Made by a program: the position numbers and the translations under genes. This document shows positions 1 to 64,000 of a stretch of DNA of 64,000 nt, piece by piece (position 1 is the stretch's first letter; every line of letters begins with the position of its first letter). The stretch is from the NCBI RefSeq assembly GCF_900143005.1, contig NZ_FRCS01000003.1:186001-250000 (forward strand). The letters are read 5' to 3'. Under the pieces are notes generated by a model that saw only the letters and a list, made by a program, of their open reading frames with translations, was not told the origin of the DNA and searched no databases. The stretch is from Cryptosporangium aurantiacum (GTDB lineage: Bacteria; Actinomycetota; Actinomycetes; Mycobacteriales; Cryptosporangiaceae).

Positions 1-369
1 ATGGGCATCAGGGCCTTCCAACCGCGAATCGTGCATTCAGGTCACAGCTTGTGTGCACACGACCGCAAGTCGTGTGGCGTTTCGCCGGGCTTCACCGGCC
101 CCGCGCGGGCCCTCCACACCTCGGCGGTCTCGGTCGCTGCCGACCTGCGCCGGCTGTTGATCTCCCCCTTCGCGCGACCGACGAGCATGAACGGGCTCAG
201 TCATCCGGCCACCTCCCTGACGCCGACGCCGTTCGAGGCGTTGTTGGCGGTCGCGCGCCGTTGGCCGGCGGACCGTGCGCCGGCTGAGTCGGCGGTCGCG
301 TTCCCGCATGGGGGCTGGCCGAGCATCGTCGTTGTGTCGGCTGCAGTCGGTCGGCCCGTGCATGCGTTC
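1..369. other. No gene recognised at the left edge
   Basis: This stretch lies downstream of the sigma factor gene, which reads leftward and ends at 370. Open frames cross it on both strands, but their translations are arginine- and proline-rich low-complexity text of the kind produced by antisense frames in GC-rich DNA, with no recognisable motif. A gene fragment cut by the window edge cannot be excluded. Confidence 0.4.
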
Positions 370-1188
370 TCAATCCTCAGCGAGGAGCTGAGTGCGTAGC
401 CGCGCGAGCGTCGTGGCGAGTAGCCGCGAGACGTGCATCTGGGAGATGCCGATTTCCTGCGCGATCTGGCTCTGCGTCATGTCGGCGAAGAAGCGCAGTC
501 CCAAGATCTGTCGTTCTCGTTCGGGCAGTGCCGCCAGCAGCGGCATCAGCGCTTCATGGTTCTCCACGAGGTCGAGGGCAGGATCGGCGCCGCCGAGTGT
601 CTGGCCGAGGGATGGTGCCTCCGCCTCGCCCCCGAGAGGAGTGTCCAGCGACGTCGACGCGTAGGCATTGGCGGCCTGCAGCCCTTCGATGACCTCCTCG
701 ATCGGGATACCGAGATGGGCGGCCAACGTCCGGGCGGTCGGAGCCCGGCCGTCGCGCTGGGAGAGCTCGTTGATCGCGAGCCCGAGCTGCAGATGCAGTT
801 CCTGAAGCCGTCGGGGAACCCTGACGTCCCAGCCGAGATCGCGAAAGTGCCGGCGGACCTCCCCGGCGATCGTCGGAATGGCGTAGCCCAGGAAATTCAC
901 CCCGCGGCCAGGGTCGAACCGATCAATGGCTTTGAGCAGGCCGAGCCGCGCTACCTGAATCAGGTCCTCAAAGGGTTCACCGCGATTGCGAAACCGCCGG
1001 GCCAGATTCTCAGCAAGCGGAAGATGAAGCCCTACGAGCCGCTCCCTGAGCGCGGCACGCCTCGGATCGGCGGGGTCGAGTGCCGCGTAACGCCGGAACA
1101 GGGGCTCGACGTCGGCGTAGCGGTCGTAGCTCCTGCCGACGTCACCCAACTCCCCCTCGGCCGAGGAAGGACCTGTCTCCACCGCCAT
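370..1188 (-). CDS. SigB/SigF/SigG-family RNA polymerase sigma factor
   Basis: Alternative sigma factor of the SigB/SigF group, 272 residues. Region 2 is clear around residues 60-115: an RFRNRGEPFEDLIQ core followed by GLLKAIDRFDP and GEVRRHFRD. A region 3 helix block follows, then region 4 near the C-terminus with LPERERQILGLRFF and the helix-turn-helix MTQSQIAQEIGISQMHVSRL. A longer open frame exists upstream, but the ATG at 1188 is preceded by a GGAGG box 5 bases away, and residues before it look like noise. In actinomycetes this family serves stress and differentiation regulons and is usually held by anti-sigma factors. No anti-sigma or anti-anti-sigma gene is adjacent here, so partner switching must be encoded elsewhere. 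Family call is firm; the regulon is unknown. Confidence 0.93.
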   Translation of the reverse strand: MAVETGPSSAEGELGDVGRSYDRYADVEPLFRRYAALDPADPRRAALRERLVGLHLPLAENLARRFRNRGEPFEDLIQVARLGLLKAIDRFDPGRGVNFLGYAIPTIAGEVRRHFRDLGWDVRVPRRLQELHLQLGLAINELSQRDGRAPTARTLAAHLGIPIEEVIEGLQAANAYASTSLDTPLGGEAEAPSLGQTLGGADPALDLVENHEALMPLLAALPERERQILGLRFFADMTQSQIAQEIGISQMHVSRLLATTLARLRTQLLAED

Positions 1189-1513
1189 GCCGCTCCTCCT
1201 TCCCCCGCGGTGACCACTCCTCCGCACGGTGTTCCGGCAATCGCGAGGGGCCCGCAGAGCACAGCGCGGTGGTCGTGCACCCTCGATAGCCACTCGATAC
1301 CCCTGCCAACCGCCACGAGCCGGGCGCCGTGGCCGGATCGACGGGATCACCGGAGTCGTTGAGGCTCCCGCCATCGATTGAGTAGACCCGTATGCGGTCA
1401 GTCGCGCAGGGTCGTCCTCGCGTCGCGCCGCAGCGTGAGTGCAGGACCGGCGCCGACCACCCCCGGCGCACTTCCTGAGGTGTAAATAGCGTGTCGGTGG
1501 TGATGTAACTGTT
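1189..1513. other. Divergent intergenic region between sigma factor and lipoprotein genes
   Basis: About 325 bases separate the leftward sigma gene from the rightward lipoprotein gene and should hold both promoters. I looked for the SigF-type pair (GTTT and GGGTA about 15 bases apart) and found no convincing copy. The only AT-richer patch is near 1480-1490 (GTGTAAATAGCG), shortly before the GTG start at 1514. Confidence 0.4.
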
Positions 1514-1924
1514 GTGACGAAATGGCCGGGGTGCCGAGCGCTGGCCGTCGCTGGGGCCATGATCGCTCTGGGCGGCTGCGGAGTGCTGGAATCGGTGCAG
1601 CACGAGGCACGCGATGCCGCCACCCGTTTCGCCGCGGCCGTGGACGCTAGGCAGATGTCCGCGGCGTGTGTGCAGCTGGCTCCGGCGACGCGCACGGAGC
1701 TGGAGTCGGACGAGCAGAGTTCCTGTCCGGAGGCGCTGCAGACCGCGAAGCTGCCACCCGCTGGTTCCGTGGGGCGCGTCGATGTCTACGGTCAGCAGGC
1801 CCGGGTGGTCTTCGACGGCGACACGTTCTTCCTCACCCGCACGTCCGGCGGGTGGAAGATCACCGCGGCCGGTTGCCGGCTCCAGTCCGGCGAGGTCTAC
1901 GACTGCACCGTGAAAGGCCGGTGA
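1514..1924 (+). CDS. Putative secreted lipoprotein, unknown function
   Basis: A 136-residue protein with a lipoprotein signal: a short basic N-terminus, a hydrophobic stretch and the lipobox LGGC at about residues 19-22, so the mature protein would be lipid-anchored on the outer face of the membrane. The rest is a small soluble domain with a helical segment rich in Ala (HEARDAATRFAAAVDARQ) and a strand-rich second half ending GGWKITAAGCRL, with several cysteines. The pattern resembles small actinobacterial lipoproteins of the SnoaL/NTF2-like kind, but I cannot name a family. Start is GTG; no good ribosome binding site is visible, so the message may be leaderless or the start slightly different. 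It is followed after 7 bases by a tiny membrane peptide gene and a DUF6766 gene, probably one operon. Confidence 0.75.
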   Translation: MTKWPGCRALAVAGAMIALGGCGVLESVQHEARDAATRFAAAVDARQMSAACVQLAPATRTELESDEQSSCPEALQTAKLPPAGSVGRVDVYGQQARVVFDGDTFFLTRTSGGWKITAAGCRLQSGEVYDCTVKGR

Positions 1925-1931
1925 GCGTGCG

Positions 1932-2015
1932 ATGCGCGCGATCTTCCTCGGATGCCTGCTGCTGATCGGCGTCGGGCTGGGCTGCTTTTTCCTCCTCGGC
2001 GGACTGCACCGATGA
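1932..2015 (+). CDS. 27-residue single-span membrane peptide
   Basis: A very short frame starting at ATG 1932 encodes about 27 residues, nearly all hydrophobic: an MRAIF start, a run of Leu, Ile, Gly and Val, a second CFFLLGG patch and a His-Arg end. It reads as one transmembrane helix. Its TGA overlaps the ATG of the following DUF6766 gene as ATGA (2012-2015), and it begins 7 bases after the lipoprotein stop. That spacing and overlap suggest a translated, coupled gene rather than chance. Function unknown; it could be a leader for translation of the next gene or a small subunit of the same membrane assembly. Confidence 0.5.
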   Translation: MRAIFLGCLLLIGVGLGCFFLLGGLHR

Positions 2016-2692
2016 GCCGGCTGAGCAGCCTGCGCAATCACGGACTCGGCCTGGGATTCCTGCTGCTCTTCGGGGCCGCCCTGATCGGGCAGGCCTTCGC
2101 CGGCCACGCCGCGTTCAACGCCGATCAGGCCGGCAGCGGCCTGCCCGGCATCTCACTGGGCCGCTACGTCACCTCGGCCTCATTCGCCGCCGACGTCGCG
2201 GAGAACTGGCAGTCGGAGTATCTGCAGTTCTTCCTCTACATCTTGCTCACCGTGTGGCTGGTGCAGCGTGGGTCCCCGGAGTCCAAGCCACTGGCAGACG
2301 TCGGCACCGAATCTGACGAACAGCAGCTCACCGGCGCCTATGCCCGGCCGGACTCCCCGGCACCGGTCCGCCGCGGCGGCTGGATCGGCAGCCTCTACGG
2401 CCGGTCGCTGGGGCTCACGATGGGCGCGATCTTCCTGCTGTCCTGGCTCGCGCAGTCCGTGGCCGGTGTCGCGGCCTACAACGAAACCCAACTGCGAGAA
2501 CTTGAAGCCCCGGTGAGCTGGGCACAGTACGCGGCATCCGCCGACTTCTGGAACCGGACTCTGCAGAACTGGCAGTCGGAGTTCCTCGCGGTGGCCTCCA
2601 TGGCGATCCTCTCCATCTACCTGCGTCAGCGCGGTTCACCGGAATCCAAACCGGTCGGCGCCGCGCACTCGGCCACCGGCACCGAAGGATGA
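2012..2692 (+). CDS. DUF6766-type integral membrane protein with internal duplication
   Basis: A 226-residue membrane protein built from two similar halves, at about 10-95 and 130-215. Each half has a hydrophobic helix (LGLGFLLLFGAALIGQ; LGLTMGAIFLLSWLAQ), then a G-x-A-x-(F/Y)-N motif, an aromatic/Ser linker, an NWQSE(Y/F)L motif, a second hydrophobic helix, and the same closing motif QRGSPESKP. That gives four membrane spans with the SPESKP tails on the same side. The pattern fits the actinobacterial family DUF6766, whose function is unknown. The ATG at 2012 overlaps the preceding 27-residue frame; an upstream start would add a non-matching extension. A hairpin terminator follows directly after the stop. 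Confidence 0.8.
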   Translation: MSRLSSLRNHGLGLGFLLLFGAALIGQAFAGHAAFNADQAGSGLPGISLGRYVTSASFAADVAENWQSEYLQFFLYILLTVWLVQRGSPESKPLADVGTESDEQQLTGAYARPDSPAPVRRGGWIGSLYGRSLGLTMGAIFLLSWLAQSVAGVAAYNETQLRELEAPVSWAQYAASADFWNRTLQNWQSEFLAVASMAILSIYLRQRGSPESKPVGAAHSATGTEG

Positions 2693-2694
2693 AA

Positions 2695-2715
2695 CCCCGG
2701 ACCCCCGGTCCGGGG
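2695..2715 (+). terminator. Hairpin terminator after the DUF6766 gene
   Basis: Perfect 9-bp inverted repeat CCCCGGACC / GGTCCGGGG with a 3-base spacer, starting 3 bases after the stop codon. There is no U-tract, which is normal for high-GC actinomycete terminators. The histidine kinase gene ends at 2888 facing it. Confidence 0.6.
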
Positions 2716-2887
2716 CAGCAAACGCTGGCGAGACCGCATTCCACCGGAATTGGGCCCTGGCGGGCGCGTTCAGCGACCGGCGGGCGAGAACTTCCCGGCC
2801 GCGGACGAGCTCGGCCGCTGCACGTGCGAAGTGCTGCCGGTCACATCGCCGGAAGGCCGGCGGTCGCGGTCGCAGAGCGGCCGCCAG

Positions 2888-5800
2888 TCAGGTGACAGGC
2901 AGAGTGAAACTGATGAGAGTGCCGCCGCCGGGATTGTCGGCGGCGGTGATGGCGCCGCCGTGGCGGTGCACGATCTGGTGGCAGATGGCCAGTCCGAGTC
3001 CGGTGCCGGCGTAGGTGCGATGGGCGTTGACGCGGTAGAAGGTGCCGAAGACGTGGGGTTGGTCAGCGGCGGGGATGCCGATGCCGCGGTCGGCGACGTG
3101 GATCCGTGCGTGGCCGGGCTGGTCGGCGCCGAGTTCGGCGGTGATGTCGATGGTGGCGGGCTGTCCGGGCCGGGTGTATTTGAGGGCGTTGCCGATGAGG
3201 TTGTCCAGTAGTTGCCGGGTCAGGACCGGGTCGGCGTGCACGATCGGTAGGCGGCTGACCCGGATGCGGGGTGGTTCGGCGCCGGCTGCCGGCAGGTGGG
3301 CGGTGCGTTCGGTGACGATGTCGGCGACGACGGTGTTCAGGTCGACGTCATGGGGCTGGAGGTGGCTGTCGCGGGCGGTGGCGTAGCCGAGCAGGTCGTC
3401 GATCAGGTGACGCATCCGGTCGACGCCGGCCTGCAGGCGGGTGAGCATCGTCCCCGTTGCGGCGGCGTCGCTGGCGTTCTCGGAGCCGAGGGTGTCGGCG
3501 ATCAGCTCGGCGTATCCGGCGATCGCGGCCAGCGGTGCCTTGAGGTCGTGCGCGACTACCCCGGCGAAGGCTCGGAGCTCGGCCTCGCGCTCGCGCAGCG
3601 CGGTGATGTCGTGGGAAGCGGCGACGGCGCCGATGATCGCGCCGTGGGTATCGCGCAACGGCCGGGCGTGCAGCAGCAGCGATCGGCGTGTCCCGTCCGG
3701 CCGCGGAATGGTGGCCTCGAGGCCGTCGACGTGGGTGCCGTTCAGGGCCTGCATCAGCGGGGTCTCGCCGACGGGCACCGGGGTGCCGTCGGGGTAGGCC
3801 AGGGCGACTCTCGGGATGGCCTCGGTGATGGACAGGGGTCCGTCGCCGGATGGCAGCGCGCGCCGGGCATTGCGATTGGCGTGCACGATCGTGCCATCGG
3901 TGTCGCAGGTAATGACCGTGACCTCGATCGCGTCGAGCACCTGGGTCAGGTAATCCTTGTGAACCGCGAGCTGGTCCCGGGCGGTGCGCAGGCGATCGGC
4001 GGTAGCCGCCAGATCCGCCTCGACCGCCTTCCGGCGGCTGATGTCGGTGCAGACTCCGTCGACGAACAGCCGGCCGTGCTCGTAGCGGGCTGAGGCCCGG
4101 GTCCACACCCACCGGGTGACGCCGTCGTAGCCGAGCACCCGGCATTCCACGGAGGCCGAGTCACCCGCCGAGACCTGGGCGTGGAACGCGGCGAAGGCGG
4201 GCAGGTCGTCGGGGTGCATACGGTCGGCCAACACCTGAGCAAGGTCGGCGTCGGTGGGCAGATCACCGCCGAAGACCGCGCTGCCGTCGGGGCTCGCGTA
4301 CACGCTCTGGACCGTGCCGTCGGGGCGAATCTCCACGGTCCACAGGTAGTCGTTGACCTGTTCGACGATGCGGTCGAAGTCGCGGCGGGCTGCGGCGAGC
4401 GCGAGAGTGAGCTCTTCGGCGCGGCGCCGTTCCACGAACCGGCCGAGGTGGGCGCTGACCGCATCAAGCATCGCCAGGACGTCCGGGTCGTGCGGCAGAT
4501 CGGCGTCGGTGAAGAAGGCCAGCACGCCCAGTACGCGCCGGCCGCTGCGTACCGGCACGCCGATTCCGGTCTGTAGCCCGGCCCGGCGCGCGGCGCCCGC
4601 CCGGGTGAAGTTCGGGATGTCCCGGGGCAGCGCGCTGCTCCAGACCTCGGTGCCGCGCTGCCACACAGCCCCGGCCAGGCCCTGACCCCGCTCCATGGCC
4701 AGCGGGCCGTCACCGGTGAACACCGTCAGGTCCCGGCCGGGCGCGGTCCACGAACTCACCCGGGCGATGCAGCTTCGGTCGTCGCTGACCTCCCAGTACT
4801 CGCCGCACGCCCAGCCCAGCTCCCCGGCGATCGCGGCGACCGCACCGATCGCGGCCTGCTGCGCGGACGTCACTTCCGAGAGCACTTGGGCCACCGCGTG
4901 CCGGGCACGGCGCAGACCCTCGGCACGGTGGGCCTCGGTGACGTCGTGCAGGGCCACGACCGCGCCGAGGCGGCGCCCGTCGGGAGTGACGATCGGGCCG
5001 GCGTTGGCAAGAAACCGCCGGAACGCCCCGTCCTGGCCGTGCACCGCGAGCTGCTGACCGCGCACGGTTTCCCCGCGCAGCGCACGCATCACCGGCAGCT
5101 GCGAGACACCGAGGCGGGTGCGCTCGTCGGTGCCGTAGACCTCCAGTTCGCCGGCCCACGTCTCGAGGTCGCGTGGCTGAACACCGCCGTGGCTCTCGCT
5201 CATCGCCCGGTTGACCACCAACAGCTGCCCCGACGGATCGCAGGCGGCCACCCCGGTGTCCAGGCTGTCGAGCACGGTGTGCAGGAACGTGCGCTCGTCG
5301 GCCAGCCGCCTGCGCTCCTCCTCCAGCTGGACCTGAGCCGCCTTCCGGGCAGTGATGTCGTGCAGGAACGCATGGAACCTCGGTTCGCCGCGCTCCACGC
5401 TGACCTGCAGGGTCATCTCGATCGGGAACTCCCGGCCGGCGTGGTCGACTGCCGCCATCTCCAGCCGCCGACCGGCCAGCGCCGACACCCCGGTGGCCCG
5501 GACGCGCGCCAGCCCGGCCTCGTGCGCGGCCCGGTACTGAGCGGGAACGATCAGCTCGGTGACCGGCCGGCCCAGCGCCTCGGCGGCGGAGAATCCGAAC
5601 AGGTGCTCGGCCGCGGCGTTCCAGGCCGTGACCTGCCCGGCGGCGTCGATGGACACGTAGGCGTCATTGGCGCTGTCGAGGACCGCCTGCATGCGGGCTG
5701 CCGTCAGCAGCACCTCGCCGTGCGCCAACCGCAGTGCGATCTCCGACTCCGCCGCGGCCGCGAGATCCCGCAGAATCTCCAGCTCCTCCTCGCTCCACTG

Positions 5801-6250
5801 CCTGACCTTGGTGTCGGTCACGCAGAAAGAACCCAGCACATGACCCTCGGGACTGTGCAGCGGGAAACCCGCGTACGCGATCGCGTCGTAGTCGACGATC
5901 GCCGGATTCGTGCGCAGCCGCTCGTGCGTCCGCGCGTCGGCGACCACCAGCGGAGCGTCGTCGGCCACCACATACTTGCAGTACGAGTGCGACAGGGGCG
6001 TCTGCCGCGACACCGCCAGCTCCCCGGACAACCCGCAGTCGCTGGCGAAAACCTGACGATCGGCCTCGACCAGCGACACCAGCGCCACCGGCACCCGCAG
6101 CAACCGCGCCGCCAGCGCCGTCAACCGATCCAACGACGGCGCCGGAGCCTCGCCGGTCAATCCGGTGGCACGCAACGCCCCCAGCCGGGCTTCCTCAGCC
6201 ACCCGGCCCGACGCGCCAGAAGACCGACCCGACGTCATAATCCAGCCCAT
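2888..6250 (-). CDS. Multi-sensor histidine kinase (GAF-PAS-PAS-GAF-PAS-PAS-HisKA-HATPase)
   Basis: Large soluble sensor kinase of 1120 residues with no membrane span. Order of domains: GAF (about 30-180), PAS with PAC (185-305), PAS (320-440), GAF (450-610), PAS (620-745), PAS (765-885), dimerisation/phosphoacceptor domain with H-box VVAHDLKAPL (His about 901), and the ATP-binding domain with N-box NLIGNALKY (about 1017), DRGIGI and GTGLGLAI. All catalytic boxes are intact. The first GAF contains SYCKYVV and VLGSFCV, typical of bacterial GAF sensors; no conserved chromophore cysteine can be assigned. No response regulator gene is adjacent, so it is an orphan kinase. The start is uncertain: ATG 6250 or ATG 6238 would both serve. 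It probably senses a cytosolic small molecule or redox state; that is inference. Confidence 0.92.
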   Translation of the reverse strand: MGWIMTSGRSSGASGRVAEEARLGALRATGLTGEAPAPSLDRLTALAARLLRVPVALVSLVEADRQVFASDCGLSGELAVSRQTPLSHSYCKYVVADDAPLVVADARTHERLRTNPAIVDYDAIAYAGFPLHSPEGHVLGSFCVTDTKVRQWSEEELEILRDLAAAAESEIALRLAHGEVLLTAARMQAVLDSANDAYVSIDAAGQVTAWNAAAEHLFGFSAAEALGRPVTELIVPAQYRAAHEAGLARVRATGVSALAGRRLEMAAVDHAGREFPIEMTLQVSVERGEPRFHAFLHDITARKAAQVQLEEERRRLADERTFLHTVLDSLDTGVAACDPSGQLLVVNRAMSESHGGVQPRDLETWAGELEVYGTDERTRLGVSQLPVMRALRGETVRGQQLAVHGQDGAFRRFLANAGPIVTPDGRRLGAVVALHDVTEAHRAEGLRRARHAVAQVLSEVTSAQQAAIGAVAAIAGELGWACGEYWEVSDDRSCIARVSSWTAPGRDLTVFTGDGPLAMERGQGLAGAVWQRGTEVWSSALPRDIPNFTRAGAARRAGLQTGIGVPVRSGRRVLGVLAFFTDADLPHDPDVLAMLDAVSAHLGRFVERRRAEELTLALAAARRDFDRIVEQVNDYLWTVEIRPDGTVQSVYASPDGSAVFGGDLPTDADLAQVLADRMHPDDLPAFAAFHAQVSAGDSASVECRVLGYDGVTRWVWTRASARYEHGRLFVDGVCTDISRRKAVEADLAATADRLRTARDQLAVHKDYLTQVLDAIEVTVITCDTDGTIVHANRNARRALPSGDGPLSITEAIPRVALAYPDGTPVPVGETPLMQALNGTHVDGLEATIPRPDGTRRSLLLHARPLRDTHGAIIGAVAASHDITALREREAELRAFAGVVAHDLKAPLAAIAGYAELIADTLGSENASDAAATGTMLTRLQAGVDRMRHLIDDLLGYATARDSHLQPHDVDLNTVVADIVTERTAHLPAAGAEPPRIRVSRLPIVHADPVLTRQLLDNLIGNALKYTRPGQPATIDITAELGADQPGHARIHVADRGIGIPAADQPHVFGTFYRVNAHRTYAGTGLGLAICHQIVHRHGGAITAADNPGGGTLISFTLPVT

Positions 6251-6561
6251 CGGCCACCACCGCGGCTAGCTGAGGAAGCTTCTCCTCTCCAACCTCCGGC
6301 GGAGGCCGCGCACGCACGATTTTGGCCCCAACGAGCCCGCGCGCCGCCTGCAGAGCCGTACTCGCGGCGCTTCCGAGCGCCGCCTCACAGGTGAATGGTG
6401 ACGCCGCTCAGAGAGCCTCGGGGTCGCATCGGCACGCTCGCCCGTGGAGCGTGGGCTCTGACCACCGCGGCGTCTCGGCCGCGACGTGCTCGGGCGACGC
6501 CGACGCCGACGCTCACCTACGCGTCAGGTCAATCCGACGACACGCTGCCCGCGCTCAAGTC
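6251..6561. other. Intergenic, no gene seen
   Basis: About 310 bases between the 3-prime end of a small membrane protein gene and the 5-prime end of the kinase gene. It should contain the kinase promoter on the minus strand, but no clear -35/-10 pair stands out. Overlapping frames here are arginine-rich and unconvincing. Confidence 0.4.
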
Positions 6562-6981
6562 CTACGCGGCAGACAGGAGCCAGAACACGGCCATCGCGGC
6601 GACCACCAGCCCGCCCAGCCGTACGGCGATCCGTCGTCGATGGCGGGCGCGGACGTCGTAACCCGGGTACACCGCCACCCCCATCGCGTGCGGAACGTCC
6701 GGCCCCTTCACCGACAAGTACACCGCGTCGTTGAGGAGCCACGCCGCGGCGGCGAGCCCCAGCAGCACGAGGCTGTACCTGGCCGGCACCGGCCACCCCG
6801 GACCGGCGAAGCCGAACAGCACAGCCCCGTCGACCGCGAGTAGACCCAGACCCAGCACAAGGCAGATCAGCTTCTCCGACAGGAACAGCGAGTTAGGCAA
6901 ATCCCGGAACAGAAGGAACAGCGCCACCCAGACCACGACGAGCTGAGCCACCACGAGCGCAAGCCACGCTATCCAGGTCAT
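6562..6981 (-). CDS. Small integral membrane protein, unknown function
   Basis: A 139-residue hydrophobic protein starting MTWIAWLALVV, with probably four transmembrane segments at about 3-25, 35-55, 65-90 and 115-137, and a polar basic loop near 100-112 (DVRARHRRR). A longer frame runs upstream to 7104, but its extra residues are not hydrophobic or family-like, and the ATG at 6981 begins exactly at the first membrane helix. I do not recognise the family. Its neighbours (histidine kinase downstream, ZIP transporter upstream, all leftward but widely spaced) give no strong clue. Confidence 0.7.
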   Translation of the reverse strand: MTWIAWLALVVAQLVVVWVALFLLFRDLPNSLFLSEKLICLVLGLGLLAVDGAVLFGFAGPGWPVPARYSLVLLGLAAAAWLLNDAVYLSVKGPDVPHAMGVAVYPGYDVRARHRRRIAVRLGGLVVAAMAVFWLLSAA

Positions 6982-7250
6982 TCCAACCCCGCTCCCATCG
7001 ACGCGACCCTGGCCGACGGTCCACATTCGAGTCGACCACAGGGTACAGAGACCCGCGGCCCTCGGAGCGGCCTGAGGCGAGCACGCCCACGCGCCGTGCC
7101 TCACTAGGCGACATCGACCTGGCGACCGCGCCGTGAGCCGCCGCGAGTTCTGTGGCCCCTCGTGAATGCATGCGTCCCGCGCGGCGGCTCGCGGCGTTTC
7201 GGCGAAGAGTCCTGCGAGAGGGCGCGGAGCAAGCAGGCATGCAACCGTGC

Positions 7251-8024
7251 TCAGAGGGTCGCCAAGACGAACGACAGCACGAAACCCGCGGTGGTGCTCA
7301 GGGCGACGAGTGGGCCGCCCTTCTCGTAGGCCTCGGGCATCAGGGTGTCGGCCAGCGAGGCGAGTACGGCGCCGGCGGCGAATGCCAGCGGCAACGAGAT
7401 CGTCTCGGGTGACGCGGTGGAGAGCGGGCCGGCGCCGACCACCACAGCTAGGGTCAGGAGCGCTGCGCAGGCCAGCCAGGTTCCGAACACGAAACGCTGG
7501 GAACGTCCCTGTTCTCGCATGGAGGCACTTCCCACCAGGGCTTCCGGGAAGTTCGAGACGAAGATCGCCGCGAGCAGCGCCAGCCCTCCCGTGCCTTCCC
7601 CGAGCGACACCCCGAGCGCGACGTTCTCCGGAACACCGTCGAGGGTGACGGCGGCCAGCAGCGCCAGCCCGGCGGCTCCGGAGGTCGATGCCGATGACGG
7701 TGCCCTGTCTGTGGCCGCGGCGTCGGGATCGAGCTTTTCACTGCCCTCGGACTCTTCGTGTCTGCCGGCCGCTACCCGATCCAGCCACGCGCTGAGAATC
7801 GTGAAAACCACCGCACCGACGATCAAGCCGACAGCCGCACGCCAAATCCCCCCGTGCTCGTAGGCGTCCTCGAACAACTCGAAGGCCAGGGCTGTGATGA
7901 GCGCCCCGGCCGCGAACGCGAGCATTCCCGCCAGCACCGCCTTGGGCAGCCGGATCCGGGCACCGACCAACGCGCCGAGAACCAACGCACTCGAGGCGAT
8001 GACACCGAAGATGAGCGCATCCAT
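7251..8024 (-). CDS. ZIP-family divalent metal transporter
   Basis: A 257-residue polytopic protein of the ZIP (Zrt/Irt-like) family with about eight membrane spans and a hydrophilic, acidic loop in the middle (about residues 85-115) where ZIP proteins carry their variable metal-binding loop. The two signature helices are present as DGVPENVALG and SNFPEALVG, corresponding to helices 4 and 5 that form the binuclear metal site. In place of the usual H-N-x-P-E-G, the first reads D-G-V-P-E-N, so a histidine ligand is replaced by aspartate, seen in some actinobacterial ZIP branches. It probably imports Zn, Fe, Mn or possibly Ni. It sits about 1.5 kb from the nickel-enzyme cluster, but there is no shared operator, so a link to nickel supply is only a guess. 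Confidence 0.85.
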   Translation of the reverse strand: MDALIFGVIASSALVLGALVGARIRLPKAVLAGMLAFAAGALITALAFELFEDAYEHGGIWRAAVGLIVGAVVFTILSAWLDRVAAGRHEESEGSEKLDPDAAATDRAPSSASTSGAAGLALLAAVTLDGVPENVALGVSLGEGTGGLALLAAIFVSNFPEALVGSASMREQGRSQRFVFGTWLACAALLTLAVVVGAGPLSTASPETISLPLAFAAGAVLASLADTLMPEAYEKGGPLVALSTTAGFVLSFVLATL

Positions 8025-8114
8025 GACCGCTCACTACCCGCGCGTAGCACCGAACACTCGCTGCAGGCCCCCAGGCGACAGCCTCGAAGCACTGGGGTTC
8101 GGCAGACCCCCAGC

Positions 8115-8179
8115 GATCCGGCCGACCGACTGTAGGTCTTCCCACAGCCGGCGACCCCCATCACGACGATCGTGGGCAC
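8115..8179 (-). pseudogene. Possible gluconokinase N-terminal remnant
   Basis: Reading leftward from a GTG at 8179, about 15 residues match the start of a gluconokinase-type P-loop kinase: VPTIVVMGVAGCGKT. A one-base frame change then allows TVGR, the usual continuation, after which similarity stops. No full-length kinase frame follows, so at most this is a scrap left by a deletion. It is interesting because gluconate is the proposed product of the neighbouring pathway. The match is short and could be coincidental or belong to another kinase family. Confidence 0.35.
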
Positions 8180-8244
8180 TGCGTCCGCCTTCCAAGCCCT
8201 GGTTCGGGCTCAAGCCGTAGGGGGCGGGACCCAGCCCCTATAGG

Positions 8245-9480
8245 TCACACGCCGTTGGCCGCCGCGATCTCACCGAGTCGCCGCGCGCTGGGCTTCGGCG
8301 TCCGGACGAACGTCTCGCGGTCCACGGCGATCAGCCCGAAGGTCGGGCGGTATCCCAGGCTCCACTCGTAGTTGTCCAGCAGCGTCCAGTGCAGATAGCC
8401 GCGGACGTCGATGCCGTCGGCGACCGCCCGCTGCAGACCGGCGACCGCACCTTCGAGGTACTCCACCCGCTGGGCGTCGTCCGTGGTGGCGATGCCGTTC
8501 TCGGTGACCAGCAGCGGCGTGCCACCGGTCACGTCCCAGGCCTGCCGGAGTGCGATCTCCAGCGCGTCCGGGCGGATCGTCCAGCCGACCAGCGTCGTCG
8601 GCTCGCCGGGAGCGGGGCCCTCCGGGCCGTTCGGCCCCACCCGCTTGGTCGTGTAGGACTGGACGCCGAGGAAGTCGTCGTCCTTGCAGACGCCGAGGAA
8701 CTGGTTCTCCCAGAGGTCCCGGGCGCGGGCGCACTCGGCCTCGTACCCGGGCTCGGGCGTCAGCGCCTGCATGGCGAGCGACCAGCCGACCTTCGCCGAC
8801 GTCGTCTTCCGCACGATCTCGCGGGCACGCTCGTGGGCGGCGACGAGGATCGCGGCGACCTCGGGCTCGGGCGGCGGCAGCGCACCGGCGACGAGATGCT
8901 CGGACGAACCCGACGGGGTGAGTTGCGCCCGCGCGGCCGCCATCGCGGCGGCCGGATCCGGCGCGGCGAGGAACTGCCCCATCCGCAGGATCAGCGTCAG
9001 CATGTTGGGCTCGTTCATCGTGACGACGTGGCCGACACCGTCGAGAATCGGCGCCACCGTCTCGACGTAGCGCGCGAACTGGTCGACGGCGTCCGGCTGC
9101 CGCCACGCGCCGGCGCGGGTGAACCAGACCGGGTGGACGAAGTGGTGCAGCGTGACGACCGGCTGCACGCCCTGGGAGATCGCGTACTCGATCATTCGCC
9201 GGTAGTGGGCCAGCTCAGCGCGGGAGACCTGGCCACGTACCGGCTCGATCCGCGCCCACTCGATGCTGAACCGGTAGGCCGTGTAGCCGAGGTCGCGGCA
9301 CAGGTCGATGTCCTCGCGCCACCGGTGGTAGCTGTCGCACGCGTCTCCGCTCGGCTCCGCGACGAGCCCGAGTCCGGCGTGCTCCAGAGCCCAGAAGTCG
9401 CCGGCGACGTTGTTGCCCTCGATCTGGTGGGCGGCCGTGGACGCGCCCCAGAGGAAATCCGAGGGTAGGGACTGAGACAT
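8245..9480 (-). CDS. GH1 family beta-glycosidase
   Basis: Intracellular retaining beta-glycosidase, 411 residues, no signal peptide. Family 1 hallmarks: N-terminal FLWGASTAAHQIEG (about 9-22), acid/base glutamate in TMNEPN (Glu157) and nucleophile in LLVTENG (Glu327), with YLHWTLLDNYEW near the C-terminus lining the active site. At 411 residues it is shorter than the usual 440-480. The start at ATG 9480 has a GGAGG box about 8 bases upstream. It should cleave a beta-glucoside, -galactoside or -fucoside taken up by the cell. A promoter with the shared LacI-type operator lies at 9515-9563, inside the end of larC, so this gene can be induced independently of the lar operon. A second GH1 with the same layout lies at 45344-46579. 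Confidence 0.92.
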   Translation of the reverse strand: MSQSLPSDFLWGASTAAHQIEGNNVAGDFWALEHAGLGLVAEPSGDACDSYHRWREDIDLCRDLGYTAYRFSIEWARIEPVRGQVSRAELAHYRRMIEYAISQGVQPVVTLHHFVHPVWFTRAGAWRQPDAVDQFARYVETVAPILDGVGHVVTMNEPNMLTLILRMGQFLAAPDPAAAMAAARAQLTPSGSSEHLVAGALPPPEPEVAAILVAAHERAREIVRKTTSAKVGWSLAMQALTPEPGYEAECARARDLWENQFLGVCKDDDFLGVQSYTTKRVGPNGPEGPAPGEPTTLVGWTIRPDALEIALRQAWDVTGGTPLLVTENGIATTDDAQRVEYLEGAVAGLQRAVADGIDVRGYLHWTLLDNYEWSLGYRPTFGLIAVDRETFVRTPKPSARRLGEIAAANGV

Positions 9481-9514
9481 TTTCCGAACCTCCGCGATCG
9501 ACGCTGACCAGGCC

Positions 9515-9563
9515 ATTAGCGGCGACCGGGCGGCGTTACGGCAATCGGTTGCCAGTGGTTGCC
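9515..9563 (-). promoter_or_regulatory. Promoter with shared LacI-type operator for the GH1 gene
   Basis: Read on the minus strand: half-site GGCAAC (9563-9558), then 4 bp, then the palindrome GGCAACCGATTGCC (9553-9540). The TTGCCG at 9544-9539 serves as -35, followed by an 18-bp spacer and GCTAAT (9520-9515) as -10. Transcription would start near 9508, leaving a leader of about 28 bases with a GGAGG box before ATG 9480. The operator lies within the last codons of larC. Same arrangement as at 21900-21947 and 33894-33942. Confidence 0.75.
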
Positions 9564-10762
9564 CGGAGTCCGCCGAGCACCGCGGCGTCGGCGCCGACCA
9601 CGAGGCCGGCCGCTGCCGCCGCCCGCACGGCCGCGGCCAGTACGTCGCGTTCCGGTCGTCGCTGCCGCCGCGCCAGCGCCGCGAGGTCCTCGAACTCGGG
9701 CATCACCTGGACGAGCACACCGTCGGCGTAGCCGACCTTGACCGCCACCGGCTCACCCCACACGTCCACGTCCACGAACGCACGGGCGAGCGCGGTCTTC
9801 CGCCGAGGCGACTCGCGGACGCCGAGCGTGCTGGTGTGCCGGAACATCGCCGCCCGCAACGGGTCAGCACGCACCGGGTCGCAGAGCACCGACAGCGTGT
9901 GCGCCGGGCGGCCCTTCTTCATCACGATCGGCACCAACCACGCATCCGACGCACCGGCCTCCAACAGCGCGGACAGCACACCCGGCCAGAGCCTCGGGTC
10001 CAGGTCGTCCACGTTGGCCTCCAGCAGGACCGCGCCCCCCGGTTCCGCCGCCTCGACCTGGCCCAGCAGGACACGGACGACATTCGCCCGGCCAGGCGTA
10101 TCCCGCGCCCCGGCACCCACCCCGACCGCGTCCACCCGCATCGACGGCACCTCCTCGCAGCGCTCCGCGAGCGAGCGAACCAGCGCCATTCCGGTCGGCG
10201 TCGCGAGTTCGCCCGCTCCCCCACCCCGCACGCGCCAGCGCCGCGCGAGCTGCGCGACGGCCGGAACCGGCACCGGCAGCTCGCCGTGCGCGGTGCGCGT
10301 GCGCCCCGATCCGACGGCGACCTCGCCGGCGGACACGGATTCGACGCCGAGGTCGTCCAGGGCCGCGCAGACGCCCACCACGTCGGTGATCGAGTCCAGT
10401 GCCCCGACCTCGTGGAAGTGGACGTCCTCGACCGGCGTGCCGTGCACGGCCGCCTCCGCCTCGGCCAGCAGCGCGAACGCCGCGACGGCACGGTCCCGGA
10501 CCCGCCCGTCCAACGGTGAGAGCAGCGTCCGGATTTGCGTCCAGGTCCGGTGCGGAGGTGCCGGTTCCCGGGGGTCGACGTGCGCTTTCAGCGCCCGCAG
10601 GCCTGCCCGGGTGACCGGCGCGACGTCGACGATGACCTCCCCGGGCACGACCGTGTCTACGGCATCGCGGACGACGTCCAGCCGGGCGCCGGCGTCGAGC
10701 AGGGCGCCGAGCAGCATGTCCCCCGCCACGCCTGCGGACGCGTCGATCCAGAGGTGGCTCAC
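9536..10762 (-). CDS. larC: LarC, nickel insertion enzyme of NPN cofactor synthesis
   Basis: LarC (pyridinium-3,5-bisthiocarboxylic acid mononucleotide nickel chelatase), 408 residues. It inserts nickel into the P2TMN precursor in a CTP-dependent reaction and gives the NPN cofactor used by LarA enzymes. The family N-terminus is plain: HLWIDASAGVAGDMLLGALLDAG, then a HFHEVGALDSI histidine motif near 85-95, and the C-terminal half with ETNVDD-like EANVDDLDPRLWP and VMKKGRPAHTL. In Lactobacillus plantarum larC is split and joined by ribosomal frameshifting; here it is one continuous frame. The GTG at 10762 overlaps the larB stop as GTGA, so it is translationally coupled in the order larE-larB-larC. 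The last codons contain the operator for the next gene. Confidence 0.93.
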   Translation of the reverse strand: MSHLWIDASAGVAGDMLLGALLDAGARLDVVRDAVDTVVPGEVIVDVAPVTRAGLRALKAHVDPREPAPPHRTWTQIRTLLSPLDGRVRDRAVAAFALLAEAEAAVHGTPVEDVHFHEVGALDSITDVVGVCAALDDLGVESVSAGEVAVGSGRTRTAHGELPVPVPAVAQLARRWRVRGGGAGELATPTGMALVRSLAERCEEVPSMRVDAVGVGAGARDTPGRANVVRVLLGQVEAAEPGGAVLLEANVDDLDPRLWPGVLSALLEAGASDAWLVPIVMKKGRPAHTLSVLCDPVRADPLRAAMFRHTSTLGVRESPRRKTALARAFVDVDVWGEPVAVKVGYADGVLVQVMPEFEDLAALARRQRRPERDVLAAAVRAAAAAGLVVGADAAVLGGLRATTGNRLP

Positions 10763-11430
10763 GCCGGAGCGGCGATCTGCGCAGCCAGGTGGCCCGCGCC
10801 GTAGCCGTTGTCGATGTTGACGACCGCCACCCCCGGTGCGCACGCGTTGAGCATCGTCAGCAGCGGCGCCAGACCGCCGAACGCCGCGCCATAACCGACC
10901 GACGTCGGCACCGCGACGACCGGTGCCGAGACCAGGCCCGCAACGACGCTCGGCAGTGCGCCGTCCATGCCGGCCACGACGACGATCGCCCGGGCCCGCC
11001 GGAGATCGGCCACTCGCGCCAGGATCCGGTGCAGCCCTGCCACCCCGACGTCCACGACCAGCTCGGTCGGCCGCCCGAGGTAGCGCGCGGTGAGTTCCGC
11101 TTCCCGGGCCACCCGCAGGTCGGAGGTACCGGCCGCGACCACGGTCACCAGGCCGCCGGTGGCTACCGGCGGCGTCGGTGGCCAGGCCAGTAGCGCGCCG
11201 TCGGCGTCGTGACGGGCGTCCGGCAAGGCGGCCAGCACAGCCTCCGCATGCGCGGCCGAGGCCCGCGTGAACAGCGTGACGATGTCCGGACGCCCGCGCA
11301 CGGCAGCCGCGATGGCACCCACCTGCGACGGCGTCTTGCCCTCGCAGTAAATCGCCTCGGGATAACCGCGCCGTGCAGTGCGCCCGAGGTCGAGCTCCGC
11401 GAACGCGGCGAGGTCGCCCACGTCAGTCAC
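10759..11430 (-). CDS. larB: LarB, nicotinate adenine dinucleotide carboxylase/hydrolase
   Basis: LarB, 223 residues, catalyses the first step of NPN cofactor synthesis: carboxylation of nicotinic acid adenine dinucleotide at C5 and cleavage to pyridinium-3,5-dicarboxylate mononucleotide. The family resembles the PurE fold. Visible motifs: GYPEAIYCEGKTPSQV near residues 20-35, TVVAAGTSDLRVAREAE in the middle, VVVAGMDGALPSVVAGL and the glycine-rich VPTSVGYGAAFGG, ending NIDNGYGAGHLA, all typical of LarB. The preferred GTG start at 11430 lies 8 bases inside the end of larE, and the gene ends in a GTGA overlap with larC. The three genes therefore form one tightly coupled unit dedicated to the cofactor. 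Confidence 0.93.
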   Translation of the reverse strand: MTDVGDLAAFAELDLGRTARRGYPEAIYCEGKTPSQVGAIAAAVRGRPDIVTLFTRASAAHAEAVLAALPDARHDADGALLAWPPTPPVATGGLVTVVAAGTSDLRVAREAELTARYLGRPTELVVDVGVAGLHRILARVADLRRARAIVVVAGMDGALPSVVAGLVSAPVVAVPTSVGYGAAFGGLAPLLTMLNACAPGVAVVNIDNGYGAGHLAAQIAAPA

Positions 11431-12259
11431 AGCCCACCTGCACAAGCGGCAGCGTGAACGCTCCGGACTGCACGCCGGCGAGGTCGACGGCAGCAAACCG
11501 AAAGCCGGCGGCGACGATCGCCGCGTGGACCGTCCCCCGCAGGGGCTCGGAAACCGCCCGGATCAGGTCGTCGGGCGACAACTCGATGCGGGCGACGTCC
11601 CCGTGGTGCCGCACCCGCAGGTCACCGAAGCCCAGCCGGCGCAGCGCGGCCTCGGCGCACTCGACCTGGCGGAGCTTCTCGGGGATCACCTCGGCGAAGT
11701 GCGGGATGCGGGAGGCCAGGCAGGGTGCGGCCGGCTTGTCCGCGCACGGCAGCCGCAGCTCACGCGCGATCGCGCGGACCGCCGCTTTGTCCAGGCCTGC
11801 GGCGACCAGTGGCCGGAGTACCCGGTGGGCGGTGGCGGCCCTGCTCCCCGGCCGGTCCGGGCGGCGTGCGTCGTCGGCGTTCTCCCCGTACGCGATCGCG
11901 TCGAGCCGGTGCGCAACGTCGACCTCGTCGCCGATCCGGCTGAACAGTTCGTCCTTGCAGTGGAAACACCGATCCGGGCCGTTGGCGCGGTAGGCGGCCC
12001 GCTCGCCCTCGTGCGTCGCCACCTCGACGACCGGTACGCCGAGAAAGCGTGCCACCTCGTGCGCGCCGGTCCGCTCGTCGTCGGCCAGACTCGGTGAGAC
12101 GCCGAGAATCGCTAGCACCCGGTCGCGGCCGAGCGCACGGGCGGCGAGAGCGGTCAGCACGGAGGAGTCGACGCCGCCGGAGAACGCGACCCCGAGCCGG
12201 TCGACCCCGGTGAGCAGACTTCCGATGCGCGCCGTCGCGGCAGTCAGGAGCTCCGTCAT
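11423..12259 (-). CDS. larE: LarE, sacrificial sulfur transferase of NPN cofactor synthesis
   Basis: LarE, 278 residues, an ATP-pyrophosphatase that adenylates the pyridinium dicarboxylate and transfers sulfur to it. The PP-loop is SGGVDS at 27-32; a CFHCK motif is at 98-102; and a conserved cysteine sits in APCLASR (Cys180), matching the sacrificial Cys176 of the L. plantarum enzyme. This suggests the cysteine-sacrificing form, where the protein loses its sulfur as dehydroalanine, rather than the iron-sulfur-cluster form. ATG 12259 has a GGGG patch upstream; an alternative ATG lies at 12268. A promoter-like ATGAAT centred 9 bases upstream, spaced from a TTGCCA within the shared operator, would make the transcript nearly leaderless. 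First gene of the larE-larB-larC operon. Confidence 0.93.
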   Translation of the reverse strand: MTELLTAATARIGSLLTGVDRLGVAFSGGVDSSVLTALAARALGRDRVLAILGVSPSLADDERTGAHEVARFLGVPVVEVATHEGERAAYRANGPDRCFHCKDELFSRIGDEVDVAHRLDAIAYGENADDARRPDRPGSRAATAHRVLRPLVAAGLDKAAVRAIARELRLPCADKPAAPCLASRIPHFAEVIPEKLRQVECAEAALRRLGFGDLRVRHHGDVARIELSPDDLIRAVSEPLRGTVHAAIVAAGFRFAAVDLAGVQSGAFTLPLVQVGCD

Positions 12260-12264
12260 GTGCC

Positions 12265-12314
12265 CCATTCATCGCCGCTACGGGCCGTTTGGCAAGCGGT
12301 TGCCACATGTTCCG
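12265..12314 (-). promoter_or_regulatory. Perfect LacI-type operator between larE and the LacI gene
   Basis: TGGCAAGCGGTTGCCA at 12290-12305 is a perfect 6-bp inverted repeat with a 4-bp centre. A weaker half-site GTTCCG lies exactly 10 bp further (12309-12314). On the minus strand TTGCCA (12295-12290) can act as a -35 with a 17-bp spacer to ATGAAT (12270-12265). The site is also in the leader of the rightward LacI gene (start 12382), which would allow autoregulation. Confidence 0.65.
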
Positions 12315-12381
12315 CCGCTGGTTATCGTCGAGCGGCCCCGTTCGGACGCTGCTGCCCGACGGCGTCGCACGAGGAGGCATC

Positions 12382-13467
12382 ATGACCGCACCGGAGCGGG
12401 CTCCCACGATCTACGACGTGGCGAAGGCCGCCGGGGTCGCGGCGTCGACCGTCTCCCGCGCGTTCGCCCGCCCGGGGCGCGTCAACTCGGAGACCGCACG
12501 CCGGATCCGGGAGGCAGCGGCCGAACTCGGCTACCGGGCCAACCCGATCGCCCGCGCGCTGCCGACCGGGAAGACGTCGATGATCGCGCTGGTCATCTCC
12601 GACGTCACGAACCCGTTTCACAACGAGATCATCCGCGGCGCCCAGGCGGCGGCCGCGGAGGCCGGCTACACGATGCTGCTCTCCGACGCGCAGGAGTCCG
12701 GTGCCCGGGAGCGCGAGACGCTCGAGCGAGCGATCTCCGCCGTCGACGGGATCGTGCTCGCGACTTCCCGGATGTCCGACTCGTCGATCCGGACGATCGC
12801 GAAGCAGCGCCCGGTCGTCCTGCTCAACCGGGCGCTGGCCGACGTGCCCTGCGTCGTCACCGACAACCCGCGCGGCATGCACCACGCCGCAGCTCACCTC
12901 GCCGAGCTGGGCCATCAGCGGGTCACGTACCTGGCCGGACCGGAGGCGTCCTGGGCCGACGGCATGCGGTGGCGATCACTGCGCGAGGGCGCCGCCGAGC
13001 TGGGCCTGCACGCCCGGCGCATCGGCCCGTTCGCACCGACCGTCGCGGGCGGAAGCGCAGCGGCCGCCGAGTTCGTCCGTCATCCCACCAGCGCCGTCAT
13101 CGCCTACAACGACCTGATGGCGATCGGACTCATCCGGGCGCTGACCGCGCGAGGAGCCCGCATCCCTCGCGATCTCAGCGTCATCGGCTTCGACAACATC
13201 TTCGCCGCCGACCTGGTGACTCCGCCGCTGACCACGGTCGCCGCGCCGCTGCACGCGATGGGCCTCACCGCGGTTCGGAACCTGCTCGCGATCGTCCGAG
13301 GCGCGCAGCCTCGCGCGCAGGAGCCGGTGAGCCTGCCCGCTCGCCTGGTCCTCCGGGCGTCGACCGCTCAGCGTAGCCGGAACAGGACCTCGCCGGCCTG
13401 GGGCACCACGAGGGTGTCCGGGTCGGCGGCGAAGGCGTCCACGTCGAGGGTGGCCGGGTCCAGGTAG
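12382..13467 (+). CDS. LacI-family transcriptional regulator, candidate master regulator of the regulon
   Basis: LacI/GalR repressor of about 361 residues. N-terminal helix-turn-helix TIYDVAKAAGVAASTVSRAF with hinge LGYRANPIARAL, then a periplasmic-binding-like sensor domain (IALVISDVTNPF, SVIGFDNI, LTTVAAPLHAMG) that would bind a sugar or sugar acid. ATG 12382 follows a strong GAGGAGG box by 4-5 bases. The normal family end, LVLRAST, occurs near residue 330, but no stop follows; the frame continues about 25 more residues and overlaps the end of larA on the other strand by 100 bp. It sits between larE and larA, next to a perfect copy of the shared operator, so it is the best candidate for the regulator of all seven sites. 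That assignment is inference. Confidence 0.9.
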   Translation: MTAPERAPTIYDVAKAAGVAASTVSRAFARPGRVNSETARRIREAAAELGYRANPIARALPTGKTSMIALVISDVTNPFHNEIIRGAQAAAAEAGYTMLLSDAQESGARERETLERAISAVDGIVLATSRMSDSSIRTIAKQRPVVLLNRALADVPCVVTDNPRGMHHAAAHLAELGHQRVTYLAGPEASWADGMRWRSLREGAAELGLHARRIGPFAPTVAGGSAAAAEFVRHPTSAVIAYNDLMAIGLIRALTARGARIPRDLSVIGFDNIFAADLVTPPLTTVAAPLHAMGLTAVRNLLAIVRGAQPRAQEPVSLPARLVLRASTAQRSRNRTSPAWGTTRVSGSAAKASTSRVAGSR

Positions 13468-14609
13468 TCGAGGTTCGCCGCTCGGACGACGTCTTCCGGG
13501 ATGCCGGTGGCGAGCGTGACCGTCACCCGGTTCCGCTCGCCGTGCTCCGGGTCCCAGGTGCCGGCTCCGCGCAGATGCGTCGAGTGGGCGAGCACGCCCC
13601 AGTGTTCGTGCGTGAACCGGTCCCACTGCTTTACGAAGTAGTCGCGGCAGTGGTAACCGATCCGTTCGATCTCCGGGTGCATCGCCGAGATCTGCGTGAT
13701 GTGCGGCGCGTAGACGACGACCTGTCCCCCGTCCGCGACGATCGGCTCGACCTTGTAGAAGCCCTTGGCGCCGGTCCACATGTCGTCGTACTTGGTCGGC
13801 AGGACCGACAGCACCCGCCGGACGGGTGCGTCCAGGTACTTCACGTGGGCCTGCGCGGAGACCTCGGCCGCCGCGGCCCAGGCCGTCTCGGGCGGCCCGA
13901 ACGACGCCGCGTGCAGCGCGCCGCTCCCGGACTCCACGACGAGACAGAGCGCCAGGCGGCGGCCGGGAATCATCGCGGCCGCCTCGTCGATCAACGCTCG
14001 CACCGGCGTGATTCCGCGCGTGCCGATGATCTCGGCGCTGGTGATCAGCGCGCCCAGCCAGTGCGAGAAGTCGATGATCTCGTGCCCGGCCACGCCGGGG
14101 AAGAAGTACTTGTTGCCGCCGGAGAACCCGACCACCTCGTGCGGAAACACCGGGCCGACGACCAGACAGACGTCGTGTTCGACGACGGCCCGGTTGACGA
14201 CGACGTCGACCGGCTCCCGCAGGCGGCCCTCGGAGAGTGCAGCGACGCGGTCGGCGCCGATCCGGCCCAGGGGCACCAGCCGCGCCGGATCCCACCATTC
14301 GTGATTGCGCACGGTGTAGGACCCACCCAGGTGCGCCGCTAGCTGCTCGTCGGTCATCGGCGCGTGGGTGCCGAGCGCGATCAGCACGGTCACGTTCGTC
14401 GCCCGCCCGTCGAGCGCTTCGTGCACGGCGGAGAGCAGCAGCGGCAACGGGCAGCTGCGGGTGGCGTCCGGTACGACGACGCAGACGCTGCGGCCGTCCA
14501 GGTCCGTCTCAGCGAGGCGGGCGTGCACGAACCGGCGGATCGTGTCGGGATCGAGCGTGCGGTCCGCGCCGCCGATGACGCCGCCGACCACGTCCTGGGA
14601 GAGGGCCAT
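13368..14609 (-). CDS. larA: LarA-superfamily nickel-pincer racemase/epimerase (proposed mannonate/gluconate 2-epimerase)
   Basis: LarA-type enzyme, 413 residues, using the nickel-pincer nucleotide. All residues known to matter in L. plantarum LarA have counterparts: DATR (Asp48, Arg51), His82 in GTHAPMT, the acid/base His157 in PHEVVGFSGG, Lys167 in GGNK that carries the cofactor, and the nickel ligand His183, 16 residues later as in the model enzyme. It is therefore catalytically complete, but the substrate is not necessarily lactate. The superfamily includes malate, phenyllactate and hydroxyglutarate racemases and D-gluconate 2-epimerases. Here the gene is divergent from glucuronate isomerase across 100 bases holding a shared operator. 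I infer D-mannonate to D-gluconate epimerisation. Start uncertain: ATG 14609, 14621 or 14639. The 3-prime end overlaps the LacI gene. Confidence 0.88.
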   Translation of the reverse strand: MALSQDVVGGVIGGADRTLDPDTIRRFVHARLAETDLDGRSVCVVVPDATRSCPLPLLLSAVHEALDGRATNVTVLIALGTHAPMTDEQLAAHLGGSYTVRNHEWWDPARLVPLGRIGADRVAALSEGRLREPVDVVVNRAVVEHDVCLVVGPVFPHEVVGFSGGNKYFFPGVAGHEIIDFSHWLGALITSAEIIGTRGITPVRALIDEAAAMIPGRRLALCLVVESGSGALHAASFGPPETAWAAAAEVSAQAHVKYLDAPVRRVLSVLPTKYDDMWTGAKGFYKVEPIVADGGQVVVYAPHITQISAMHPEIERIGYHCRDYFVKQWDRFTHEHWGVLAHSTHLRGAGTWDPEHGERNRVTVTLATGIPEDVVRAANLDYLDPATLDVDAFAADPDTLVVPQAGEVLFRLR

Positions 14610-14654
14610 GAAAGGCACCATGCGCGCCGCACCGCGCATTCGGCAAGGTCGGCA

Positions 14655-14703
14655 AGCAACGACTGGCAACCGCTTGTCGGCCCGCCCGGCACCGGTTGAC
14701 GCT
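14655..14703 (+). promoter_or_regulatory. Shared LacI-type operator and promoter between larA and uxaC
   Basis: On the plus strand: half-site AGCAAC (14655-14660), 4 bp, then GGCAACCGCTTGTC (14665-14678). TTGTCG (14674-14679) as -35 is followed by 18 bp and GACGCT (14698-14703), a weak -10. Transcription would begin about at the uxaC ATG (14711), giving a leaderless message. The leftward larA promoter must lie in the same 100 bases, so one site can control both genes. Confidence 0.65.
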
Positions 14704-14710
14704 CCCGGCC

Positions 14711-16138
14711 ATGGCGAATCCGAATCCGCCGGCCGGAGCAGCGCCGCTGACGGTGCACCCCGATCGGTTGTTCCCCTCCGACGCGGGCGTCCGCGCACTC
14801 GCGCGTCGTCTGTACGAGGCGGTGCGGGACGCGCCGATCGTGTCGCCGCACGGCCACGTCGACCCGCGGATGCTGGCCGAGGACTCGCCGTTTCCGCACG
14901 CCACCGCGCTGTTCGTGCAGCCCGACCACTACGTGACCCGCGTCCTGCACGCCGCCGGGATCGACCTGGCGGAGCTCGGCGTGGGGCACGCTCCACTCCC
15001 CGACGAGCAGGCCCGCCGCGCCTGGCGGCTGCTGTGCGCGAACTGGCACCTGTTCCGTGGCACGCCGGTCCGTTACTGGCTGGAGAGCGAGCTCTCCGAC
15101 GTCTTCGGCGTGGACGAACAGCCGAGCGCCGCGACGGCGGATGCGCTCTACGACCAGATCGGCGACCAGCTGGCGCAGCCCAGCCACCGGCCCCGCGCGC
15201 TGCTGGACCGGTTCCGCATCGAGTTCCTCGCGACCACCGACGACCCCGCCGACTCGTTGGAGCACCATGCGGCGCTGGCCGGTCTCGGTACCCGGGTCGT
15301 CCCGACCTTCCGCCCGGACCGCTACCTGGAACCCGCCAAGCCCGGCTGGGCCGACGCCGTCGCCCGGCTCGGCGCGGTCGCGGACACCGACGTCGGTTCG
15401 TACAAGGGCTACCTCGCGGCGCTGGAACTGCGGCGCCAGCACTTCCTCGACCACCGGGCCGTCTCCGCCGACCACAGCCACGCCGACGCGATCGCCGAAC
15501 CGCTGGACGTCGCCGAGGCCGAACGCCTCTACACCGACGCGCTCGCCGGCGCGCTGCAGCCAAACGGCGCGACGGCGTTCCGCAGGCACATGCTGTTCGA
15601 GATGGCCCGGATGTCGTGCGACGACGGGCTGGTCATGACGCTGCACCCCGGCATCCACCGTAACCACCACCCCGGCACGCTCGCGGCGTTCGGGCCCGAC
15701 AGCGGCCACGACATCCCGACCACGATCGAGTTCACCCGGGCGCTGCAGCCCCTACTGGACCGGTTCGGCACCCACCCGAACCTGCACCTGGTGCTGTTCA
15801 CGGTGGATGCGACCGTGTACAGCAGGGAGATCGCGCCGCTGGCCGGGTTCTACCCGGCGGTCTACGCGGGTGTGCCGTGGTGGTTTCTCGACAACCCCAG
15901 CGCGATCCGGTCGTTCCAGGAGTCGGTCACCGAGATCGCCGGTTTCTCCCGGCTGTCCGGCTTCATCGACGACACCCGCGCGTTCTGCTCGATCCCGGCG
16001 CGCCACGACATGGCCCGCCGTCTCGACGCCGCCCACCTGGCCCGGCTCGTCGCCGCCCACCGGCTCGACGAGGACGAAGGTCTCGACACCCTCACGGCGC
16101 TCGTCGTCGACCAGCCGCGAAAGGTCTTCAAGCTGTGA
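14711..16138 (+). CDS. uxaC: Glucuronate (uronate) isomerase
   Basis: UxaC, 475 residues, amidohydrolase-superfamily isomerase that converts D-glucuronate to D-fructuronate (or D-galacturonate to D-tagaturonate) in the cytoplasm. Signs: the HGHVDP metal motif (His47, His49) after LYEAVRDAPIVSP, an Arg/Trp-rich domain typical of UxaC (VRYWLESELSDVFG), RIEFLATTDDP, TFRPDRYLEP, MTLHPGIHRNHHPG and a C-terminal PAVYAGVPWWFLDNP with FIDDTRAFCSIPARHD. ATG 14711 is chosen because residues match from there; no Shine-Dalgarno is visible, consistent with a leaderless transcript. The stop overlaps the next gene as GTGA. It is the entry enzyme for the uronate released by the beta-glucuronidase encoded nearby. 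Confidence 0.95.
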   Translation: MANPNPPAGAAPLTVHPDRLFPSDAGVRALARRLYEAVRDAPIVSPHGHVDPRMLAEDSPFPHATALFVQPDHYVTRVLHAAGIDLAELGVGHAPLPDEQARRAWRLLCANWHLFRGTPVRYWLESELSDVFGVDEQPSAATADALYDQIGDQLAQPSHRPRALLDRFRIEFLATTDDPADSLEHHAALAGLGTRVVPTFRPDRYLEPAKPGWADAVARLGAVADTDVGSYKGYLAALELRRQHFLDHRAVSADHSHADAIAEPLDVAEAERLYTDALAGALQPNGATAFRRHMLFEMARMSCDDGLVMTLHPGIHRNHHPGTLAAFGPDSGHDIPTTIEFTRALQPLLDRFGTHPNLHLVLFTVDATVYSREIAPLAGFYPAVYAGVPWWFLDNPSAIRSFQESVTEIAGFSRLSGFIDDTRAFCSIPARHDMARRLDAAHLARLVAAHRLDEDEGLDTLTALVVDQPRKVFKL

Positions 16139-17400
16139 CTACGACGCCCGCCCGCCTGCGCCGCACCGCCCCACCGCCACCGGCCCGGATCCTCCACCTC
16201 GGCCTCGGCAGCTTCTTCCGTGCGCATCAGGCCTGGTACACCGCCACCGCGCCGGACGCCCACTCCTGGGGAATCACCGCGTTCACCGGCCGGTCAACCG
16301 GGCTCGCCGAGTCGCTCACGGCCCAGGACGGGCTCTACACGCTGGTCAAACGGTGGCCCGAGGGAGACACCGCGTCCGTCGTCGCCTCGGTGGTCGCCGC
16401 CCACCCGGGCGCCGACACGGACGCCTGGGTGCGCGCCTGGCGTTCCCGCGAGCTCGCGGTCGTCACGCTCACGGTCACCGAGGCCGGGTACCTGCCCAAC
16501 GCCACCGTGGCTGAACGTCTCGTCTCCGGGCTCGCCGCCCGGCGGACCGCCGGGGGCGGACCGCTCGCGGTCGTGCCCTGCGACAACCTGCCCGCGAACG
16601 GCGAGGTGGTCCGGCGGGTCGTCACCGAGCTCGCGGAGTCGGTCGATCCCACGCTCGCGCGCTGGATCACCGACCACGTCTCGTTCGTGACGACGATGGT
16701 CGATCGCATCACCCCGGCGACGACCCCGGACGACGTCAACGCCGCCGCGGAACTGACCGGAGTCGCGGACGCCGCCCCGGTCTTCACCGAGCCGTACACC
16801 GAGTGGGTGCTCAGCGGCGACTTCCCGGCCGGGCGCCCGCTCTGGGAAGAGTCGGGTGCCCGGTTCGTCGCCGACGTCGAGCCGCACGAGCAGCGCAAAC
16901 TCTGGCTGCTCAACGGCGGGCACTCGCTGCTCGCCTACGCGGGCAGCGCCGTCGGCCACGAGACGGTCGCCGACGCCGTCACCGACCCGGCCTGCCGACG
17001 GTGGCTCGATCAGTGGTGGGACGAGGCGGCGCGTTACCTGCCGCTGCCGCCCACCGAGATCACCGCGTACCGGGGCGCCTTGCTGGACCGCTGGGCCAAC
17101 CCGCGGATCCAGCACCGGCTGGCCCAGATCGCCACCGACGGCTCGCAGAAGATCCCGGTGCGGGTGCTGCCGGTCGTGCGCGCCGCCCGGGCGGCGCACC
17201 GGATGCCCACCGGCGCGATCCGCATCCTCGCGGCCTGGATCCGCCACCTCCACGGCGCCGGCGCGCCGGTACGCGACGCTGGCGCGGCGCCGTTCGCGGC
17301 GGCCACCTCGCCCCGGGACGTCCTGGCCTTGTTCGACCCTGCGCTCGCCGCGGACGAGGACCTCGTCGCCGCACTGGAGGACGCGCTCCGCGGGCACTGA
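16135..17400 (+). CDS. uxuB: Fructuronate reductase / mannitol dehydrogenase family enzyme (UxuB-like)
   Basis: Long-chain polyol dehydrogenase, 421 residues. The N-terminal nucleotide-binding segment reads ILHLGLGSFFRAHQAWYT and WGITAFTGRS; the catalytic half has DNLPANGEVVRR, ITDHVSFVTTMVDRITP, VDRITP-type PS(D/E) region, EPYTEWVL and a core KLWLLNGGHS (Lys and Asn of the K-x5-N-x2-H family signature). In uronate pathways this family reduces D-fructuronate to D-mannonate with NADH. GTG 16135 overlaps the uxaC stop, so the two are coupled, which fits fructuronate as substrate. Mannitol or altronate activity is the alternative. No mannonate dehydratase (UxuA), KDG kinase or KDPG aldolase follows, which is unusual. 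Confidence 0.9.
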   Translation: MTTTPARLRRTAPPPPARILHLGLGSFFRAHQAWYTATAPDAHSWGITAFTGRSTGLAESLTAQDGLYTLVKRWPEGDTASVVASVVAAHPGADTDAWVRAWRSRELAVVTLTVTEAGYLPNATVAERLVSGLAARRTAGGGPLAVVPCDNLPANGEVVRRVVTELAESVDPTLARWITDHVSFVTTMVDRITPATTPDDVNAAAELTGVADAAPVFTEPYTEWVLSGDFPAGRPLWEESGARFVADVEPHEQRKLWLLNGGHSLLAYAGSAVGHETVADAVTDPACRRWLDQWWDEAARYLPLPPTEITAYRGALLDRWANPRIQHRLAQIATDGSQKIPVRVLPVVRAARAAHRMPTGAIRILAAWIRHLHGAGAPVRDAGAAPFAAATSPRDVLALFDPALAADEDLVAALEDALRGH

Positions 17401-17441
17401 CGCGGCTCGCGCCCTGTACAGCCAGGACTGGCACTGTGCGG

Positions 17442-20087
17442 TCAGGACTGCCGGAGCAGCGCGGGACGCCGTTCTGCGAAGCGGCCGGGACCGGTTCGGA
17501 CCGTGTGACCGTCGGGGAACACGACCGTCGCGGTCGAGCCGGCGGGCACCTCGACGTCGAGGACAAAATCCTCGCCGTCGAGCTGCCACGCGACACTGAT
17601 TCGGCCCTGCGGCGAGTCGAACGTCCCGCGCGCCCAGCGCAGCGCAGCGTCCGGCACCGGCGCGACGACGAACGACTCCCACGCCACCGAGCCGGGCGCC
17701 TGCCGCAACCCGAGCGTGTGGGTGTGCAGGAACGAGACGACCGCGCCCTTGCTGTAGTGGTTGAGCGAGGCGGTCGCGGTTCCGTGCTCGTCGACGCCGT
17801 CCCAGTCCTCCCAGATCGTGGTCGCGCCACGGTCGAGCATGCCGAGCCACGAGGGTGACGTGCGCTGCCGCAAGACGGCGTAGGCCACGTCGGCGTGCCC
17901 GGTGTCGGCGAGCACCGGCAGCAGATCGGCGGTGGAGAGGAAGCCGGTGCCCAGGTGCATGCCGGCCGCGCGCACGAGGTCGACGAGGTGCTGGGCCACC
18001 CGGTCACGCAGCTGATCCGGAACGAGCCCGAACGCCAGTGCCCGGACGTAGCCGGCCTGCGTGTCGCCGGTGGTGCGGCCGTCGGCGTCGAGGAACTCCC
18101 GGCGCCAGGCGTCCCGTACCCGCTCGGCGACCGCCCCGTACCGGGCCGAATCCTCCGGACGGTCGAGCAGAGCCGCGACGGCGGCCAGCGTCCGGGTCGA
18201 GCGGTAGAGGTAGGCCGTGGCGACCTCACCCTTGTCGGCGCCGAACCAGCCTGCGGGGTCTTCCCACACCGGGGCGGCCAGCGTGCCGTCGGCAGCCCGG
18301 GTCCGCGGTTCGAGCCACTCCCCCCAGTGGAATCCCCCGTCCCACAGAAACGCCTCGTGCTCCTGCGGCTCGGCCGAGCGCTGCACTCGCGAGGAGTGGC
18401 GGGCAGTGCGGGCGGAGTTCAGAGCGAACTCCACCCACCGCACCATCGCGTCCCAGTTCTCGGCGAGGACCTGCCGGTCGCCGTAGGTCTCGTAGATCAC
18501 CCAGGGAACGTGGACGATCGCGTCGCCCCAGCCGGCCGATCCGGTCAGCAGGTCCGAGAGCGGCTCGTGGTTCACCTTCAGCTGCTTGGCGTCCGGCGAG
18601 ATGTTGCAGATCCGGCCGTCGTCGAACTGGTCGTCGCGGACCGACCGCAGCCACTTGCGGCTGAACCCGGCGACGTCGTAGAGGCGCGCGGCCGTCGGGA
18701 CGAAGACCTGGTAGTCCCCGGTCCACGCGGACCGCTCCCGGGTGGGGCAGTCGGTCGGAACGTCGACGGCGTTGCCGCGGAAGCTCCACTCGGCAGCCTC
18801 GTGCAAGCGGTTGAGGTCGTCGTCGCTGCACGTGAACGTCGCGGTTCGGCGCAGGTCGGTGTGGACGATCTGCATCGTGACGTCGGCCGCCCGGAGCGGG
18901 ACGTCGCGGGTGACCCGGGCGTAGCGGAATCCGTGCACGGTGTGGCGCGGCTCGAACACCCGGTCGGGCGCGCCGTCGGAGACCACGTCGTCGCGCTGGA
19001 CGAACGCGGTCGGGGGCTCGTCCGGCCCGCGCTGTGCGTCCAGGTGCGCGGTCGTCAGGTCACCGCTCGCGTCCACGTGCTCGCCGTGATCGATCACCGT
19101 CCGGGTCCCCGCCGGACCGAGATCGCTCAGGGTGATCCAGCCGGAGGCGTTCTGGCCGAAGTCGACGACGTACGCACCGTTGTCCAGCCGGCGCACCGTC
19201 TCGGCGGGGCGCTGCGCGATGCGTCGCACCGGCGGCGCCGGTGACCAGTCGATCGGCGGCGCGGTCACCGCGTCCACCAGGACGGGAACCGCCGACGACG
19301 GCACCGCGGTGAAATCGGTCGTCTGCCCGTCCATCAGGTCCGCGCGCACGATCGTGCCGGTGGACGACGTCCAGCCCGGCCCGCTGCGCACCACCTCGGT
19401 GCCACCGTCGGTGTACCGCAGGTGCAGCTCGACGCGCGCGGCGGTTCGGACACCCCAGGTCGCGGGCTCCCGGAACGCGCCGGTCAGCCCGCGGAACCAT
19501 CCGTCGGAGAGCACGACCTCCAGCCGGTTCTCCCCGGCATTCACGGCTCCGGTCACGTCCGCAGCTTGCGCGTACAGCGTGCTCGCGTACGACGTCGACC
19601 CCGGCGACAGCTCCGCCGTCCCCGCCCGGATTCCGTTGACGAACGCTTCGTACACACCGAGCGCCGTGGCATACAGGCGGGCGTGCGACACCGGCCCCCG
19701 TGCCCGGAAGGTGGTCGCGAGCGTGGAGGCGGGACGCGGCCCGGCCTGCGGGTCCTCCGCCGGGGAGATCCACCGCGACGACCAGTCGGCGTCCAGCAGC
19801 CCGACCTCGAACGCGGCCCACTCCGACCACGCAGAGGTGCCACCCAGGCCGGTGACGCGCACCCGCCACCGCACGGCCTGCCCGCTCTCCAGCGGTGCCC
19901 ACGGCCACTCGACGTAGAGGTGACGGCTCGTCGTGGCAGCGATCCTCGCACCGTCGGACGTCTCGAGCTCGTACGCCTCCTGGGCGACCCAGCCGGCCGG
20001 GAGCTTCCAGCTCAGCCGCGGGTTCGCGCCGCTGACCGGGAACTCGTCCCCGCCGGAGTCGATCCGCAGGTCGTACGGTGCGGTCAT
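17442..20087 (-). CDS. GH78 alpha-L-rhamnosidase (first copy)
   Basis: Inverting alpha-L-rhamnosidase, 881 residues, without signal peptide, so it acts on imported glycosides. Layout as in the family: N-terminal beta-sandwich modules (about 1-130 and 130-290), the connecting VVDFGQNASGWI motif at 308-319, an (alpha/alpha)6 barrel with the general-acid motif DCPTRERSAWTGD (446-458, Glu451), and GATTIWEDW with the proposed base Glu760, followed by a C-terminal beta domain. ATG 20087 overlaps the uidA stop (ATGA), so the rhamnosidase is co-translated with the beta-glucuronidase. A longer upstream frame is antisense noise from uidA. The pairing suggests a substrate carrying both rhamnose and glucuronic acid. 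A second GH78 lies at 42864-45347. Confidence 0.93.
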   Translation of the reverse strand: MTAPYDLRIDSGGDEFPVSGANPRLSWKLPAGWVAQEAYELETSDGARIAATTSRHLYVEWPWAPLESGQAVRWRVRVTGLGGTSAWSEWAAFEVGLLDADWSSRWISPAEDPQAGPRPASTLATTFRARGPVSHARLYATALGVYEAFVNGIRAGTAELSPGSTSYASTLYAQAADVTGAVNAGENRLEVVLSDGWFRGLTGAFREPATWGVRTAARVELHLRYTDGGTEVVRSGPGWTSSTGTIVRADLMDGQTTDFTAVPSSAVPVLVDAVTAPPIDWSPAPPVRRIAQRPAETVRRLDNGAYVVDFGQNASGWITLSDLGPAGTRTVIDHGEHVDASGDLTTAHLDAQRGPDEPPTAFVQRDDVVSDGAPDRVFEPRHTVHGFRYARVTRDVPLRAADVTMQIVHTDLRRTATFTCSDDDLNRLHEAAEWSFRGNAVDVPTDCPTRERSAWTGDYQVFVPTAARLYDVAGFSRKWLRSVRDDQFDDGRICNISPDAKQLKVNHEPLSDLLTGSAGWGDAIVHVPWVIYETYGDRQVLAENWDAMVRWVEFALNSARTARHSSRVQRSAEPQEHEAFLWDGGFHWGEWLEPRTRAADGTLAAPVWEDPAGWFGADKGEVATAYLYRSTRTLAAVAALLDRPEDSARYGAVAERVRDAWRREFLDADGRTTGDTQAGYVRALAFGLVPDQLRDRVAQHLVDLVRAAGMHLGTGFLSTADLLPVLADTGHADVAYAVLRQRTSPSWLGMLDRGATTIWEDWDGVDEHGTATASLNHYSKGAVVSFLHTHTLGLRQAPGSVAWESFVVAPVPDAALRWARGTFDSPQGRISVAWQLDGEDFVLDVEVPAGSTATVVFPDGHTVRTGPGRFAERRPALLRQS

Positions 20088-21862
20088 GGCCGCTTTCCCG
20101 TCCATCGCTCGCGCAGGGCGTACGCGGCGGCTTTCGGTTGCCGGTCCCGGGTGAAGACGCCCTTCTTGTTGCCGCCCACGCGGACGATGCCCGACGTCGT
20201 CGTGAAGTCGGCGAAGTTCCACACCTGCTCGCCGACGACCGCGTCGATCCGGTCGAAGACCCGGTGGTTCATCTCCAGGTACGCGGTCTGGTACTCCTCC
20301 GACCACGGCTCGGCGGTCAGCGAGCGCAGGCCCGGGTAGGTGTCGGCGCCGTACTCGGTGATGATGATCGGCTTGTTCTCCGTCGCCCAGCCACGCAGCT
20401 CCTGCTCCCACATGGCCTCGGCGGCCGCGAGGTCGCCGGTCGCGACGTACCAGCCGTAGTACCGGTTGAGCATCAGCACGTCGGCGAACTGGGAGACCCG
20501 GCACGTCGGGTAGTACGCCATCATCATATTGACGAACCCGACCGGCCGGGTCGGATCGAGCTCACGGGTCAGCGCGAACAGCGGACGGAAGTAGTCCTCG
20601 CCGCCCTCGCTCTCCGACTCCGGCTCGTTGGCGATCGACCAGAGCACCACGCTGGGGTGGTTCTTGTCCCGGGCGATCAGCTCGCGGATGGCCTGCGCGT
20701 GCACCTCCCGCGTCTCGTCGTTGACGGTCTCCGCGCTGTAGGTGGGGCGTCCCTGGACGCCGAACATGCCTCCGGTGACGTTCATGTTGAGACCGACCGC
20801 GGCGGTCTCGTCGATGACGACGATCCCCCGCCGGTCGGCGTAGTCCAGGACGTCCTGCGAGTACGGGTAGTGCGAGGTGCGGAACGAGTTCGCTCCGATC
20901 CACTCCAGCAGCTCGAAGTCGTGCAGCATGAGCGCGTCGTTGTGGCCCTTGCCGAGCACCGCGTGGTCCTCGTGCATGCCGAAACCGGTGAAGTAGAACG
21001 GCTCCCCGTTGATCAGGAACCGGTTCCCGTCGACGGCGACCGTGCGGATGCCGACGCTCTGGTGGTACCGGTCGAGCAGCTCGCCTCGCCGGTCGAGCAG
21101 CTGGACGTCCAGGTCGTAGAGGTATCCGTCGCCGGGCGCCCACCGATGGACGTCCGGGACGACGAGCGTGCCGCGCGCTCCGTCGCCGCGCGCCACCGCG
21201 CGGCCGTCGGCGTCGAGCAGGGTCACCGCGACACGGGCACCGCCGGTGGATTCCACGGCGTAGTCGACGCTGCCGGTGGCACCGTCGAGACCGGTCACCA
21301 CGGTCACGTCGGTGAGGTGCTCCCGGCCGGTCGTGTGCAGCCACACGGTGCGGTGCAGGCCGGCGTAGTTGAAGAAGTCGTGCCAGTACTTCTGCCGCTT
21401 GCCCTGCGGGGTGTCCTCCACGAAGCCCGGCGGGATCGACTGGTAGGTCAGCGTGTTGTCGACCGCGATCGTGATCCGGCTCTGCTGCCCTGCGGTGACG
21501 TGGTCGGTCAGGTCGGCCTCGAACGGGGTGTAGCCGCCCTCGTGGGACGCCACCTCGACGTCGTCGACCCAGATCGTCGCGCGGTGAGTGGCCGCTTCGA
21601 CGTTCAGCACGATCCGTTGTCCGTCCCAGCCGCGCGGCGCGAACGTCGTCAGCTGGTACCAGGCGACGCCGACGTGGTCGCGGACGGCCGGGTCGGTGGA
21701 GATGTCGTTGTAGCTGGCCGGCACGGCCATCTGCCGCCCTCCGGGCAGCGGACCGGCGAACCAGCGGTCGGTACGGCCGACGCCGTCCGGGTCGAGCGCG
21801 AAGCTCCACAGGCCGTTGAGCGACTTCCGCTCCCGGCTGCCGTTGTCCTGGGGCCGAAGCAC
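20084..21862 (-). CDS. uidA: Beta-glucuronidase (GH2)
   Basis: GH2 beta-glucuronidase, 592 residues. With the GTG start at 21862 the first residues (LRPQDNGSRERKSLNGLW) line up with the start of E. coli GUS, and key residues fall almost on its numbering: acid/base Glu413 in IANEPES, nucleophile Glu503 in IITEYGAD, and the NKK triad (Asn565, Lys567) that contacts the glucuronate carboxylate. That carboxylate motif separates glucuronidases from galactosidases of GH2. GAGGAGG lies 8 bases before this GTG. Upstream ATGs (21901, 21928) overlap or precede the predicted -10 and are less likely. No signal peptide, so it is cytoplasmic. It releases D-glucuronate for UxaC. First gene of an operon with the GH78 rhamnosidase, under the shared operator. 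Confidence 0.95.
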   Translation of the reverse strand: MLRPQDNGSRERKSLNGLWSFALDPDGVGRTDRWFAGPLPGGRQMAVPASYNDISTDPAVRDHVGVAWYQLTTFAPRGWDGQRIVLNVEAATHRATIWVDDVEVASHEGGYTPFEADLTDHVTAGQQSRITIAVDNTLTYQSIPPGFVEDTPQGKRQKYWHDFFNYAGLHRTVWLHTTGREHLTDVTVVTGLDGATGSVDYAVESTGGARVAVTLLDADGRAVARGDGARGTLVVPDVHRWAPGDGYLYDLDVQLLDRRGELLDRYHQSVGIRTVAVDGNRFLINGEPFYFTGFGMHEDHAVLGKGHNDALMLHDFELLEWIGANSFRTSHYPYSQDVLDYADRRGIVVIDETAAVGLNMNVTGGMFGVQGRPTYSAETVNDETREVHAQAIRELIARDKNHPSVVLWSIANEPESESEGGEDYFRPLFALTRELDPTRPVGFVNMMMAYYPTCRVSQFADVLMLNRYYGWYVATGDLAAAEAMWEQELRGWATENKPIIITEYGADTYPGLRSLTAEPWSEEYQTAYLEMNHRVFDRIDAVVGEQVWNFADFTTTSGIVRVGGNKKGVFTRDRQPKAAAYALRERWTGKRP

Positions 21863-21899
21863 CTCGACGTCCTCCTCGAATGTCGTGCGTGTTCCCGCC

Positions 21900-21947
21900 A
21901 TTAGCCCGGTCGGGGCGGGTCGAGACAATCGGTTGCCATTCGTTGCC
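21900..21947 (-). promoter_or_regulatory. Promoter with shared LacI-type operator for uidA-GH78
   Basis: Minus strand: GGCAAC (21947-21942), 4 bp, then GGCAACCGATTGTC (21937-21924). TTGTCT (21928-21923) as -35, 17-bp spacer, GCTAAT (21905-21900) as -10. Predicted transcript start near 21893, leaving about 30 bases with GAGGAGG before GTG 21862. This geometry decides the uidA start, because the upstream ATG at 21901 lies inside the -10. Confidence 0.75.
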
Positions 21948-21956
21948 TCAAAAACG

Positions 21957-22016
21957 TGCTCATCCGCAAGTTTGCTTGTAATGCATATTTGCTGATCCGC
22001 ATTTTTGCTTTACGGT
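21957..22016 (+). promoter_or_regulatory. AT-rich promoter with two 33-bp-spaced direct repeats
   Basis: Two near copies of TGCTCATCCGCAAGTTTGCT begin at 21957 and 21990, exactly 33 bp apart, about three helical turns, in the only AT-rich stretch of the area. TTGCTG at 21989-21994 with TACGGT at 22011-22016 (16-bp gap) can serve as -35/-10 for the SDR gene at 22051. The repeats are probably operators for the TetR regulator encoded second in this operon. Confidence 0.5.
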
Positions 22017-22050
22017 GCGTCCATTCCGCACTCCGCTGGAGGACCGCACC

Positions 22051-22869
22051 GTGCCGATGCCTGACGTTTCATCACACTCTGTCGCTCAGCTCGTGTCGCT
22101 GACCGGCCGCCGCGCCGTCGTCACCGGCGGCGCCCAGGGCCTGGGCAAGGCAATCGCCGCGCGGCTCGCCGAAGCCGGCGCCGACGTCCTGATCGGCGAC
22201 CGCAACGCCGACCTCGCCACCACCGCCGCCACGGACCTCGACGAGCGGTACCCGGGCCGCGTGATCGGCGCCTTCCTCGACGTCACGGACACCGGGACGG
22301 TCAACGCCGTGGCGGATCGGGCCGTGGATGAACTCGGGGGCCTCGACATCTGGGTCAACAACGCCGGCATCTTCCCGGCCGTCCCCCTCCTCGAACTGAC
22401 CGACGAGACCTGGGACCAGGTGTTCGCCGTCAACACCCGGGGCACGCTCGTCGGCGCGCGCGAAGCAGCGCGGCGCATGACCGCAGCCGGGCACGGCGGC
22501 GTCATCGTCAACATCGTCTCCACCGCAGGCTTCCGCGGAGTCGGCCCAGGTCTCGCCGCCTACGTCGGCTCGAAGCACGCGGTGCGTGGCCTGACCCGCA
22601 ACCTGGCGCTGGAGCTCGCACCGCACGGCATCCGCGTGCTCGGCGTCGCACCGACGTTCGTGCCCACCGAGGGCAACATGGCGCTCGTCGCGGCCGCGTT
22701 CCCGGACGGCGCCGACCCGGCCGACCTGCTCCCCCAGATGACGAACAGCCTGATCGGCCGGGTCGCCGTGCCCGACGACATCGCCCGCGTGGTGCTCTTC
22801 TGCGCCAGCGACCTGTCGGCGTTCATGACCGGCAGCACCCTGCTGGCCGACGCCGGTGAGACCCTGTGA
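22051..22869 (+). CDS. SDR family oxidoreductase
   Basis: Classical short-chain dehydrogenase, 272 residues. TGGAQGLGKAIA (Rossmann cofactor motif, about 25-36), NNAGIF, the catalytic serine in NIVSTAG and YVGSKHAV (Tyr-x3-Lys), and a C-terminal GSTLLADAG. Asp in LIGDRN after the second strand suggests NAD preference. GTG 22051 follows GGAGG by 8 bases; a longer frame starts at 22015 without ribosome binding site. First gene of an operon SDR - TetR - ABC - ABC - GH43; its stop overlaps the TetR start as GTGA. The substrate is unknown: it may oxidise a sugar or an alcohol whose toxicity the exporter relieves. Confidence 0.9.
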   Translation: MPMPDVSSHSVAQLVSLTGRRAVVTGGAQGLGKAIAARLAEAGADVLIGDRNADLATTAATDLDERYPGRVIGAFLDVTDTGTVNAVADRAVDELGGLDIWVNNAGIFPAVPLLELTDETWDQVFAVNTRGTLVGAREAARRMTAAGHGGVIVNIVSTAGFRGVGPGLAAYVGSKHAVRGLTRNLALELAPHGIRVLGVAPTFVPTEGNMALVAAAFPDGADPADLLPQMTNSLIGRVAVPDDIARVVLFCASDLSAFMTGSTLLADAGETL

Positions 22870-23474
22870 CGCACGAAGCCGGGTCGGGCGGCCTGGGCCT
22901 GCGGGAACGCAAGAAGCAGGCGACGCGCGAGGCGATCGGCAACGCCGCACTGCGCCTGGCCCTCGAGCACGGCCCGCAGAACGTCCGAGTAGACGACATC
23001 GTGGCCGCGGCCGGTGTCTCGCCGCGCACGTTCAACAACTACTTTTCCAGCCGGGAAGAAGCGATCTGGGCGCCTCGAGTCGACCAGATCGTCCGTCTCG
23101 CCTCCGCGCTCCGGGACCGTCCGACCGACGAGCCGGTCGACGTGGCGCTCCGCGCCGTACTGCTCGAACAGGCCGTCGTGACCGAGCGGGACAAAGACCT
23201 GATCCGCCGGATCGCAGCGGTGCCGGCGCTGCGCGCGGAGTACCTCCGCGGAATCACTCAGGTGGAGGAGGCGTTCAGCGAATTCGTCGCCCAACGCACC
23301 GGCGCCGCGGCGCACGACCTCGGACCCCGGCTGATTGCCGGGGCGTACGCCGTGGCGCTGCGAGTGGCCAGCGGGTATTGGCTGACGGCCGAGGGTGACC
23401 CGGCTCTGCTACCCATCCTCGCGGAGGCGCTCGACCGGGTCGCGCCGGTGGCGCGCGGGCTGGACCGATGCTGA
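22866..23474 (+). CDS. TetR-family transcriptional regulator
   Basis: TetR/AcrR regulator of 202 residues. The N-terminal helix-turn-helix is LRERKKQATREAIGNAALRL...VRVDDIVAAAGVSPRTFNNYFSSREEAI at about 12-60; the C-terminal ligand domain is helical. GTG 22866 overlaps the SDR stop, and its own end overlaps the ABC transporter start by 7 bases, so it is translated with the genes it probably controls. The AT-rich direct repeats at 21957-22010 are the likely binding site, giving negative autoregulation relieved by an exported compound. Confidence 0.9.
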   Translation: MTHEAGSGGLGLRERKKQATREAIGNAALRLALEHGPQNVRVDDIVAAAGVSPRTFNNYFSSREEAIWAPRVDQIVRLASALRDRPTDEPVDVALRAVLLEQAVVTERDKDLIRRIAAVPALRAEYLRGITQVEEAFSEFVAQRTGAAAHDLGPRLIAGAYAVALRVASGYWLTAEGDPALLPILAEALDRVAPVARGLDRC

Positions 23475-25204
23475 TCGGACTGCTGCGCGAGCACCTGCGT
23501 CCCTTTAGACGGACGCTCCTGCTGGTGATCGTTCTGCAACTGCTGCAGACGCTGGCCTCGCTGTACCTGCCGACGCTCAACGCCGACATCATCGACCGTG
23601 GCGTGGTCCGCGGCGACACCGGCTACATCCTGCGCGTCGGCGGGCTCATGGTCGGCGTCAGCGTCGTCGCGCTGCTCGGCCAGGCGGTAGCCGTGTACTT
23701 CGCCGCTCGCGTCGCGATGGGCCTCGGCCGCGATCTGCGCGCCGCGCTGTACCACCGCGTCCAATCGTTCTCCGCCCGCGACGTCGGTGCATTCGGCACA
23801 CCGTCGCTGATCACGCGGGTGACCAACGACGTCCAGCAGGTACAGATGCTGGTCACCTCGGCGCTGACGCTGTCGGTCATCGCACCGGTCGTGTGTCTCG
23901 GCAGCTTCGCGCTCGCCCTGCACCAGGACGTGCCGCTCTCCGGAGTGCTGCTGATCGCGCTACTGCTGCTGATCGTCGTCATCGCCGTGGTGGTCCTGCG
24001 CGCCCGGCCGTATTTCCGGCTGATGCAGGAGCGCCTCGACGGGATCAACCACGTGCTCCGGGAGCAGATCACCGGCGTCCGGGTGATCCGGGCGTTCGTT
24101 CGCGAGGAGTTCGAACAGGCTCGCTTCGATCGGGCGAACGACGAGCTGTACGGCGTGTCGCTGCGCGCCGGACAGGTGATGGCGGCGCTGTTCCCGGTCG
24201 TGCTGCTCGCCGTGAACGTCTCCAGCGTCGCGGTGCTCTGGTTCGGCGGGCACCGGATCGACGGCGGTGATCTGCAGGTCGGCGAACTCACCGCGTTCCT
24301 CAGCTACCTGTTGCAGACGCTGATGTCGGTGCTGCTGGCCACGTTCATGTTCATGATGCTGCCCCGGGCGGAGATCAGCGCCGAGCGTGTGCAGGAGGTG
24401 CTCCGTACCTCGCCGGAGATCGTGCCGCCCGACGAGCCGGTGAAACTGCCCGCACGGCAGGGGCGCGTGGAGTTCCGCGGCGTCACGTTGTTACTGCCCG
24501 GCGCCGAGGAACCCGTGCTCCGAGACGTCGACCTGGTCGGTGAGCCCGGTCGGGTGACCGCGATCGTGGGAAGCACCGGGAGCGGGAAGACCACGCTGCT
24601 CCACCTGATCCCCCGGCTGATGGACGTCACGGCGGGCCAGGTGACGATCGACGGAGCAGACGTCCGCGAGCTGGACCGCGCCGCGCTGTCGACGCTGATC
24701 GGGCTCGTGCCGCAGAAGCCCTACCTGTTCAGCGGCACGATCGCCTCGAACCTCCGCTACGGCGATCCGGACGCCACCGACGACGAGCTCTGGCGCGCGC
24801 TGGAGATCGCGCAGGCCACCGACTTCGTCCGGCGGCTGCCCGACGGTCTCGACGCCCCGATCAGCCAGGGCGGCAGGAACCTGTCCGGCGGACAGCGTCA
24901 GCGCCTCGCGATCGCCAGGGCCCTCGTCCACCGGCCACGGATCTACCTGTTCGACGACTCGTTCTCGGCTCTCGACTACGCCACCGACGCCGCTCTACGT
25001 GCCGCGCTCCTCCGCCAGACCGCCGACGCGACCGTCCTCGTCGTCGCCCAGCGGATCAGCACGATCCGGAACGCCGACCGCATCGTCGTCCTCGACCAGG
25101 GCCGCGTCGTCGGCACCGGAACCCACGACGAGCTCCTCGAGACGAACGCCACCTATCAGGAGATCGTCGCGTCCCAGCGCTCCGGCGAGGAGGCGGCCGC
25201 GTGA
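23468..25204 (+). CDS. ABC exporter half-transporter, degenerate ATP site subunit
   Basis: Type IV ABC half-exporter, 578 residues: six membrane helices over about residues 10-300, then a nucleotide-binding domain with Walker A GSTGSGKTTL (about 369-378), canonical signature LSGGQRQRL, and Walker B YLFDDSFSALD, in which the usual catalytic glutamate is aspartate. With its partner this predicts an asymmetric heterodimer of the TM287/288, TmrAB or LmrCD kind. This subunit contributes the good signature but a poor catalytic base. ATG 23468 overlaps the TetR stop, and the gene ends 4 bases into the partner gene. Likely role: drug or metabolite efflux controlled by the adjacent TetR. Confidence 0.92.
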   Translation: MLIGLLREHLRPFRRTLLLVIVLQLLQTLASLYLPTLNADIIDRGVVRGDTGYILRVGGLMVGVSVVALLGQAVAVYFAARVAMGLGRDLRAALYHRVQSFSARDVGAFGTPSLITRVTNDVQQVQMLVTSALTLSVIAPVVCLGSFALALHQDVPLSGVLLIALLLLIVVIAVVVLRARPYFRLMQERLDGINHVLREQITGVRVIRAFVREEFEQARFDRANDELYGVSLRAGQVMAALFPVVLLAVNVSSVAVLWFGGHRIDGGDLQVGELTAFLSYLLQTLMSVLLATFMFMMLPRAEISAERVQEVLRTSPEIVPPDEPVKLPARQGRVEFRGVTLLLPGAEEPVLRDVDLVGEPGRVTAIVGSTGSGKTTLLHLIPRLMDVTAGQVTIDGADVRELDRAALSTLIGLVPQKPYLFSGTIASNLRYGDPDATDDELWRALEIAQATDFVRRLPDGLDAPISQGGRNLSGGQRQRLAIARALVHRPRIYLFDDSFSALDYATDAALRAALLRQTADATVLVVAQRISTIRNADRIVVLDQGRVVGTGTHDELLETNATYQEIVASQRSGEEAAA

Positions 25205-27018
25205 GCGCGAAGTCACCCGCCGCGGTGCGCGGCCCCGGCGAGCGCGCGGGCGATCCGCGCAGCTCCAGCCTGCGACTGCTGGCCGCGCTGCGCCCCGAGC
25301 GCGGCCTGGTCACCGTCTCCGTGATCCTGGCGGTGGTGAGCGTCGTACTGTCGGTCGCCGGGCCGAAACTCCTGGGCGACGCCACCGACCTGATCTTCGC
25401 CGGCGTGATCGACCGGGCCCGCGGCATCGACTTCGGCGACGTCGGGCGGCTGCTCCTGTCCGTACTCGTGATCTACCTGGTCGCGGCGTTGCTCGCCTAC
25501 CTCCAAGGCCGGATGACGACGACGATCGTGCAGCGCGTCGTCCGCCGGCTGCGGGCCGACGTCCAGGCGAAGCTGGCCCGGTTGCCGCTGAGCTACTTCG
25601 ACCGGCAGTCGCGCGGCGAGATTCTGTCCCGAGTCACCAACGACATGGACAACCTGGCGCAGGCCCTGCAGCAGACGCTCAGCCAGCTGGTGATCTCCGC
25701 GCTGACCATCGTCGGTGTTCTGGGCATGATGTTCTGGATTTCTCCGCTGCTGGCGTTGGTCGCCCTGGTGACGATTCCGCTCTCCGGTTTCGTCGCGGGC
25801 CGGATCGGACGCCGCGCGCGGCCCCAGTTCGCCGCGCAGTGGGCGTCGACAGGTCGTCTGAACGGGCACGTCGAGGAGGCCTTCACCGGGCACACGCTCG
25901 TCACCGCGTTCGGCCGCCAGGACGAGATGGCCGCGGATTTCGACGCGCACAACGACGCGCTCTACCGAGCGGCCCGCCGTGCCCAGTTCCTCAGCAGCCT
26001 GACCCAGCCGGCGATGCTGTTCCTGAGCAACCTCAACTACGTGCTGATCGCGGTGGTGGGAGCGCTGCGGGTCGCGTCCGGAGCGCTGACGCTCGGCGAG
26101 GTGCAGGCGTTCATCCAGTACTCCCGGCAGTTCAGTCAGCCGATCGCGCAGGTGGCGAGCATGGCCAACGTGCTGCAGTCCGGCGTCGCGTCCGCGGAGC
26201 GGGTCTTCGCATTGCTCGACGCCGACGAGCAGGACCCCGACCCGGCCGCTCCGGCTTCGCCGGAGAAGCTCCGTGGGCGGGTGGAGTTCGACCACGTCTC
26301 GTTCCGCTACGCCCCCGACAAGCCCCTCATCGGCGATCTCTCGCTGACCGTCGAGCCCGGGCAGACCGTCGCGATCGTCGGCCCCACCGGCGCCGGAAAG
26401 ACCACGCTGGTCAACCTCCTTCTCCGGTTCTACGAGGTCACCGGCGGGCGCATCACGCTCGACGGCGTCGACATCGCGACGATGTCGCGCGCCGACCTCC
26501 GGGCCGCCACCGGCATGGTGCTGCAGGACGCCTGGCTCTTCGGCGGAACCATCGCCGACAACATCGCCTACGGTGCCCGCCGGGACGTCACCCAGGCGGA
26601 CATCGTCGCGGCGGCGGAAGCCACCCACGTCGACCACTTCGTCCGCACCCTGCCCGACGGCTACGACACCGTCCTGGACGACGAGGGCTCGGGCGTCTCC
26701 GCCGGCGAGCGGCAGCTCATCACGATCGCCCGCGCGTTCCTCGCCGAACCGGCGATCCTGATCCTGGACGAGGCCACCAGCTCCGTCGACACTCGCACCG
26801 AACTGCTCATCCAGCAGGCGATGAATTCCCTGCGCCAGGGACGAACCAGCTTCGTCATCGCCCACCGCCTCTCCACGATCCGCGACGCCGACCTCATCCT
26901 CGTTCTGGAGGACGGCCACATCGTCGAACAGGGCGCGCACACCGAACTACTCGCGGCAGAGGGTGCTTACGCGCGGTTGTACGCCGCCCAGTTCGCCCAG
27001 GCCACCATCGAGCTGTAG
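25201..27018 (+). CDS. ABC exporter half-transporter, catalytic ATP site subunit
   Basis: Second half-exporter, 605 residues: a polar N-terminal 25 residues, six membrane helices (about 35-320) and a nucleotide-binding domain with Walker A GPTGAGKTTL, a non-standard signature SAGERQL in place of LSGGQ, and Walker B LILDEATSSVDT with the catalytic glutamate intact. The defects are complementary to the first subunit: one composite site (this Walker pair with the partner LSGGQ) is competent, the other (partner Asp plus SAGER) is degenerate. Its GTG overlaps the first gene (GTGA), as expected for stoichiometric subunits. GH43 follows after 15 bases. Confidence 0.92.
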   Translation: MSAKSPAAVRGPGERAGDPRSSSLRLLAALRPERGLVTVSVILAVVSVVLSVAGPKLLGDATDLIFAGVIDRARGIDFGDVGRLLLSVLVIYLVAALLAYLQGRMTTTIVQRVVRRLRADVQAKLARLPLSYFDRQSRGEILSRVTNDMDNLAQALQQTLSQLVISALTIVGVLGMMFWISPLLALVALVTIPLSGFVAGRIGRRARPQFAAQWASTGRLNGHVEEAFTGHTLVTAFGRQDEMAADFDAHNDALYRAARRAQFLSSLTQPAMLFLSNLNYVLIAVVGALRVASGALTLGEVQAFIQYSRQFSQPIAQVASMANVLQSGVASAERVFALLDADEQDPDPAAPASPEKLRGRVEFDHVSFRYAPDKPLIGDLSLTVEPGQTVAIVGPTGAGKTTLVNLLLRFYEVTGGRITLDGVDIATMSRADLRAATGMVLQDAWLFGGTIADNIAYGARRDVTQADIVAAAEATHVDHFVRTLPDGYDTVLDDEGSGVSAGERQLITIARAFLAEPAILILDEATSSVDTRTELLIQQAMNSLRQGRTSFVIAHRLSTIRDADLILVLEDGHIVEQGAHTELLAAEGAYARLYAAQFAQATIEL

Positions 27019-27033
27019 AGCTGCAGGAGAACC

Positions 27034-28491
27034 ATGCGTCCGATCATTCCCGGCTTCTTTCCCGACCCGAGCGTGTGCCGGGCCGGCGACACCTACTGGC
27101 TGGCATGCTCCACATTCGAGTACGCACCCGGTGTTCCGCTCTTCCGCTCGACGGATCTCCGGTCGTGGGACCAGGTCGGCAACGTCCTGGCCCACCCGTC
27201 CCAGCTCGACGTCTCCCGGGCCACACCGTCCGGCGGAGTCCTCGCGCCGACGCTGCGCCACCACGACGGTCGCTTCTGGATGATCACCACGAACTTCACC
27301 GACGGCGGCGGCCAGGTCCTCACCTGGGCCGACGACCCGGCCGGCGAATGGGCGGACCCGATCCGGCTGCCCGGCGTCATCGGATTCGATCCCGACCTGA
27401 CCTGGGACGACGACGGCACGTGCTACCTCACCTACTCCGGCTACGGAGCGGGAGGCCACCTCGGAATCGTCCAGCAGCTGTTCGACCTCGAGAAGGGCGT
27501 CGTGCTCGGTGAGCAACGACGTCTGTGGAACGGCACCGGCGGCAAGTCCCCCGAAGGCCCGCACCTCTACCGGATCGGCGAGTACTGGTACCTGCTGATC
27601 GCCGAGGGCGGCACCGAGCGCGGGCACGCGGCGACGATCGCCCGCGCGACCTCCCCGGCTGGGCCCTTCGAGCCCTGCCCCGATAACCCGATCCTCACCG
27701 CACGGGGCACCGACGCGCCCGTCCAGAGCACCGGGCACGCCGACCTCGTGCAGCGCGCGGACGGCACCTGGGCGATCGTGTACCACGGTGTCCGACCCAG
27801 GGGCGGCACCCCGCAGTGGCACGTACTCGGACGCGAGACGTTCGCTGCCGAGGTCGAGTGGGTGGACGGCTGGCCGCGGATCGGGGCTCCGATCGAGCCG
27901 GACGAGGCCTCCGTAGCAGCGAGCGACGAACTCGCGGGCGACATCCTGCCCGCCTCGTGGGTGGCACCGTTCGGGTTCCCCGAGTCGGTCTTCACCCGGA
28001 CGCCGGAGGGATGGCGCCTGCGCGCCCAGGGACCCGTGCTGGTCGGTCGGCGTCAGCAGCATCTCTCCGCGACAGCACGGGTGGTCGTCGACCCGACCGG
28101 CGGCGTCGGCGGCGCCTCGATCTGGATCGACCCGCGTCACCGACTAGACCTCGAAGTGACCGACGGCCGGGTGCGGGCGATCGCTCATGTCGGCGAGCTC
28201 ACCACCGTGTTGGGTGAGGCACCGCTCACCGATCCGGGCCGGGCGACGCTCGAGCTACGGGCCGTACCGAATGACGTCGCCACCTACCTCCCGGGTGGAG
28301 CCGCGCCCGACCACGTGGCCGCAGGCGTCGTCGACGGCGAGGAGTTCACGGAGCTGGGCCGCCTGGATGGCCGCTACCTGTCCACGGAGGTCGCCGGCGG
28401 ATTCACCGGTCGGCTGTTCGGCTGCTGGGCCGAGCAGGGCAGCATCCTCGTCCGTTCGTTCACCTACTGCGGCACCGTGGCCCGGCAGTGA
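27034..28491 (+). CDS. GH43 family glycoside hydrolase (beta-xylosidase / arabinofuranosidase type)
   Basis: Five-bladed propeller glycosidase of family 43, 485 residues, cytoplasmic. Catalytic base Asp11 in GFFPDPSV at the N-terminus, pKa-modulating Asp near 119-121 in GFDPDLTW, and general acid Glu174 in SPEGPHLY. A C-terminal beta-sandwich of about 170 residues (from about 310) is typical of subfamily 11-like beta-xylosidases that cleave small oligosaccharides. ATG follows a GCAGGAG box by 5 bases. It is the last gene of the SDR-TetR-ABC exporter operon, an odd partner for an exporter. It could trim pentose from a glycoside before or after transport. A strong hairpin follows the stop. Confidence 0.9.
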   Translation: MRPIIPGFFPDPSVCRAGDTYWLACSTFEYAPGVPLFRSTDLRSWDQVGNVLAHPSQLDVSRATPSGGVLAPTLRHHDGRFWMITTNFTDGGGQVLTWADDPAGEWADPIRLPGVIGFDPDLTWDDDGTCYLTYSGYGAGGHLGIVQQLFDLEKGVVLGEQRRLWNGTGGKSPEGPHLYRIGEYWYLLIAEGGTERGHAATIARATSPAGPFEPCPDNPILTARGTDAPVQSTGHADLVQRADGTWAIVYHGVRPRGGTPQWHVLGRETFAAEVEWVDGWPRIGAPIEPDEASVAASDELAGDILPASWVAPFGFPESVFTRTPEGWRLRAQGPVLVGRRQQHLSATARVVVDPTGGVGGASIWIDPRHRLDLEVTDGRVRAIAHVGELTTVLGEAPLTDPGRATLELRAVPNDVATYLPGGAAPDHVAAGVVDGEEFTELGRLDGRYLSTEVAGGFTGRLFGCWAEQGSILVRSFTYCGTVARQ

Positions 28492-28496
28492 GCAAC

Positions 28497-28540
28497 GCGG
28501 GTGCCGGGACCGGCTCCCCACGAGACGTCCCGGCACCCGC
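28497..28540. terminator. Bidirectional hairpin between GH43 and aldehyde dehydrogenase genes
   Basis: Perfect 14-bp inverted repeat GCGGGTGCCGGGAC / GTCCCGGCACCCGC with a 16-base loop, 5 bases after the GH43 stop. It stands between two convergent genes and could stop transcription from both sides. Confidence 0.65.
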
Positions 28541-28581
28541 CTGCCCGACCGCGTGATCGCGGTGGTCAAGGGGGTTTCGCG

Positions 28582-30018
28582 TCAGCCCATCCCGATGCGG
28601 ACGTTCTTGATCCGCAGGAACTCGTGCAGGCCTTCGACGCCGCCCGCGCGGCCGGTGCCGCTCTGCTTGTATCCGCCGTACGGGCCCTGGGGCTGGATGT
28701 CGCTGAACGTGTTGACCCACACCGAGCCGGACTCCAGGCGGCGGGCCACCCGGTGGGCCCGGGTCAGGTCGTTGGTCTGGATGAACGCGTTCAGCCCGTA
28801 GGTGGTGTCGTTGGCGATCCGCACCGCGTCGTCCTCATCCGTGGCGCGCAGCACCGAAACCACGGGTCCGAAGGTCTCGATCGCCGCCAGCGGCGAGGCG
28901 TTGTCGACGTCGGCGAACACCGTCGGCTCGATGAAATAGCCGTCGGCCAGGTCGCCGCCGAGCCGGCTGCCGCCGGTCACGAGGCGGCCCATCTTGCGGT
29001 CGACCGCCTCGTCGATGACCCCGAGGATGCGGTCGGCCGCGCCCTGCGTGACGACCGGCCCGAACATGACCTGGGGGTCGAACGGGTCGCCGATCGGCGC
29101 GCTCTGCACGACCGCGACGAACTTCTCCAGGAAGGCGTCGTAGACCTCATGGTGGACGATGATCCGGCTGGCGCAGGCGCAACTCTGACCGGCCTGTCCG
29201 AGCGGACCCTGGAACGCGGCGAGCATCGCCGCACCGTCGAGGTTCGCGTCGTCGAACACGAGCAGCGCGTTCTTGCCGCCGAGCTCGGTGACCACCGGGG
29301 TGAGATTGTCGGTCGCCGCCCGGAGAATCGTCCGCGCGGTGCCGCCCCCGCCGGTGAAGTGGATCTTCCCGATCCCGGGGTGCCGCACCAGCGCGTCGCC
29401 GCCCTCGGCCCCGGCCGTCACGACGTTCACCAGCCCGGCCGGCAGGCCGACCTCCAGGCAGAGCTCGCCGAACCGCAGGGCGGCCAGCGGCGCGAGCTCC
29501 GACGGCTTGAGCACGACCGCGTTGCCGGCCGCCAGCGCGGGAGCGACCGCGAGGCCGACCGGAACCAGCGCACCGTTCCACGGTGCGATCACTCCGATCA
29601 CGCCGTAGGGCTCACGCTCGACGAGGTTGACGTCGAACCCGCCACTGACCGGAGTGCTCAACCCGTGCGCCTTGTCGGCGTAACCGGCGTAGTACCGCAG
29701 GAACCGCTCGGTGAGCACGCTGTTGCCCGCCATCGAGATCGGCACCGCGTAGTCGTGGGTGTTCAGCTCGGAGAGCTCGGCCTGATGGTCGCGGACGGCG
29801 TCGGCCAGGTCGAGCAACACGTCACGGCGGCGGTCGACCGGGAACGAGACCCACTCGCGTTGCGCCTCGGCCGCGGACCGCACGGCGGCGTCCATCTCCG
29901 CCGCGCCGGCGATCGTGATCGTGGCGTTGGGACGGCCGGTGCCGGCGAACAGGTGCTCGTAGGTTCCGCCGGACGACGTGGTGACCTTGTCGCCGCCGAT
30001 CAACAGGGCGCCGTTCAT
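28582..30018 (-). CDS. NAD(P)-dependent aldehyde dehydrogenase
   Basis: Aldehyde dehydrogenase of 478 residues. Catalytic cysteine in GQSCACASR (Cys280), glutamate in VTELGGKN (Glu245), nucleotide site IAPWNGALVP and FTGGGGTAR, and the C-terminal ETFGPVVSV motif are all present. The start is ATG 30018, which overlaps the stop of the carboxymuconolactone decarboxylase-like gene as ATGA. The upstream extension in the same frame belongs to antisense sequence. It oxidises an unknown aldehyde to acid. Together with the mycofactocin-type SDR just upstream it could complete alcohol to acid oxidation of a terpenoid or aglycone; that is inference from gene order. Confidence 0.93.
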   Translation of the reverse strand: MNGALLIGGDKVTTSSGGTYEHLFAGTGRPNATITIAGAAEMDAAVRSAAEAQREWVSFPVDRRRDVLLDLADAVRDHQAELSELNTHDYAVPISMAGNSVLTERFLRYYAGYADKAHGLSTPVSGGFDVNLVEREPYGVIGVIAPWNGALVPVGLAVAPALAAGNAVVLKPSELAPLAALRFGELCLEVGLPAGLVNVVTAGAEGGDALVRHPGIGKIHFTGGGGTARTILRAATDNLTPVVTELGGKNALLVFDDANLDGAAMLAAFQGPLGQAGQSCACASRIIVHHEVYDAFLEKFVAVVQSAPIGDPFDPQVMFGPVVTQGAADRILGVIDEAVDRKMGRLVTGGSRLGGDLADGYFIEPTVFADVDNASPLAAIETFGPVVSVLRATDEDDAVRIANDTTYGLNAFIQTNDLTRAHRVARRLESGSVWVNTFSDIQPQGPYGGYKQSGTGRAGGVEGLHEFLRIKNVRIGMG

Positions 30019-30818
30019 GCCGCTTCCCTCTCCGCTCGGACGCGGGCCTGCTGGGCGGCGATCACGCCGTTGAGATGCGACGCTTTCGGCCAGCCGCTGT
30101 AGACGGCGAAGTGCAGCGCCAGCTCGTCCATCTCGTCGAACGACACATCGCCGCTCTTGAGCGCCGCGTAGACGTGCGAGTCGATCGGGATCGGCGCGTC
30201 CTGGAACGCCACGCAGGCCACCGTGATCAGCCGTCGCGCCTTCATGTCCAGACCCGGCCGCACCCACATCTCACCGAAGACGAAGTTCAGAATCCCCGCG
30301 CCCTGATACGGGTTGTCCCGCGCCGGGGCGAACGGCAGGCAGTTGATCTCGGCGAAGTGGCGTTCCCCGCCCTGCAGACGCTCCTCCGGGTCGCTGGCCG
30401 TGGTCAGCGGCAACAGCGGTTCGGGCGGCGGGGCCTCGGTTCCCCGCTCCGCGTGGATGCGCGCCCACTGGGCGTCCACCACGCCGTTGAGGCGTGACGC
30501 TTTGGGCCAGCCCGCGTAGACGGCGAAGTGCAGCACGGCCTCCCGCATCTCGACGATGCTCACGTCACCGCTGTTGAGCGCCGCGTAGACGTGATCGTCC
30601 AGGGGCTGTGGCGCGTCGGCGTCGGCCACGCACGCGAGCGTCACGAACCGGCGGTCGCGTCGGCTGAGCCCCGGCCGTGACCAGACCTCGGCGAAGACGA
30701 AGTCCAGCAGACCGGTCGTCGCCGGGCTCGTGTCGTCCGGTGGGTCGAACGTCATGATGTCGGAGAATCCGCGCCGACCTTGCTCTCTGCGCGCGGTATC
30801 GACGGTGTCCACGACCAT
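30015..30818 (-). CDS. Tandem carboxymuconolactone decarboxylase-family protein
   Basis: A 267-residue protein with two carboxymuconolactone decarboxylase (CMD) domains, about 20-130 and 155-262. Each shows FxFxExWxRPGLxxxxRRxxTxACVAxxDAPxPxDxH, then VYAALxSGDVSxxEMxExxLHFAVYxGWPKAS. Each domain has the single cysteine of ACVA and lacks the CxxC of AhpD peroxidases, so a decarboxylase or lactonase-like role is more likely than antioxidant activity. ATG 30818 is chosen over an upstream start because the residues before it look non-coding; GGAAAGAG lies upstream. Its stop overlaps the aldehyde dehydrogenase start. It belongs to a catabolic set for a ring or terpenoid acid, but no substrate can be named. 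Confidence 0.85.
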   Translation of the reverse strand: MVVDTVDTARREQGRRGFSDIMTFDPPDDTSPATTGLLDFVFAEVWSRPGLSRRDRRFVTLACVADADAPQPLDDHVYAALNSGDVSIVEMREAVLHFAVYAGWPKASRLNGVVDAQWARIHAERGTEAPPPEPLLPLTTASDPEERLQGGERHFAEINCLPFAPARDNPYQGAGILNFVFGEMWVRPGLDMKARRLITVACVAFQDAPIPIDSHVYAALKSGDVSFDEMDELALHFAVYSGWPKASHLNGVIAAQQARVRAEREAA

Positions 30819-30907
30819 GGTTATGTCTCTTTCCTGAAATGTATTCGGCGCAGGCCGAACCACGGCGGCGCCATTCGCGATTCGCACCACCGGGTCTCGA
30901 AAAGAAT

Positions 30908-31738
30908 TCAGACCTTGTTGACGAAGCCGGCGTCGACCGGAAGCGTCACGCCGGTGATGTGCTTCGCGTCGTCGGAGGCGAGGAACGCGATCGCCGCGCT
31001 GATCTCCTCGGGCTCGAGCATGTCGACCGGCATCGGGTTCTGCAGGTGCGCACCGGCCTGCGGGTTCGCCTGCAGGAACGCGGTCATCTCCGGATTGACC
31101 GCCATCATCGTGCGCACCGCGGTCGGGTGCACCGTGTTGACCCGGATGTTGTACTCGGCCAGGCTGTTGGCCAGGCTACGCATCAACCCGACGACGCCAT
31201 GCTTCGCGGCGCCGTAACCGAGCCCACCGCCCTGCAGGCCGCCGAAGCCCACCAGGCCGGCCGAGGAGCTGGTGAGGATGATCGCCCCACCACGTCCACC
31301 CTGGATGAGGTGCGGCAACGCGGCCCGAACCGTGTGGAACGTCCCGGTCAGGTTGACGTCGACCACCGCGGTCCACTGCGCGAGTTCTTCCTCGATCGGA
31401 ATCATGCCGAACGAGGTCGGAGCGATTCCGGCGTTCGCGCTCACGATGTCCAGGTGCCCGAACTCGGCGACACCGGCATCGAGGGCCGCGCTCACCTGTG
31501 CGTAGTCCCGGACGTCCGCGACCGAAGCGATGATCCGGCGATCCTGCGCCTCGACCAGCTTCACCGTCTCGTCGAGCTCGTCCCTGGTGGCCATCGGGTA
31601 CCCGTTGGCGGGGATGTCCTCGCAGATGTCGATCCCGATGATGTCGGCGCCTTCGCTCGCCAACCGCACGGCATGGCTTCGGCCCTGCCCCCGCGCGACT
31701 CCGGTGATAAACGCAACCTTGCCATCGAGACGGCCCAT
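30908..31738 (-). CDS. Mycofactocin-coupled SDR family oxidoreductase
   Basis: A 276-residue short-chain dehydrogenase of the mycofactocin-dependent branch: N-terminal GRLDGKVAFITGVARGQGRS, an insertion around DICEDIPANGYPMATRDEL that is characteristic of this group, NAGIAPTS, catalytic Ser in TSSSAG, YGAAKHG (Tyr/Lys) and C-terminal TGVTLPVDAGFVNK. Enzymes of this group keep NAD bound and pass electrons to the peptide-derived cofactor mycofactocin rather than to free NAD. Good GGAGG box before ATG 31738. Divergent from a TetR gene across a region with a perfect palindrome. The mft biosynthesis genes are not in the window and must be elsewhere. Confidence 0.92.
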   Translation of the reverse strand: MGRLDGKVAFITGVARGQGRSHAVRLASEGADIIGIDICEDIPANGYPMATRDELDETVKLVEAQDRRIIASVADVRDYAQVSAALDAGVAEFGHLDIVSANAGIAPTSFGMIPIEEELAQWTAVVDVNLTGTFHTVRAALPHLIQGGRGGAIILTSSSAGLVGFGGLQGGGLGYGAAKHGVVGLMRSLANSLAEYNIRVNTVHPTAVRTMMAVNPEMTAFLQANPQAGAHLQNPMPVDMLEPEEISAAIAFLASDDAKHITGVTLPVDAGFVNKV

Positions 31739-31773
31739 TATTCCTCCATTGATGTCACCATCGACTTAGCCAC

Positions 31774-31788
31774 GGTAACGCGGTTACC
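31774..31788. promoter_or_regulatory. Palindromic operator between SDR and TetR genes
   Basis: GGTAAC-GCG-GTTACC is a perfect 6-bp inverted repeat with a 3-bp centre, in the 94-base divergent region between the mycofactocin SDR (start 31738) and TetR (start 31833). It is a likely TetR binding site controlling both genes. Confidence 0.65.
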
Positions 31789-31832
31789 AGGGCTTGTGAA
31801 GAGTTTTAGAAACATCAAAGTAAGGTGGTTCC

Positions 31833-32444
31833 GTGAGTAGTTCGCCGAGCGCTCCGGCCGACGACCCCGTGCTGGGCGTCGTCGTCGATCTGTTGATGTC
31901 CGACGGTTACGAGGCCGTGCAGCTCCGGGAGGTCGCGCGCCGGGGCCAGACGTCGTTGCGCACGATCTACCGGCGATTTCCCACGCGGGACGCGTTGATC
32001 GTCGCCGCACTCGAATGGTGGATGAAGGCACACCGCTACGCCGGGCTGAACGCAGAGGCGCTGCGGCCGGAGCCCGGCGACTCACTCCACGCCAGCCTCA
32101 TGCGCCTGTACCGAGCGCTCTTCGAACCGTGGGAGCGCCACCCCCGCATGCTCGAGGCTTACCACCGTGCTCGCATCGGGCCCGGGGGCGACCGCTTGAT
32201 CGCCCAGGGGATGGCTGCGGTGGTGCCGGTCGCCGAACCGCTCACCGCCCACACCGATCCGGACTTCCGGCGCGACCTGGGCAACCTGCTCGACAACCTC
32301 GTGTACGCGCTCATGGGGCGGTTCGCCGACGGCGAGATCGAAATCACCGAGTTCCTGCCGACGATCGACCGTGCGCTGTACTGGATGACGACCGGCTACG
32401 AGGCGTCGCTGAGCCGGGACGCCTCAGCCGACCAGGCTCGGTGA
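31833..32444 (+). CDS. TetR-family transcriptional regulator
   Basis: TetR regulator of 203 residues with helix-turn-helix AVQLREVARRGQTSLRTIYRRFPTRDAL at about 30-57 and a helical effector domain. GTG 31833 is preceded by AAGGTGG. It is divergent from a mycofactocin SDR, with a perfect palindrome between them, so it probably represses the SDR and the CMD/aldehyde dehydrogenase pair. The C-terminal domain has the DLGNLLDNLVYALMGRFADGEI pattern often seen in TetR regulators linked to mycofactocin dehydrogenases. Confidence 0.88.
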   Translation: MSSSPSAPADDPVLGVVVDLLMSDGYEAVQLREVARRGQTSLRTIYRRFPTRDALIVAALEWWMKAHRYAGLNAEALRPEPGDSLHASLMRLYRALFEPWERHPRMLEAYHRARIGPGGDRLIAQGMAAVVPVAEPLTAHTDPDFRRDLGNLLDNLVYALMGRFADGEIEITEFLPTIDRALYWMTTGYEASLSRDASADQAR

Positions 32445-32514
32445 CGGCACCGGCGGCTCCATCCCGGCAGCACGATAGATCGCGTCGCCCGGCGGTGGTG
32501 CGTGCCCGGAGCGC

Positions 32515-33828
32515 TCACCGGGCCGACCGGATCGGCAGCGCGAGGAGAGCGCCGAGTACGGCGAACAGACCCGCGGCGAGGTAGAGCGCGTCGTAGTTCT
32601 TATCGGCTCCGGAGCCGATCGCCAGGAAGACCGGTGCGATCAGCGGCGCCCCGGCGTGCGCGAGTTGCAGGGCGACCTGGGTCATGCCGACGTACCGCCC
32701 GGCGCCCTCGCGGTCGGGCAGAACGTCGAGCATCAGGGCCGTGTCGGCCGAACCAAACACCCCGATGCCGAGGTTCATCAGCGCCATGCCCGCGTAGAAC
32801 AGTGGTAGGCCGTCCGCGAGCACAACGAGGATCATCCCGGCGAGGAAGAAGGCCGCTGCGGCGAGCAGGACGGGCTTGCGCCGGCCTACCCGGTCGCTCA
32901 GCCAGCCACCGCCCAGCGCGCCGACGATCATCGCCAGCACCCCGACGCCACCCGAGATCGCGAGCGTGCTGCCCGCGTCGGCGACCGGAACCCCGAGAAG
33001 TTGCGCGACGTAGAACGAGGTGAACGTGGTGGCGAGGTAGATCCCCGCGGTGAAGAAGAACCGTACGAACCAGTTGATCGAGAAGTCGCGTTCGCGTGTG
33101 AAGCTGAAGCGGTAGCTGGACACGAGCGCCCGCAGCGACAGGGGCGTATCCGTGACCTGGTTGCGGCTGTCGGTGTCGTTGAAGAAGAGAACGAACGGAA
33201 TGGTCAGGACCAGCCCGAGCAGACCGGGGATGAGGAACAGCAGCAGGTCGTTGCGGCTCACCGCGCCCGCCAGCACCGACCCGACGATCGGGCCCAGCGC
33301 CGCGAGGAAGCCGGCGATGCCGGACACCTTGCCGCGCTGGCTCTCCCCCAGCCAATCCGCGTGGCTCATCCCGATCAGCACACCGACCTGGCCCCAGGTC
33401 GCCATCGCCAGGACCCAGCCGACGCCCAGCACGAGGACGTTCGGCGCGAACGCCATGACCAGCAAGGCCGGCATGCCGGCGAGCGCCGCGCCGAGGATCC
33501 AGGGACGGCGGCGGCCGAAGCGGCTCCGGGTGCGGTCGCTGAGCTGTCCGTACACCGGGCCGGCCAGGAGAGCCACCACCGCGCCGATGCCGGTCAGGTA
33601 GCCCAGGTTCTGCTCCCGTCCGGGCGTCAGGTCCTCGACGCGGATCGCCAGTGAGAGCACCACCGGGGTGACGTAGGCGAGCTGCGCTCCGAACGAGGCG
33701 ATCAGGCTCAACCAGAGGAACTGCCGCGACGCTCGGCGTTCGGGCGCCGGGCCAGCTGCTGCTCCCGGAGGCAGCGCTCCGTTCGGCGGCTCGGCTACGA
33801 GGGCCCCGGCGGTGTCCGGAACGGCCAT
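32515..33828 (-). CDS. MFS transporter, probable glycoside or sugar uptake
   Basis: Major facilitator protein of 437 residues with 12 predicted membrane helices. The cytoplasmic motif GQLSDRTRSRFGRRRP between helices 2 and 3, and GGWLSDRVGRRKP between 8 and 9, are clear. The N-terminal 30 residues are polar and proline/alanine-rich. ATG 33828 follows AAGGAG by 6 bases. The promoter at 33894-33942 carries the shared LacI-type operator, which places it in the glycoside regulon rather than in drug efflux. The loop motif with SRFGRRRP resembles sucrose/glycoside symporters (SLC45/GPH-like). Import of an intact glycoside is likely but not shown. Confidence 0.88.
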   Translation of the reverse strand: MAVPDTAGALVAEPPNGALPPGAAAGPAPERRASRQFLWLSLIASFGAQLAYVTPVVLSLAIRVEDLTPGREQNLGYLTGIGAVVALLAGPVYGQLSDRTRSRFGRRRPWILGAALAGMPALLVMAFAPNVLVLGVGWVLAMATWGQVGVLIGMSHADWLGESQRGKVSGIAGFLAALGPIVGSVLAGAVSRNDLLLFLIPGLLGLVLTIPFVLFFNDTDSRNQVTDTPLSLRALVSSYRFSFTRERDFSINWFVRFFFTAGIYLATTFTSFYVAQLLGVPVADAGSTLAISGGVGVLAMIVGALGGGWLSDRVGRRKPVLLAAAAFFLAGMILVVLADGLPLFYAGMALMNLGIGVFGSADTALMLDVLPDREGAGRYVGMTQVALQLAHAGAPLIAPVFLAIGSGADKNYDALYLAAGLFAVLGALLALPIRSAR

Positions 33829-33893
33829 GCGAACTCCTTCGTCCGTGCACCAGGAGATCGGCGGTCGCGCACGATTTCTTGGGTGTTTCGGCT

Positions 33894-33942
33894 ATTAACG
33901 CGAGGCGAATCGGAGGCGAGCAATCAGTTGCCACCGGTTGCC
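33894..33942 (-). promoter_or_regulatory. Promoter with shared LacI-type operator for the MFS gene
   Basis: Minus strand: GGCAAC (33942-33937), 4 bp, then GGCAACTGATTGCTC (33932-33918). TTGCTC (33923-33918) as -35, 18-bp spacer, GTTAAT (33899-33894) as -10. A further GGCAAC lies at 33948-33943. The site overlaps the end of the upstream ABC ATPase gene (stop at 33924), as the GH1 site overlaps larC. Confidence 0.75.
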
Positions 33943-34766
33943 GTTGCCGCAGCGCGCTGCCGTTCTGCGCGCCGCGCCGCCTGCTGTTCCGGGTCGGCGA
34001 CCGGCGCCGCGAGCAGTAGTCGCTGCGTGTAGGGGTGCTCCGGACGTGCGGTGACCGTGTCGGCGTCGCCGGTCTCCACCAGGTCGCCGCGGTAGACCAC
34101 CGCGACCCGGTGGCTGACGTGCCGCACGACCGCCAGATCGTGAGAGACGAACAGGTAGGCGACCCCGGTGCGGCGCTGGACGTCGATGAGCAGGTCCAAC
34201 ACCCGCGCCTGGGTCGAGAGGTCCAGGGCGGAGACCGGCTCGTCGCAGACGATCAGCGTCGGCTCCGGTGCGAGCGCCCGCGCGATCGCGACCCGCTGCC
34301 GCTGGCCGCCGCTGAATTCCCGCGGTAGCCGCTCGGAGGCGTTGGCGGGTAGCCCTACCTGGTCGAGCAGCGTGGCGACCCGCGCCCGCGCCTGTCTCGC
34401 CTCCATGCCCTGCGCGATCAGCGGCTCGCTCAGGATGTCCCCGATCAGCATCGACGGGTTGAGCGAGGTGTACGGGTCCTGGAACACCACTTGGAGATGC
34501 CGGGCGAGGCGCCGCCGCTGCGGCGCGGACGCACGCGTGATGTCCTCGCCATCGAAGGTGATGCGCCCCCCGCTCGGGCGCACGAGCCCGAGTACGGCCC
34601 GGCCGATCGTCGTCTTACCCGACCCCGACTCGCCGACCACCCCCAGGCACTCGCCCGGGGCGATCGTCAGCGAGACACCGTGGAGCACCTCGCGCGGCCG
34701 GGCGCGGAAGCCCCGTCCGGGGTACGTCACGCGCAGGGCGTCGATCTCCAGCAGCGGCGCGCTCAT
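33924..34766 (-). CDS. Oligopeptide/glycoside ABC importer ATPase (OppF/DppF type)
   Basis: ABC ATPase of 280 residues: Walker A GESGSGKTT (about 44-52), Q-loop VFQDPYTSLNPSM, signature FSGGQRQRV, Walker B LIVCDEPVSALD and the H-loop FVSHDL. The C-terminal HPYTQRLLLAA segment is diagnostic for the Opp/Dpp group. ATG 34766 overlaps the preceding gene stop (ATGA). It is the last gene of binding protein - DppB - DppC/DppD fusion - DppF. The operon promoter region carries the shared operator at 39220-39243, so despite its peptide-like family the importer probably carries an oligosaccharide or glycoside. Confidence 0.93.
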   Translation of the reverse strand: MSAPLLEIDALRVTYPGRGFRARPREVLHGVSLTIAPGECLGVVGESGSGKTTIGRAVLGLVRPSGGRITFDGEDITRASAPQRRRLARHLQVVFQDPYTSLNPSMLIGDILSEPLIAQGMEARQARARVATLLDQVGLPANASERLPREFSGGQRQRVAIARALAPEPTLIVCDEPVSALDLSTQARVLDLLIDVQRRTGVAYLFVSHDLAVVRHVSHRVAVVYRGDLVETGDADTVTARPEHPYTQRLLLAAPVADPEQQAARRAERQRAAATATGGN

Positions 34767-36535
34767 TCGGGGTCCGTTCCGACGACGACGGCGGGAGTAT
34801 CCGTCCGCACGGTGTCCTGGTCGAGGATCGCGCCGAGCAGTTGCCGGGTGTACGGGTGCTGCGGCGCGCGGAATGTGTCCACGGTCGTCCCCGATTCGAC
34901 GATCGCTCCGTTCCGCATGACGGCGAGGCGTCCGCAGGCGTCGGCGACGACGCCGAAGTTGTGCGTGACGAGCAGGACCGCCATCCCCAACTCCTGCTGG
35001 AGGTCCCGGAGCAGGTCGAGGATCTCCGCCTGCACGGTGACGTCGAGGGCGGTGGTCGGTTCGTCGGCGATCAGGAGTTGCGGCCTGCTCGCCACGGCGC
35101 CGGCGATCAGGACCCGCTGCGCCATGCCGCCGGAGATCTGGTGCGGGTAGGAGGCGAAGGTGTGTTTCGGGTCCGGGATCCCGACCCGGCCCAGCAGCGC
35201 GAGCGCGCGGTCCCGCGCCTCTCGGCGGGATACCCCCGACGCAGCGCGGATGCCCTCGACGAGCTGGGCCCCGACGGTGAACGACGGGTCGAGGTTCGAC
35301 ATGGGCTCCTGCGGGACATACGCGATCGATCGGCCGCGCAGCCGGCGGAGTTCCCGCTCGCTCAGCCTGAGCAACTCGCGTCCCGCGAACCGGATCGAGC
35401 CACGCAGCACGACCGCTTCGGCCGGCAGCAGACCGAGTACCGCGAAGGCGGTCTGGGACTTGCCGGATCCGGACTCGCCGACGAGGCCGAGCGTCTCGCC
35501 CGCGTCCAGCCGCAGCGAAACGCCGGTCAGTACTTCGGTCAGTTCGCCGGACGGTGTCGGGTACGCGAGCGTCAGGTCGTCGACGACCAGCAGCGAGTCG
35601 TCTTCGGCTGCCGTTGTCGCGACCGCGGGACGGCGTTCGGGCACGGTGAGCTTCGCCGGCGTGAGCTTGACGCCTTCCAGGGTGTCGCGCAGGGCGTTGC
35701 CCAGCAGGACCAGCGATGCGGTCATCAACCCCAGCAGAAGGCTGGGCCAGAGGAACTGCAACGGCTCCGTGTAGAGATTGGTGAACCCCTCGGAGATCAT
35801 CGCGCCGAAGCTGGGGACGGTCGTCGAGCCGACACCCAAGAACGCGAGCCCCGATTGGAGGGCGATCGACGTACCGGCCATGAACGCGGCGGCGATGACG
35901 ATCGGACCTCGGACGACGACCAGCACGTGCCGGCCGAGGATGCGCAGGTTGGAGAGACCGGAGACGCGGGCGGCGTCGACGTACAACTCGTTCTTCACGC
36001 CGACGACCAGGTTGCGGACCAAGCGGTAGATGCCTGGCGAGAGCAGGACACCGAAGATCAGCATCGTGGCCCGGAAGTCGCCGTGGGTCACCGGCAGCAG
36101 AACGATGAGCAGCAACAGACCGGGGAAGGTCATCAGAAGGCTGAAGATCCACTCGGTGAGACCACCGATCCGGCGGCCGAAGTAGCCGCCGATCAGCCCG
36201 AAGGTCACCCCGATGGTGAGGGCCACGCTGGCGCCGATCAACGCCGACACCACGCTCGTGTTGATCGAGTGCAGGAGCCGGGACAGGATGTCGCGTCCGC
36301 TCTGGTCACCACCGAGCGGATAGCCCGGCGTGCCGGGCCCGGCGTTGATCGCATCCAGCGAGGCTTCGTTCGGGCCGTGTTCGGCAAGTACTGACGCCAG
36401 CGCGCCCAGCACGACGACGACCAGCAGCAACGAGGCCGTGATCACTGCCTGGGGGTCCTTCACCAGCTTGCGGAGTACGGAAGTGCGGGCCGGCACGGTG
36501 AGCCCTGGGTCCTCCGCCAGAATCTCGACGCTCAC
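34763..36535 (-). CDS. Fused ABC importer permease (DppC) and ATPase (DppD)
   Basis: A single 590-residue protein joining two normally separate subunits. Residues about 1-285 are a DppC-type permease: first helix near 25-45, LGGDQSGRDILSRLLHS periplasmic part, then five helices with the EAA-like loop YVDAARVSGLSNLRILGRHVLP-like sequence. Residues about 310-590 are a DppD-type ATPase with Walker A GESGSGKSQ, QEPMSNLDPSF, ISGGMAQRV, LLIADEPTTALDV and THNF, ending in the HPYTRQLLGA tail. The joint is a short Pro/Ala linker. Such fusions are known in some actinobacterial peptide-type importers. GTG 36535 overlaps the DppB stop. Confidence 0.92.
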   Translation of the reverse strand: MSVEILAEDPGLTVPARTSVLRKLVKDPQAVITASLLLVVVVLGALASVLAEHGPNEASLDAINAGPGTPGYPLGGDQSGRDILSRLLHSINTSVVSALIGASVALTIGVTFGLIGGYFGRRIGGLTEWIFSLLMTFPGLLLLIVLLPVTHGDFRATMLIFGVLLSPGIYRLVRNLVVGVKNELYVDAARVSGLSNLRILGRHVLVVVRGPIVIAAAFMAGTSIALQSGLAFLGVGSTTVPSFGAMISEGFTNLYTEPLQFLWPSLLLGLMTASLVLLGNALRDTLEGVKLTPAKLTVPERRPAVATTAAEDDSLLVVDDLTLAYPTPSGELTEVLTGVSLRLDAGETLGLVGESGSGKSQTAFAVLGLLPAEAVVLRGSIRFAGRELLRLSERELRRLRGRSIAYVPQEPMSNLDPSFTVGAQLVEGIRAASGVSRREARDRALALLGRVGIPDPKHTFASYPHQISGGMAQRVLIAGAVASRPQLLIADEPTTALDVTVQAEILDLLRDLQQELGMAVLLVTHNFGVVADACGRLAVMRNGAIVESGTTVDTFRAPQHPYTRQLLGAILDQDTVRTDTPAVVVGTDPE

Positions 36536-37473
36536 GCGACCCTCGCCTTCGGGTTGAGCCAACCGTTCGCCAGGTCGACGAGCAGGTTGACGGTCACCAC
36601 GAGCAGCACGCTGAACAACGTGATGCCCATGACCACGGGGATGTCGCCCTGCAACGACGCATCGAACGCGTACGAGCCGAACCCGGGCAACGCGAACACC
36701 TTCTCGATGATCAGCGCGCCACCCAGCATCGTGATGAACTCCAGCGAGAGCACGGTCAGCGCCGGACCGGCCGCATTGCGCAACGCGTGGCGCAGAACGA
36801 TCGAGCGGGTCGGGATCCCCCGCGCGCGCAGCGTCCGCACGTAGTCCTTGCGCAGCTCGCCGATCATCGTGCCGCGCACCTGGGCGGAGAGACTGGCGAT
36901 GCCACCGATCATCAAGGCGACGACGGGAATCGTGATCGTCTTCGCCCACTGCACCGGATCCTCGGACAGGCGGGTGAAGCCGGTGGCCGGCAGCAGCTTG
37001 AGCTTGATCGCGAACACGTAGACCAGCACGATCGCGATCAGCAGGCCCGGAACCAGGTAGCCGACGAGCGAGGCACCTTGAGCCAGCCGGTCGATCGCGC
37101 CCCCGCGCGCGGCCGCGAGAACGCCGAGCAGCACGCTCAGTACCGTGGTGATCACGAGCGCGACGACCACGACCGACAAGGTGACGCTCAACCGGGCCGC
37201 CACTGCCGGAGCGACCGGTTCGCTGGTGAAGTAGGACGTGCCGAAGTCGCCGCGGGCCGCGTGCGACAGCCAGTCCAGGTACTGCACGAGCACTGGGCGG
37301 TCCAGGCCCATCGCCGCCTTGCGGTCCGCGACGGCATCGGGTGTCGCCGCGCTGCCGAGCAGGTTGCGCACCACCCCGTCGAACGACGTGCTGAGCAGTA
37401 GAAACGTGATCAGGGTGACCAGCACCGCGAGCACGAGGCCGGTAGCGAACCGGCGCAGCATGTACAAGATCAT
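36532..37473 (-). CDS. ABC importer permease (DppB type)
   Basis: Permease of 313 residues with six membrane helices: N-terminal LRRFATGLVLAVLVTLITFLLL, a large external loop with DRPVLVQYLDWLSHAARGDFGTSY (about 58-82), and the cytoplasmic EAA loop DYVRTLRARGIPTRSIVLRHALRNA. This is the standard Opp/Dpp B subunit. It sits 70 bases after the binding-protein gene with a hairpin in the gap, and its stop overlaps the start of the DppC-DppD fusion. Partner specificity is set by the binding protein encoded upstream. Confidence 0.93.
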   Translation of the reverse strand: MILYMLRRFATGLVLAVLVTLITFLLLSTSFDGVVRNLLGSAATPDAVADRKAAMGLDRPVLVQYLDWLSHAARGDFGTSYFTSEPVAPAVAARLSVTLSVVVVALVITTVLSVLLGVLAAARGGAIDRLAQGASLVGYLVPGLLIAIVLVYVFAIKLKLLPATGFTRLSEDPVQWAKTITIPVVALMIGGIASLSAQVRGTMIGELRKDYVRTLRARGIPTRSIVLRHALRNAAGPALTVLSLEFITMLGGALIIEKVFALPGFGSYAFDASLQGDIPVVMGITLFSVLLVVTVNLLVDLANGWLNPKARVA

Positions 37474-37508
37474 GAGGTCTCTCGGGTTCTGCCAGAGGAG
37501 CGCGGGTT

Positions 37509-37532
37509 CCGGGCGACCGATCGGCCGCCCGG
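37509..37532 (-). terminator. Hairpin between binding-protein and permease genes
   Basis: CCGGGCG and CGCCCGG arms separated by 10 bases lie in the gap between the binding-protein stop (37543) and the permease start (37473). In ABC import operons such hairpins usually reduce downstream expression or stabilise the binding-protein message, rather than ending transcription fully. Confidence 0.4.
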
Positions 37533-37542
37533 GACGCGCGGG

Positions 37543-39096
37543 TTATGCGGTGGGGGCGAACGTCCGGATGGTCGTCATCGTGTTCGCGCCGGTGCCGAGG
37601 TACTCGATGCCCTTGGCCGTCGCCCAGTTCGTTCCGATGTAGAACAGCGGGGCGTTCAGCGCCTTCTCGACCGTCAGCCGGTTGATCTGCTGGTACAGCG
37701 CTGCGGACTTGGCCGGGTCCAGTTCGGTGCCGGCCTTGGTCATCAACGCGTCGAGCTCGGCGTCCGTGGTTCCGAACGGGTTGAGGAAGCCCTGGGGGCC
37801 GTAGTTGTCGAGCAGCTCGCGGTCGCTGGTGCTCAGCCCGACGATGAAGAAAATCATCGGATACTTCTTCGAGGCGACCGACGATGCGGTGTTCTGCGGC
37901 GGGACCGGGTCCCACTTCACCGTGATGCCGATGTCGGCGAGGCCCTGGTTGACCAGCGGTTCGAACGCCTTCGACACCGCGGTGCTCGGCATCGTGACCG
38001 CGAACCCGTTCGGGTAGCCCGCCTCGGCTAGCAGCTTCTTCGCCGCGGCCGGGTCGTACTTGTACGTGCTGTCCAGGGCCGCGTCGTATGCGACGCCCTT
38101 GGGATTGAACAGCTGCACGGACGCCTGACCGCTCCCCTGCAGGAACGTCTTGACGATCTTCTCCCGGTCGAACGCCATGTTGATCGCGCGCCGCACTCGC
38201 TCGTCCGCCAAGGGCTTGAGCAGCGTGCCGTTGCGGTCGGCGAGCACCAGCTCGGCGACCGCGGTCGCCTTGACCGTGCGCACGTCGAAACCGGCAGCCT
38301 TGGCCTGGGCGACCTGCGGATTCTCGACGTTGGCGACGTCGAGCTCGCCGGCCCGCAGAGCGTTGAAGCCCGCGGTCCGGTCCTGGATCACCCGGACGGT
38401 GAACCGCTCGAAGGGATACGCCTTGGCGTTCCAGTAGTCGTCGCGCTTCTTGAGCACGTACGTCGTTCCATTGACCGTGGCATCGTCGAGGACGTAAGGC
38501 CCGGAGCCAACCGGGTCCAGCGCCGTGCGCTTGTCGTTCAGCGTCTTCGGGTCACCGATGACACCGGTGGCGTACGCGAGGTTGGTCAGCAGCGACGGAT
38601 CCGGGGCGCTCAACGTGATCACGACCGTGCGGTCGTCCGGCGCGTCGATCGACGCGACCCTGGTGAGCTTGCCCTGCTGCTGTCCGGGTGTGGCCTTCGT
38701 CCGTTCCAGGGTGGCCTTGACCGCGGCGGCGTTGACCGGATCACCGGAGCTGAACTTCATGCCGTCGCGCAACGTGATCGTCAGCGTCCGAGCATCCTCG
38801 GAGTACTTCCAGCTCTCGGCGGCGTTGGGGTTCAGCGTGCCGTCGTTGTCGATGGAGAAGAGCGTGTCGTAGATCGAGCTCCACAGGTATGCCTGCTGAC
38901 CCTCCGCGAGCTGGGACGGGTCCAGCGAGAGCGGAGCGGTGAGCGTCGACAGGGTGAGGGAGGTCTTTCCGCCCGTGCCGCCGCCGTCGGAGTCGGAGCT
39001 ACCGGAGCAGGCGGTCGTGGCGAGGATGACGGCCGCGGCGAGGCCGGCGACGAGGCGCCGCCCTCTCCGTCGGGTTGCCGCCGGTCGAGTGAGCAC
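37543..39096 (-). CDS. ABC importer solute-binding lipoprotein, family 5
   Basis: Extracellular binding protein of 517 residues from solute-binding family 5. Signal sequence with lipobox ATTAC (Cys about 30) after an Arg-rich start, then a Ser/Gly linker. The family region shows LDPSQLAEGQ, LWSSIYDTLFSID, LAESWKYSEDARTLTITLRDGMKFSSGDPV-type strand (AAESWKYS...LRDGMKF), VGSGPYVL and RRAINMAFDREKI. GTG start with AAGGAG 8 bases upstream. Family 5 proteins are named for peptides and nickel but many bind oligosaccharides. Here the shared operator upstream (39220-39243) argues for a glycan or glycoside. Nickel binding is conceivable because a nickel enzyme is in the same regulon, yet NikA-type hallmarks are not evident. 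Confidence 0.92.
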   Translation of the reverse strand: MLTRPAATRRRGRRLVAGLAAAVILATTACSGSSDSDGGGTGGKTSLTLSTLTAPLSLDPSQLAEGQQAYLWSSIYDTLFSIDNDGTLNPNAAESWKYSEDARTLTITLRDGMKFSSGDPVNAAAVKATLERTKATPGQQQGKLTRVASIDAPDDRTVVITLSAPDPSLLTNLAYATGVIGDPKTLNDKRTALDPVGSGPYVLDDATVNGTTYVLKKRDDYWNAKAYPFERFTVRVIQDRTAGFNALRAGELDVANVENPQVAQAKAAGFDVRTVKATAVAELVLADRNGTLLKPLADERVRRAINMAFDREKIVKTFLQGSGQASVQLFNPKGVAYDAALDSTYKYDPAAAKKLLAEAGYPNGFAVTMPSTAVSKAFEPLVNQGLADIGITVKWDPVPPQNTASSVASKKYPMIFFIVGLSTSDRELLDNYGPQGFLNPFGTTDAELDALMTKAGTELDPAKSAALYQQINRLTVEKALNAPLFYIGTNWATAKGIEYLGTGANTMTTIRTFAPTA

Positions 39097-39194
39097 GGAT
39101 CACTCCTTTGTGATGCCGCCACGCCGAGGTGAGGCGCGGGCGGGTGAAGGCGTGGGCGAGGCCCTGCAGCGGGAGAGCCTCGCCGAGTCCGTGT

Positions 39195-39243
39195 AGGCAA
39201 GCAGCAGCGTGGAGACCTTGGCGATCGGTTGCCGCGAGTTGCC
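39195..39243 (-). promoter_or_regulatory. Shared LacI-type operator upstream of the dipeptide-type importer
   Basis: Minus strand: GGCAAC (39243-39238), 4 bp, GGCAACCGATCGCC (39233-39220). Both half-sites are exact and 10 bp in phase; the inverted arm is CGCC instead of TGCC. A -10 at the expected 18-bp distance (TTGCCT at 39200-39195) is poor, and CCTACA 3 bases further is an alternative. The regulated start is GTG 39096. Confidence 0.6.
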
Positions 39244-39282
39244 GCCGATGTTGTGCCGGTCACACCCGGGGTCGAATCGGCG

Positions 39283-39924
39283 CTATCCGCGCCCGAGCAG
39301 ATCCTTCGGGGGCACCGGGTCGCCCGGCAGCGGCGTACCCGGAACGACACGCATGCCGTCGAGCATCAGGATCAGCGCCCGTTCTACGAGGCGCTCGGAG
39401 GCGTCCTCGGCGTCGAACGGACGGTGCCGGAAGAACAACGACACGAGGAGCCCGATGTCCCCGACGCCGACGTCAGGCCGGAGCACGCCGTCCGACTGCG
39501 CCGTCCGCATCAGGTCGTCGACCAGCGCCAGCAACTCCTCGGCCGTCCGTCGGATCGCCGGGTCGTTCCGCGCGACCGTCCAGGCCTCCGGCGAATTCAG
39601 CAGCAGCCGGATGCTCACCCGCAGATCCGCCGACCGGAGCAGCAGCCGAACCAGCGCGTCCCAGGCAGTCCCTTCCTCCGCCACCGCAGCACGCGCATCC
39701 CGGTATGCCGCGGCGTAGGTCTCCTGCTGGACGACGTGGATCAGCGTCTCCCGATCGGGAAATCGCCGGTAGAGCGTTCCGACGCCGACGCCCGCCCGCC
39801 GTGCGATCTCCTCCATCGGCACCTCGGGGCCGTCGTCGACGAACAGCGCCTTTGCCGCGGCGATGATCTGGTCGCGATTGCGCTGGGCGTCGGCGCGCAA
39901 CCGGGCAGGGGCGGACGTCGTCAT
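39283..39924 (-). CDS. TetR-family transcriptional regulator
   Basis: TetR regulator of 213 residues. Helix-turn-helix NRDQIIAAAKALFVDDGPEVPMEEIARRAGVGVGTLYRRFPDRETLI near 12-58, a textbook match. The C-terminal part matches the SBD-type ligand domain (LLALVDDLMRTAQSDGVLRPDVGVGDI). ATG 39924 is preferred over an upstream ATG at 39948. It is divergent from the mycofactocin SDR at 40036, with a 23-bp palindrome between them, so it most likely represses that SDR and itself. Confidence 0.92.
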   Translation of the reverse strand: MTTSAPARLRADAQRNRDQIIAAAKALFVDDGPEVPMEEIARRAGVGVGTLYRRFPDRETLIHVVQQETYAAAYRDARAAVAEEGTAWDALVRLLLRSADLRVSIRLLLNSPEAWTVARNDPAIRRTAEELLALVDDLMRTAQSDGVLRPDVGVGDIGLLVSLFFRHRPFDAEDASERLVERALILMLDGMRVVPGTPLPGDPVPPKDLLGRG

Positions 39925-39984
39925 GCCCGAATTCTTCCAGCGAACCACTCGACGGGGACGAGGACGCCCGTTACGGTGCCCCGC

Positions 39985-40007
39985 AAGCGGAAGAAATCCT
40001 TCCGCTT
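39985..40007. promoter_or_regulatory. 23-bp palindromic operator between TetR and SDR genes
   Basis: AAGCGGAAG and CTTCCGCTT are perfect 9-bp inverted arms around AAATC. The site is centred in the 111-base divergent region, 29 bases before the SDR start at 40036. Length and symmetry fit a TetR dimer or pair of dimers. Confidence 0.7.
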
Positions 40008-40035
40008 ACCTCCCTTGACTGCGATAGGACCCCTG

Positions 40036-40839
40036 ATGGCCCGCATTGAGAACAAAGTCGTGCTCATCACCGGAGCCGCACGCGGCATGGGCCGCAGCCA
40101 TGCGCTCCGTCTCGCCGAGGAAGGCGCCGACCTGATTCTCGTCGACGTCTGCGCCCCCATCGACGGCATCGACTACCCGCTGAGCACAGAGGCGGATCTC
40201 GAGGACACCACCAAGGCAGTCGCCGCCCTCGGTCGGCGGGTCGTCGCCCGCATCGCCGACGTCCGCGACGTCGACACCCTGACCGCACTCGTCGCCGACG
40301 CCGTCGGCGAGCTGGGCGGTCTGGACGCCGCGGTCGCCAACGCGGGTGTCATCACCGCAGGGACCTGGGACCAGACCACGGCCGAGGACTGGCGCACCGT
40401 CGTCGACGTCAACCTGATCGGCATCTGGAACACCTGCGCCGCGGCGATTCCCCACCTGATCGCGCGTGGCGGCGGGAGCCTGGTGAACGTCAGCTCGGCC
40501 GCCGGCCTCAAGGGCAGCCCGCTCCACACGCCCTACACCGCAGCCAAGCACGGCGTCGTCGGCCTGAGCCTGGCACTGGCCAACGAGCTGGCCGTCCATC
40601 AGATCCGGGTCAACACCGTCCACCCGACGGGAGTGGCGACCGGCATGGTGCCCCCCGGTCTCTTCGAGCTTCTCGTGGAGCAACGCGCCGACCTGGGGCC
40701 GATTTTTCAGAACGCGCTGCCGGTGCAGGTGGTCGAGGCCGTCGACATCAGCAACGCGGTGCTCTACCTCGTCTCCGACGAGTCGAGGTACGTCACCGGA
40801 ACTCAGCTGAAGGTGGACGCCGGCGTCACGATCCGCTGA
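40036..40839 (+). CDS. Mycofactocin-coupled SDR family oxidoreductase
   Basis: A 267-residue short-chain dehydrogenase of the mycofactocin-type branch: VVLITGAARGMGRSHALRLAEEG at the N-terminus, the group-specific insertion DVCAPIDGIDYPLSTEADL, ANAGVITAG, catalytic Ser in NVSSAAG, YTAAKHGVVG (Tyr/Lys) and the VNTVHPTGVATGM segment. It would oxidise a secondary alcohol, as carveol dehydrogenase and relatives do. ATG 40036 is 6-10 bases after a modest GGAC. It is the second such SDR in the window, about 8 kb from the first, with its own TetR and palindrome. A strong terminator separates it from the convergent P450 gene. Confidence 0.92.
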   Translation: MARIENKVVLITGAARGMGRSHALRLAEEGADLILVDVCAPIDGIDYPLSTEADLEDTTKAVAALGRRVVARIADVRDVDTLTALVADAVGELGGLDAAVANAGVITAGTWDQTTAEDWRTVVDVNLIGIWNTCAAAIPHLIARGGGSLVNVSSAAGLKGSPLHTPYTAAKHGVVGLSLALANELAVHQIRVNTVHPTGVATGMVPPGLFELLVEQRADLGPIFQNALPVQVVEAVDISNAVLYLVSDESRYVTGTQLKVDAGVTIR

Positions 40840-40868
40840 CATCCGGCCGCTGATCCGAACCGGTCGTG

Positions 40869-40909
40869 ACCGGAGCGGCATCGCGGCCGTGCCGCGATGC
40901 CGCTCCGGT
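40869..40909. terminator. Very strong bidirectional terminator
   Basis: Perfect 18-bp inverted repeat, left arm ACCGGAGCGGCATCGCGG, 5-base loop CCGTG, between the convergent SDR (stop 40839) and P450 (stop 40917) genes. It is the longest perfect hairpin I see in the window. Confidence 0.8.
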
Positions 40910-40916
40910 CCCCGAT

Positions 40917-42110
40917 TCAGGCGACGCTGATGGGAAGGGTTTCCCAGCCGCGCATCGTCGACGTCGAGGACAGCGCCGCGTTGTCCCAGTCGACCTCCCA
41001 CTCGGTGAATCGCTTGAGGATCTCCTCGAGCGCGATGTTGCCTTCGATCCTCGCGAGTGCGTTGCCGAGGCAGTGGTGCGGGCCGCGGCCGAACGTGACG
41101 TGCCGGTCGATCTTGCGACGAATGTCGTAACGCTCGCCGTCCTCCCACCGATCCTCGTCGCGGTTGGCCGACGCGACGAGCAGCATCATCGCGCTGCCCG
41201 CCGGGATCGTGCGGCCGTACAGCTCCACCTCGGTCGTGACGTACCGGGCGATGGCGTGGCCGGTGGGCTCGAAACGCAGCGTCTCCTCGATGGTGTTCGG
41301 AATCAGGTCGCGGTTCTCGACCAGGTCCGCGCGCTGGTCCGGATACCGGTCGAGTAACGCGACGAGCCACCCGATCAGGCGGGCGGTCGTCTCGTTGCCC
41401 GCACCGGCAAGGACGGTCACGTAGGTCAGGATCTCCTCGCGGGTGAGCGTGCGCCGAACGCCTGTCTCGTCTTCGAACTCGGCGTTGAGCAGCTCGGTCA
41501 TCAGATCGTCGGACGGGTGGTCCGCACGCCAGTCGATGTATTCGGCGAACAGTTCCGTGTCGGTGAGCGCCTTCTCGGTCACCTTCATCGGCTGCCCCGG
41601 GTCCGTGCGGAGTTTGGCGTCGGCGCGATCGCGAACCGTCCGTTGATCGGACTCGGGGATTCCGAGCAGCATGCCGATGACCCGCATCGGGAGCTCGTTG
41701 GCGAACTCCGCCATGAGGTCGAAGCGGTCGAGTCCGACGAGCGGCTCGAGGCAACGGACGGCGTAGTCCCGAATCTCCGGCTCGAGAGCCGCCACCCGGC
41801 GCGGCGTGAAGACGCGCGAAAGCAGCTTGCGGTGGATGCCGTGGATCGGCGGATCCTCCATGAGCAGCGTGCCCGGTGGGATCTCGATGCCGGACTGGAT
41901 GATCTCGAGGATCGGACCACGCGAAGACGAGTAGGTCTCCCAGTCGAGCAGCCCAGTCTCGATGTCCTGCGACCGAGCCAGCGCGTAGAAGTCGTGCCGA
42001 TCGTTGTAGTACAGCGGCTCCTCGGCCCGCATCCGCCGGTAGATCGGGTACGGGTCACGCGCGATCGCGCGGTCGAACGGGTCCCAGTAGACCGGGCTCG
42101 CGTTGCTCAC
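40917..42110 (-). CDS. Cytochrome P450
   Basis: Soluble bacterial cytochrome P450 of 397 residues. Oxygen-binding I-helix motif AGAGNETTA (about 236-244), ExxR motif as EETLRFEP, and the heme-ligand loop FGRGPHHCLGNALAR with Cys347. GTG 42110 follows GGAGG by 8 bases; longer frames upstream run through the divergent promoter region. No ferredoxin or reductase gene is adjacent, so it draws on partners elsewhere. The sequence style (DPFDRAIARDPYPIYRRMRAEEPLYYN) fits CYP families that hydroxylate terpenoids, steroids or fatty acids. It is divergent from a TetR gene with an inverted repeat between them. Confidence 0.94.
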   Translation of the reverse strand: MSNASPVYWDPFDRAIARDPYPIYRRMRAEEPLYYNDRHDFYALARSQDIETGLLDWETYSSSRGPILEIIQSGIEIPPGTLLMEDPPIHGIHRKLLSRVFTPRRVAALEPEIRDYAVRCLEPLVGLDRFDLMAEFANELPMRVIGMLLGIPESDQRTVRDRADAKLRTDPGQPMKVTEKALTDTELFAEYIDWRADHPSDDLMTELLNAEFEDETGVRRTLTREEILTYVTVLAGAGNETTARLIGWLVALLDRYPDQRADLVENRDLIPNTIEETLRFEPTGHAIARYVTTEVELYGRTIPAGSAMMLLVASANRDEDRWEDGERYDIRRKIDRHVTFGRGPHHCLGNALARIEGNIALEEILKRFTEWEVDWDNAALSSTSTMRGWETLPISVA

Positions 42111-42140
42111 TCGGGCGCCTCCAAGCAGGGTCACGTGCCG

Positions 42141-42166
42141 AAAGTTTGAACACTTAGTAAAACTTT
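42141..42166. promoter_or_regulatory. AT-rich inverted repeat between P450 and TetR genes
   Basis: AAAGTTT (42141-42147) and AAACTTT (42160-42166) are perfect 7-bp arms with 12 bases between, in an AT-rich patch of the divergent region. A likely TetR operator controlling the P450. Confidence 0.55.
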
Positions 42167-42235
42167 GCGGCAATGCCTCGTCAAGGGAGCCCGGAAGACT
42201 TGGCAGAATGGAGCCGAACCGAGGAAAGAGGTGCA

Positions 42236-42838
42236 TTGGCGCAACCCCGTCGCCGTCGCGCGGCGACCGAAGAAAAGGTGACACGCGTCCTCGAGACCGC
42301 TGCGGAGATCATGCTGCGCGAGGGCTACGCTGCCGTGACCTCGCGGAGCATTGCGGCTCGCCTCGGCATCCAGCCGCCCCTCGTGCACTACTACTTCCCC
42401 ACGGTGGACGACCTCTTCGTCGCGCTTCTCCGGCGGGTGTCCGAGCTCAACGTCGAGCGGCTGACCGCCGTGATGGCGTCCGACCAGCCGCTCCGTGCCT
42501 GGTGGGACCTCGCGTCAGATCCCCGGGGAACGGGCCTGCTGGTCGAGTTCCTCGCCGCGGCCAATCACCGGCCGGCGTTGAAGCAGGAGATGGGTGAGGT
42601 CGCACGGCAAGTGCGGCAGATGCAGATGGCGGCTCTGGAGAAACTCCTGCCGGAGTACGGCCTCGACCCCGACCAGTTTCCACCGGCGCTCATCGCCGCC
42701 ACGGTGCAGGGCCTCGGGCTCGGCATCGTCGCCGACGAGACCGCGGGGTACAAGACCGAGCACGAGCAGGCCCGCGCCGCGGTCAGCCGACTGATCGATC
42801 GCCTCGAACAGCAGCGCGCAAGCCGGCATCCCGACTGA
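42236..42838 (+). CDS. TetR-family transcriptional regulator
   Basis: TetR regulator of about 200 residues: RRAATEEKVTRVLETAAEIMLREGYAAVTSRSIAARLGIQPPLVHYYFPTVDDLFVALLRR covers the helix-turn-helix region, given here in outline (core LGIQPPLVHYYF). Start choice: TTG 42236 has AGAGG 6 bases upstream and begins right before the basic helix; the ATG at 42173 would add 21 residues and put the start 7 bases after the inverted repeat. The shorter form is preferred but not certain. It is divergent from the P450 gene and is its probable repressor. Confidence 0.85.
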   Translation: MAQPRRRRAATEEKVTRVLETAAEIMLREGYAAVTSRSIAARLGIQPPLVHYYFPTVDDLFVALLRRVSELNVERLTAVMASDQPLRAWWDLASDPRGTGLLVEFLAAANHRPALKQEMGEVARQVRQMQMAALEKLLPEYGLDPDQFPPALIAATVQGLGLGIVADETAGYKTEHEQARAAVSRLIDRLEQQRASRHPD

Positions 42839-42863
42839 CGCACACGACCAGGGTGGACAGTCT

Positions 42864-45347
42864 TCACGGTCCGCTGAGCACGTCGGCGAGTTCCCGGCGA
42901 GCGGCTGCGGACAGGGCGGAGTAGTCGTTGAGCACCGTCGACAACGGCAGCGCGGCACCACGCTCGACGAAGGTGTCCGGGCACACTTCCGGCAGGTGCC
43001 TGCGGAGGATCGTGGTGATCGCGGCCCAGACGACGGCGTCGGCGGCCAGCACGTCGACCGGGCTGTCGAGGGTGAGTTCGACGGGTCGGGTATGCACCGG
43101 GTAAGTCCAGCGGTGGGTCCCCGGGCCGACCTGAGACACCTCGTCCGTCGGGTGCAGCGGCAGCTCGACGGTCGCTTCCGTCCCCGCCGGCACGACCACG
43201 ACCAGTTCCATTCCGTCGTCGGTCACACGCCACTCGACCTCCAAACGCCCGCGTCTCGTCTCGTGGGCGGTCCTCGCGAACGTGAGGCCCCCACCGGGAC
43301 GGGGTGCGATCCGCACGGTGCGGTAGCCCGGCTCGGTCGGTCGGAGGCCACCCACAACGGTGTGCAGCCAGTTCGCGATCGCACCGAGCGCGTAGTGGTT
43401 GAGTGACGTCATCCCGGACGGATTGACGGTCCCGTCCGGGAGGATCGCGTCCCACCGTTCCCAGATCGTCGTCGCGCCCCGCGTCACGGCGTAGAGGAAT
43501 GAGGGCGCCTCCTCCCGGAGCAGCAGGAGGTAGGCCTCGTCGGTGTGCCCGGTCTTGGTCAGCGCATGGGCGACGTGCGGCGTACCGGCGAACCCGGTCG
43601 CGATCCGGCCACCGTCCCGGCGGACGATCTCCGCGAGGCGCCGTCCCGCGGTGGCCAGCTGAACGTCGTCCACCAGATCGAAGTGAATCGCGAGCGCGTA
43701 CGCGGTCGCGCTCTCGTTCGTGATCCGGCCGTTGGCGGTCACGTACTCGGCGCGGAACGCTTCGCGGACGCGACCGGCGAGCGCAGCGAAGCGCCGCGCG
43801 TCATCCACACGCCCGAGCGCATCGGCCGCGGCCGCCATCTCCCGGGCCACCTTGGCGAAGTAGGCCGTGGCGACGAGGTGCGCATCGGTCTTGCCCTCGC
43901 GCGGACGGGTCAGCGGCGCATCCGGGTCGAGCCAATCGCCGAACTGAAACCCTTCGCGCCAGAGACCACTGGGGTCGAGCAGCGCCTCGACGCTCCGGGT
44001 GAACGCCGCCATCGAGTCGTAGCTGCGCCGCAGGATGTCGAGGTCGCCGTACTCCCAGTAGAGCGCCCACGGAAGGCTGACCGCGGTGTCGCTCCACAGC
44101 GCGGTCGGCGACTTGTACGTGTGCTGGACATCGGGCACGACGTACGGGACGTACCCCAGGGCCTGCTGCTCGGTGGCCAGGTCCGCGAGCCACGATCGCA
44201 GCGCCCCGGAGACGTCGTAGAGAAAGGTGGCGGTCGGCGCGAACGCGTTGATGTCGCCGGTGTAGCCGAGACGTTCGTCGCGCTGTGGACAGTCGGTCGG
44301 GAGCCCGACGAAGTTGCCGCGCATCGACCAGACGACGTTCTCGTGCAGCCGGTTGACCAGAGGGTTCGAGCACTCGAACCAGCCGGTCCGCTCCATGTCG
44401 CTGTGGACGACGACCGCACGCACGTCGTCGGGAGGCACCGCGCCGAGGGGCCCGGTGATCTCGGCGTAGCGGAAGCCGTGGAACGTGAAGCGGGGCTCGA
44501 ACTCCTCGGCGCCGGTACCCGCCAGGACGTAGGTGTCGGTGGCCCGCGCCGGGCGCAGCGTCGTGTAATCCGGCAGGCCGTCGACGAGGACCTCGGCGTG
44601 CCGCACCGTGACCTCGTGCCCCCGCGGGCCGGTGAGCCGCAGCCGGACCCAGCCCGCGATGTTCTGACCGAAGTCGACGATCGTCGTACCGCGCGCCGAC
44701 GGACGAATCTCGATGGGTGCGAGTTCCTCGATCCGCCGGATCGGTGGCGCGACCGGGTCGACCAGCGTGGCGAGATCCCACTCGACGGGTTCCACGGCGC
44801 CCCACCGCTCGTCGTCGAACCCGGGGCGGTTCCACCCGCCCGCCTCGCGGCGCGCGTCGGTCGTGACGCCGTCGTAGATGCTGGTGGCGCGGATCGATCC
44901 CGCGCCGGCCCGGAACTGCCGGTCGGTGACGACGACCTCGGTGCCGCCCGGGTAGCGCAGCTCGATCACCGCGAACAGCGCCACCCGGTCGGCGAAGTGG
45001 TGCCGCCGGGCGATGCCCTCGTAGCCGAGCCGGCCGGTCGCCCAGCCCTCGCCGACGATCGCGCCGAACGCGTTCGCTCCCGGGTGCAGCAGCGCGGTGA
45101 CGTCGTGACTGCGGACGAGCAGCCGGTGGCGGTACGACGTCCAGCCGGGTTCGAGTACTTCGTCGCCGACCCGGACACCGTTGAGATACGGCTCGACGAT
45201 GCCGAGCGCGGTCACCCACAGCGTCGCCGACGCGAGGTCCGGCGTCACCTCGAACTCGCGGCGGAAGTACACCGCCGGGTCGCCTTCCCGGCTGAGCGGG
45301 AACGCGCACGCACCGATCATCACCGCGCCACTGCCCCGGTAACTCAC
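42864..45347 (-). CDS. GH78 alpha-L-rhamnosidase (second copy)
   Basis: Alpha-L-rhamnosidase of 827 residues, no signal peptide. N-terminal beta-sandwich with FRREFEVTPDLASATLWVTALG and VEPYLNGVRVGDEVLEPGWT (30-70), linker TIVDFGQNIAGWVRL (222-236), (alpha/alpha)6 barrel with the complete acid motif DCPQRDERLGYTGD (352-365, Asp357 and Glu358) and GATTIWERWD with the proposed base Glu630. About 70 extra C-terminal residues form a helical tail not seen in the first copy. The GTG at 45347 overlaps the GH1 stop (GTGA), so it is the last gene of the operon binding protein - two permeases - GH1 - GH78. It is distinct in sequence from the copy at 17442-20087, which suggests different rhamnoside linkages. 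Confidence 0.93.
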   Translation of the reverse strand: MSYRGSGAVMIGACAFPLSREGDPAVYFRREFEVTPDLASATLWVTALGIVEPYLNGVRVGDEVLEPGWTSYRHRLLVRSHDVTALLHPGANAFGAIVGEGWATGRLGYEGIARRHHFADRVALFAVIELRYPGGTEVVVTDRQFRAGAGSIRATSIYDGVTTDARREAGGWNRPGFDDERWGAVEPVEWDLATLVDPVAPPIRRIEELAPIEIRPSARGTTIVDFGQNIAGWVRLRLTGPRGHEVTVRHAEVLVDGLPDYTTLRPARATDTYVLAGTGAEEFEPRFTFHGFRYAEITGPLGAVPPDDVRAVVVHSDMERTGWFECSNPLVNRLHENVVWSMRGNFVGLPTDCPQRDERLGYTGDINAFAPTATFLYDVSGALRSWLADLATEQQALGYVPYVVPDVQHTYKSPTALWSDTAVSLPWALYWEYGDLDILRRSYDSMAAFTRSVEALLDPSGLWREGFQFGDWLDPDAPLTRPREGKTDAHLVATAYFAKVAREMAAAADALGRVDDARRFAALAGRVREAFRAEYVTANGRITNESATAYALAIHFDLVDDVQLATAGRRLAEIVRRDGGRIATGFAGTPHVAHALTKTGHTDEAYLLLLREEAPSFLYAVTRGATTIWERWDAILPDGTVNPSGMTSLNHYALGAIANWLHTVVGGLRPTEPGYRTVRIAPRPGGGLTFARTAHETRRGRLEVEWRVTDDGMELVVVVPAGTEATVELPLHPTDEVSQVGPGTHRWTYPVHTRPVELTLDSPVDVLAADAVVWAAITTILRRHLPEVCPDTFVERGAALPLSTVLNDYSALSAAARRELADVLSGP

Positions 45348-46579
45348 CGCAGGGTCTTCCGAGCGGCGACGCCGCCCAGCCACGTCGCCGAGGGCCGCGG
45401 ACGACGCTCGAACGTGGTCCGGTCGACCTCGACCAGACCGAACGTCACGTCGAACCCGGAGAACCATTCGAACTCGTCCAGCAGCGTCCAGTGCAGGTAC
45501 CCCCGCACGTCGAGGCCGTCGGCCACCGCGCCGGCGAGATGGCCTAGTGCCTGGCCGGTGTGGCGGATGCGCTGCTCGTCGTCGCGCGTGCAGACGCCGT
45601 GCTCGGTGATCACGACCGGACGGCCCGAGACCGCCGCCGCGTTGCGGGCCGCGTTCGCCAGCGACTCGGGGTAGTACTCCCAGTTCAGGTCGTCGACGGC
45701 CACGCCCGGCCCCGGCTTCTGCACGCCGTGCTCGCCGACCAGACGCCGGGTGTAGTTCTGCACGCCGACGAAGTCGTCGTCACGGCTGACCTCGAGCCAG
45801 CTCGTGAGCGCCTGGTTCCGCACCTCGGCGGCACGGTCCTCGAAGCCGGGGACGGCCTGGTAGTCGACGCAGGCCAGCGACCAGCCCACGGGAACGTCGA
45901 CGTGGGACTTGATCACCTCGGTGGCACGCCGGTGGGCTTCGGTGTATCGGCCCAGTTGGTCGCCCTCCCACAGCATCATCGGCGTGAACGTGCCCTGACC
46001 GCTGGGGTGGCGGCGGCTCGCGTGCTCCAGCGCGCGGGCGAGGTCGCCCACGGCCGAGCCGCCCACACCTCCGCCGCCGACCGCCGCGACCGTGGCGACG
46101 TTGGGCTCGTTGAGCGTGATCGCCCAGTCGATCTCACCCTTCAGGTGGGCGGCGACGACGTCGACGTAGCGCGCGAACCGGTCGACGGCAGCGGGGTTGG
46201 TCCAGCCACCCTCGGCGGCGAACCAGACCGGCGTCGTCCAGTGGTTGAACGTCACGAACGTGCGCAGGCCGAGTTCTCGGCAGGTCGCGGCGAGCCGCCG
46301 GTAGTGGCCCAGCGCTGCGCGGGAGAACTCGCCGGGCTCCGGTTCGACTCGCGACCACTCGACGCTGAACCGCAACGCCTGCAGCCCCAGATCCGCGGTG
46401 AGCGCGACGTCCTCGCGCCAGCGGTGGTAGAAGTCCACCGCGTCCTCGCTGGGGTGCCGGAACACCGTGTCGGGCACGTGTTCCAGTGCCCAGCAGTCGC
46501 TCGCGACGTTGCCGCCCTCGATCTGGTGGCCGGCCGTGGCCGCACCGATGAGGAAGTCCGGCGGGAAAGCAGTGCTCAT
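45344..46579 (-). CDS. GH1 family beta-glycosidase (second copy)
   Basis: Family 1 beta-glycosidase of 411 residues, intracellular. Acid/base Glu158 in ITLNEPN, nucleophile Glu326 in VVITEHG, N-terminal FLIGAATAGHQIEGG, and YLHWTLLDEFEW near the C-terminus. It has the same length and overall plan as the copy at 8245-9480, clearly a paralogue, with differences in the +1 loop. ATG 46579 has an AGAAAGAG box. It is translated just before the GH78 gene (GTGA overlap) and 37 bases after the permease gene, so sugar import and both hydrolases are co-expressed. Confidence 0.92.
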   Translation of the reverse strand: MSTAFPPDFLIGAATAGHQIEGGNVASDCWALEHVPDTVFRHPSEDAVDFYHRWREDVALTADLGLQALRFSVEWSRVEPEPGEFSRAALGHYRRLAATCRELGLRTFVTFNHWTTPVWFAAEGGWTNPAAVDRFARYVDVVAAHLKGEIDWAITLNEPNVATVAAVGGGGVGGSAVGDLARALEHASRRHPSGQGTFTPMMLWEGDQLGRYTEAHRRATEVIKSHVDVPVGWSLACVDYQAVPGFEDRAAEVRNQALTSWLEVSRDDDFVGVQNYTRRLVGEHGVQKPGPGVAVDDLNWEYYPESLANAARNAAAVSGRPVVITEHGVCTRDDEQRIRHTGQALGHLAGAVADGLDVRGYLHWTLLDEFEWFSGFDVTFGLVEVDRTTFERRPRPSATWLGGVAARKTLR

Positions 46580-46616
46580 GGAATCTCTTTCTCGGTGAGC
46601 TGAGCCGTGGTCCGGT

Positions 46617-47447
46617 TCAGCCCTTGATCGCGCCTGCCGACAGTCCGGGCACCACGCGACGCTGGACGGCCAGGTACACCAGAACGAGCGGAATGCTCGT
46701 CAGGACGACATGGGCGAAGATGACGTTCCAGCGCAGCACCGGCTGATCCGCCGACGCTGACGCGAATTGATACAACGCGAGGGGCAGCGTGGCCCGGTCT
46801 TGGCCCTGAAGCAGGAAACCCGCGAAGAAGAACTCATTCCAGGTCGAGATGATCAGGATGACCGAGCCGACCAGCAAAACCGGCACGGTGAGCGGGAAGA
46901 TGATGCGGATGAAGATCTGCAGTTTGCTGGCGCCGTCGATGGACGCCGCCTCTTCCAGGTCCCGCGGCACCGACTTGATGAACCCGGTCGCGAGGAAGAC
47001 GACGTTGCCCATCCGGGTCGCCGCCATCACCAGGAAGTAGCCGAACCGGGTTCCGTCGATTCCGAGGACCTGCAACTCGTAGATCGTCGGAAGGATGGCC
47101 GCCGGAAGCACGATCGAGAGCACCGTGATGTTGTAGGCGACCTTCGCCGTCATCGACGGCGACCGCGCGTACGCCCAGGCGGCCATCGCACCGAACAGCA
47201 CGATGACGACGATCGTGGGAACGACGACGACCAGGCTGTTCGTCAGAGCCTGGAAGTACCCTCCCTCGTTGACGACGAACGAGTAGTTCTCCCAGAGCGC
47301 CCACTCGTGCGGCAGCCCGAGATCCAGCAGCGCGGCCTCGCTCAGCGGCTTTGCCGAGTTGACCAGCAGCATCCACATCGGCAGGACGACCCAGAACAGC
47401 GCGATGACGCTGAGCGCGGTGATCCGCAACGCGTTCTTGGTCTTCAC
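46617..47447 (-). CDS. CUT1 sugar ABC permease (MalG type)
   Basis: Permease of 276 residues with six membrane helices. N-terminal helix ITALSVIALFWVVLPMWMLLVNS, and the cytoplasmic EAA motif EAASIDGASKLQIFIRIIFPL at about 162-182, typical of the second permease of carbohydrate uptake family 1. Its ATG overlaps the stop of the first permease. No ATPase gene accompanies the system; in actinomycetes such importers commonly share a multi-use ATPase of the MsiK kind encoded elsewhere. Confidence 0.93.
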   Translation of the reverse strand: MKTKNALRITALSVIALFWVVLPMWMLLVNSAKPLSEAALLDLGLPHEWALWENYSFVVNEGGYFQALTNSLVVVVPTIVVIVLFGAMAAWAYARSPSMTAKVAYNITVLSIVLPAAILPTIYELQVLGIDGTRFGYFLVMAATRMGNVVFLATGFIKSVPRDLEEAASIDGASKLQIFIRIIFPLTVPVLLVGSVILIISTWNEFFFAGFLLQGQDRATLPLALYQFASASADQPVLRWNVIFAHVVLTSIPLVLVYLAVQRRVVPGLSAGAIKG

Positions 47448-48379
47448 GCCTCCACCTCCCGGCGCCGGAGGTACGCGATCAGCGGGAGCCCCAGCGCGAC
47501 CACCAGGATCGTGACGACCAGGCTCAGCGAGCTCGCCATTCCGAAGAAGCCACTTCCGTACTGGTTGAACAGGGCGATGTTGAGCACGGTGGTCGCGTTG
47601 CCCGGCCCGCCGCGCGTCGTCGCGGCGACGAGGTCGAACGCGTTGATCGCGCCGAGCATCGTCACCACGACCGTGAACGTGAACGCGGGTGCCAGGAGCC
47701 GGAACCGGATACGCCAGAACCGTTGCCAGGCGTTCGCACCGTCGATCGTCGCGGCCTCGAGCAGCTCACCGGGGATGTTGTTGAGCCCGGCGATGTAGAC
47801 CAGCGTGATCAGCCCGCTCCACTTCCACGCGTCGACGAACGCCAGGCTGAGCAACGCGCTCGTGTCTCCGCCGAGCCAGGCGTAGTCGAATCCGGGGCGC
47901 ACGATCGAGATCGCCTGGTTCAGCGGTCCGCTGGGCGCGAGGATCGCGCCCCAGATGTAACCGGCGGCCACCGGAGCGACCAGCACCGGCAGGAAGAAGA
48001 ACGACCGGAAGAACCCGTTGACCCGGTTCGAGCGCTGCAGAACCAGCGCCATCGACAGGCTGAACACGTTCTGGATGAGCATCGCCGCCACCGCGTACAG
48101 CAGCGTGACTCGGACGGCCGGCCAGAGGATGTTCTGGTCGATCAGACCGCGGTAGTTCTCCAGGCCGTTGAACGAGATGACGTCGGAGTACCCGCTCCAG
48201 TTCGTGAACGCGAACCGCAGGTTGAGCAGGAACGGGACCGTGAAGAACCCGGTCACCAGAACGAAGGCCGGAAGGATGAACGGCCACCATCCGCCGAACT
48301 GCCGTTTTCTGCGGCGGCGCCCGCGCGCGGCGGGGGCGTCGACCCCGCCGCGCGCCGGAGCGCTGGTCGTGGAACTCAT
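47444..48379 (-). CDS. CUT1 sugar ABC permease (MalF type)
   Basis: Permease of 311 residues. A basic, Arg-rich N-terminal 28 residues precede six membrane helices; the EAA motif EAATIDGANAWQRFWRIRFRLL is at about 210-231. It begins 8 bases after the binding-protein stop, and its end overlaps the second permease. With them it forms a carbohydrate importer for mono- or oligosaccharides or glycosides. Substrate is suggested by the linked GH1 and GH78 enzymes: a beta-linked, rhamnose-containing glycoside. Confidence 0.93.
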   Translation of the reverse strand: MSSTTSAPARGGVDAPAARGRRRRKRQFGGWWPFILPAFVLVTGFFTVPFLLNLRFAFTNWSGYSDVISFNGLENYRGLIDQNILWPAVRVTLLYAVAAMLIQNVFSLSMALVLQRSNRVNGFFRSFFFLPVLVAPVAAGYIWGAILAPSGPLNQAISIVRPGFDYAWLGGDTSALLSLAFVDAWKWSGLITLVYIAGLNNIPGELLEAATIDGANAWQRFWRIRFRLLAPAFTFTVVVTMLGAINAFDLVAATTRGGPGNATTVLNIALFNQYGSGFFGMASSLSLVVTILVVALGLPLIAYLRRREVEA

Positions 48380-48387
48380 CGCGCTCG

Positions 48388-49710
48388 TTACCAGCCGGCC
48401 AGCTGCGCCGACTTCGCCCCTTGTTCCAGGGCCTTCTGAGCGAGCTCACCGACCTCGGCCGGAGTGTTCTGGCCACTGAGGAGACCGGTCATCAGCGTCG
48501 GGAACTGGGCGCCGAAGCCGACCAGGCTCGCGTTGACGGCCAGCGCCTTGTCGCCGTCGTACGCGGTGGCGAAGTCCTTCTCGATGCCCACCGGCTCCGC
48601 GGCCTTCGCGCCGGACAGTGCCGGGAACCGTTTGGTCTCGGTCAGGTACTCCTGGTAGCCGTCGGTGGTGATCCACTGGATGAACGCCAGGGCCGTGCTC
48701 TGGCGATCGGCGTCACCGGTCTTCGGGACGTACCAGGTGCCGTTGAAGGACGGCGACCACGCGGACGTCGTCGTGGTCGCCGACGGCGACGCCCAGCCGA
48801 TCGCGTCGCTCGCCTTGGCGGTGTCCCCGCCGTACACCTCGGTCAGCGACGGGAGCGAGCTGGTGTTCTGCGGCAGGATCGCCGCCTTGCCGTCCGCCAG
48901 GATCTGGAACGACGGTTCCGACTTCGCGGTCGTGGCGTCCCTGTTGAAGCAGCCCATCCCCTGGAGCTTCTTGTACTCGGTGAGCGCCGCGACGAACGGG
49001 CCCTCGGGGTCGTCGAGGGTCGCTTTCTTGGCAAGGAGATCCTGAGAGTAGTTTTCGCCCTTCTCGGTGCCGGCGAGGTACATCAGGATCTGGATCTGCG
49101 TCGGCCACTGCGAGCCGCCGGCCTCGTAGATCGGCGTCACGCCCGGGGCCTTCCGCTTCACGGTGGTGCAGATCTTCTCGAGGTCCGCGAAGGTCTTGGG
49201 AGCGGTCAGCCCGGCGTCGGCCAAGACTGTTCTGTTGTAGTACATGCCGAACATGCCGGGTCCGACGGTGAGCGCGGCATAGATCTTGCCGTTCAGCGAG
49301 CCGGCGCTCTCGTAGATCTCGCCCGAGCGCTCGACATAGGGCATGTCCGACATCTCGACGAGGTTCTTCGCCGGGTTGAGTGCCCAGAACAGCGAGGTGG
49401 CGTGGTATTCGAGCAGGTCCGGACGGTCGCCGCTGGCCCATTTGGTCTGGACCTGGTTTTCCAGGCCGTCCGCGGGGATCTCGACGAGGCTCAGCTTGAC
49501 GCCGAACTTCTTCTCGAACCTCTTGTACGCGTTGCGCACGTACGGTTGATCGGCCGTGCTCGTCCAGACGGTGAGCTCTTTGGCCTTGACCGTGGCCGTG
49601 CCGTCGGCAGCCACCCCGCTGTCGTTCGCGGAGTCGTTGTTCGCCGAGCAGGCCGCAAGGGCAAGGCCGACGGCGGTCGCCACAGCGACCGCGCGTGCGA
49701 ACCGTTTCAT
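48388..49710 (-). CDS. Sugar ABC importer solute-binding lipoprotein, family 1
   Basis: Extracellular sugar-binding lipoprotein of 440 residues. Signal sequence MKRFARAVAVATAVGLALAAC with the lipobox cysteine at residue 21, followed by an Asn/Ser linker. The mature part shows the family 1 pattern: KELTVWTSTADQPY, YKRFEKKFGVKLSLVEIP, WASGDRPDLLEYHA, PGMFGMYYNRTVLADAGLTAPKTF and a late STALAFIQWITT. ATG 49710 has AAGGAGAG 5 bases upstream; the long upstream frame is noise. First gene of the operon and directly behind the promoter at 49794-49841, which has the shared operator plus a second LacI-type palindrome. Confidence 0.94.
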   Translation of the reverse strand: MKRFARAVAVATAVGLALAACSANNDSANDSGVAADGTATVKAKELTVWTSTADQPYVRNAYKRFEKKFGVKLSLVEIPADGLENQVQTKWASGDRPDLLEYHATSLFWALNPAKNLVEMSDMPYVERSGEIYESAGSLNGKIYAALTVGPGMFGMYYNRTVLADAGLTAPKTFADLEKICTTVKRKAPGVTPIYEAGGSQWPTQIQILMYLAGTEKGENYSQDLLAKKATLDDPEGPFVAALTEYKKLQGMGCFNRDATTAKSEPSFQILADGKAAILPQNTSSLPSLTEVYGGDTAKASDAIGWASPSATTTTSAWSPSFNGTWYVPKTGDADRQSTALAFIQWITTDGYQEYLTETKRFPALSGAKAAEPVGIEKDFATAYDGDKALAVNASLVGFGAQFPTLMTGLLSGQNTPAEVGELAQKALEQGAKSAQLAGW

Positions 49711-49769
49711 CGTCTCTCCTTGGGTCTTCACTGACCCCGCGCATGGATTGGGGGGCTCCGCAAACAGCG

Positions 49770-49783
49770 CGCAAGCGTTTGCG
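49770..49783. promoter_or_regulatory. Second LacI-type palindrome, CGCAAGCGTTTGCG
   Basis: CGCAAGCGTTTGCG has matching CGCAA / TTGCG arms and the central CG typical of LacI-family operators. It is different in sequence from the shared GGCAA element. It sits just downstream of the predicted transcript start (about 49787) of the sugar importer operon, a good repression position, and 150 bases from the second LacI gene. Confidence 0.6.
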
Positions 49784-49793
49784 TGGCCGGGAA

Positions 49794-49841
49794 CGTAACA
49801 ACCGCGAGCCAGAGCACCCGCAGTGGTTGCCACTAGTTGCC
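49794..49841 (-). promoter_or_regulatory. Promoter with shared LacI-type operator for the CUT1 importer operon
   Basis: Minus strand: GGCAAC (49841-49836), 4 bp, GGCAACC (49831-49825). The inverted arm is degraded (ACTGCG). With CTGCGG (49823-49818) as -35 and an 18-bp spacer, the -10 is GTTACG (49799-49794), the same geometry as at 9515, 21900 and 33894. The divergent LacI gene starts at 49934, and a further GGTTGCG lies at 49898-49904. Confidence 0.65.
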
Positions 49842-49933
49842 GCCTGCCGACTCCGACCATTCGAACGCCCGGATTCCTGTGGCAAGCTGCGCGTAATCGG
49901 TTGCGTCCGGCGACCGCGAGACGGGAGCTGACG

Positions 49934-50956
49934 ATGACCTCGGGCGAGCCGGCCACCATGGAAGACCTCGCCCGGATGGCCGGGGTTTCGGTGGCGACGG
50001 TCTCCCGCGCGCTCAGCGGAAAGCCCGGGGTATCCGCCTCGACTCGGTCGGCCATCGCGCGGCTCGCGCGGGAACACCGCTTCACCAGCAACCAGTCCGC
50101 CCGCGCCCTGTCGACCGGTCAGACCGGCCGGGTCACGGTGACGCTGCCGCGCATCGAAGCCGAGTACTTCGCCCGCATCCTGGCCGGCGCAGCACAGGTC
50201 ATTCACGATGCCGGTTTGAGCCTGGTCTTGGAGACGACACAACACGAACGCGACCGGCAGAGTGACGCCATACAGGGGTTCGTCACCTCGGGCGTCGACG
50301 GCGCGCTCATTCTGCTCCCGGCCGAGTCGAACCAGGAGATCTCCGCCCTCTACGACAGCGGCTTCAAATTCGTCATCATCGACCCCATCGACCAGGTGAC
50401 AGCACCCATGCCCTGGGTCACCTCGACGCACGCGATGGGCGCGCGCCACGCCGTCGAACATCTCCTGGGCCTAGGGCACCGCCGCATCGCGATGATCACC
50501 GGCGAGCCGCACTTCTTCAGCACCAAGGAGCGCCTGCACGGCGCACGCGAGGCACTGGAACGCGCCGGAGTGGGTCTCGACCCCGACCTCGTGCGGGTGA
50601 GCGGTTACACCGAATCAGCCGCGGCCTACGACGTCGCCGTGGACCTGTTGCGCCATCCGGACCCACCCACCGCGATCTTCGCGTTCAACGACCGACTCGC
50701 GTTCACCACGCTTCAGGCGGCGCACGCCCTGAAAATCCCAGTTCCCGACGCGCTGTCGATCGTCGGTTTCGACGACATGGAAGCCGCCAAGCTGATCTCG
50801 CCGGGGCTCACTACCGTTCGTCAGCCGCTCGCCGCGATGGGGTCGACCGCGGCGACGATGCTCATCCAACTCCTCAACGGGCAGACTCCCCTCGGCATGC
50901 ACATCCAACTGGCGACCGAGCTGGTCGTGCGCCGATCAACTGGCACGCCTGGCTGA
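49934..50956 (+). CDS. LacI-family transcriptional regulator (second)
   Basis: LacI/GalR regulator of 340 residues. Helix-turn-helix TMEDLARMAGVSVATVSRALSG and hinge FTSNQSARALSTGQTGRV, then the sugar-binding domain with ILAGAAQVIHDAGLSLVL, GHRRIAMITGEP, AIFAFNDRLAFTTL, SIVGFDDME and LTTVRQPLAAMG. Full length, with normal end ELVVRRSTG. ATG 49934 follows GGGAGC. It is divergent from the CUT1 importer operon and is its likely local repressor, possibly through CGCAAGCGTTTGCG. Its recognition helix (VSVATVSRAL) differs slightly from the first LacI (VAASTVSRAF), so the two may read different operators. Confidence 0.92.
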   Translation: MTSGEPATMEDLARMAGVSVATVSRALSGKPGVSASTRSAIARLAREHRFTSNQSARALSTGQTGRVTVTLPRIEAEYFARILAGAAQVIHDAGLSLVLETTQHERDRQSDAIQGFVTSGVDGALILLPAESNQEISALYDSGFKFVIIDPIDQVTAPMPWVTSTHAMGARHAVEHLLGLGHRRIAMITGEPHFFSTKERLHGAREALERAGVGLDPDLVRVSGYTESAAAYDVAVDLLRHPDPPTAIFAFNDRLAFTTLQAAHALKIPVPDALSIVGFDDMEAAKLISPGLTTVRQPLAAMGSTAATMLIQLLNGQTPLGMHIQLATELVVRRSTGTPG

Positions 50957-51001
50957 GTCAGGCGTCGTTCGGTCCGTGGGGTCCGCGGGGTCGCGCCGTT
51001 C

Positions 51002-52006
51002 TCAGGACATGGCGATGACGACCTTGCCGGACTTCGCGCGGCCGTCCTCGGCATAGTCCAGGGCGTCCAGGGTCTGGTCGAAGGGGAACACGCGGTCGAC
51101 GACCGGACGAATCTTTCCGGCGTCGACGAGGGCGGTGATCTCGCGGAGCTGTGCGCCGCTCGCCTTCATGAAGAGGAAGGAGTACGTCGCGCCGCGGCGT
51201 TTGGCGTGGCGGCGTGTGGTCAGGCTCATCGCGTTCATGATCTGGCGGAGGACGAGGCCCGCGCCGAGGTCGCGGGCGAAGTCGGCGTCGGGCGGGCCGA
51301 CGATGCTGATGGCCTTACCGTCCGGCTTGAGGACGTGGAGGGACTTCTCCAGGTTGTCGCCGCCGAGGGTGTCCAGGACGACGTCGTAGCCGGTGAGTTC
51401 CTGTTCGAAATCCTGGGTTCGGTAGTCGATGACGACGTCGGCGCCGAGCTCCTTGACGAGGGTGGCATTGGTGGCGCTCGCGGTGGTGGCGACGTAGGCG
51501 CCCAGATGCTTGGCGAGCTGGACGGCGATGCTGCCGACGCCGCCGGAGCCGGAGTGGACCAGGACCTTCTGGCCGGGCTCGACCCGGGCCTTCTCGACCA
51601 GGGCCTGCCAGGCGGTGAGGGCGACCAGGGGGAGGGAGGCTGCCTCGACCATGGAGAGGGAGGCGGGCTTGGGTGCCAGGTCATCCTGGTGGACGGCGAT
51701 CTGTTCGGCGAAGGTGCCGATGCGATCTTTGTCGGGGCGGGAGTAGACCTCGTCACCGACGGCGAAGCGCGTAACCGAGGCCCCGGTGGCGATCACGGTG
51801 CCGGCAAAATCGTTGCCCAAGGTGAGGGGAAGACGGTACGGGAGGATCCTTTTGAAGGCGCCGTCGCGGATCTTGAAGTCGAGCGGGTTGACGCTCGCGG
51901 CGTGGATGTGGACTACGACGTCGGCGGGGCCCGGCTGCGGGGTGGGGGTCTCTGCGGCGTGCACCACGGACCGGTCACCGTACCGCTCGATCAGGTAGCT
52001 CTTCAT
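51002..52006 (-). CDS. NADP-dependent zinc-free medium-chain oxidoreductase (quinone oxidoreductase type)
   Basis: Medium-chain dehydrogenase/reductase of 334 residues. N-terminal groES-like fold with NPLDFKIRDGAF and LGNDFAGTV; no zinc cysteine cluster; nucleotide-binding motif HSGSGGVGSIAVQLAKHLGA (about 151-170). This matches quinone oxidoreductase or enone reductase enzymes using NADPH. Start ATG 52006. It is followed upstream by an SDR on the same strand, 38 bases apart, both behind a TetR operator, which suggests a small detoxification operon for reactive carbonyls. Confidence 0.9.
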   Translation of the reverse strand: MKSYLIERYGDRSVVHAAETPTPQPGPADVVVHIHAASVNPLDFKIRDGAFKRILPYRLPLTLGNDFAGTVIATGASVTRFAVGDEVYSRPDKDRIGTFAEQIAVHQDDLAPKPASLSMVEAASLPLVALTAWQALVEKARVEPGQKVLVHSGSGGVGSIAVQLAKHLGAYVATTASATNATLVKELGADVVIDYRTQDFEQELTGYDVVLDTLGGDNLEKSLHVLKPDGKAISIVGPPDADFARDLGAGLVLRQIMNAMSLTTRRHAKRRGATYSFLFMKASGAQLREITALVDAGKIRPVVDRVFPFDQTLDALDYAEDGRAKSGKVVIAMS

Positions 52007-52044
52007 GGTCCTTCTGCTCCTACGGGCAAGGGGCCTGGGGCGTC

Positions 52045-52731
52045 TCAGGCCATGCTCGGCGCGGTGGACAGGGCCTGCTTGGCCTGGTGGGTCAGCGCGT
52101 CGGCAAGGATCTCGGGCAGGCCGGACTCGATGCCGGACAGGGCTTGGGCGGCGACCTCGGCAGGATCGGACTTCATCTCGGCCGGAACGGCTTCGGCCAT
52201 GTCGGTGTCCATGTAGCCGACGTACAGGCCGGAGACGGTGATCCCGTGCGGAGCGAGTTCCTCGCGGGTGGCGTCGGTCAGGGCCCAGGCGGCGGCCTTG
52301 GAGGCTGAGTAAGAGCCGGCGGCGGCCGGGTGGGCCCAGGACAGGACGGAGAGGATGTTGAGGACGGCACCGCCGCCGTTGTTGGCGATCACGGGGGCGA
52401 AAGCCCTGGTCGTGGCCAGCGGGCCGTAGAAGTTGGTTTCCATCTCACGGCGGATGGCGTCGGTTGCGCCCGCGACCAGTGTGGCGCCGGTGAAGATGCC
52501 CGCGTTGTTGATCAGGAGCGTCGCGTCGGAGGCGATGCGGGCGGCGGCGTGTATCGAGTTCTCGTCGGTGACGTCGAGAAGGAGGGGGACGACCCCCGGA
52601 AGATCGATCGTCTCGAGTCGGCGGGCAGCCGCGTAGACCTTGGCGCCGCGCTCGGTGAGTTGAGCGGCGAGGTGGCGGCCGAGGCCCCGGTTGCCTCCGG
52701 TGATCACTGCGGTGGCGTGGCTGAGGTCCAT
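52045..52731 (-). CDS. SDR family oxidoreductase
   Basis: Short-chain dehydrogenase of 228 residues: TGGNRGLGRHLA (9-20), DVTDENS, NNAGIF, catalytic Ser in LSVLSW and SYSASKAA (Tyr/Lys). Compact form without the long C-terminal region. ATG 52731 lies at the divergent promoter shared with TetR at 52820. It and the medium-chain oxidoreductase downstream are probably induced together. Arg residues after the second strand (AAARRLE) suggest NADPH use. Confidence 0.9.
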   Translation of the reverse strand: MDLSHATAVITGGNRGLGRHLAAQLTERGAKVYAAARRLETIDLPGVVPLLLDVTDENSIHAAARIASDATLLINNAGIFTGATLVAGATDAIRREMETNFYGPLATTRAFAPVIANNGGGAVLNILSVLSWAHPAAAGSYSASKAAAWALTDATREELAPHGITVSGLYVGYMDTDMAEAVPAEMKSDPAEVAAQALSGIESGLPEILADALTHQAKQALSTAPSMA

Positions 52732-52750
52732 GTTCTGCTCCCTTGCGAGA

Positions 52751-52772
52751 TTAGATGTCGTTCGAAATCTAA
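52751..52772. promoter_or_regulatory. TetR operator between SDR and TetR genes
   Basis: TTAGAT (52751-52756) and ATCTAA (52767-52772) form a perfect 6-bp inverted repeat with a 10-bp centre. A second small palindrome, AGAT-TTG-ATCT, lies about 15 bases further right. Both are in the 88-base AT-richer divergent gap. Confidence 0.55.
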
Positions 52773-52819
52773 CTGAAGCCTAGGATAGATTTGATCTGAC
52801 ATCCATAGGGAGGTGGCCG

Positions 52820-53449
52820 ATGGGTCGCGTGTCACAGGCTCAGGCGCAGGAGAACCGCCGCCGGGTGGTGGAGACGGCCTCCCGGCTCTTCCGGGAGCAG
52901 GGGACGCACGTCAGCGTGGCCGACCTCATGAAGGCGGCCGGGCTGACCCACGGCGGCTTCTACAAGCAGTTCGCTTCGAAGGACGCGCTGGTCGACGAGG
53001 CCACCGCGCTCGCGTTGAAAGAGCTCGCCCGGCACCACGGTGAGGAACTGCGGCGGCACGATGGGGAGCGGGCCGCGGCGCAGCGGGAACTGATCAACAC
53101 GTATCTCTCGCCTGCCCACCGGGACGGCCGGGCGGACGGATGCCCGGTCGCGGCGCTGGTCACCGACATCGCGCGGGAGCCGGAGGGGCGCGAGGTCCGC
53201 CGGGTCTACGCACAGGGGGTCCGGGACTTCGCCGGACACCTCGCCACCAGCGACGGGGAGGACGGCCTCACTCGGCTGTGCACCATGGTGGGCGCGCTCG
53301 TTCTGGCGCGCGCGACCAGCGGTGACCCGCTCTCCCAGGAAATCCTCGACGCGGCCCGTGCGGCGCTGGGGGTCACCGCTGAACCGGGCCGTGCGGAAAC
53401 GGAGGCCGGCTCAGGGGGCGCCGAGGTCCGGGACACGGGCCTACCCTGA
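52820..53449 (+). CDS. TetR-family transcriptional regulator
   Basis: TetR/AcrR regulator of 209 residues. Helix-turn-helix ENRRRVVETASRLFREQGTHVSVADLMKAAGLTHGGFYKQF at about 11-50 (core LMKAAGLTHGGFYKQF, the AcrR variant common with reductase targets), and a C-terminal domain with DGCPVAALVTDIAREP around 105-120. GGGAGG lies 8 bases before ATG 52820. The last 25 residues are a disordered Ala/Gly/Glu tail. It probably represses the SDR and quinone oxidoreductase on the opposite strand. Confidence 0.92.
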   Translation: MGRVSQAQAQENRRRVVETASRLFREQGTHVSVADLMKAAGLTHGGFYKQFASKDALVDEATALALKELARHHGEELRRHDGERAAAQRELINTYLSPAHRDGRADGCPVAALVTDIAREPEGREVRRVYAQGVRDFAGHLATSDGEDGLTRLCTMVGALVLARATSGDPLSQEILDAARAALGVTAEPGRAETEAGSGGAEVRDTGLP

Positions 53450-53492
53450 CCCGCGCCGGCGCCCTCCGTCGTCCTCGGTGCGGGTGACCCGC

Positions 53493-53522
53493 CTGGCGCG
53501 CTCGGGTGCCCGAGCGCGCCAG
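53493..53522. terminator. Hairpin terminator between TetR and BMP-binding-protein genes
   Basis: CTGGCGCGCTCGG and CCGAGCGCGCCAG are perfect arms around a 4-base GTGC loop, between two convergent genes (stops at 53449 and 53540). Probably works in both directions. Confidence 0.7.
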
Positions 53523-53539
53523 CCGACCGTCGATCGGCG

Positions 53540-54607
53540 TCAGCCGCCGAGCTTCGCCACCTCACTGTCGACGTTGATCTTGCCGCTGCCGATGTCCTTG
53601 ATGAACGTCTCCAGGGCGGTGTTCTGCGCCGGGGTGCCGCCACAGAGCTTCACGGTCGGGACGGGGTCCTTGCCGAGGTGCCACTCACGGGCGACGCCCA
53701 TCTTCAACTGGCCGTCGGCGAAGTCCTGCAGGGCCGCTGCGAAGTACTCACCCGGGTCGAAGATCGAGGAGACCTGGAACTTCGGGCTGGTCGAGGCGCA
53801 CCGGTCGGTGCCCGGCGTCGAGAGGATGAGGTTCTTGGTGTTGCCGAACTTCGCCACCTCGTCGGTCGCACCACCCAGGTACGGGTAGAGCGCCTTGACG
53901 CCCTGGTTCACCTGGGCCTGCGCGGCTTCCTTCGCCTTACCGGAGTCGTTGAAGTCACCGGTGTAGGTGGTGACCAGCGTCGCGGTCGGGATGACCGTGC
54001 GAATACCTGCCTTGAACGCCTTGGCGGCCTGGACGGAGAAGTCGGCCTCCGGGCCGGTCACATACCCGGCCTTGGTGTAGCCCTTCTCCTTCATCAGCAG
54101 ACCGTTGGCGTATCCGGTGGCGAAGATGACCTCGTTGATGAAGTCCCGGGAGATCGTGATCTTCGGTGTCTGCTCGAGATCTTGCTGCGCGGGGACGTAC
54201 CAGGCCGTCTTTCCGCAGACCGACTCCTCGGACGCCCCCAGCGCGTCCTTCAGCTCGCTGGCCCCGAGCGCGACCATGTCGACCTTCTGGCGGCACAGGT
54301 TGCGGGCCTGGTTCAGCGCGTCGGCCTGGTTGACCGAGCCGACCTTGATGAGCTGCCAGCCCTCCTTGTCGGTGAACGCCTGCGCCTTGGCGACGAAGCT
54401 CTCGTAGTAGCCGTTGTCGTTGAGGTCACCGGGGCTGAGTACACCGATGATGACCTCGCCGTCCCCGTTGATGTCCGGGCCTGCGGCGCCGGCTCCGACC
54501 GACGACGTGGCGGCGGTCTCGGCGGTGTCGCTGGGATTGGTGCAGGCCGCGAGCGGCACGACGAGGCAGGCCGCAACGGTAGCCGTCCGGAGAAAAAAGC
54601 GTCTCAA
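53540..54607 (-). CDS. BMP-family solute-binding lipoprotein (orphan)
   Basis: Binding lipoprotein of 355 residues from the basic membrane protein (Med/TmpC/PnrA-like) family. Signal with lipobox LAAC (Cys22), then IGVLSPGDLNDNGYYESF, NLCRQKVDMVALGASEL, and GYVTGPEADFSVQAAKAFKAGI, with a C-terminal GEYFAAALQDFADGQLK. PnrA-type members bind purine nucleosides. The start is TTG 54607 with AGGAG 7 bases upstream. No permease or ATPase gene follows, so it is an orphan or works with a system encoded elsewhere. A linked amidohydrolase at 57232 would fit a nucleoside- or heterocycle-like ligand, but they are on opposite strands. Confidence 0.85.
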   Translation of the reverse strand: MRRFFLRTATVAACLVVPLAACTNPSDTAETAATSSVGAGAAGPDINGDGEVIIGVLSPGDLNDNGYYESFVAKAQAFTDKEGWQLIKVGSVNQADALNQARNLCRQKVDMVALGASELKDALGASEESVCGKTAWYVPAQQDLEQTPKITISRDFINEVIFATGYANGLLMKEKGYTKAGYVTGPEADFSVQAAKAFKAGIRTVIPTATLVTTYTGDFNDSGKAKEAAQAQVNQGVKALYPYLGGATDEVAKFGNTKNLILSTPGTDRCASTSPKFQVSSIFDPGEYFAAALQDFADGQLKMGVAREWHLGKDPVPTVKLCGGTPAQNTALETFIKDIGSGKINVDSEVAKLGG

Positions 54608-54832
54608 GTACTGCTCCTAGGGATGAGAGGGGAGCGAGGACGTCTCATGGCGCGTCGAGGGTCTGCAACACACTCGAGAGAAGCGGGAGCGTCCGCGGCA
54701 GTCGGGGTCGACGGAGCTGGTGTTCGCGCCGCCGTCCGGGCTGATCGACCCGAGGCGGCGCTCCGCTGCGAGTGCCAGCGTCAACTCGGCATATTCCAGT
54801 CGCGTTACTCTCACGTCAAGAGACGATGTCGC

Positions 54833-54892
54833 GCAATGCGGAACACGGAACGGGCATTACTTCTTATAACGCAGGCGAACGTCACGCATTGC
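54833..54892. repeat. Spaced inverted repeat GCAATGCG / CGCATTGC
   Basis: Perfect 8-bp arms at 54833-54840 and 54885-54892, 44 bases apart, flank an AT-rich core (ACTTCTTATAAC). Too far apart for a tight hairpin; more likely two binding sites for one regulator, about five helical turns from centre to centre. Confidence 0.45.
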
Positions 54893-54912
54893 AGGACGGC
54901 GTCCCGAATCTG

Positions 54913-54942
54913 TTGACACGCTGTCGGTTCGGTGCCTACTGT
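54913..54942 (+). promoter_or_regulatory. Sigma-70-type promoter for the dehydrogenase-amidohydrolase operon
   Basis: TTGACA (54913-54918), 18-bp spacer, TACTGT (54937-54942), matching the actinobacterial TTGACA / TAnnnT pattern. Predicted start near 54949 leaves a leader of about 120 bases before ATG 55072. Confidence 0.65.
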
Positions 54943-55071
54943 CGCCGCCACGGGAGTAGGCAACAGACTCCCCATCCGCGGCGTCCACGGCGTCAACTGT
55001 GGCGGCGCAATCCCCGTTGCATGCCGGTTCGGCGTGCAGCCGCCCGGCGCAAAACCGAGCGAGCGGAGCGG

Positions 55072-56112
55072 ATGATGCGGGCGGTTCGTCACCACGTCCA
55101 TGGCGGTCCCGAAACCCTTGTTGTCGACGACATTCCGGTGCCCGAGCCGGGTCCTGGCGAGGCATTGATTCGCGTCGGGGCCTGCTCGCTGAATCACCTC
55201 GACGTGTTGCAGCGGCGTGGGCCGGCCCTGATCCCGGGCTTTGCACTTCCGCATACGGCGGGCATGGACGTCGCAGGCGTCGTCGAGGCGTTGGGCGAAC
55301 CCACCGGAGCACACACGATCACGCCCGGCACGCGCGTCGTCGTGAATCCGGCCGTGCCCTGCGACAGCTGCGAGACCTGCCGTTCGGGCCACGACGGTCA
55401 CTGCCCGGCCGCCGCCGTCATCGGCGGAACCATTCCCGGTGGGTACGCCGAGTACGTCGTCGCGCCGGTCGCGAACCTGCATCCGGTGCCGAACGGCCGC
55501 GATCTCGTGGAAGCGGCCGTGTTGCCGACGATCTGGATGACCGCGCACCACGCGTTACACGTGACGGGCCGCGCCGCTGCGGGAGAGACAGTCCTCATCC
55601 ACGCCGGGGCCAGCGGGGTCAGTACCGCGGCGATCCAGCTCGCGTGCGCCGTCGGCCTCCGCGTCATCTCCACAGTGGGACGACCGGAGAAGGCGGACTA
55701 CGTCCGCAAGCTCGGTGCCGACGTCGTCATCGATACGTCCACCGAGGATGTCGTGGCAGCGGTGCGGGAGGCGACCGGCGGGCGTGGCGTCGAGCTCGTG
55801 CTCGACCACGTCGGTCCGGCGACCTGGGCCGCCGGCGTCTTCAGCCTCGCGCCGCGCGGTCGGCTCGTGTTCTTCGGCAACACGACGGGTCACATCGTGG
55901 AGACCGACATCGTGTACGCGTACCACTTCGGTCTGCAGCTGCTGGGCTCCGACCCGTACGACCGCGCAGAGTTCGCGCCCGTGCTCGACCTGTACTGGAA
56001 CAGCAATTTTTCGACGCCGATCGACAGCGAGTTCGCGCTGACCGACGCCAGGGCCGCGCAGGAGCATCTGGAATCGCGCCGCGCCACCGGCAAGGTCGTG
56101 CTGCGCCCATGA
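55072..56112 (+). CDS. Zinc-type alcohol dehydrogenase (medium chain)
   Basis: Medium-chain dehydrogenase of 346 residues. Structural-zinc cluster CDSCETCRSGHDGHC at about 98-112 (four cysteines), groES-like start, NHLDVLQRRG, LPHTAGMDVAGVVEALG, GGYAEYVV, and nucleotide motif HAGASGVSTAAIQLA near 178-192. The catalytic-zinc cysteine normally placed about residue 38-46 is replaced (NHLDVLQ), as in several zinc-poor members, so it may be an enoyl or quinone reductase. ATG 55072 with GGAG upstream. First gene of dehydrogenase - methyltransferase - amidohydrolase - VOC, its stop overlapping the next start (ATGA). Confidence 0.9.
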   Translation: MMRAVRHHVHGGPETLVVDDIPVPEPGPGEALIRVGACSLNHLDVLQRRGPALIPGFALPHTAGMDVAGVVEALGEPTGAHTITPGTRVVVNPAVPCDSCETCRSGHDGHCPAAAVIGGTIPGGYAEYVVAPVANLHPVPNGRDLVEAAVLPTIWMTAHHALHVTGRAAAGETVLIHAGASGVSTAAIQLACAVGLRVISTVGRPEKADYVRKLGADVVIDTSTEDVVAAVREATGGRGVELVLDHVGPATWAAGVFSLAPRGRLVFFGNTTGHIVETDIVYAYHFGLQLLGSDPYDRAEFAPVLDLYWNSNFSTPIDSEFALTDARAAQEHLESRRATGKVVLRP

Positions 56113-57245
56113 CCGCGCGCTCACGCGAGGTCCGGCCAGCGGAGCCGGGACCCGCACCGGTGTGGGATGTGATCAACGGCTTCGCGGCCTACTGGGCCCT
56201 CTCCGCCGCGATCGACCTCGACATCTTCGAACAGCTCGCGGACGGACCGGCGACCAGCGCCGAACTGGCGGATGCCACCGGCGTTTCTGACGCGGCCGAC
56301 CTCACGCTGCTCGCCCAGCTGCTCACGGCGAAAGGATTGCTCGACACCGACGGCGAGCGGTGGAGTAACTCCGCGGCGTCGGCGCGCTTTCTCGTGCCGT
56401 CGTCGGCGGCGTCGATGGTCGAGCTGGTTCGACACTCGCCCGGGCCGAAGCAGGGCTGGCCCGCTCTGGCCTCCACGCTCCGGGATGGCCGCCCGGCGGC
56501 GCCGATCACCGATGCCCTCGACGCGCTCTACCCGGCGCTCGTCGCGGCGACCGCCGCCACCCAGGCCGCGGTCGCCCGCGGGGTGGCGCTGGAGTTGCGC
56601 AGCCGCGGCCTCTGGGACGGCACGGGCCTGATCGTCGACCTCGGTTGCGGTTCGGGCGCCTGGCTCCAGTCCTTACTCGCCGCAGGCGCCGGCGCTGACC
56701 CGGCCACGGGCGCCGGCGCTGACCCGGCCACGGGCGCCGACGCGAGGGTCGGCGCGGCCGCGGATGCGGGCGCCGTCGCGAGCGCGATCGGCGTCGACCT
56801 GCCGCTCGTGCTACCTGCCGCGCAGGAACGGCTGGCCGGTCACGACGTCACGCTGGTCGCGGGCGACTACCTCGAGGCCGACCTCCCGTCACGCCGCGCG
56901 GCAATCGTGGTCCTGGCCCACGTGTTGCGCGCCGAATCCGCCCCACGGGCCGAGGCGCTCCTCGGCCGCGCCCTGGACCTCCTCGCCGAGGACGGCGTGC
57001 TGCTGGTCGCCGACTACTTCCGCCCGCCGGACGGCGCGTCGACGGACACGTACGCGGCCGCCGTACACGACCTCACGCTCGCACTGACCATGCGCGCCTC
57101 GACGGTCGGCCGCGGCATCACCGAGCCGACCCTCGCCGCCTGGTGCGCCACCCGCGGGGCCCACACCGTCGCCGTCGTGGAGCCCGTGCCGCGCCAGCGC
57201 GTGCACCTCATCACGTCTTCCGGAGGTACCCATGGAACTCTGTGA
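56109..57245 (+). CDS. SAM-dependent O-methyltransferase-like protein with repeat insertion
   Basis: Class I methyltransferase of 378 residues with an N-terminal winged-helix dimerisation domain (about 15-100: AYWALSAAIDLDIFEQLADGP, TSAELADATGVSD) as in plant-type O-methyltransferases of actinomycetes. SAM motif I is VDLGCGSGAWLQSL (about 177-190). Between motif I and the next strand (AIGVDLPLVLPAAQERL) lies an Ala/Gly/Asp insertion made by two exact 24-bp DNA repeats and a decayed third. Motif LLAEDGVLLVADYF follows. ATG overlaps the dehydrogenase stop; the last 14 bases overlap the amidohydrolase. Substrate unknown; it may demethylate or methylate a ring hydroxyl in the same pathway. Confidence 0.85.
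   Translation: MTARSREVRPAEPGPAPVWDVINGFAAYWALSAAIDLDIFEQLADGPATSAELADATGVSDAADLTLLAQLLTAKGLLDTDGERWSNSAASARFLVPSSAASMVELVRHSPGPKQGWPALASTLRDGRPAAPITDALDALYPALVAATAATQAAVARGVALELRSRGLWDGTGLIVDLGCGSGAWLQSLLAAGAGADPATGAGADPATGADARVGAAADAGAVASAIGVDLPLVLPAAQERLAGHDVTLVAGDYLEADLPSRRAAIVVLAHVLRAESAPRAEALLGRALDLLAEDGVLLVADYFRPPDGASTDTYAAAVHDLTLALTMRASTVGRGITEPTLAAWCATRGAHTVAVVEPVPRQRVHLITSSGGTHGTL
56685..56732 (+). repeat. Two exact 24-bp tandem repeats in the methyltransferase gene
   Basis: Unit GGCGCCGGCGCTGACCCGGC plus CACG occurs twice (56685-56708, 56709-56732) and begins a third time. It encodes GAGADPAT twice. In frame, so copy number could vary without breaking the gene. Confidence 0.85.
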
Positions 57246-58626
57246 CACGCTCATCGTCGGCACGACCGTCGTCAGCATGAACGACGAGCGGCAGGTGATC
57301 ACCGACGCCGCGGTAGCGATCAAAGACGGCCTGATCGCGGCCGTCGGCAAGACGGCCGAGGTGCAGGCCGCGTGGCGAACTGAAAACGCTGCCGACGTCA
57401 TCGACGGACGCCGCTTCGTCGTGACGCCAGGCCTGATCAACACCCACGTGCACGCCACCGGCGAGCCGCTGACCCGGGGATTCGTCCCCGACGACACCCC
57501 GTTCATCGAGAACGTCTTCGAGTGGCTCACGCCGATCCACACCTACTACACCGAGGAGGACGAGCACATCTCGGCGCAGCTCGCCGCGCTCGAGATGCTC
57601 AAGTCGGGCACGACGACGTTCCTCGAAGCGGGCACCGTGCGCTTCATCGACCCGGTCGTGGAAGCCCTCGGCGAGATCGGGATCCGGGCTCGTGTCGGCC
57701 CGTGGGCCTGGGACCTCGTCCAGGACTACGACGTCCTGACGATGGACACCGACACGGCGATCGCCACGCTCGAAGACTCGATGAACCGCCATGCATCGAG
57801 TTACGACGGACGCGTTCAGGCCTGGCCGATCATCATCGGGCACACCTGCTGCAGCGACGAGCTGTGGAAAGCCGCGAAGGCACTCTCGGTGCAGCACGGC
57901 ACCGGGCTGAGCTTCCACATGTCGCCCGCGGCCATGGACCCCGAAGGCTTCCTGGCGAAGTTCGGCCAGCGACCGATGGTGCACCTGAACGAGCTCGGCG
58001 TTCTCGGCGAGAACGTCATCCTGACCCACGCCGTGCACGTCGACGACGAGGAGATCGCGCTGCTGGCCAGTACCGGCACGAGCGTCTCGCACTGTCCGAC
58101 GACCGCGCTGAAGGTCTCGTACGGCGTGACGCAGATCGGCAAGTTTCCGGAGATGGCGGCCGCAGGCGTCAACGTCGCGATCGGCACCGATGGCAACAAC
58201 GCCTCGAACTACCACGACCTGATGCGCGCCACGTACCTGGTTGCGGGCCTGTTCAAAGACGCACGACGCGACGCCACGATGTTTCCCGCCGAGACGGCCT
58301 TCGCGATGGCGACGCGCAACGGCGCACGCGGCCTGCAGGAAGCGGACCGGCTCGGCTCGATCGAGGTCGGCAAGCAGGCCGACCTCGTGCTGCACGACAC
58401 CGACCGCCCCGAGTGGCGGCCGCTGCACAACGTCGCGAACCAGCTGGTGTGGTCCGCCGACGGCCGCGGTGTGCACACGGTCTTCGTCGGCGGGCGCCGC
58501 GTCGTCGAGAACTACCGCTGCACGACGCTCGACGAGTTCGACCTGCTGGAGCGCGCGCAGCGCGCAGGCGACGGGATCCGTCGCCGTTCCGGACTCCCCG
58601 ACCGGGCCAAGTGGCCCACCGTCTGA
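57232..58626 (+). CDS. Amidohydrolase family protein (deaminase/chlorohydrolase type)
   Basis: Metal-dependent hydrolase of 464 residues in the AtzA/TrzN/SsnA-like group. Metal ligands: His72 and His74 in NTHVHA, His229 in LSFHMS, His266 in LTHAVH, Asp320 in GTDGNN. N-terminal small beta domain (DTLIVGTTVVSMND...VVTPGLIN), and C-terminal ARGLQEADRLGSIEVGKQADLVL. Members deaminate or dehalogenate purines, triazines and similar rings. ATG 57232 has CGGAGG 6 bases upstream and lies inside the end of the methyltransferase gene. Followed by a VOC-family gene after 14 bases. The group suggests degradation of a nitrogen heterocycle or a cytosine/guanine-like compound; the exact substrate cannot be read from sequence. 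Confidence 0.9.
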   Translation: MELCDTLIVGTTVVSMNDERQVITDAAVAIKDGLIAAVGKTAEVQAAWRTENAADVIDGRRFVVTPGLINTHVHATGEPLTRGFVPDDTPFIENVFEWLTPIHTYYTEEDEHISAQLAALEMLKSGTTTFLEAGTVRFIDPVVEALGEIGIRARVGPWAWDLVQDYDVLTMDTDTAIATLEDSMNRHASSYDGRVQAWPIIIGHTCCSDELWKAAKALSVQHGTGLSFHMSPAAMDPEGFLAKFGQRPMVHLNELGVLGENVILTHAVHVDDEEIALLASTGTSVSHCPTTALKVSYGVTQIGKFPEMAAAGVNVAIGTDGNNASNYHDLMRATYLVAGLFKDARRDATMFPAETAFAMATRNGARGLQEADRLGSIEVGKQADLVLHDTDRPEWRPLHNVANQLVWSADGRGVHTVFVGGRRVVENYRCTTLDEFDLLERAQRAGDGIRRRSGLPDRAKWPTV

Positions 58627-58640
58627 AAGGAACCACCATC

Positions 58641-59108
58641 ATGGCTGAACTGACCGAACCGCGCTGGACCCACGTCGCCCTGCCCGTCACCGACCTGGAG
58701 CGCTCGATCGAGTTCTACACCACGGTGACGCCGCTGGTGCTCGTCACGCGCAACGTCGACGACAACGGGCAGGGCGCCTGGCTGTCCAACAAGAACCAGG
58801 TCGACTCGCCGTTCGTGCTCGTCCTGGCGGAGTTCAAGCCGGAGATCGGCAAGAACTTCGGCATCGAGCCCGGCCGGAAGGCGACGACGCTCGCCCCGTT
58901 CGCGCACCTCGGCATCGAGCTGCCCAACCGGGAGGACGTGGACGCAGTCGCGGAGAAGGCGCGCGCGGTCGGCGCACTGGAGTGGGAGCCGAGGGACATG
59001 GCAGCGCACATCGGGTACATCTGCGCGGTCAAGGATCCGGACGGCAACACGGTGGAGTTCTCGCACAACCAGAAGGTGTTCTCGACGATCACCGAGCTCT
59101 GGGGCTGA
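58641..59108 (+). CDS. VOC/glyoxalase superfamily protein
   Basis: A 155-residue vicinal-oxygen-chelate fold protein: WTHVALPVTDLERSIEFYTTVTPL at the N-terminus with a metal-ligand His, FAHLGIELPNREDVDAVAEKAR in the second half with another His, and the closing VKDPDGNTVEFSHNQ with the acidic ligand. The fold binds Fe, Mn or Ni for dioxygenases, isomerases or lyases. ATG 58641 has GAAAGGA upstream. It is the last gene of the dehydrogenase operon, and a ring-cleavage or lactoylglutathione-lyase-like role is possible. Confidence 0.9.
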   Translation: MAELTEPRWTHVALPVTDLERSIEFYTTVTPLVLVTRNVDDNGQGAWLSNKNQVDSPFVLVLAEFKPEIGKNFGIEPGRKATTLAPFAHLGIELPNREDVDAVAEKARAVGALEWEPRDMAAHIGYICAVKDPDGNTVEFSHNQKVFSTITELWG

Positions 59109-59299
59109 CCGATCCCTCGTGCCCGGCGCCCTGCCCTGGGGCGCCGGGCGCGGCGAGCTGGAGACCCCGACCGTACGCCCAGCACCCGGCCTCCACCGCC
59201 CCGCCCAACAGCGAGTTGACCCGCGCGACCTCGACAGCGAGCGCCCCCCGCGGCCTCGGTCCTGACGACCGCCGCGCTGCCGGCCCGCCGATAGAGCCC

Positions 59300-59596
59300 C
59301 TACGTGGTGGCGGGTGAGGCGTTGAACTGGAAGCGGGACACGGCCGGGCGCCCCCCGCAGCTCGCGACCGGGCCCAGCAGGGAAGACAGCACAATCGCCG
59401 TGCGCATCCAGCGACGGGCAGTCGTGGTGGCGATTAGAGCCGGCCGGGCGCGGCGCAGCGGACGGCTCGCGCCGTAGGTCAGCGCACCGATGAGGAGGCC
59501 GACCCCGACGGTCAAGGTCAGCGTGGCGGCGTCCCGCCACGGATGGACGAAGGCGCCGATCGCCCAGCTGGAGCTGTCTTTTAGTGCCAGTACCAT
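59300..59596 (-). CDS. Possible small two-span membrane protein
   Basis: From ATG 59596 about 98 residues could be encoded, with a hydrophobic helix ATLTLTVGVGLLIGALTYGA and a second patch TAIVLSSLLGPVA, separated by a basic loop (RPLRRARPAL). It would overlap the end of the secreted protein gene by 16 bases. No good ribosome binding site and no family match; it may be a real small gene, a remnant, or chance. The stretch 59109-59299 shows nothing. Confidence 0.3.
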   Translation of the reverse strand: MVLALKDSSSWAIGAFVHPWRDAATLTLTVGVGLLIGALTYGASRPLRRARPALIATTTARRWMRTAIVLSSLLGPVASCGGRPAVSRFQFNASPATT

Positions 59597-60111
59597 TCCT
59601 GCGCCTCGTAGCCGTAGTCGGTGGGAGTACGGCAGGTCTCCACAATCGCGGACGAGGTGTAGTAGTACGTCAGACACTGACGCGACAGCTCATTCACGAG
59701 CTGATTCGCATCCCGGGCTCGAATCGGTGTCCACTTCTGCTTATCCGGCAGAGGGCTGACGCACAGTTCCGCGAATACGAAGCTGTCGACGCCGTTCGGA
59801 GCGGAGAGGCACCACAGGCCGCTGTCGTCCCAGCGATTGTTGACGACCCGGTAGGTGTTTCCTCCGACCCCCTCGAATCGCCATCGCGCATTGCTGTAGG
59901 TGCACGGCGGCGCGACCATCACCTGCGTCGTTGCCTGGTTCCCGTTGAAGTACTGCTCGAGACAAGCCCTACTGGCCTGGTACGAATGAATGGCCAGGGC
60001 CGGCGCCGCGGTCGCCGGCGACGCCACCGCCAGCACGCAGGCTGTCGAGGCCAGAATGGCGGCCACGATCGCCGCCCCTACTCTGTACGCCACGTTTCTG
60101 CTGGTGCGCAT
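59581..60111 (-). CDS. Secreted ricin-type beta-trefoil-like protein
   Basis: Secreted protein of 176 residues. Signal peptide over about residues 1-38 (basic start RTSRNVAYRV, hydrophobic AAIVAAILASTACVLAVA, then ASPATAAPA cleavage region). The mature 135 residues show trefoil features: ACLEQYFNGN, RWRFEGVGGNTYRVVNNRW, GLWCLSAPNGVDS, QKWTPIRA, QCLTYYYTSSAIVETC and final EAQEWYWH, a repeated pattern of CL...W as in carbohydrate-binding lectin-like domains with only three repeats. ATG 60111 follows GGGAG by 6 bases. Probably an exported sugar-binding or surface protein without a catalytic domain. Confidence 0.75.
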   Translation of the reverse strand: MRTSRNVAYRVGAAIVAAILASTACVLAVASPATAAPALAIHSYQASRACLEQYFNGNQATTQVMVAPPCTYSNARWRFEGVGGNTYRVVNNRWDDSGLWCLSAPNGVDSFVFAELCVSPLPDKQKWTPIRARDANQLVNELSRQCLTYYYTSSAIVETCRTPTDYGYEAQEWYWH

Positions 60112-60300
60112 TGCACTCCCTACTAAAGGGTGGGGGCGAATCGGATCAGGCAGCATGGAATCCGACCGCACTGCTCTTCCGACCGAGAGTCTCGGGCGAG
60201 CGCGCGACCTTGTCGTTAGCACGGCGCGCACAGTCCTACGCGCGCAGCGCAGGTTGACAGATCCGCCACTCTGGAATCACGTCGGGGGAAGCGGGGAGCG

Positions 60301-61102
60301 ATGCTCACTGTGTTCGACAGCGCCACGATCGACGCACCAGACCGCCTGGAAGCCTTCACGGACATCGTCGCCGCCTCGTTGATACCAACGACGGTCGACA
60401 GCCCGGCCCCCGAGGCCTTCTCGGCCCGCCTCGGCGCCCTCCCGCTAGGACCGCTCGGAGACGCGCAGGTCACGGCCCTGGCCTACACCTCGCTGTCGGC
60501 ACGGCGATCGCCCAGGGAAATCCGCACGCTCGACCCGGAGTGCCAGAACGCTTCCCCTACCTGTTCACCAGGTAGCCGACCTCTGCGCCATCGCACTGCC
60601 CGGAAGCCACGGCGTCGGCCGCCTCCTCGCCGGATTTCTCGCCTCCCTGGCCGACGCCCACACCCACCTCACCCAACGCGACGCAGTCCGCCTCCAGAAC
60701 ATCGCCGTGGACCTGACCACCGCCCTGCTCGCCCACCACCTGGAGCGAGAGAACCCGCCGCTACGCTCCCCCACGCACACCCTCTACCTGGCCATCACTG
60801 CCTTCATCGAGGAGAACCTGCACCTCCCGGGTCTCGATCCCGCCACGATCGCCGCCGCCCACGGAATCTCTCTGCGCTACCTGCACCGCATCTTCCAGCA
60901 GCACCACCACGTCAGCGTCGGCACCCACATCCGCACCCGCCGCCTGGACCGGGCCCGCCGCGAGCTTGCCGACCGCCGCCTCGACCACCTCACCATCGCC
61001 ACCATCGCCCGCCGCTGGGGCTTCCCCCGCCCCGCCGACTTCAGCCGCGCCTTCCAGCAGCACATCGGCATCCCACCCCGCGACTACCGCAACAAGACCT
61101 GA
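60301..61102 (+). pseudogene. AraC-family regulator broken by an internal deletion and frameshift
   Basis: The first 80 residues (from ATG 60301: LTVFDSATIDAPDRLEAFTDIVAASL...SARRSPREIRTLDPE) match the N-terminal part of AraC-binding-like regulators. The rest of an AraC protein is read in another frame from about 60542: RTLPLPVHQVADLCAIALPG, then GVGRLLAGFLASLAD, and the two C-terminal helix-turn-helix motifs (AAAHGISLRYLHRIFQ; IARRWGFPRPADFSRAFQ), ending at 61102. About 60-70 residues between the parts are missing. The DNA-binding half alone could still be translated (from GTG about 60707), but the full regulator is destroyed. Confidence 0.75.
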
Positions 61103-61124
61103 CCCGATCAGTCGTTCCGGGGAT

Positions 61125-61155
61125 CTGGCCGGAGTGCGGTGCGCACTCCCAGCCA
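61125..61155 (+). terminator. Hairpin after the AraC pseudogene
   Basis: GGAGTGCG / CGCACTCC arms around GTG, extended by CTGGC / GCCAG with a small bulge, about 25 bases after the stop codon. Confidence 0.55.
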
Positions 61156-61202
61156 GATTCGGCACTGTGGTCTGTGCCGGGACACGCCGAGGACGTGAAC
61201 GT

Positions 61203-61430
61203 TCAGCGGTCAGTGAGCGGCGGTCGGGTGATCCAACAGGATGCACTGGAAGACGCGGAGGCCGTCGACGCCCGGGAGATGACGGCACTGGCGCCGACGA
61301 GCGCGTCCCGGCGATCCGACCTCGCGGCGATCGCGACCTGCTCAAGCACGCCGGTGAGCTCCGTGATGCCCCAGGCGTTCGCGTTGTCCGTCCACTGTGG
61401 TATCTGGTGGCGTGGTAGTGGGCGTTGTCG
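61203..61430 (-). pseudogene. Possible decayed fragment of a mannitol dehydrogenase-family gene
   Basis: On the minus strand a short stretch reads HQIPQWTDNANAWGITELTG, which resembles HQAWYTATAPDAHSWGITAFTG of the UxuB-like protein at 16135-17400. Beyond about 20 residues the similarity is lost. It may be the scar of a second uronate gene next to the LacI remnant. The match is short and this call is tentative. Confidence 0.25.
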
Positions 61431-61509
61431 GGGTGCTCTTCCCGCACTTGAGCGGGGTTCTGGTAGAGCGGATCGAGGCGGCCGGAGCGGGAGTGCGCAT
61501 CGAGAGCGG

Positions 61510-61870
61510 TCAGGAGGACGAGCGGCCCGCGCTCGTGTCACCGGGCTCTCCCGATGATTCCCGCACGACGAGCTCGGGCCGGCACACCACATGCCGGTGC
61601 TTGTGGCCGGGCTTGAGTTCCTCGAGGAGCATGCGCGCTGCGAGCTGCCCCATCTCGTATGTGGGTTCGCGAACAGAGGTCAGCGGCACTCCGAGCGACG
61701 CGCTGAACTCGATGTCATCGTGACCGATGATCGCGACGTCCGCAGGTACGCGGAGTCCGAGACGTTGGGTAGCCCGGAATGCTCCCAGGGCGACCAGATC
61801 GTTGACGCACACGACGGCGCTGGGGGCATGTCGATGGAGGGCACCGCTACCTCGACGAAGTCGTCTTCGC
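61510..61870 (-). pseudogene. LacI-family regulator remnant (C-terminal third only)
   Basis: About 115 residues of a LacI effector domain can be read leftward: RHAPSAVVCVNDLVALGAFRA, GLRVPADVAIIGHDDIEF, PLTSVREPTYEMGQLAARMLLEE and PELVVRESSG, the normal end of the family. Upstream, the hinge and most of the sugar-binding domain are lost in frame changes. A stretch near 62080-62130 (TVRELAGRQT then stop) may be the ruined helix-turn-helix. No intact regulator can be made. Confidence 0.65.
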
Positions 61871-62538
61871 TGACACCGCCGGCGAGCAGATTCCGCCGGC
61901 GCTGGTGGGATTTCGCTCGCCCCTCGGCGTACAACATCAGCGATCTATTCCAGTGTCACCACACCCCACCCATCGAGCATTTGCGCTCGGACGCGTTGAA
62001 CCGTTCGGTGCGGCGGAAATCGCTCTCGCTCACCGCCTGCAGCACCTCGGCGATGGGCTGCCTGAGGGAGCCCGCGATCTAGGTCTGACGGCCCGCCAGC
62101 TCGCGGACAGTGAACGCACATGTCGGCCGCATCTTCACCCTGCTCGGCATCCACGACAGGGTGTCGGCGGTGCTCGGAGCTGAGCGGGCCGGGATGCTGA
62201 ACCCATGACATCTGGCATTCCTGAAGCGGAACGTTCCTCCACCGCGCGCCTCAGGGCCGGCCGTTAGGTACTTTTGCCACTTCAACGGCAACGGACTCTC
62301 ATTTGCTCACACCAGTCCGGGCCCTCGACCTGGGGCACCGACCCCAACGACGTCGAAGGCATCCGCGCCAGGAGACAGGAGCTCCCGGCCCAGGGGCGGT
62401 CGCGGCGGCAGTGCATCGAGGAGCGATTTGCCCTCCGGACGGAACAGGCTCGCCAGGCCCCCTCACCCGGGCCGGGCGGACGTCAGGCGGTGACCGGGGG
62501 CTCTTTCCGTCGGGACGCTCATCGGCCATGCTCGCACC
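61871..62538. other. Degenerate region, no intact gene
   Basis: Nearly 700 bases between the LacI remnant and the GH16 gene. Overlapping frames on both strands look like decayed coding DNA; part is probably the N-terminal portion of the broken LacI gene. Nothing else can be supported. Confidence 0.4.
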
Positions 62539-63294
62539 GTGCTCAACGCCGACCTGTCCGACTCCCCGTCCTGGTCCCACCACTTCGAGGGACCCGCAGG
62601 AGCACCACCGGACCCCTCGGTGTGGACCCACGAGGTCGGCGCCGGTGGCTGGGGATGCGCACAACATCAGGAGTACACGGCCACCACCGACAACGCCTGC
62701 CTCAGCGGCGGCGACGGAGGACTCCGCGTCACCGCCCGCGCCCACGACACCTCGCAGCCGGGGAGCCGCGTCACCTCTGCGCGGCTGGTCACCCGGCATC
62801 GCTTCACCGTCCGCCACGGACGCATCGCAGCCCGGCTGCGGATGCCGACCGGTGCCGGATTGTGGTCGGCGTTCTGGATGCTCGGCGAGAACATCGACAC
62901 GGTCGGCTGGCCCGCCTGCGGCGAGATCGACGTCGTGGAGCACGTCAGCAGCGATCCGACCGCAGCCCACGGCACACTGCACGGACCGGGCTACAGCGGG
63001 CTGAGCGGCGGCATCGGACACCGCCATGACCACGGCACCGACTTGGCCGAAGACTTCCACACTTACAGCGTGGACTGGACGCCGGGCTCCGTCACGTGGA
63101 TGCTCGACGGCACCGCTTACAACACGCTGTCGGCGGCCGACGTTCCGGGGCCGTGGCCGTTCGAGCAGCCGTTCTACCTGCTGCTCAATCTGGCGGTGGG
63201 CGGAGCATGGCCCGGCCTGGAGACCGACGCACCCACCCTGCCCGCCGTTCTGCAGGCCCGATGGATCCGCGTCTGGAACCTCTCGGACCACTGA
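62539..63294 (+). CDS. GH16 family glycoside hydrolase (beta-1,3-glucanase-like)
   Basis: Family 16 hydrolase of 251 residues with the beta-jelly-roll pattern and the catalytic motif GEIDVVEH (nucleophile Glu129, Asp131, acid/base Glu134), the ExDxxE form of laminarinase-type enzymes. Upstream ALWSAFWMLGEN-like WSAFWMLG and downstream FHTYSVDWTPGSVTWMLDG, FYLLLNLAVGGAWPG are typical. No signal peptide follows the GTG start at 62539, odd for an enzyme that usually acts outside the cell; an upstream start with signal was not found in this frame, so it may be truncated at the 5-prime side or exported otherwise. Confidence 0.88.
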   Translation: MLNADLSDSPSWSHHFEGPAGAPPDPSVWTHEVGAGGWGCAQHQEYTATTDNACLSGGDGGLRVTARAHDTSQPGSRVTSARLVTRHRFTVRHGRIAARLRMPTGAGLWSAFWMLGENIDTVGWPACGEIDVVEHVSSDPTAAHGTLHGPGYSGLSGGIGHRHDHGTDLAEDFHTYSVDWTPGSVTWMLDGTAYNTLSAADVPGPWPFEQPFYLLLNLAVGGAWPGLETDAPTLPAVLQARWIRVWNLSDH

Positions 63295-63475
63295 TCACGG
63301 CGAGCGCCTCCGCGTGCCACCCGCACCGGTACGACGCGCGCAGCAGGAAGCCGGGCGACCGGGTGAGCCGTGCCCCGTTTGAGGACGTCGACGTCCCCGC
63401 GTCGACCCCCGCGAACCCAGATACCCCCGGCACGAAACCGCCTGTATCGGGCGATCTACTGGCGATATGTAACAG

Positions 63476-63544
63476 GTGCTTGACACATGTGACGGCGAAT
63501 GGTCAGGTTCCTTGTGTCGCACACTTGATACAACTGGAGCCTTC
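63476..63544 (+). promoter_or_regulatory. Probable promoter region of the last gene
   Basis: An AT-richer stretch holds TTGACA near 63481 followed by the palindrome CACATGTG, and further TGTG-TCG-CACA (about 63515-63525) followed by TTGATACAACT, which offers a -10-like GATACA shortly before GGAG and GTG 63545. Exact promoter elements are uncertain. The remaining 63295-63475 shows no gene. Confidence 0.4.
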
Positions 63545-64000
63545 GTGGATGGGTCGCTGGGGGTGGCGTTCCTGTACGGCTTAGCGATCTTCGGCGGCCT
63601 GGGCGCGCTCGTGAGTTGGCGATCGTCGCGGCGTCCCGTGGCCGTCGTGGACGACCTCCCCTGGTCGATCGTCTGGCCTACGGCCTTGCACCGATGGACG
63701 GGTATCACCATCGGCGCAGTCGTCGGCATCGTGATCGCACGATCAGGGGAACTCGCCACTGGACTTTTGATGGCCGCACCGCTGTTCGGCCTCTGCACAG
63801 TCGTCGGCGTGATCACCGGAGAACTGACGATCCGGCCACCCCGGGGACCGGCGCGCACGGCCACCCTTGAAGTCCGGCGTATCCGCGACTACCTGCCACG
63901 CTCCCTCAGTCGCGCGGTTGCCGTCACCGGAATCCTGCTCCTGGCCCTGTTCGCCTTCACCACGGCGGCAGGCCGCCCCGACGGCCTGGGACACGCGGGG
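63545..64000 (+). CDS. Integral membrane protein, truncated at window end
   Basis: At least 152 residues from GTG 63545 (GGAG 6 bases upstream), open to the right edge. Hydrophobic segments at about 5-25 (LGVAFLYGLAIFGGLGALV), 50-70 (ITIGAVVGIVIA), 75-95 (LLMAAPLFGLCTVVGVITG) and 125-140 (AVTGILLLALFAFTTAA), with basic loops. No signature motif seen; it resembles small actinobacterial membrane proteins of unknown function. The rest of the gene lies outside the window. Confidence 0.65.
   Translation, partial: MDGSLGVAFLYGLAIFGGLGALVSWRSSRRPVAVVDDLPWSIVWPTALHRWTGITIGAVVGIVIARSGELATGLLMAAPLFGLCTVVGVITGELTIRPPRGPARTATLEVRRIRDYLPRSLSRAVAVTGILLLALFAFTTAAGRPDGLGHAG

Follow-up and report, generated by a model that had tools for sequence, protein, structure and literature searches.

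In a gene cluster of the actinobacterium Cryptosporangium aurantiacum, predicted LacI-type operators carry, next to the palindrome, a third half-site one helical turn further upstream, which raises the question of what reads this extra half-site. We addressed it in a window of 64,000 nucleotides (the whole stretch of DNA analysed), for which an earlier note had described seven such sites and proposed tetramer binding, a second protein or cooperative control. The cluster extends from about 8 to 51 kb and contains plant glycoside and uronate genes, namely two GH1 genes, LarC, AIRC/LarB-like, LarE-like, LarA-like, LacI-1 and UxaC, together with a UxuB-like gene (mannitol dehydrogenase family), two alpha-L-rhamnosidases, GH2, GH43 and ABC and MFS transporters. 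The gene names derive from Pfam matches, and the Lar and Uxu labels are interpretations. The 9.58-Mb genome has 32 LacI domain matches, 31 of them above the cut-off. The likely regulator of the cluster, LacI-1 (12382..13467, plus strand), combines a LacI HTH with Peripla_BP_3 and belongs to the LacI family by its Pfam scores (PF00356, 50.4 bits, cut-off 27; PF13377, 119.9 bits, cut-off 26.5); its nearest solved chains by sequence are those of CcpA. A second LacI-family gene, LacI-2, lies at 49934..50956 (plus strand); the comparative test was anchored on LacI-1 instead.

In promoter orientation, the predicted operator spans 24 bp and consists of half-site A (GGCAA), 5 bp, half-site B (GGCAA), 4 bp and half-site C (TTGCC), with A and B starting 10 bp apart and B and C forming the palindrome GGCAA-N4-TTGCC. 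The copy at 9540..9563 (minus strand; A 9559-9563, B 9549-9553, C 9540-9544; mismatches 0/0/0 in A/B/C) stands ahead of a GH1 gene (ATG at 9480), with a -10-like GCTAAT at 9515-9520 after a spacer of 18 bp. Three further minus-strand operators, each with mismatches 0/0/1, precede the GH2 gene (21924..21947; A 21943-21947, B 21933-21937, C 21924-21928; -10-like GCTAAT at 21900-21905, spacer 17), the MFS transporter gene (33919..33942; A 33938-33942, B 33928-33932, C 33919-33923; -10-like GTTAAT at 33894-33899, spacer 18) and the SBP_bac_5 ABC transporter gene (39220..39243; A 39239-39243, B 39229-39233, C 39220-39224). The operator at 12291..12314 (minus strand; mismatches 2/0/0), flanked by lacI-1 on one side and the LarE-like gene on the other, has exact B and C half-sites, CGGAA as its A (12310-12314) and a -10-like ATGAAT at 12267-12272 (spacer 17) that the earlier note did not list. 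The operator ahead of uxaC lies at 14655..14678 (plus strand; A 14655-14659, C 14674-14678; mismatches 1/0/1); like that at 39220, it lacks a -10-like AAT in the register seen elsewhere. The seventh site, at 49818..49841 (minus strand; A 49837-49841, B 49827-49831; mismatches 0/0/4), ahead of the SBP_bac_8 ABC transporter gene, is a direct repeat without a palindrome, since TGCGG occupies the place of C (4/5 mismatches), and the nearby GTTACG at 49794-49799 has no C half there.

Hence, the seven sites claimed at the outset do exist, with B exact at all seven, but A is exact at five only, with one mismatch at 14655 and two at 12291 (6/7 within one mismatch). Likewise, a palindrome had been described at every site; B-C is within one mismatch at six, as is C itself, and is missing from 49818. 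The assignment of the palindrome to the -35, with a -10 at 17-18 bp, stands for the -10s at 9515, 21900 and 33894 and falls for 49794, where there is no palindrome. The central CG is present at 5/7 sites, the centre being TG at 33919 and CA at 49818. The operator at 9540-9563 lies inside the 3' end of the preceding same-strand ORF (9536-10843) and that at 33919-33942 overlaps the 3' end of another (33924-36152), so that both look like internal promoters within an apparent single unit. The interval from the SBP_bac_8 gene to LacI-2 contains two further LacI-like palindromes, at 49769-49784 and 49893-49904 (GCGCAAGCGTTTGCGT; GTAATCGGTTGC), so that both LacI proteins may act on the SBP_bac_8 promoter.

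We compared these sites with chance. When up to 3 mismatches were allowed, the 24-bp pattern matched the window 9 times, at 6 places, where 0.22 matches were expected. The exact direct repeat GGCAACN4GGCAAC has six copies in the whole 9.58-Mb genome, five of which fall in the window (0.01 expected). That the layout is a product of chance or of the way of reading could be argued from the count with 3 mismatches, which is at chance level genome-wide and below that of the reversed control (33 in all vs 55), but the places with 0-2 mismatches in the whole genome, six in number, all fall within this cluster, and the statistics from related loci given below contradict such an origin. We rejected it on the window, genome and 80-locus counts and regard it as next to impossible. 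Upstream regions of 30 LacI loci of the same genome, drawn from the 32 matches with LacI-1 and LacI-2 included, were also scanned for CG-centred palindromes with an added direct repeat (at least 4/5); a spacing of 10 was seen once, not above other spacings, in a scan that was insensitive, as LacI-1's own upstream region (A with 2 mismatches) also went unflagged. The single case (locus L231, G000:C1:932337-932360; GGGAAACTTCGGAAACCGATTGCC) is three-half-like and lies 134 bp upstream of the HTH of a further LacI gene; it may represent another such system.

To follow the half-sites beyond this genome, species genomes were scanned with LacI-1, giving 364 relatives, and the best 80 of these 364 were used (970 kb of loci), including Cellulomonas, Cellulosimicrobium, Promicromonospora, Arthrobacter, Georgenia, Frankia, Nocardia and Actinoplanes relatives, among others; a search of 396 genomes in the phylum gave 3 additional loci at 1e-85. 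When perfect palindromes were taken blind to A, 63/74 had a direct half-site (at most 1/5 mismatch) at exactly 10 bp on one side, vs 0-8/74 at each of the other spacings from 5 to 25, and a second scan with wider margins gave 62/73. With up to one mismatch in the palindrome, A was found at 10 bp in 159/196 cases (14.5 palindromes expected by chance). Conversely, direct repeats taken blind to C numbered 127 perfect copies, vs 1.2 expected; C followed at +19 in 89 of them and was missing from 38. For exact half-site pairs, the spacing maxima fell at 10 for direct repeats, at 9 for inverted ones and at 19 for A to C; direct repeats had a smaller second maximum at 9. Hence, as judged by these comparisons, the third half-site layout is real, conserved and directional. 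This bears out the earlier opinion that a third half-site, phased by one turn and upstream of a promoter with its operator over the -35, is unusual for a LacI dimer. What the note overlooked is that the direct repeat is, on these counts, at least as conserved as the palindrome (127 perfect copies vs 73). The 11/73 perfect palindromes without A were also informative in their position, 10 of them lying 36-87 bp upstream of a lacI ortholog. Few A-bearing sites have yet another direct half-site (7/190); three loci (L117, L118 and L125) have arrays of three direct half-sites at 10 bp plus an inverted one. The tally of 85 B-C sites also counts palindromes viewed from the strand with A on the other side.

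The layout also goes with the regulator. In 61 genomes, the 24-bp pattern (0-1 mismatch) was present in 10/17 with a LacI-1 homolog (1e-60) vs 2/44 without. In a tree of 168 LacI rows, 115 had a three-half site in their locus (B exact, A and C together with at most 2 mismatches; locus lengths vary between sets, from 2 to 13 kb): 90/102 in the LacI-1 branch and 12/12 and 10/15 in two more distant branches, while a GGCAA-type three-half site was found in 0/26 and 0/8 rows of two others. Thus the comparison shows A kept at a fixed spacing and promoter side, co-occurring with the LacI-1 subfamily. Three distant paralogues (L195, L205 and L209) have TGCAA palindromes with GACAA at the place of A; they were excluded from the A counts, and this GACAA is possibly part of a TTGACA -35.

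We then looked at the anatomy of the sites. After removal of duplicate sequences (174 to 162) from sites with at most 2 mismatches over the 15 half-site bases, the 162 unique sites gave the consensus GGCAAC-WNRT-GGCAAC-YSN-TTGCC, in which B is near-invariant and A is about as conserved as C, both having been selected on equal terms. The linker between A and B is itself biased in sequence, towards W at 6, R at 8 and T at 9. The second-last base of C varies (C 0.51, T 0.28, A 0.16), which gives TTGAC and TTGTC forms closer to a -35. With C taken as the -35 hexamer and one site beside N bases excluded (175 to 174), 104/174 sites showed a -10-like element (...AATG) at a distance of 17 or 18 bp from C in an unconstrained motif search; on the A side, the best -10-like match was scattered, with at most 14/174 at any one position. 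As the -10-like motif keeps a fixed distance from C and is scattered on the side of A, A is promoter-distal and C overlaps the predicted -35. In the window, the -10s at 9515, 21900, 33894 and 12267 fit this register, and the sites at 14655 and 39220 do not. When TANNNT was used as the -10, 16/150 sites matched on the C side and 24/150 in mirror image from B; the mirrored matches may be divergent lacI promoters.

These features could mean that A is simply an extra landing place that raises the local concentration of the regulator and offsets a C weakened by its role in the -35, with no special binding mode. The lower conservation of C than of B and its -35-like TTGAC/TTGTC forms agree with this, as does the frequent lack of A at the regulator genes' own promoters (10/11 palindrome-only sites). 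Yet neither a strict 10-bp spacing nor a fixed side would be needed for a landing place, and direct-repeat-only sites in lineages with a disrupted hinge (below) speak against it as well, so that we consider this explanation improbable.

In LacI-family proteins, a Leu of the hinge contacts the central CG of the operator. The hinge of LacI-1 is intact (NPIARALPTGKT), with the Leu of the ARxL motif present (ARAL), and this Leu is found in 65/80 orthologs. The central CG was present in 86/179 three-half sites of the 80 loci overall, all of them in loci with the hinge Leu (86/154 vs 0/25 without it), and a second locus set gave 23/32 with the Leu vs 2/25 without; loci lacking qualifying sites were left out of the CG counts and of the tree. 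The hinge is disrupted in 17/80 loci if two Knoellia loci with a one-residue gap in the hinge are included. Among perfect direct repeats with a -10-like AT, C was kept in 6/17 with a disrupted hinge vs 38/40 with an intact one, so that 13/57 of these sites lack C, 11 of them hinge-disrupted and two intact. Without the -10 filter, 13/31 vs 76/96 perfect direct repeats kept C, and exact pairs were direct or inverted in a ratio of 31:7 in hinge-disrupted loci and 96:67 in intact ones. The presence of A at perfect palindromes showed no clear difference (5/7 disrupted vs 57/66 intact). Two groups depart from a simple correspondence: a hinge-less branch (L173-L190) retains C, with CG in two of its loci, and in the Cellulosimicrobium/Promicromonospora branch CG is mostly missing though most members have the Leu. 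In an independent-pairs test on the tree, 2.4 informative pairs agreed, 0.0 opposed and 3.6 showed no difference, numbers at which significance is unreachable. In summary, the link of hinge disruption to the loss of C and of the central CG is a strong lead drawn from few independent events, and the comparison shows A persisting where C and CG fade in some hinge-disrupted lineages.

This relation also bears on the proposal that A is bound by a different protein reading the same half-site, for instance LacI-2 or a co-activator. The cluster does hold a second LacI gene, A is in a position from which an upstream activator could reach RNA polymerase, and the bases between A and B are biased towards W at 6 and T at 9. 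However, A and B are both GGCAAC, the layout is constant over 80 loci chosen solely by LacI-1 orthologs, among which no other queried window gene exceeds 46/80, and site composition varies with the state of the hinge in these orthologs. The second protein raised earlier is thus disfavoured by the identity of A and B, the co-occurrence with the LacI-1 subfamily and the shift with its hinge, and we regard it as very unlikely. Conversely, A is, with high probability, a true half-site of the regulator that reads B-C.

How would one regulator use three half-sites? The palindrome-only sites (11/73) indicate that B-C alone seems able to serve, and the direct-repeat-only sites with a -10-like AT (13/57, of which 11 are hinge-disrupted) indicate the same for A-B. 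The simplest common account, to our mind, may be a dimer that stays on B through one DNA-binding domain and places the other on either C or A. The operator would consist of the A-B direct repeat at 10 bp and an inverted C, 9 bp from B, over the -35. B-C would be read as a palindrome in the classical way, with the hinge on the central CG, and A-B in a head-to-tail mode for which an ordered hinge would be unnecessary. With the second DNA-binding domain on C, the -35 would be covered and transcription repressed; with that domain on A, the -35 would be free, A thereby raising occupancy and perhaps aiding a switch. We hold this two-register mechanism tentatively, at somewhat less than even odds.

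Several of the same observations would also fit two LacI-1 dimers lying side by side, one on B-C and a second with one domain on A, held by a cooperative dimer-dimer contact. At 10 bp, A faces the same side of the helix as B, and the palindrome-only sites show that one dimer is satisfied by B-C; paired LacI sites at 22 and 32 bp, read as cooperative, are moreover described in the available part of a regulon survey (Ravcheev et al., PMC4052901). The other domain of the second dimer would, however, be left without a half-site (a further direct half-site in 7/190), direct-repeat-only sites with a -10-like AT (13/57) are not predicted, and conservation is higher at B than at C, a difference for which the part played by C in the -35 may account. 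We find this arrangement rather unlikely. The LacI-type tetramer proposed earlier found no support in a crude test of the C-termini for a leucine heptad helix: among the orthologs (median length 337.5 aa, about a quarter with a tail of some 20-30 residues), as few as 2/80 had even three hydrophobics spaced 7.

The reading that we prefer is therefore that of a single LacI-family regulator of hexuronate or glucuronide use, LacI-1 with its actinobacterial orthologs, acting at predicted operators of three half-sites with a head-to-tail mode on A-B; we give it a probability of about 0.5. Besides the few independent events behind the hinge link and the branches that depart from it, the intact hinge of LacI-1 in the window weighs against the proposal, as does the strict spacing, since CytR is reported to tolerate relaxed spacing. 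The lower conservation of C than of B may also merely come from its doubling as the -35. More speculatively, and with less confidence than the two-register mechanism itself, this LacI lineage could be intermediate between palindromic and head-to-tail reading: its three half-sites would keep both modes, some hinge-disrupted lineages (an Arthrobacter group and Knoellia) would have moved towards direct repeats, and a hinge-intact dimer may shift from B-C to A-B with ligand, uncovering the -35 while staying on the promoter.

The function assigned to the regulon follows from the neighbourhoods. Among the 80 loci, the queried window genes recurred as UxuB-like in 46, GH2 in 29, LarE in 23, UxaC in 23, LarB in 22, LarA in 18 and LarC in 16, and from this recurrence of UxuB-like, GH2, Lar and UxaC genes we read the LacI-1 regulon as one for hexuronate or glucuronide use. 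In the window, the nickel-pincer genes (LarC, LarB-like, LarE-like and LarA-like; 9536-14610) share operators with UxaC and the UxuB-like gene, and Lar genes recur next to LacI-1 orthologs (LarE 23/80, LarA 18/80). By extrapolation from LarA chemistry, a LarA-type epimerase that converts mannonate to gluconate would provide a hexuronate route without mannonate dehydratase.

With a 10-bp direct repeat no less conserved than the palindrome across a widespread subfamily, some of the sites of this subfamily would have been misread. Loci with an intact hinge, a relaxed centre and a disrupted hinge would line up as a natural series on which to study how direct-repeat reading arises in a symmetric repressor, and the 24-bp layout would give a precise pattern for predicting actinobacterial glucuronide regulons. 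Among other members of the family, CytR reportedly has a flexible interdomain linker, named as such in a title by Jorgensen from 1998.

Compared with known systems, most of the sites share with canonical LacI operators an even palindrome, and many a CG centre; a place near sugar-gene promoters and probable autoregulation are further common traits, as far as these are set out in the part of the LacI regulon survey available (Ravcheev et al. 2014, PMC4052901). That survey searched palindromes of 14-24 bp and described all motifs as palindromes; its available part reports pairs of sites with spacings of 13, 22 and 32 bp, and describes no third half-site at 10 bp. The canonical rule of two half-sites is broken here by 62/73 perfect palindromes. 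In Escherichia coli, the LacI-family CytR uses inverted or direct repeats with relaxed spacing and works with CRP, according to the accessible portion of Sernova and Gelfand 2012 (PMC3454398). CytR is thus a reported case of direct repeats in the LacI family, and the CytR half-sites given there, TGCAAC/GTTGCA, are close to GGCAAC, but CytR spacing is relaxed, whereas here it is fixed at 10 and 9 bp and three half-sites are combined; that the LacI-1 subfamily may accept direct repeats is suggested by sequence conservation (127 perfect direct repeats in the 80 loci, 38 without C). Two direct boxes and one inverted box are the commonest layout of MocR regulators (32% of regulons; PMC5320631, in part). 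However, these have a GntR-type HTH with an aminotransferase-like domain and direct repeats two or three turns apart, and the Pfam matches of LacI-1 are to LacI HTH and Peripla_BP only, which places it outside the MocR regulators by domain content.

In the LacI literature searched, a body from which most subscription papers fall out, we found no operator with a third half-site. ArdK/KorA, a symmetric-dimer repressor family, offer a parallel in the reading of direct repeats: ArdK does so with one HTH rotated by 180 degrees and also binds an inverted repeat, but these are unrelated plasmid repressors, and the portion of the report at hand describes no three-half-site operator (PMC9723621). The cre-var sites of CcpA are likewise a non-canonical operator architecture in a LacI-family member, but they are inverted repeats with a variable spacer, for which the consulted sections describe no added direct half-site (PMC5263246). 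By this comparison of sequences, the three-half-site layout is a new variant among LacI operators.
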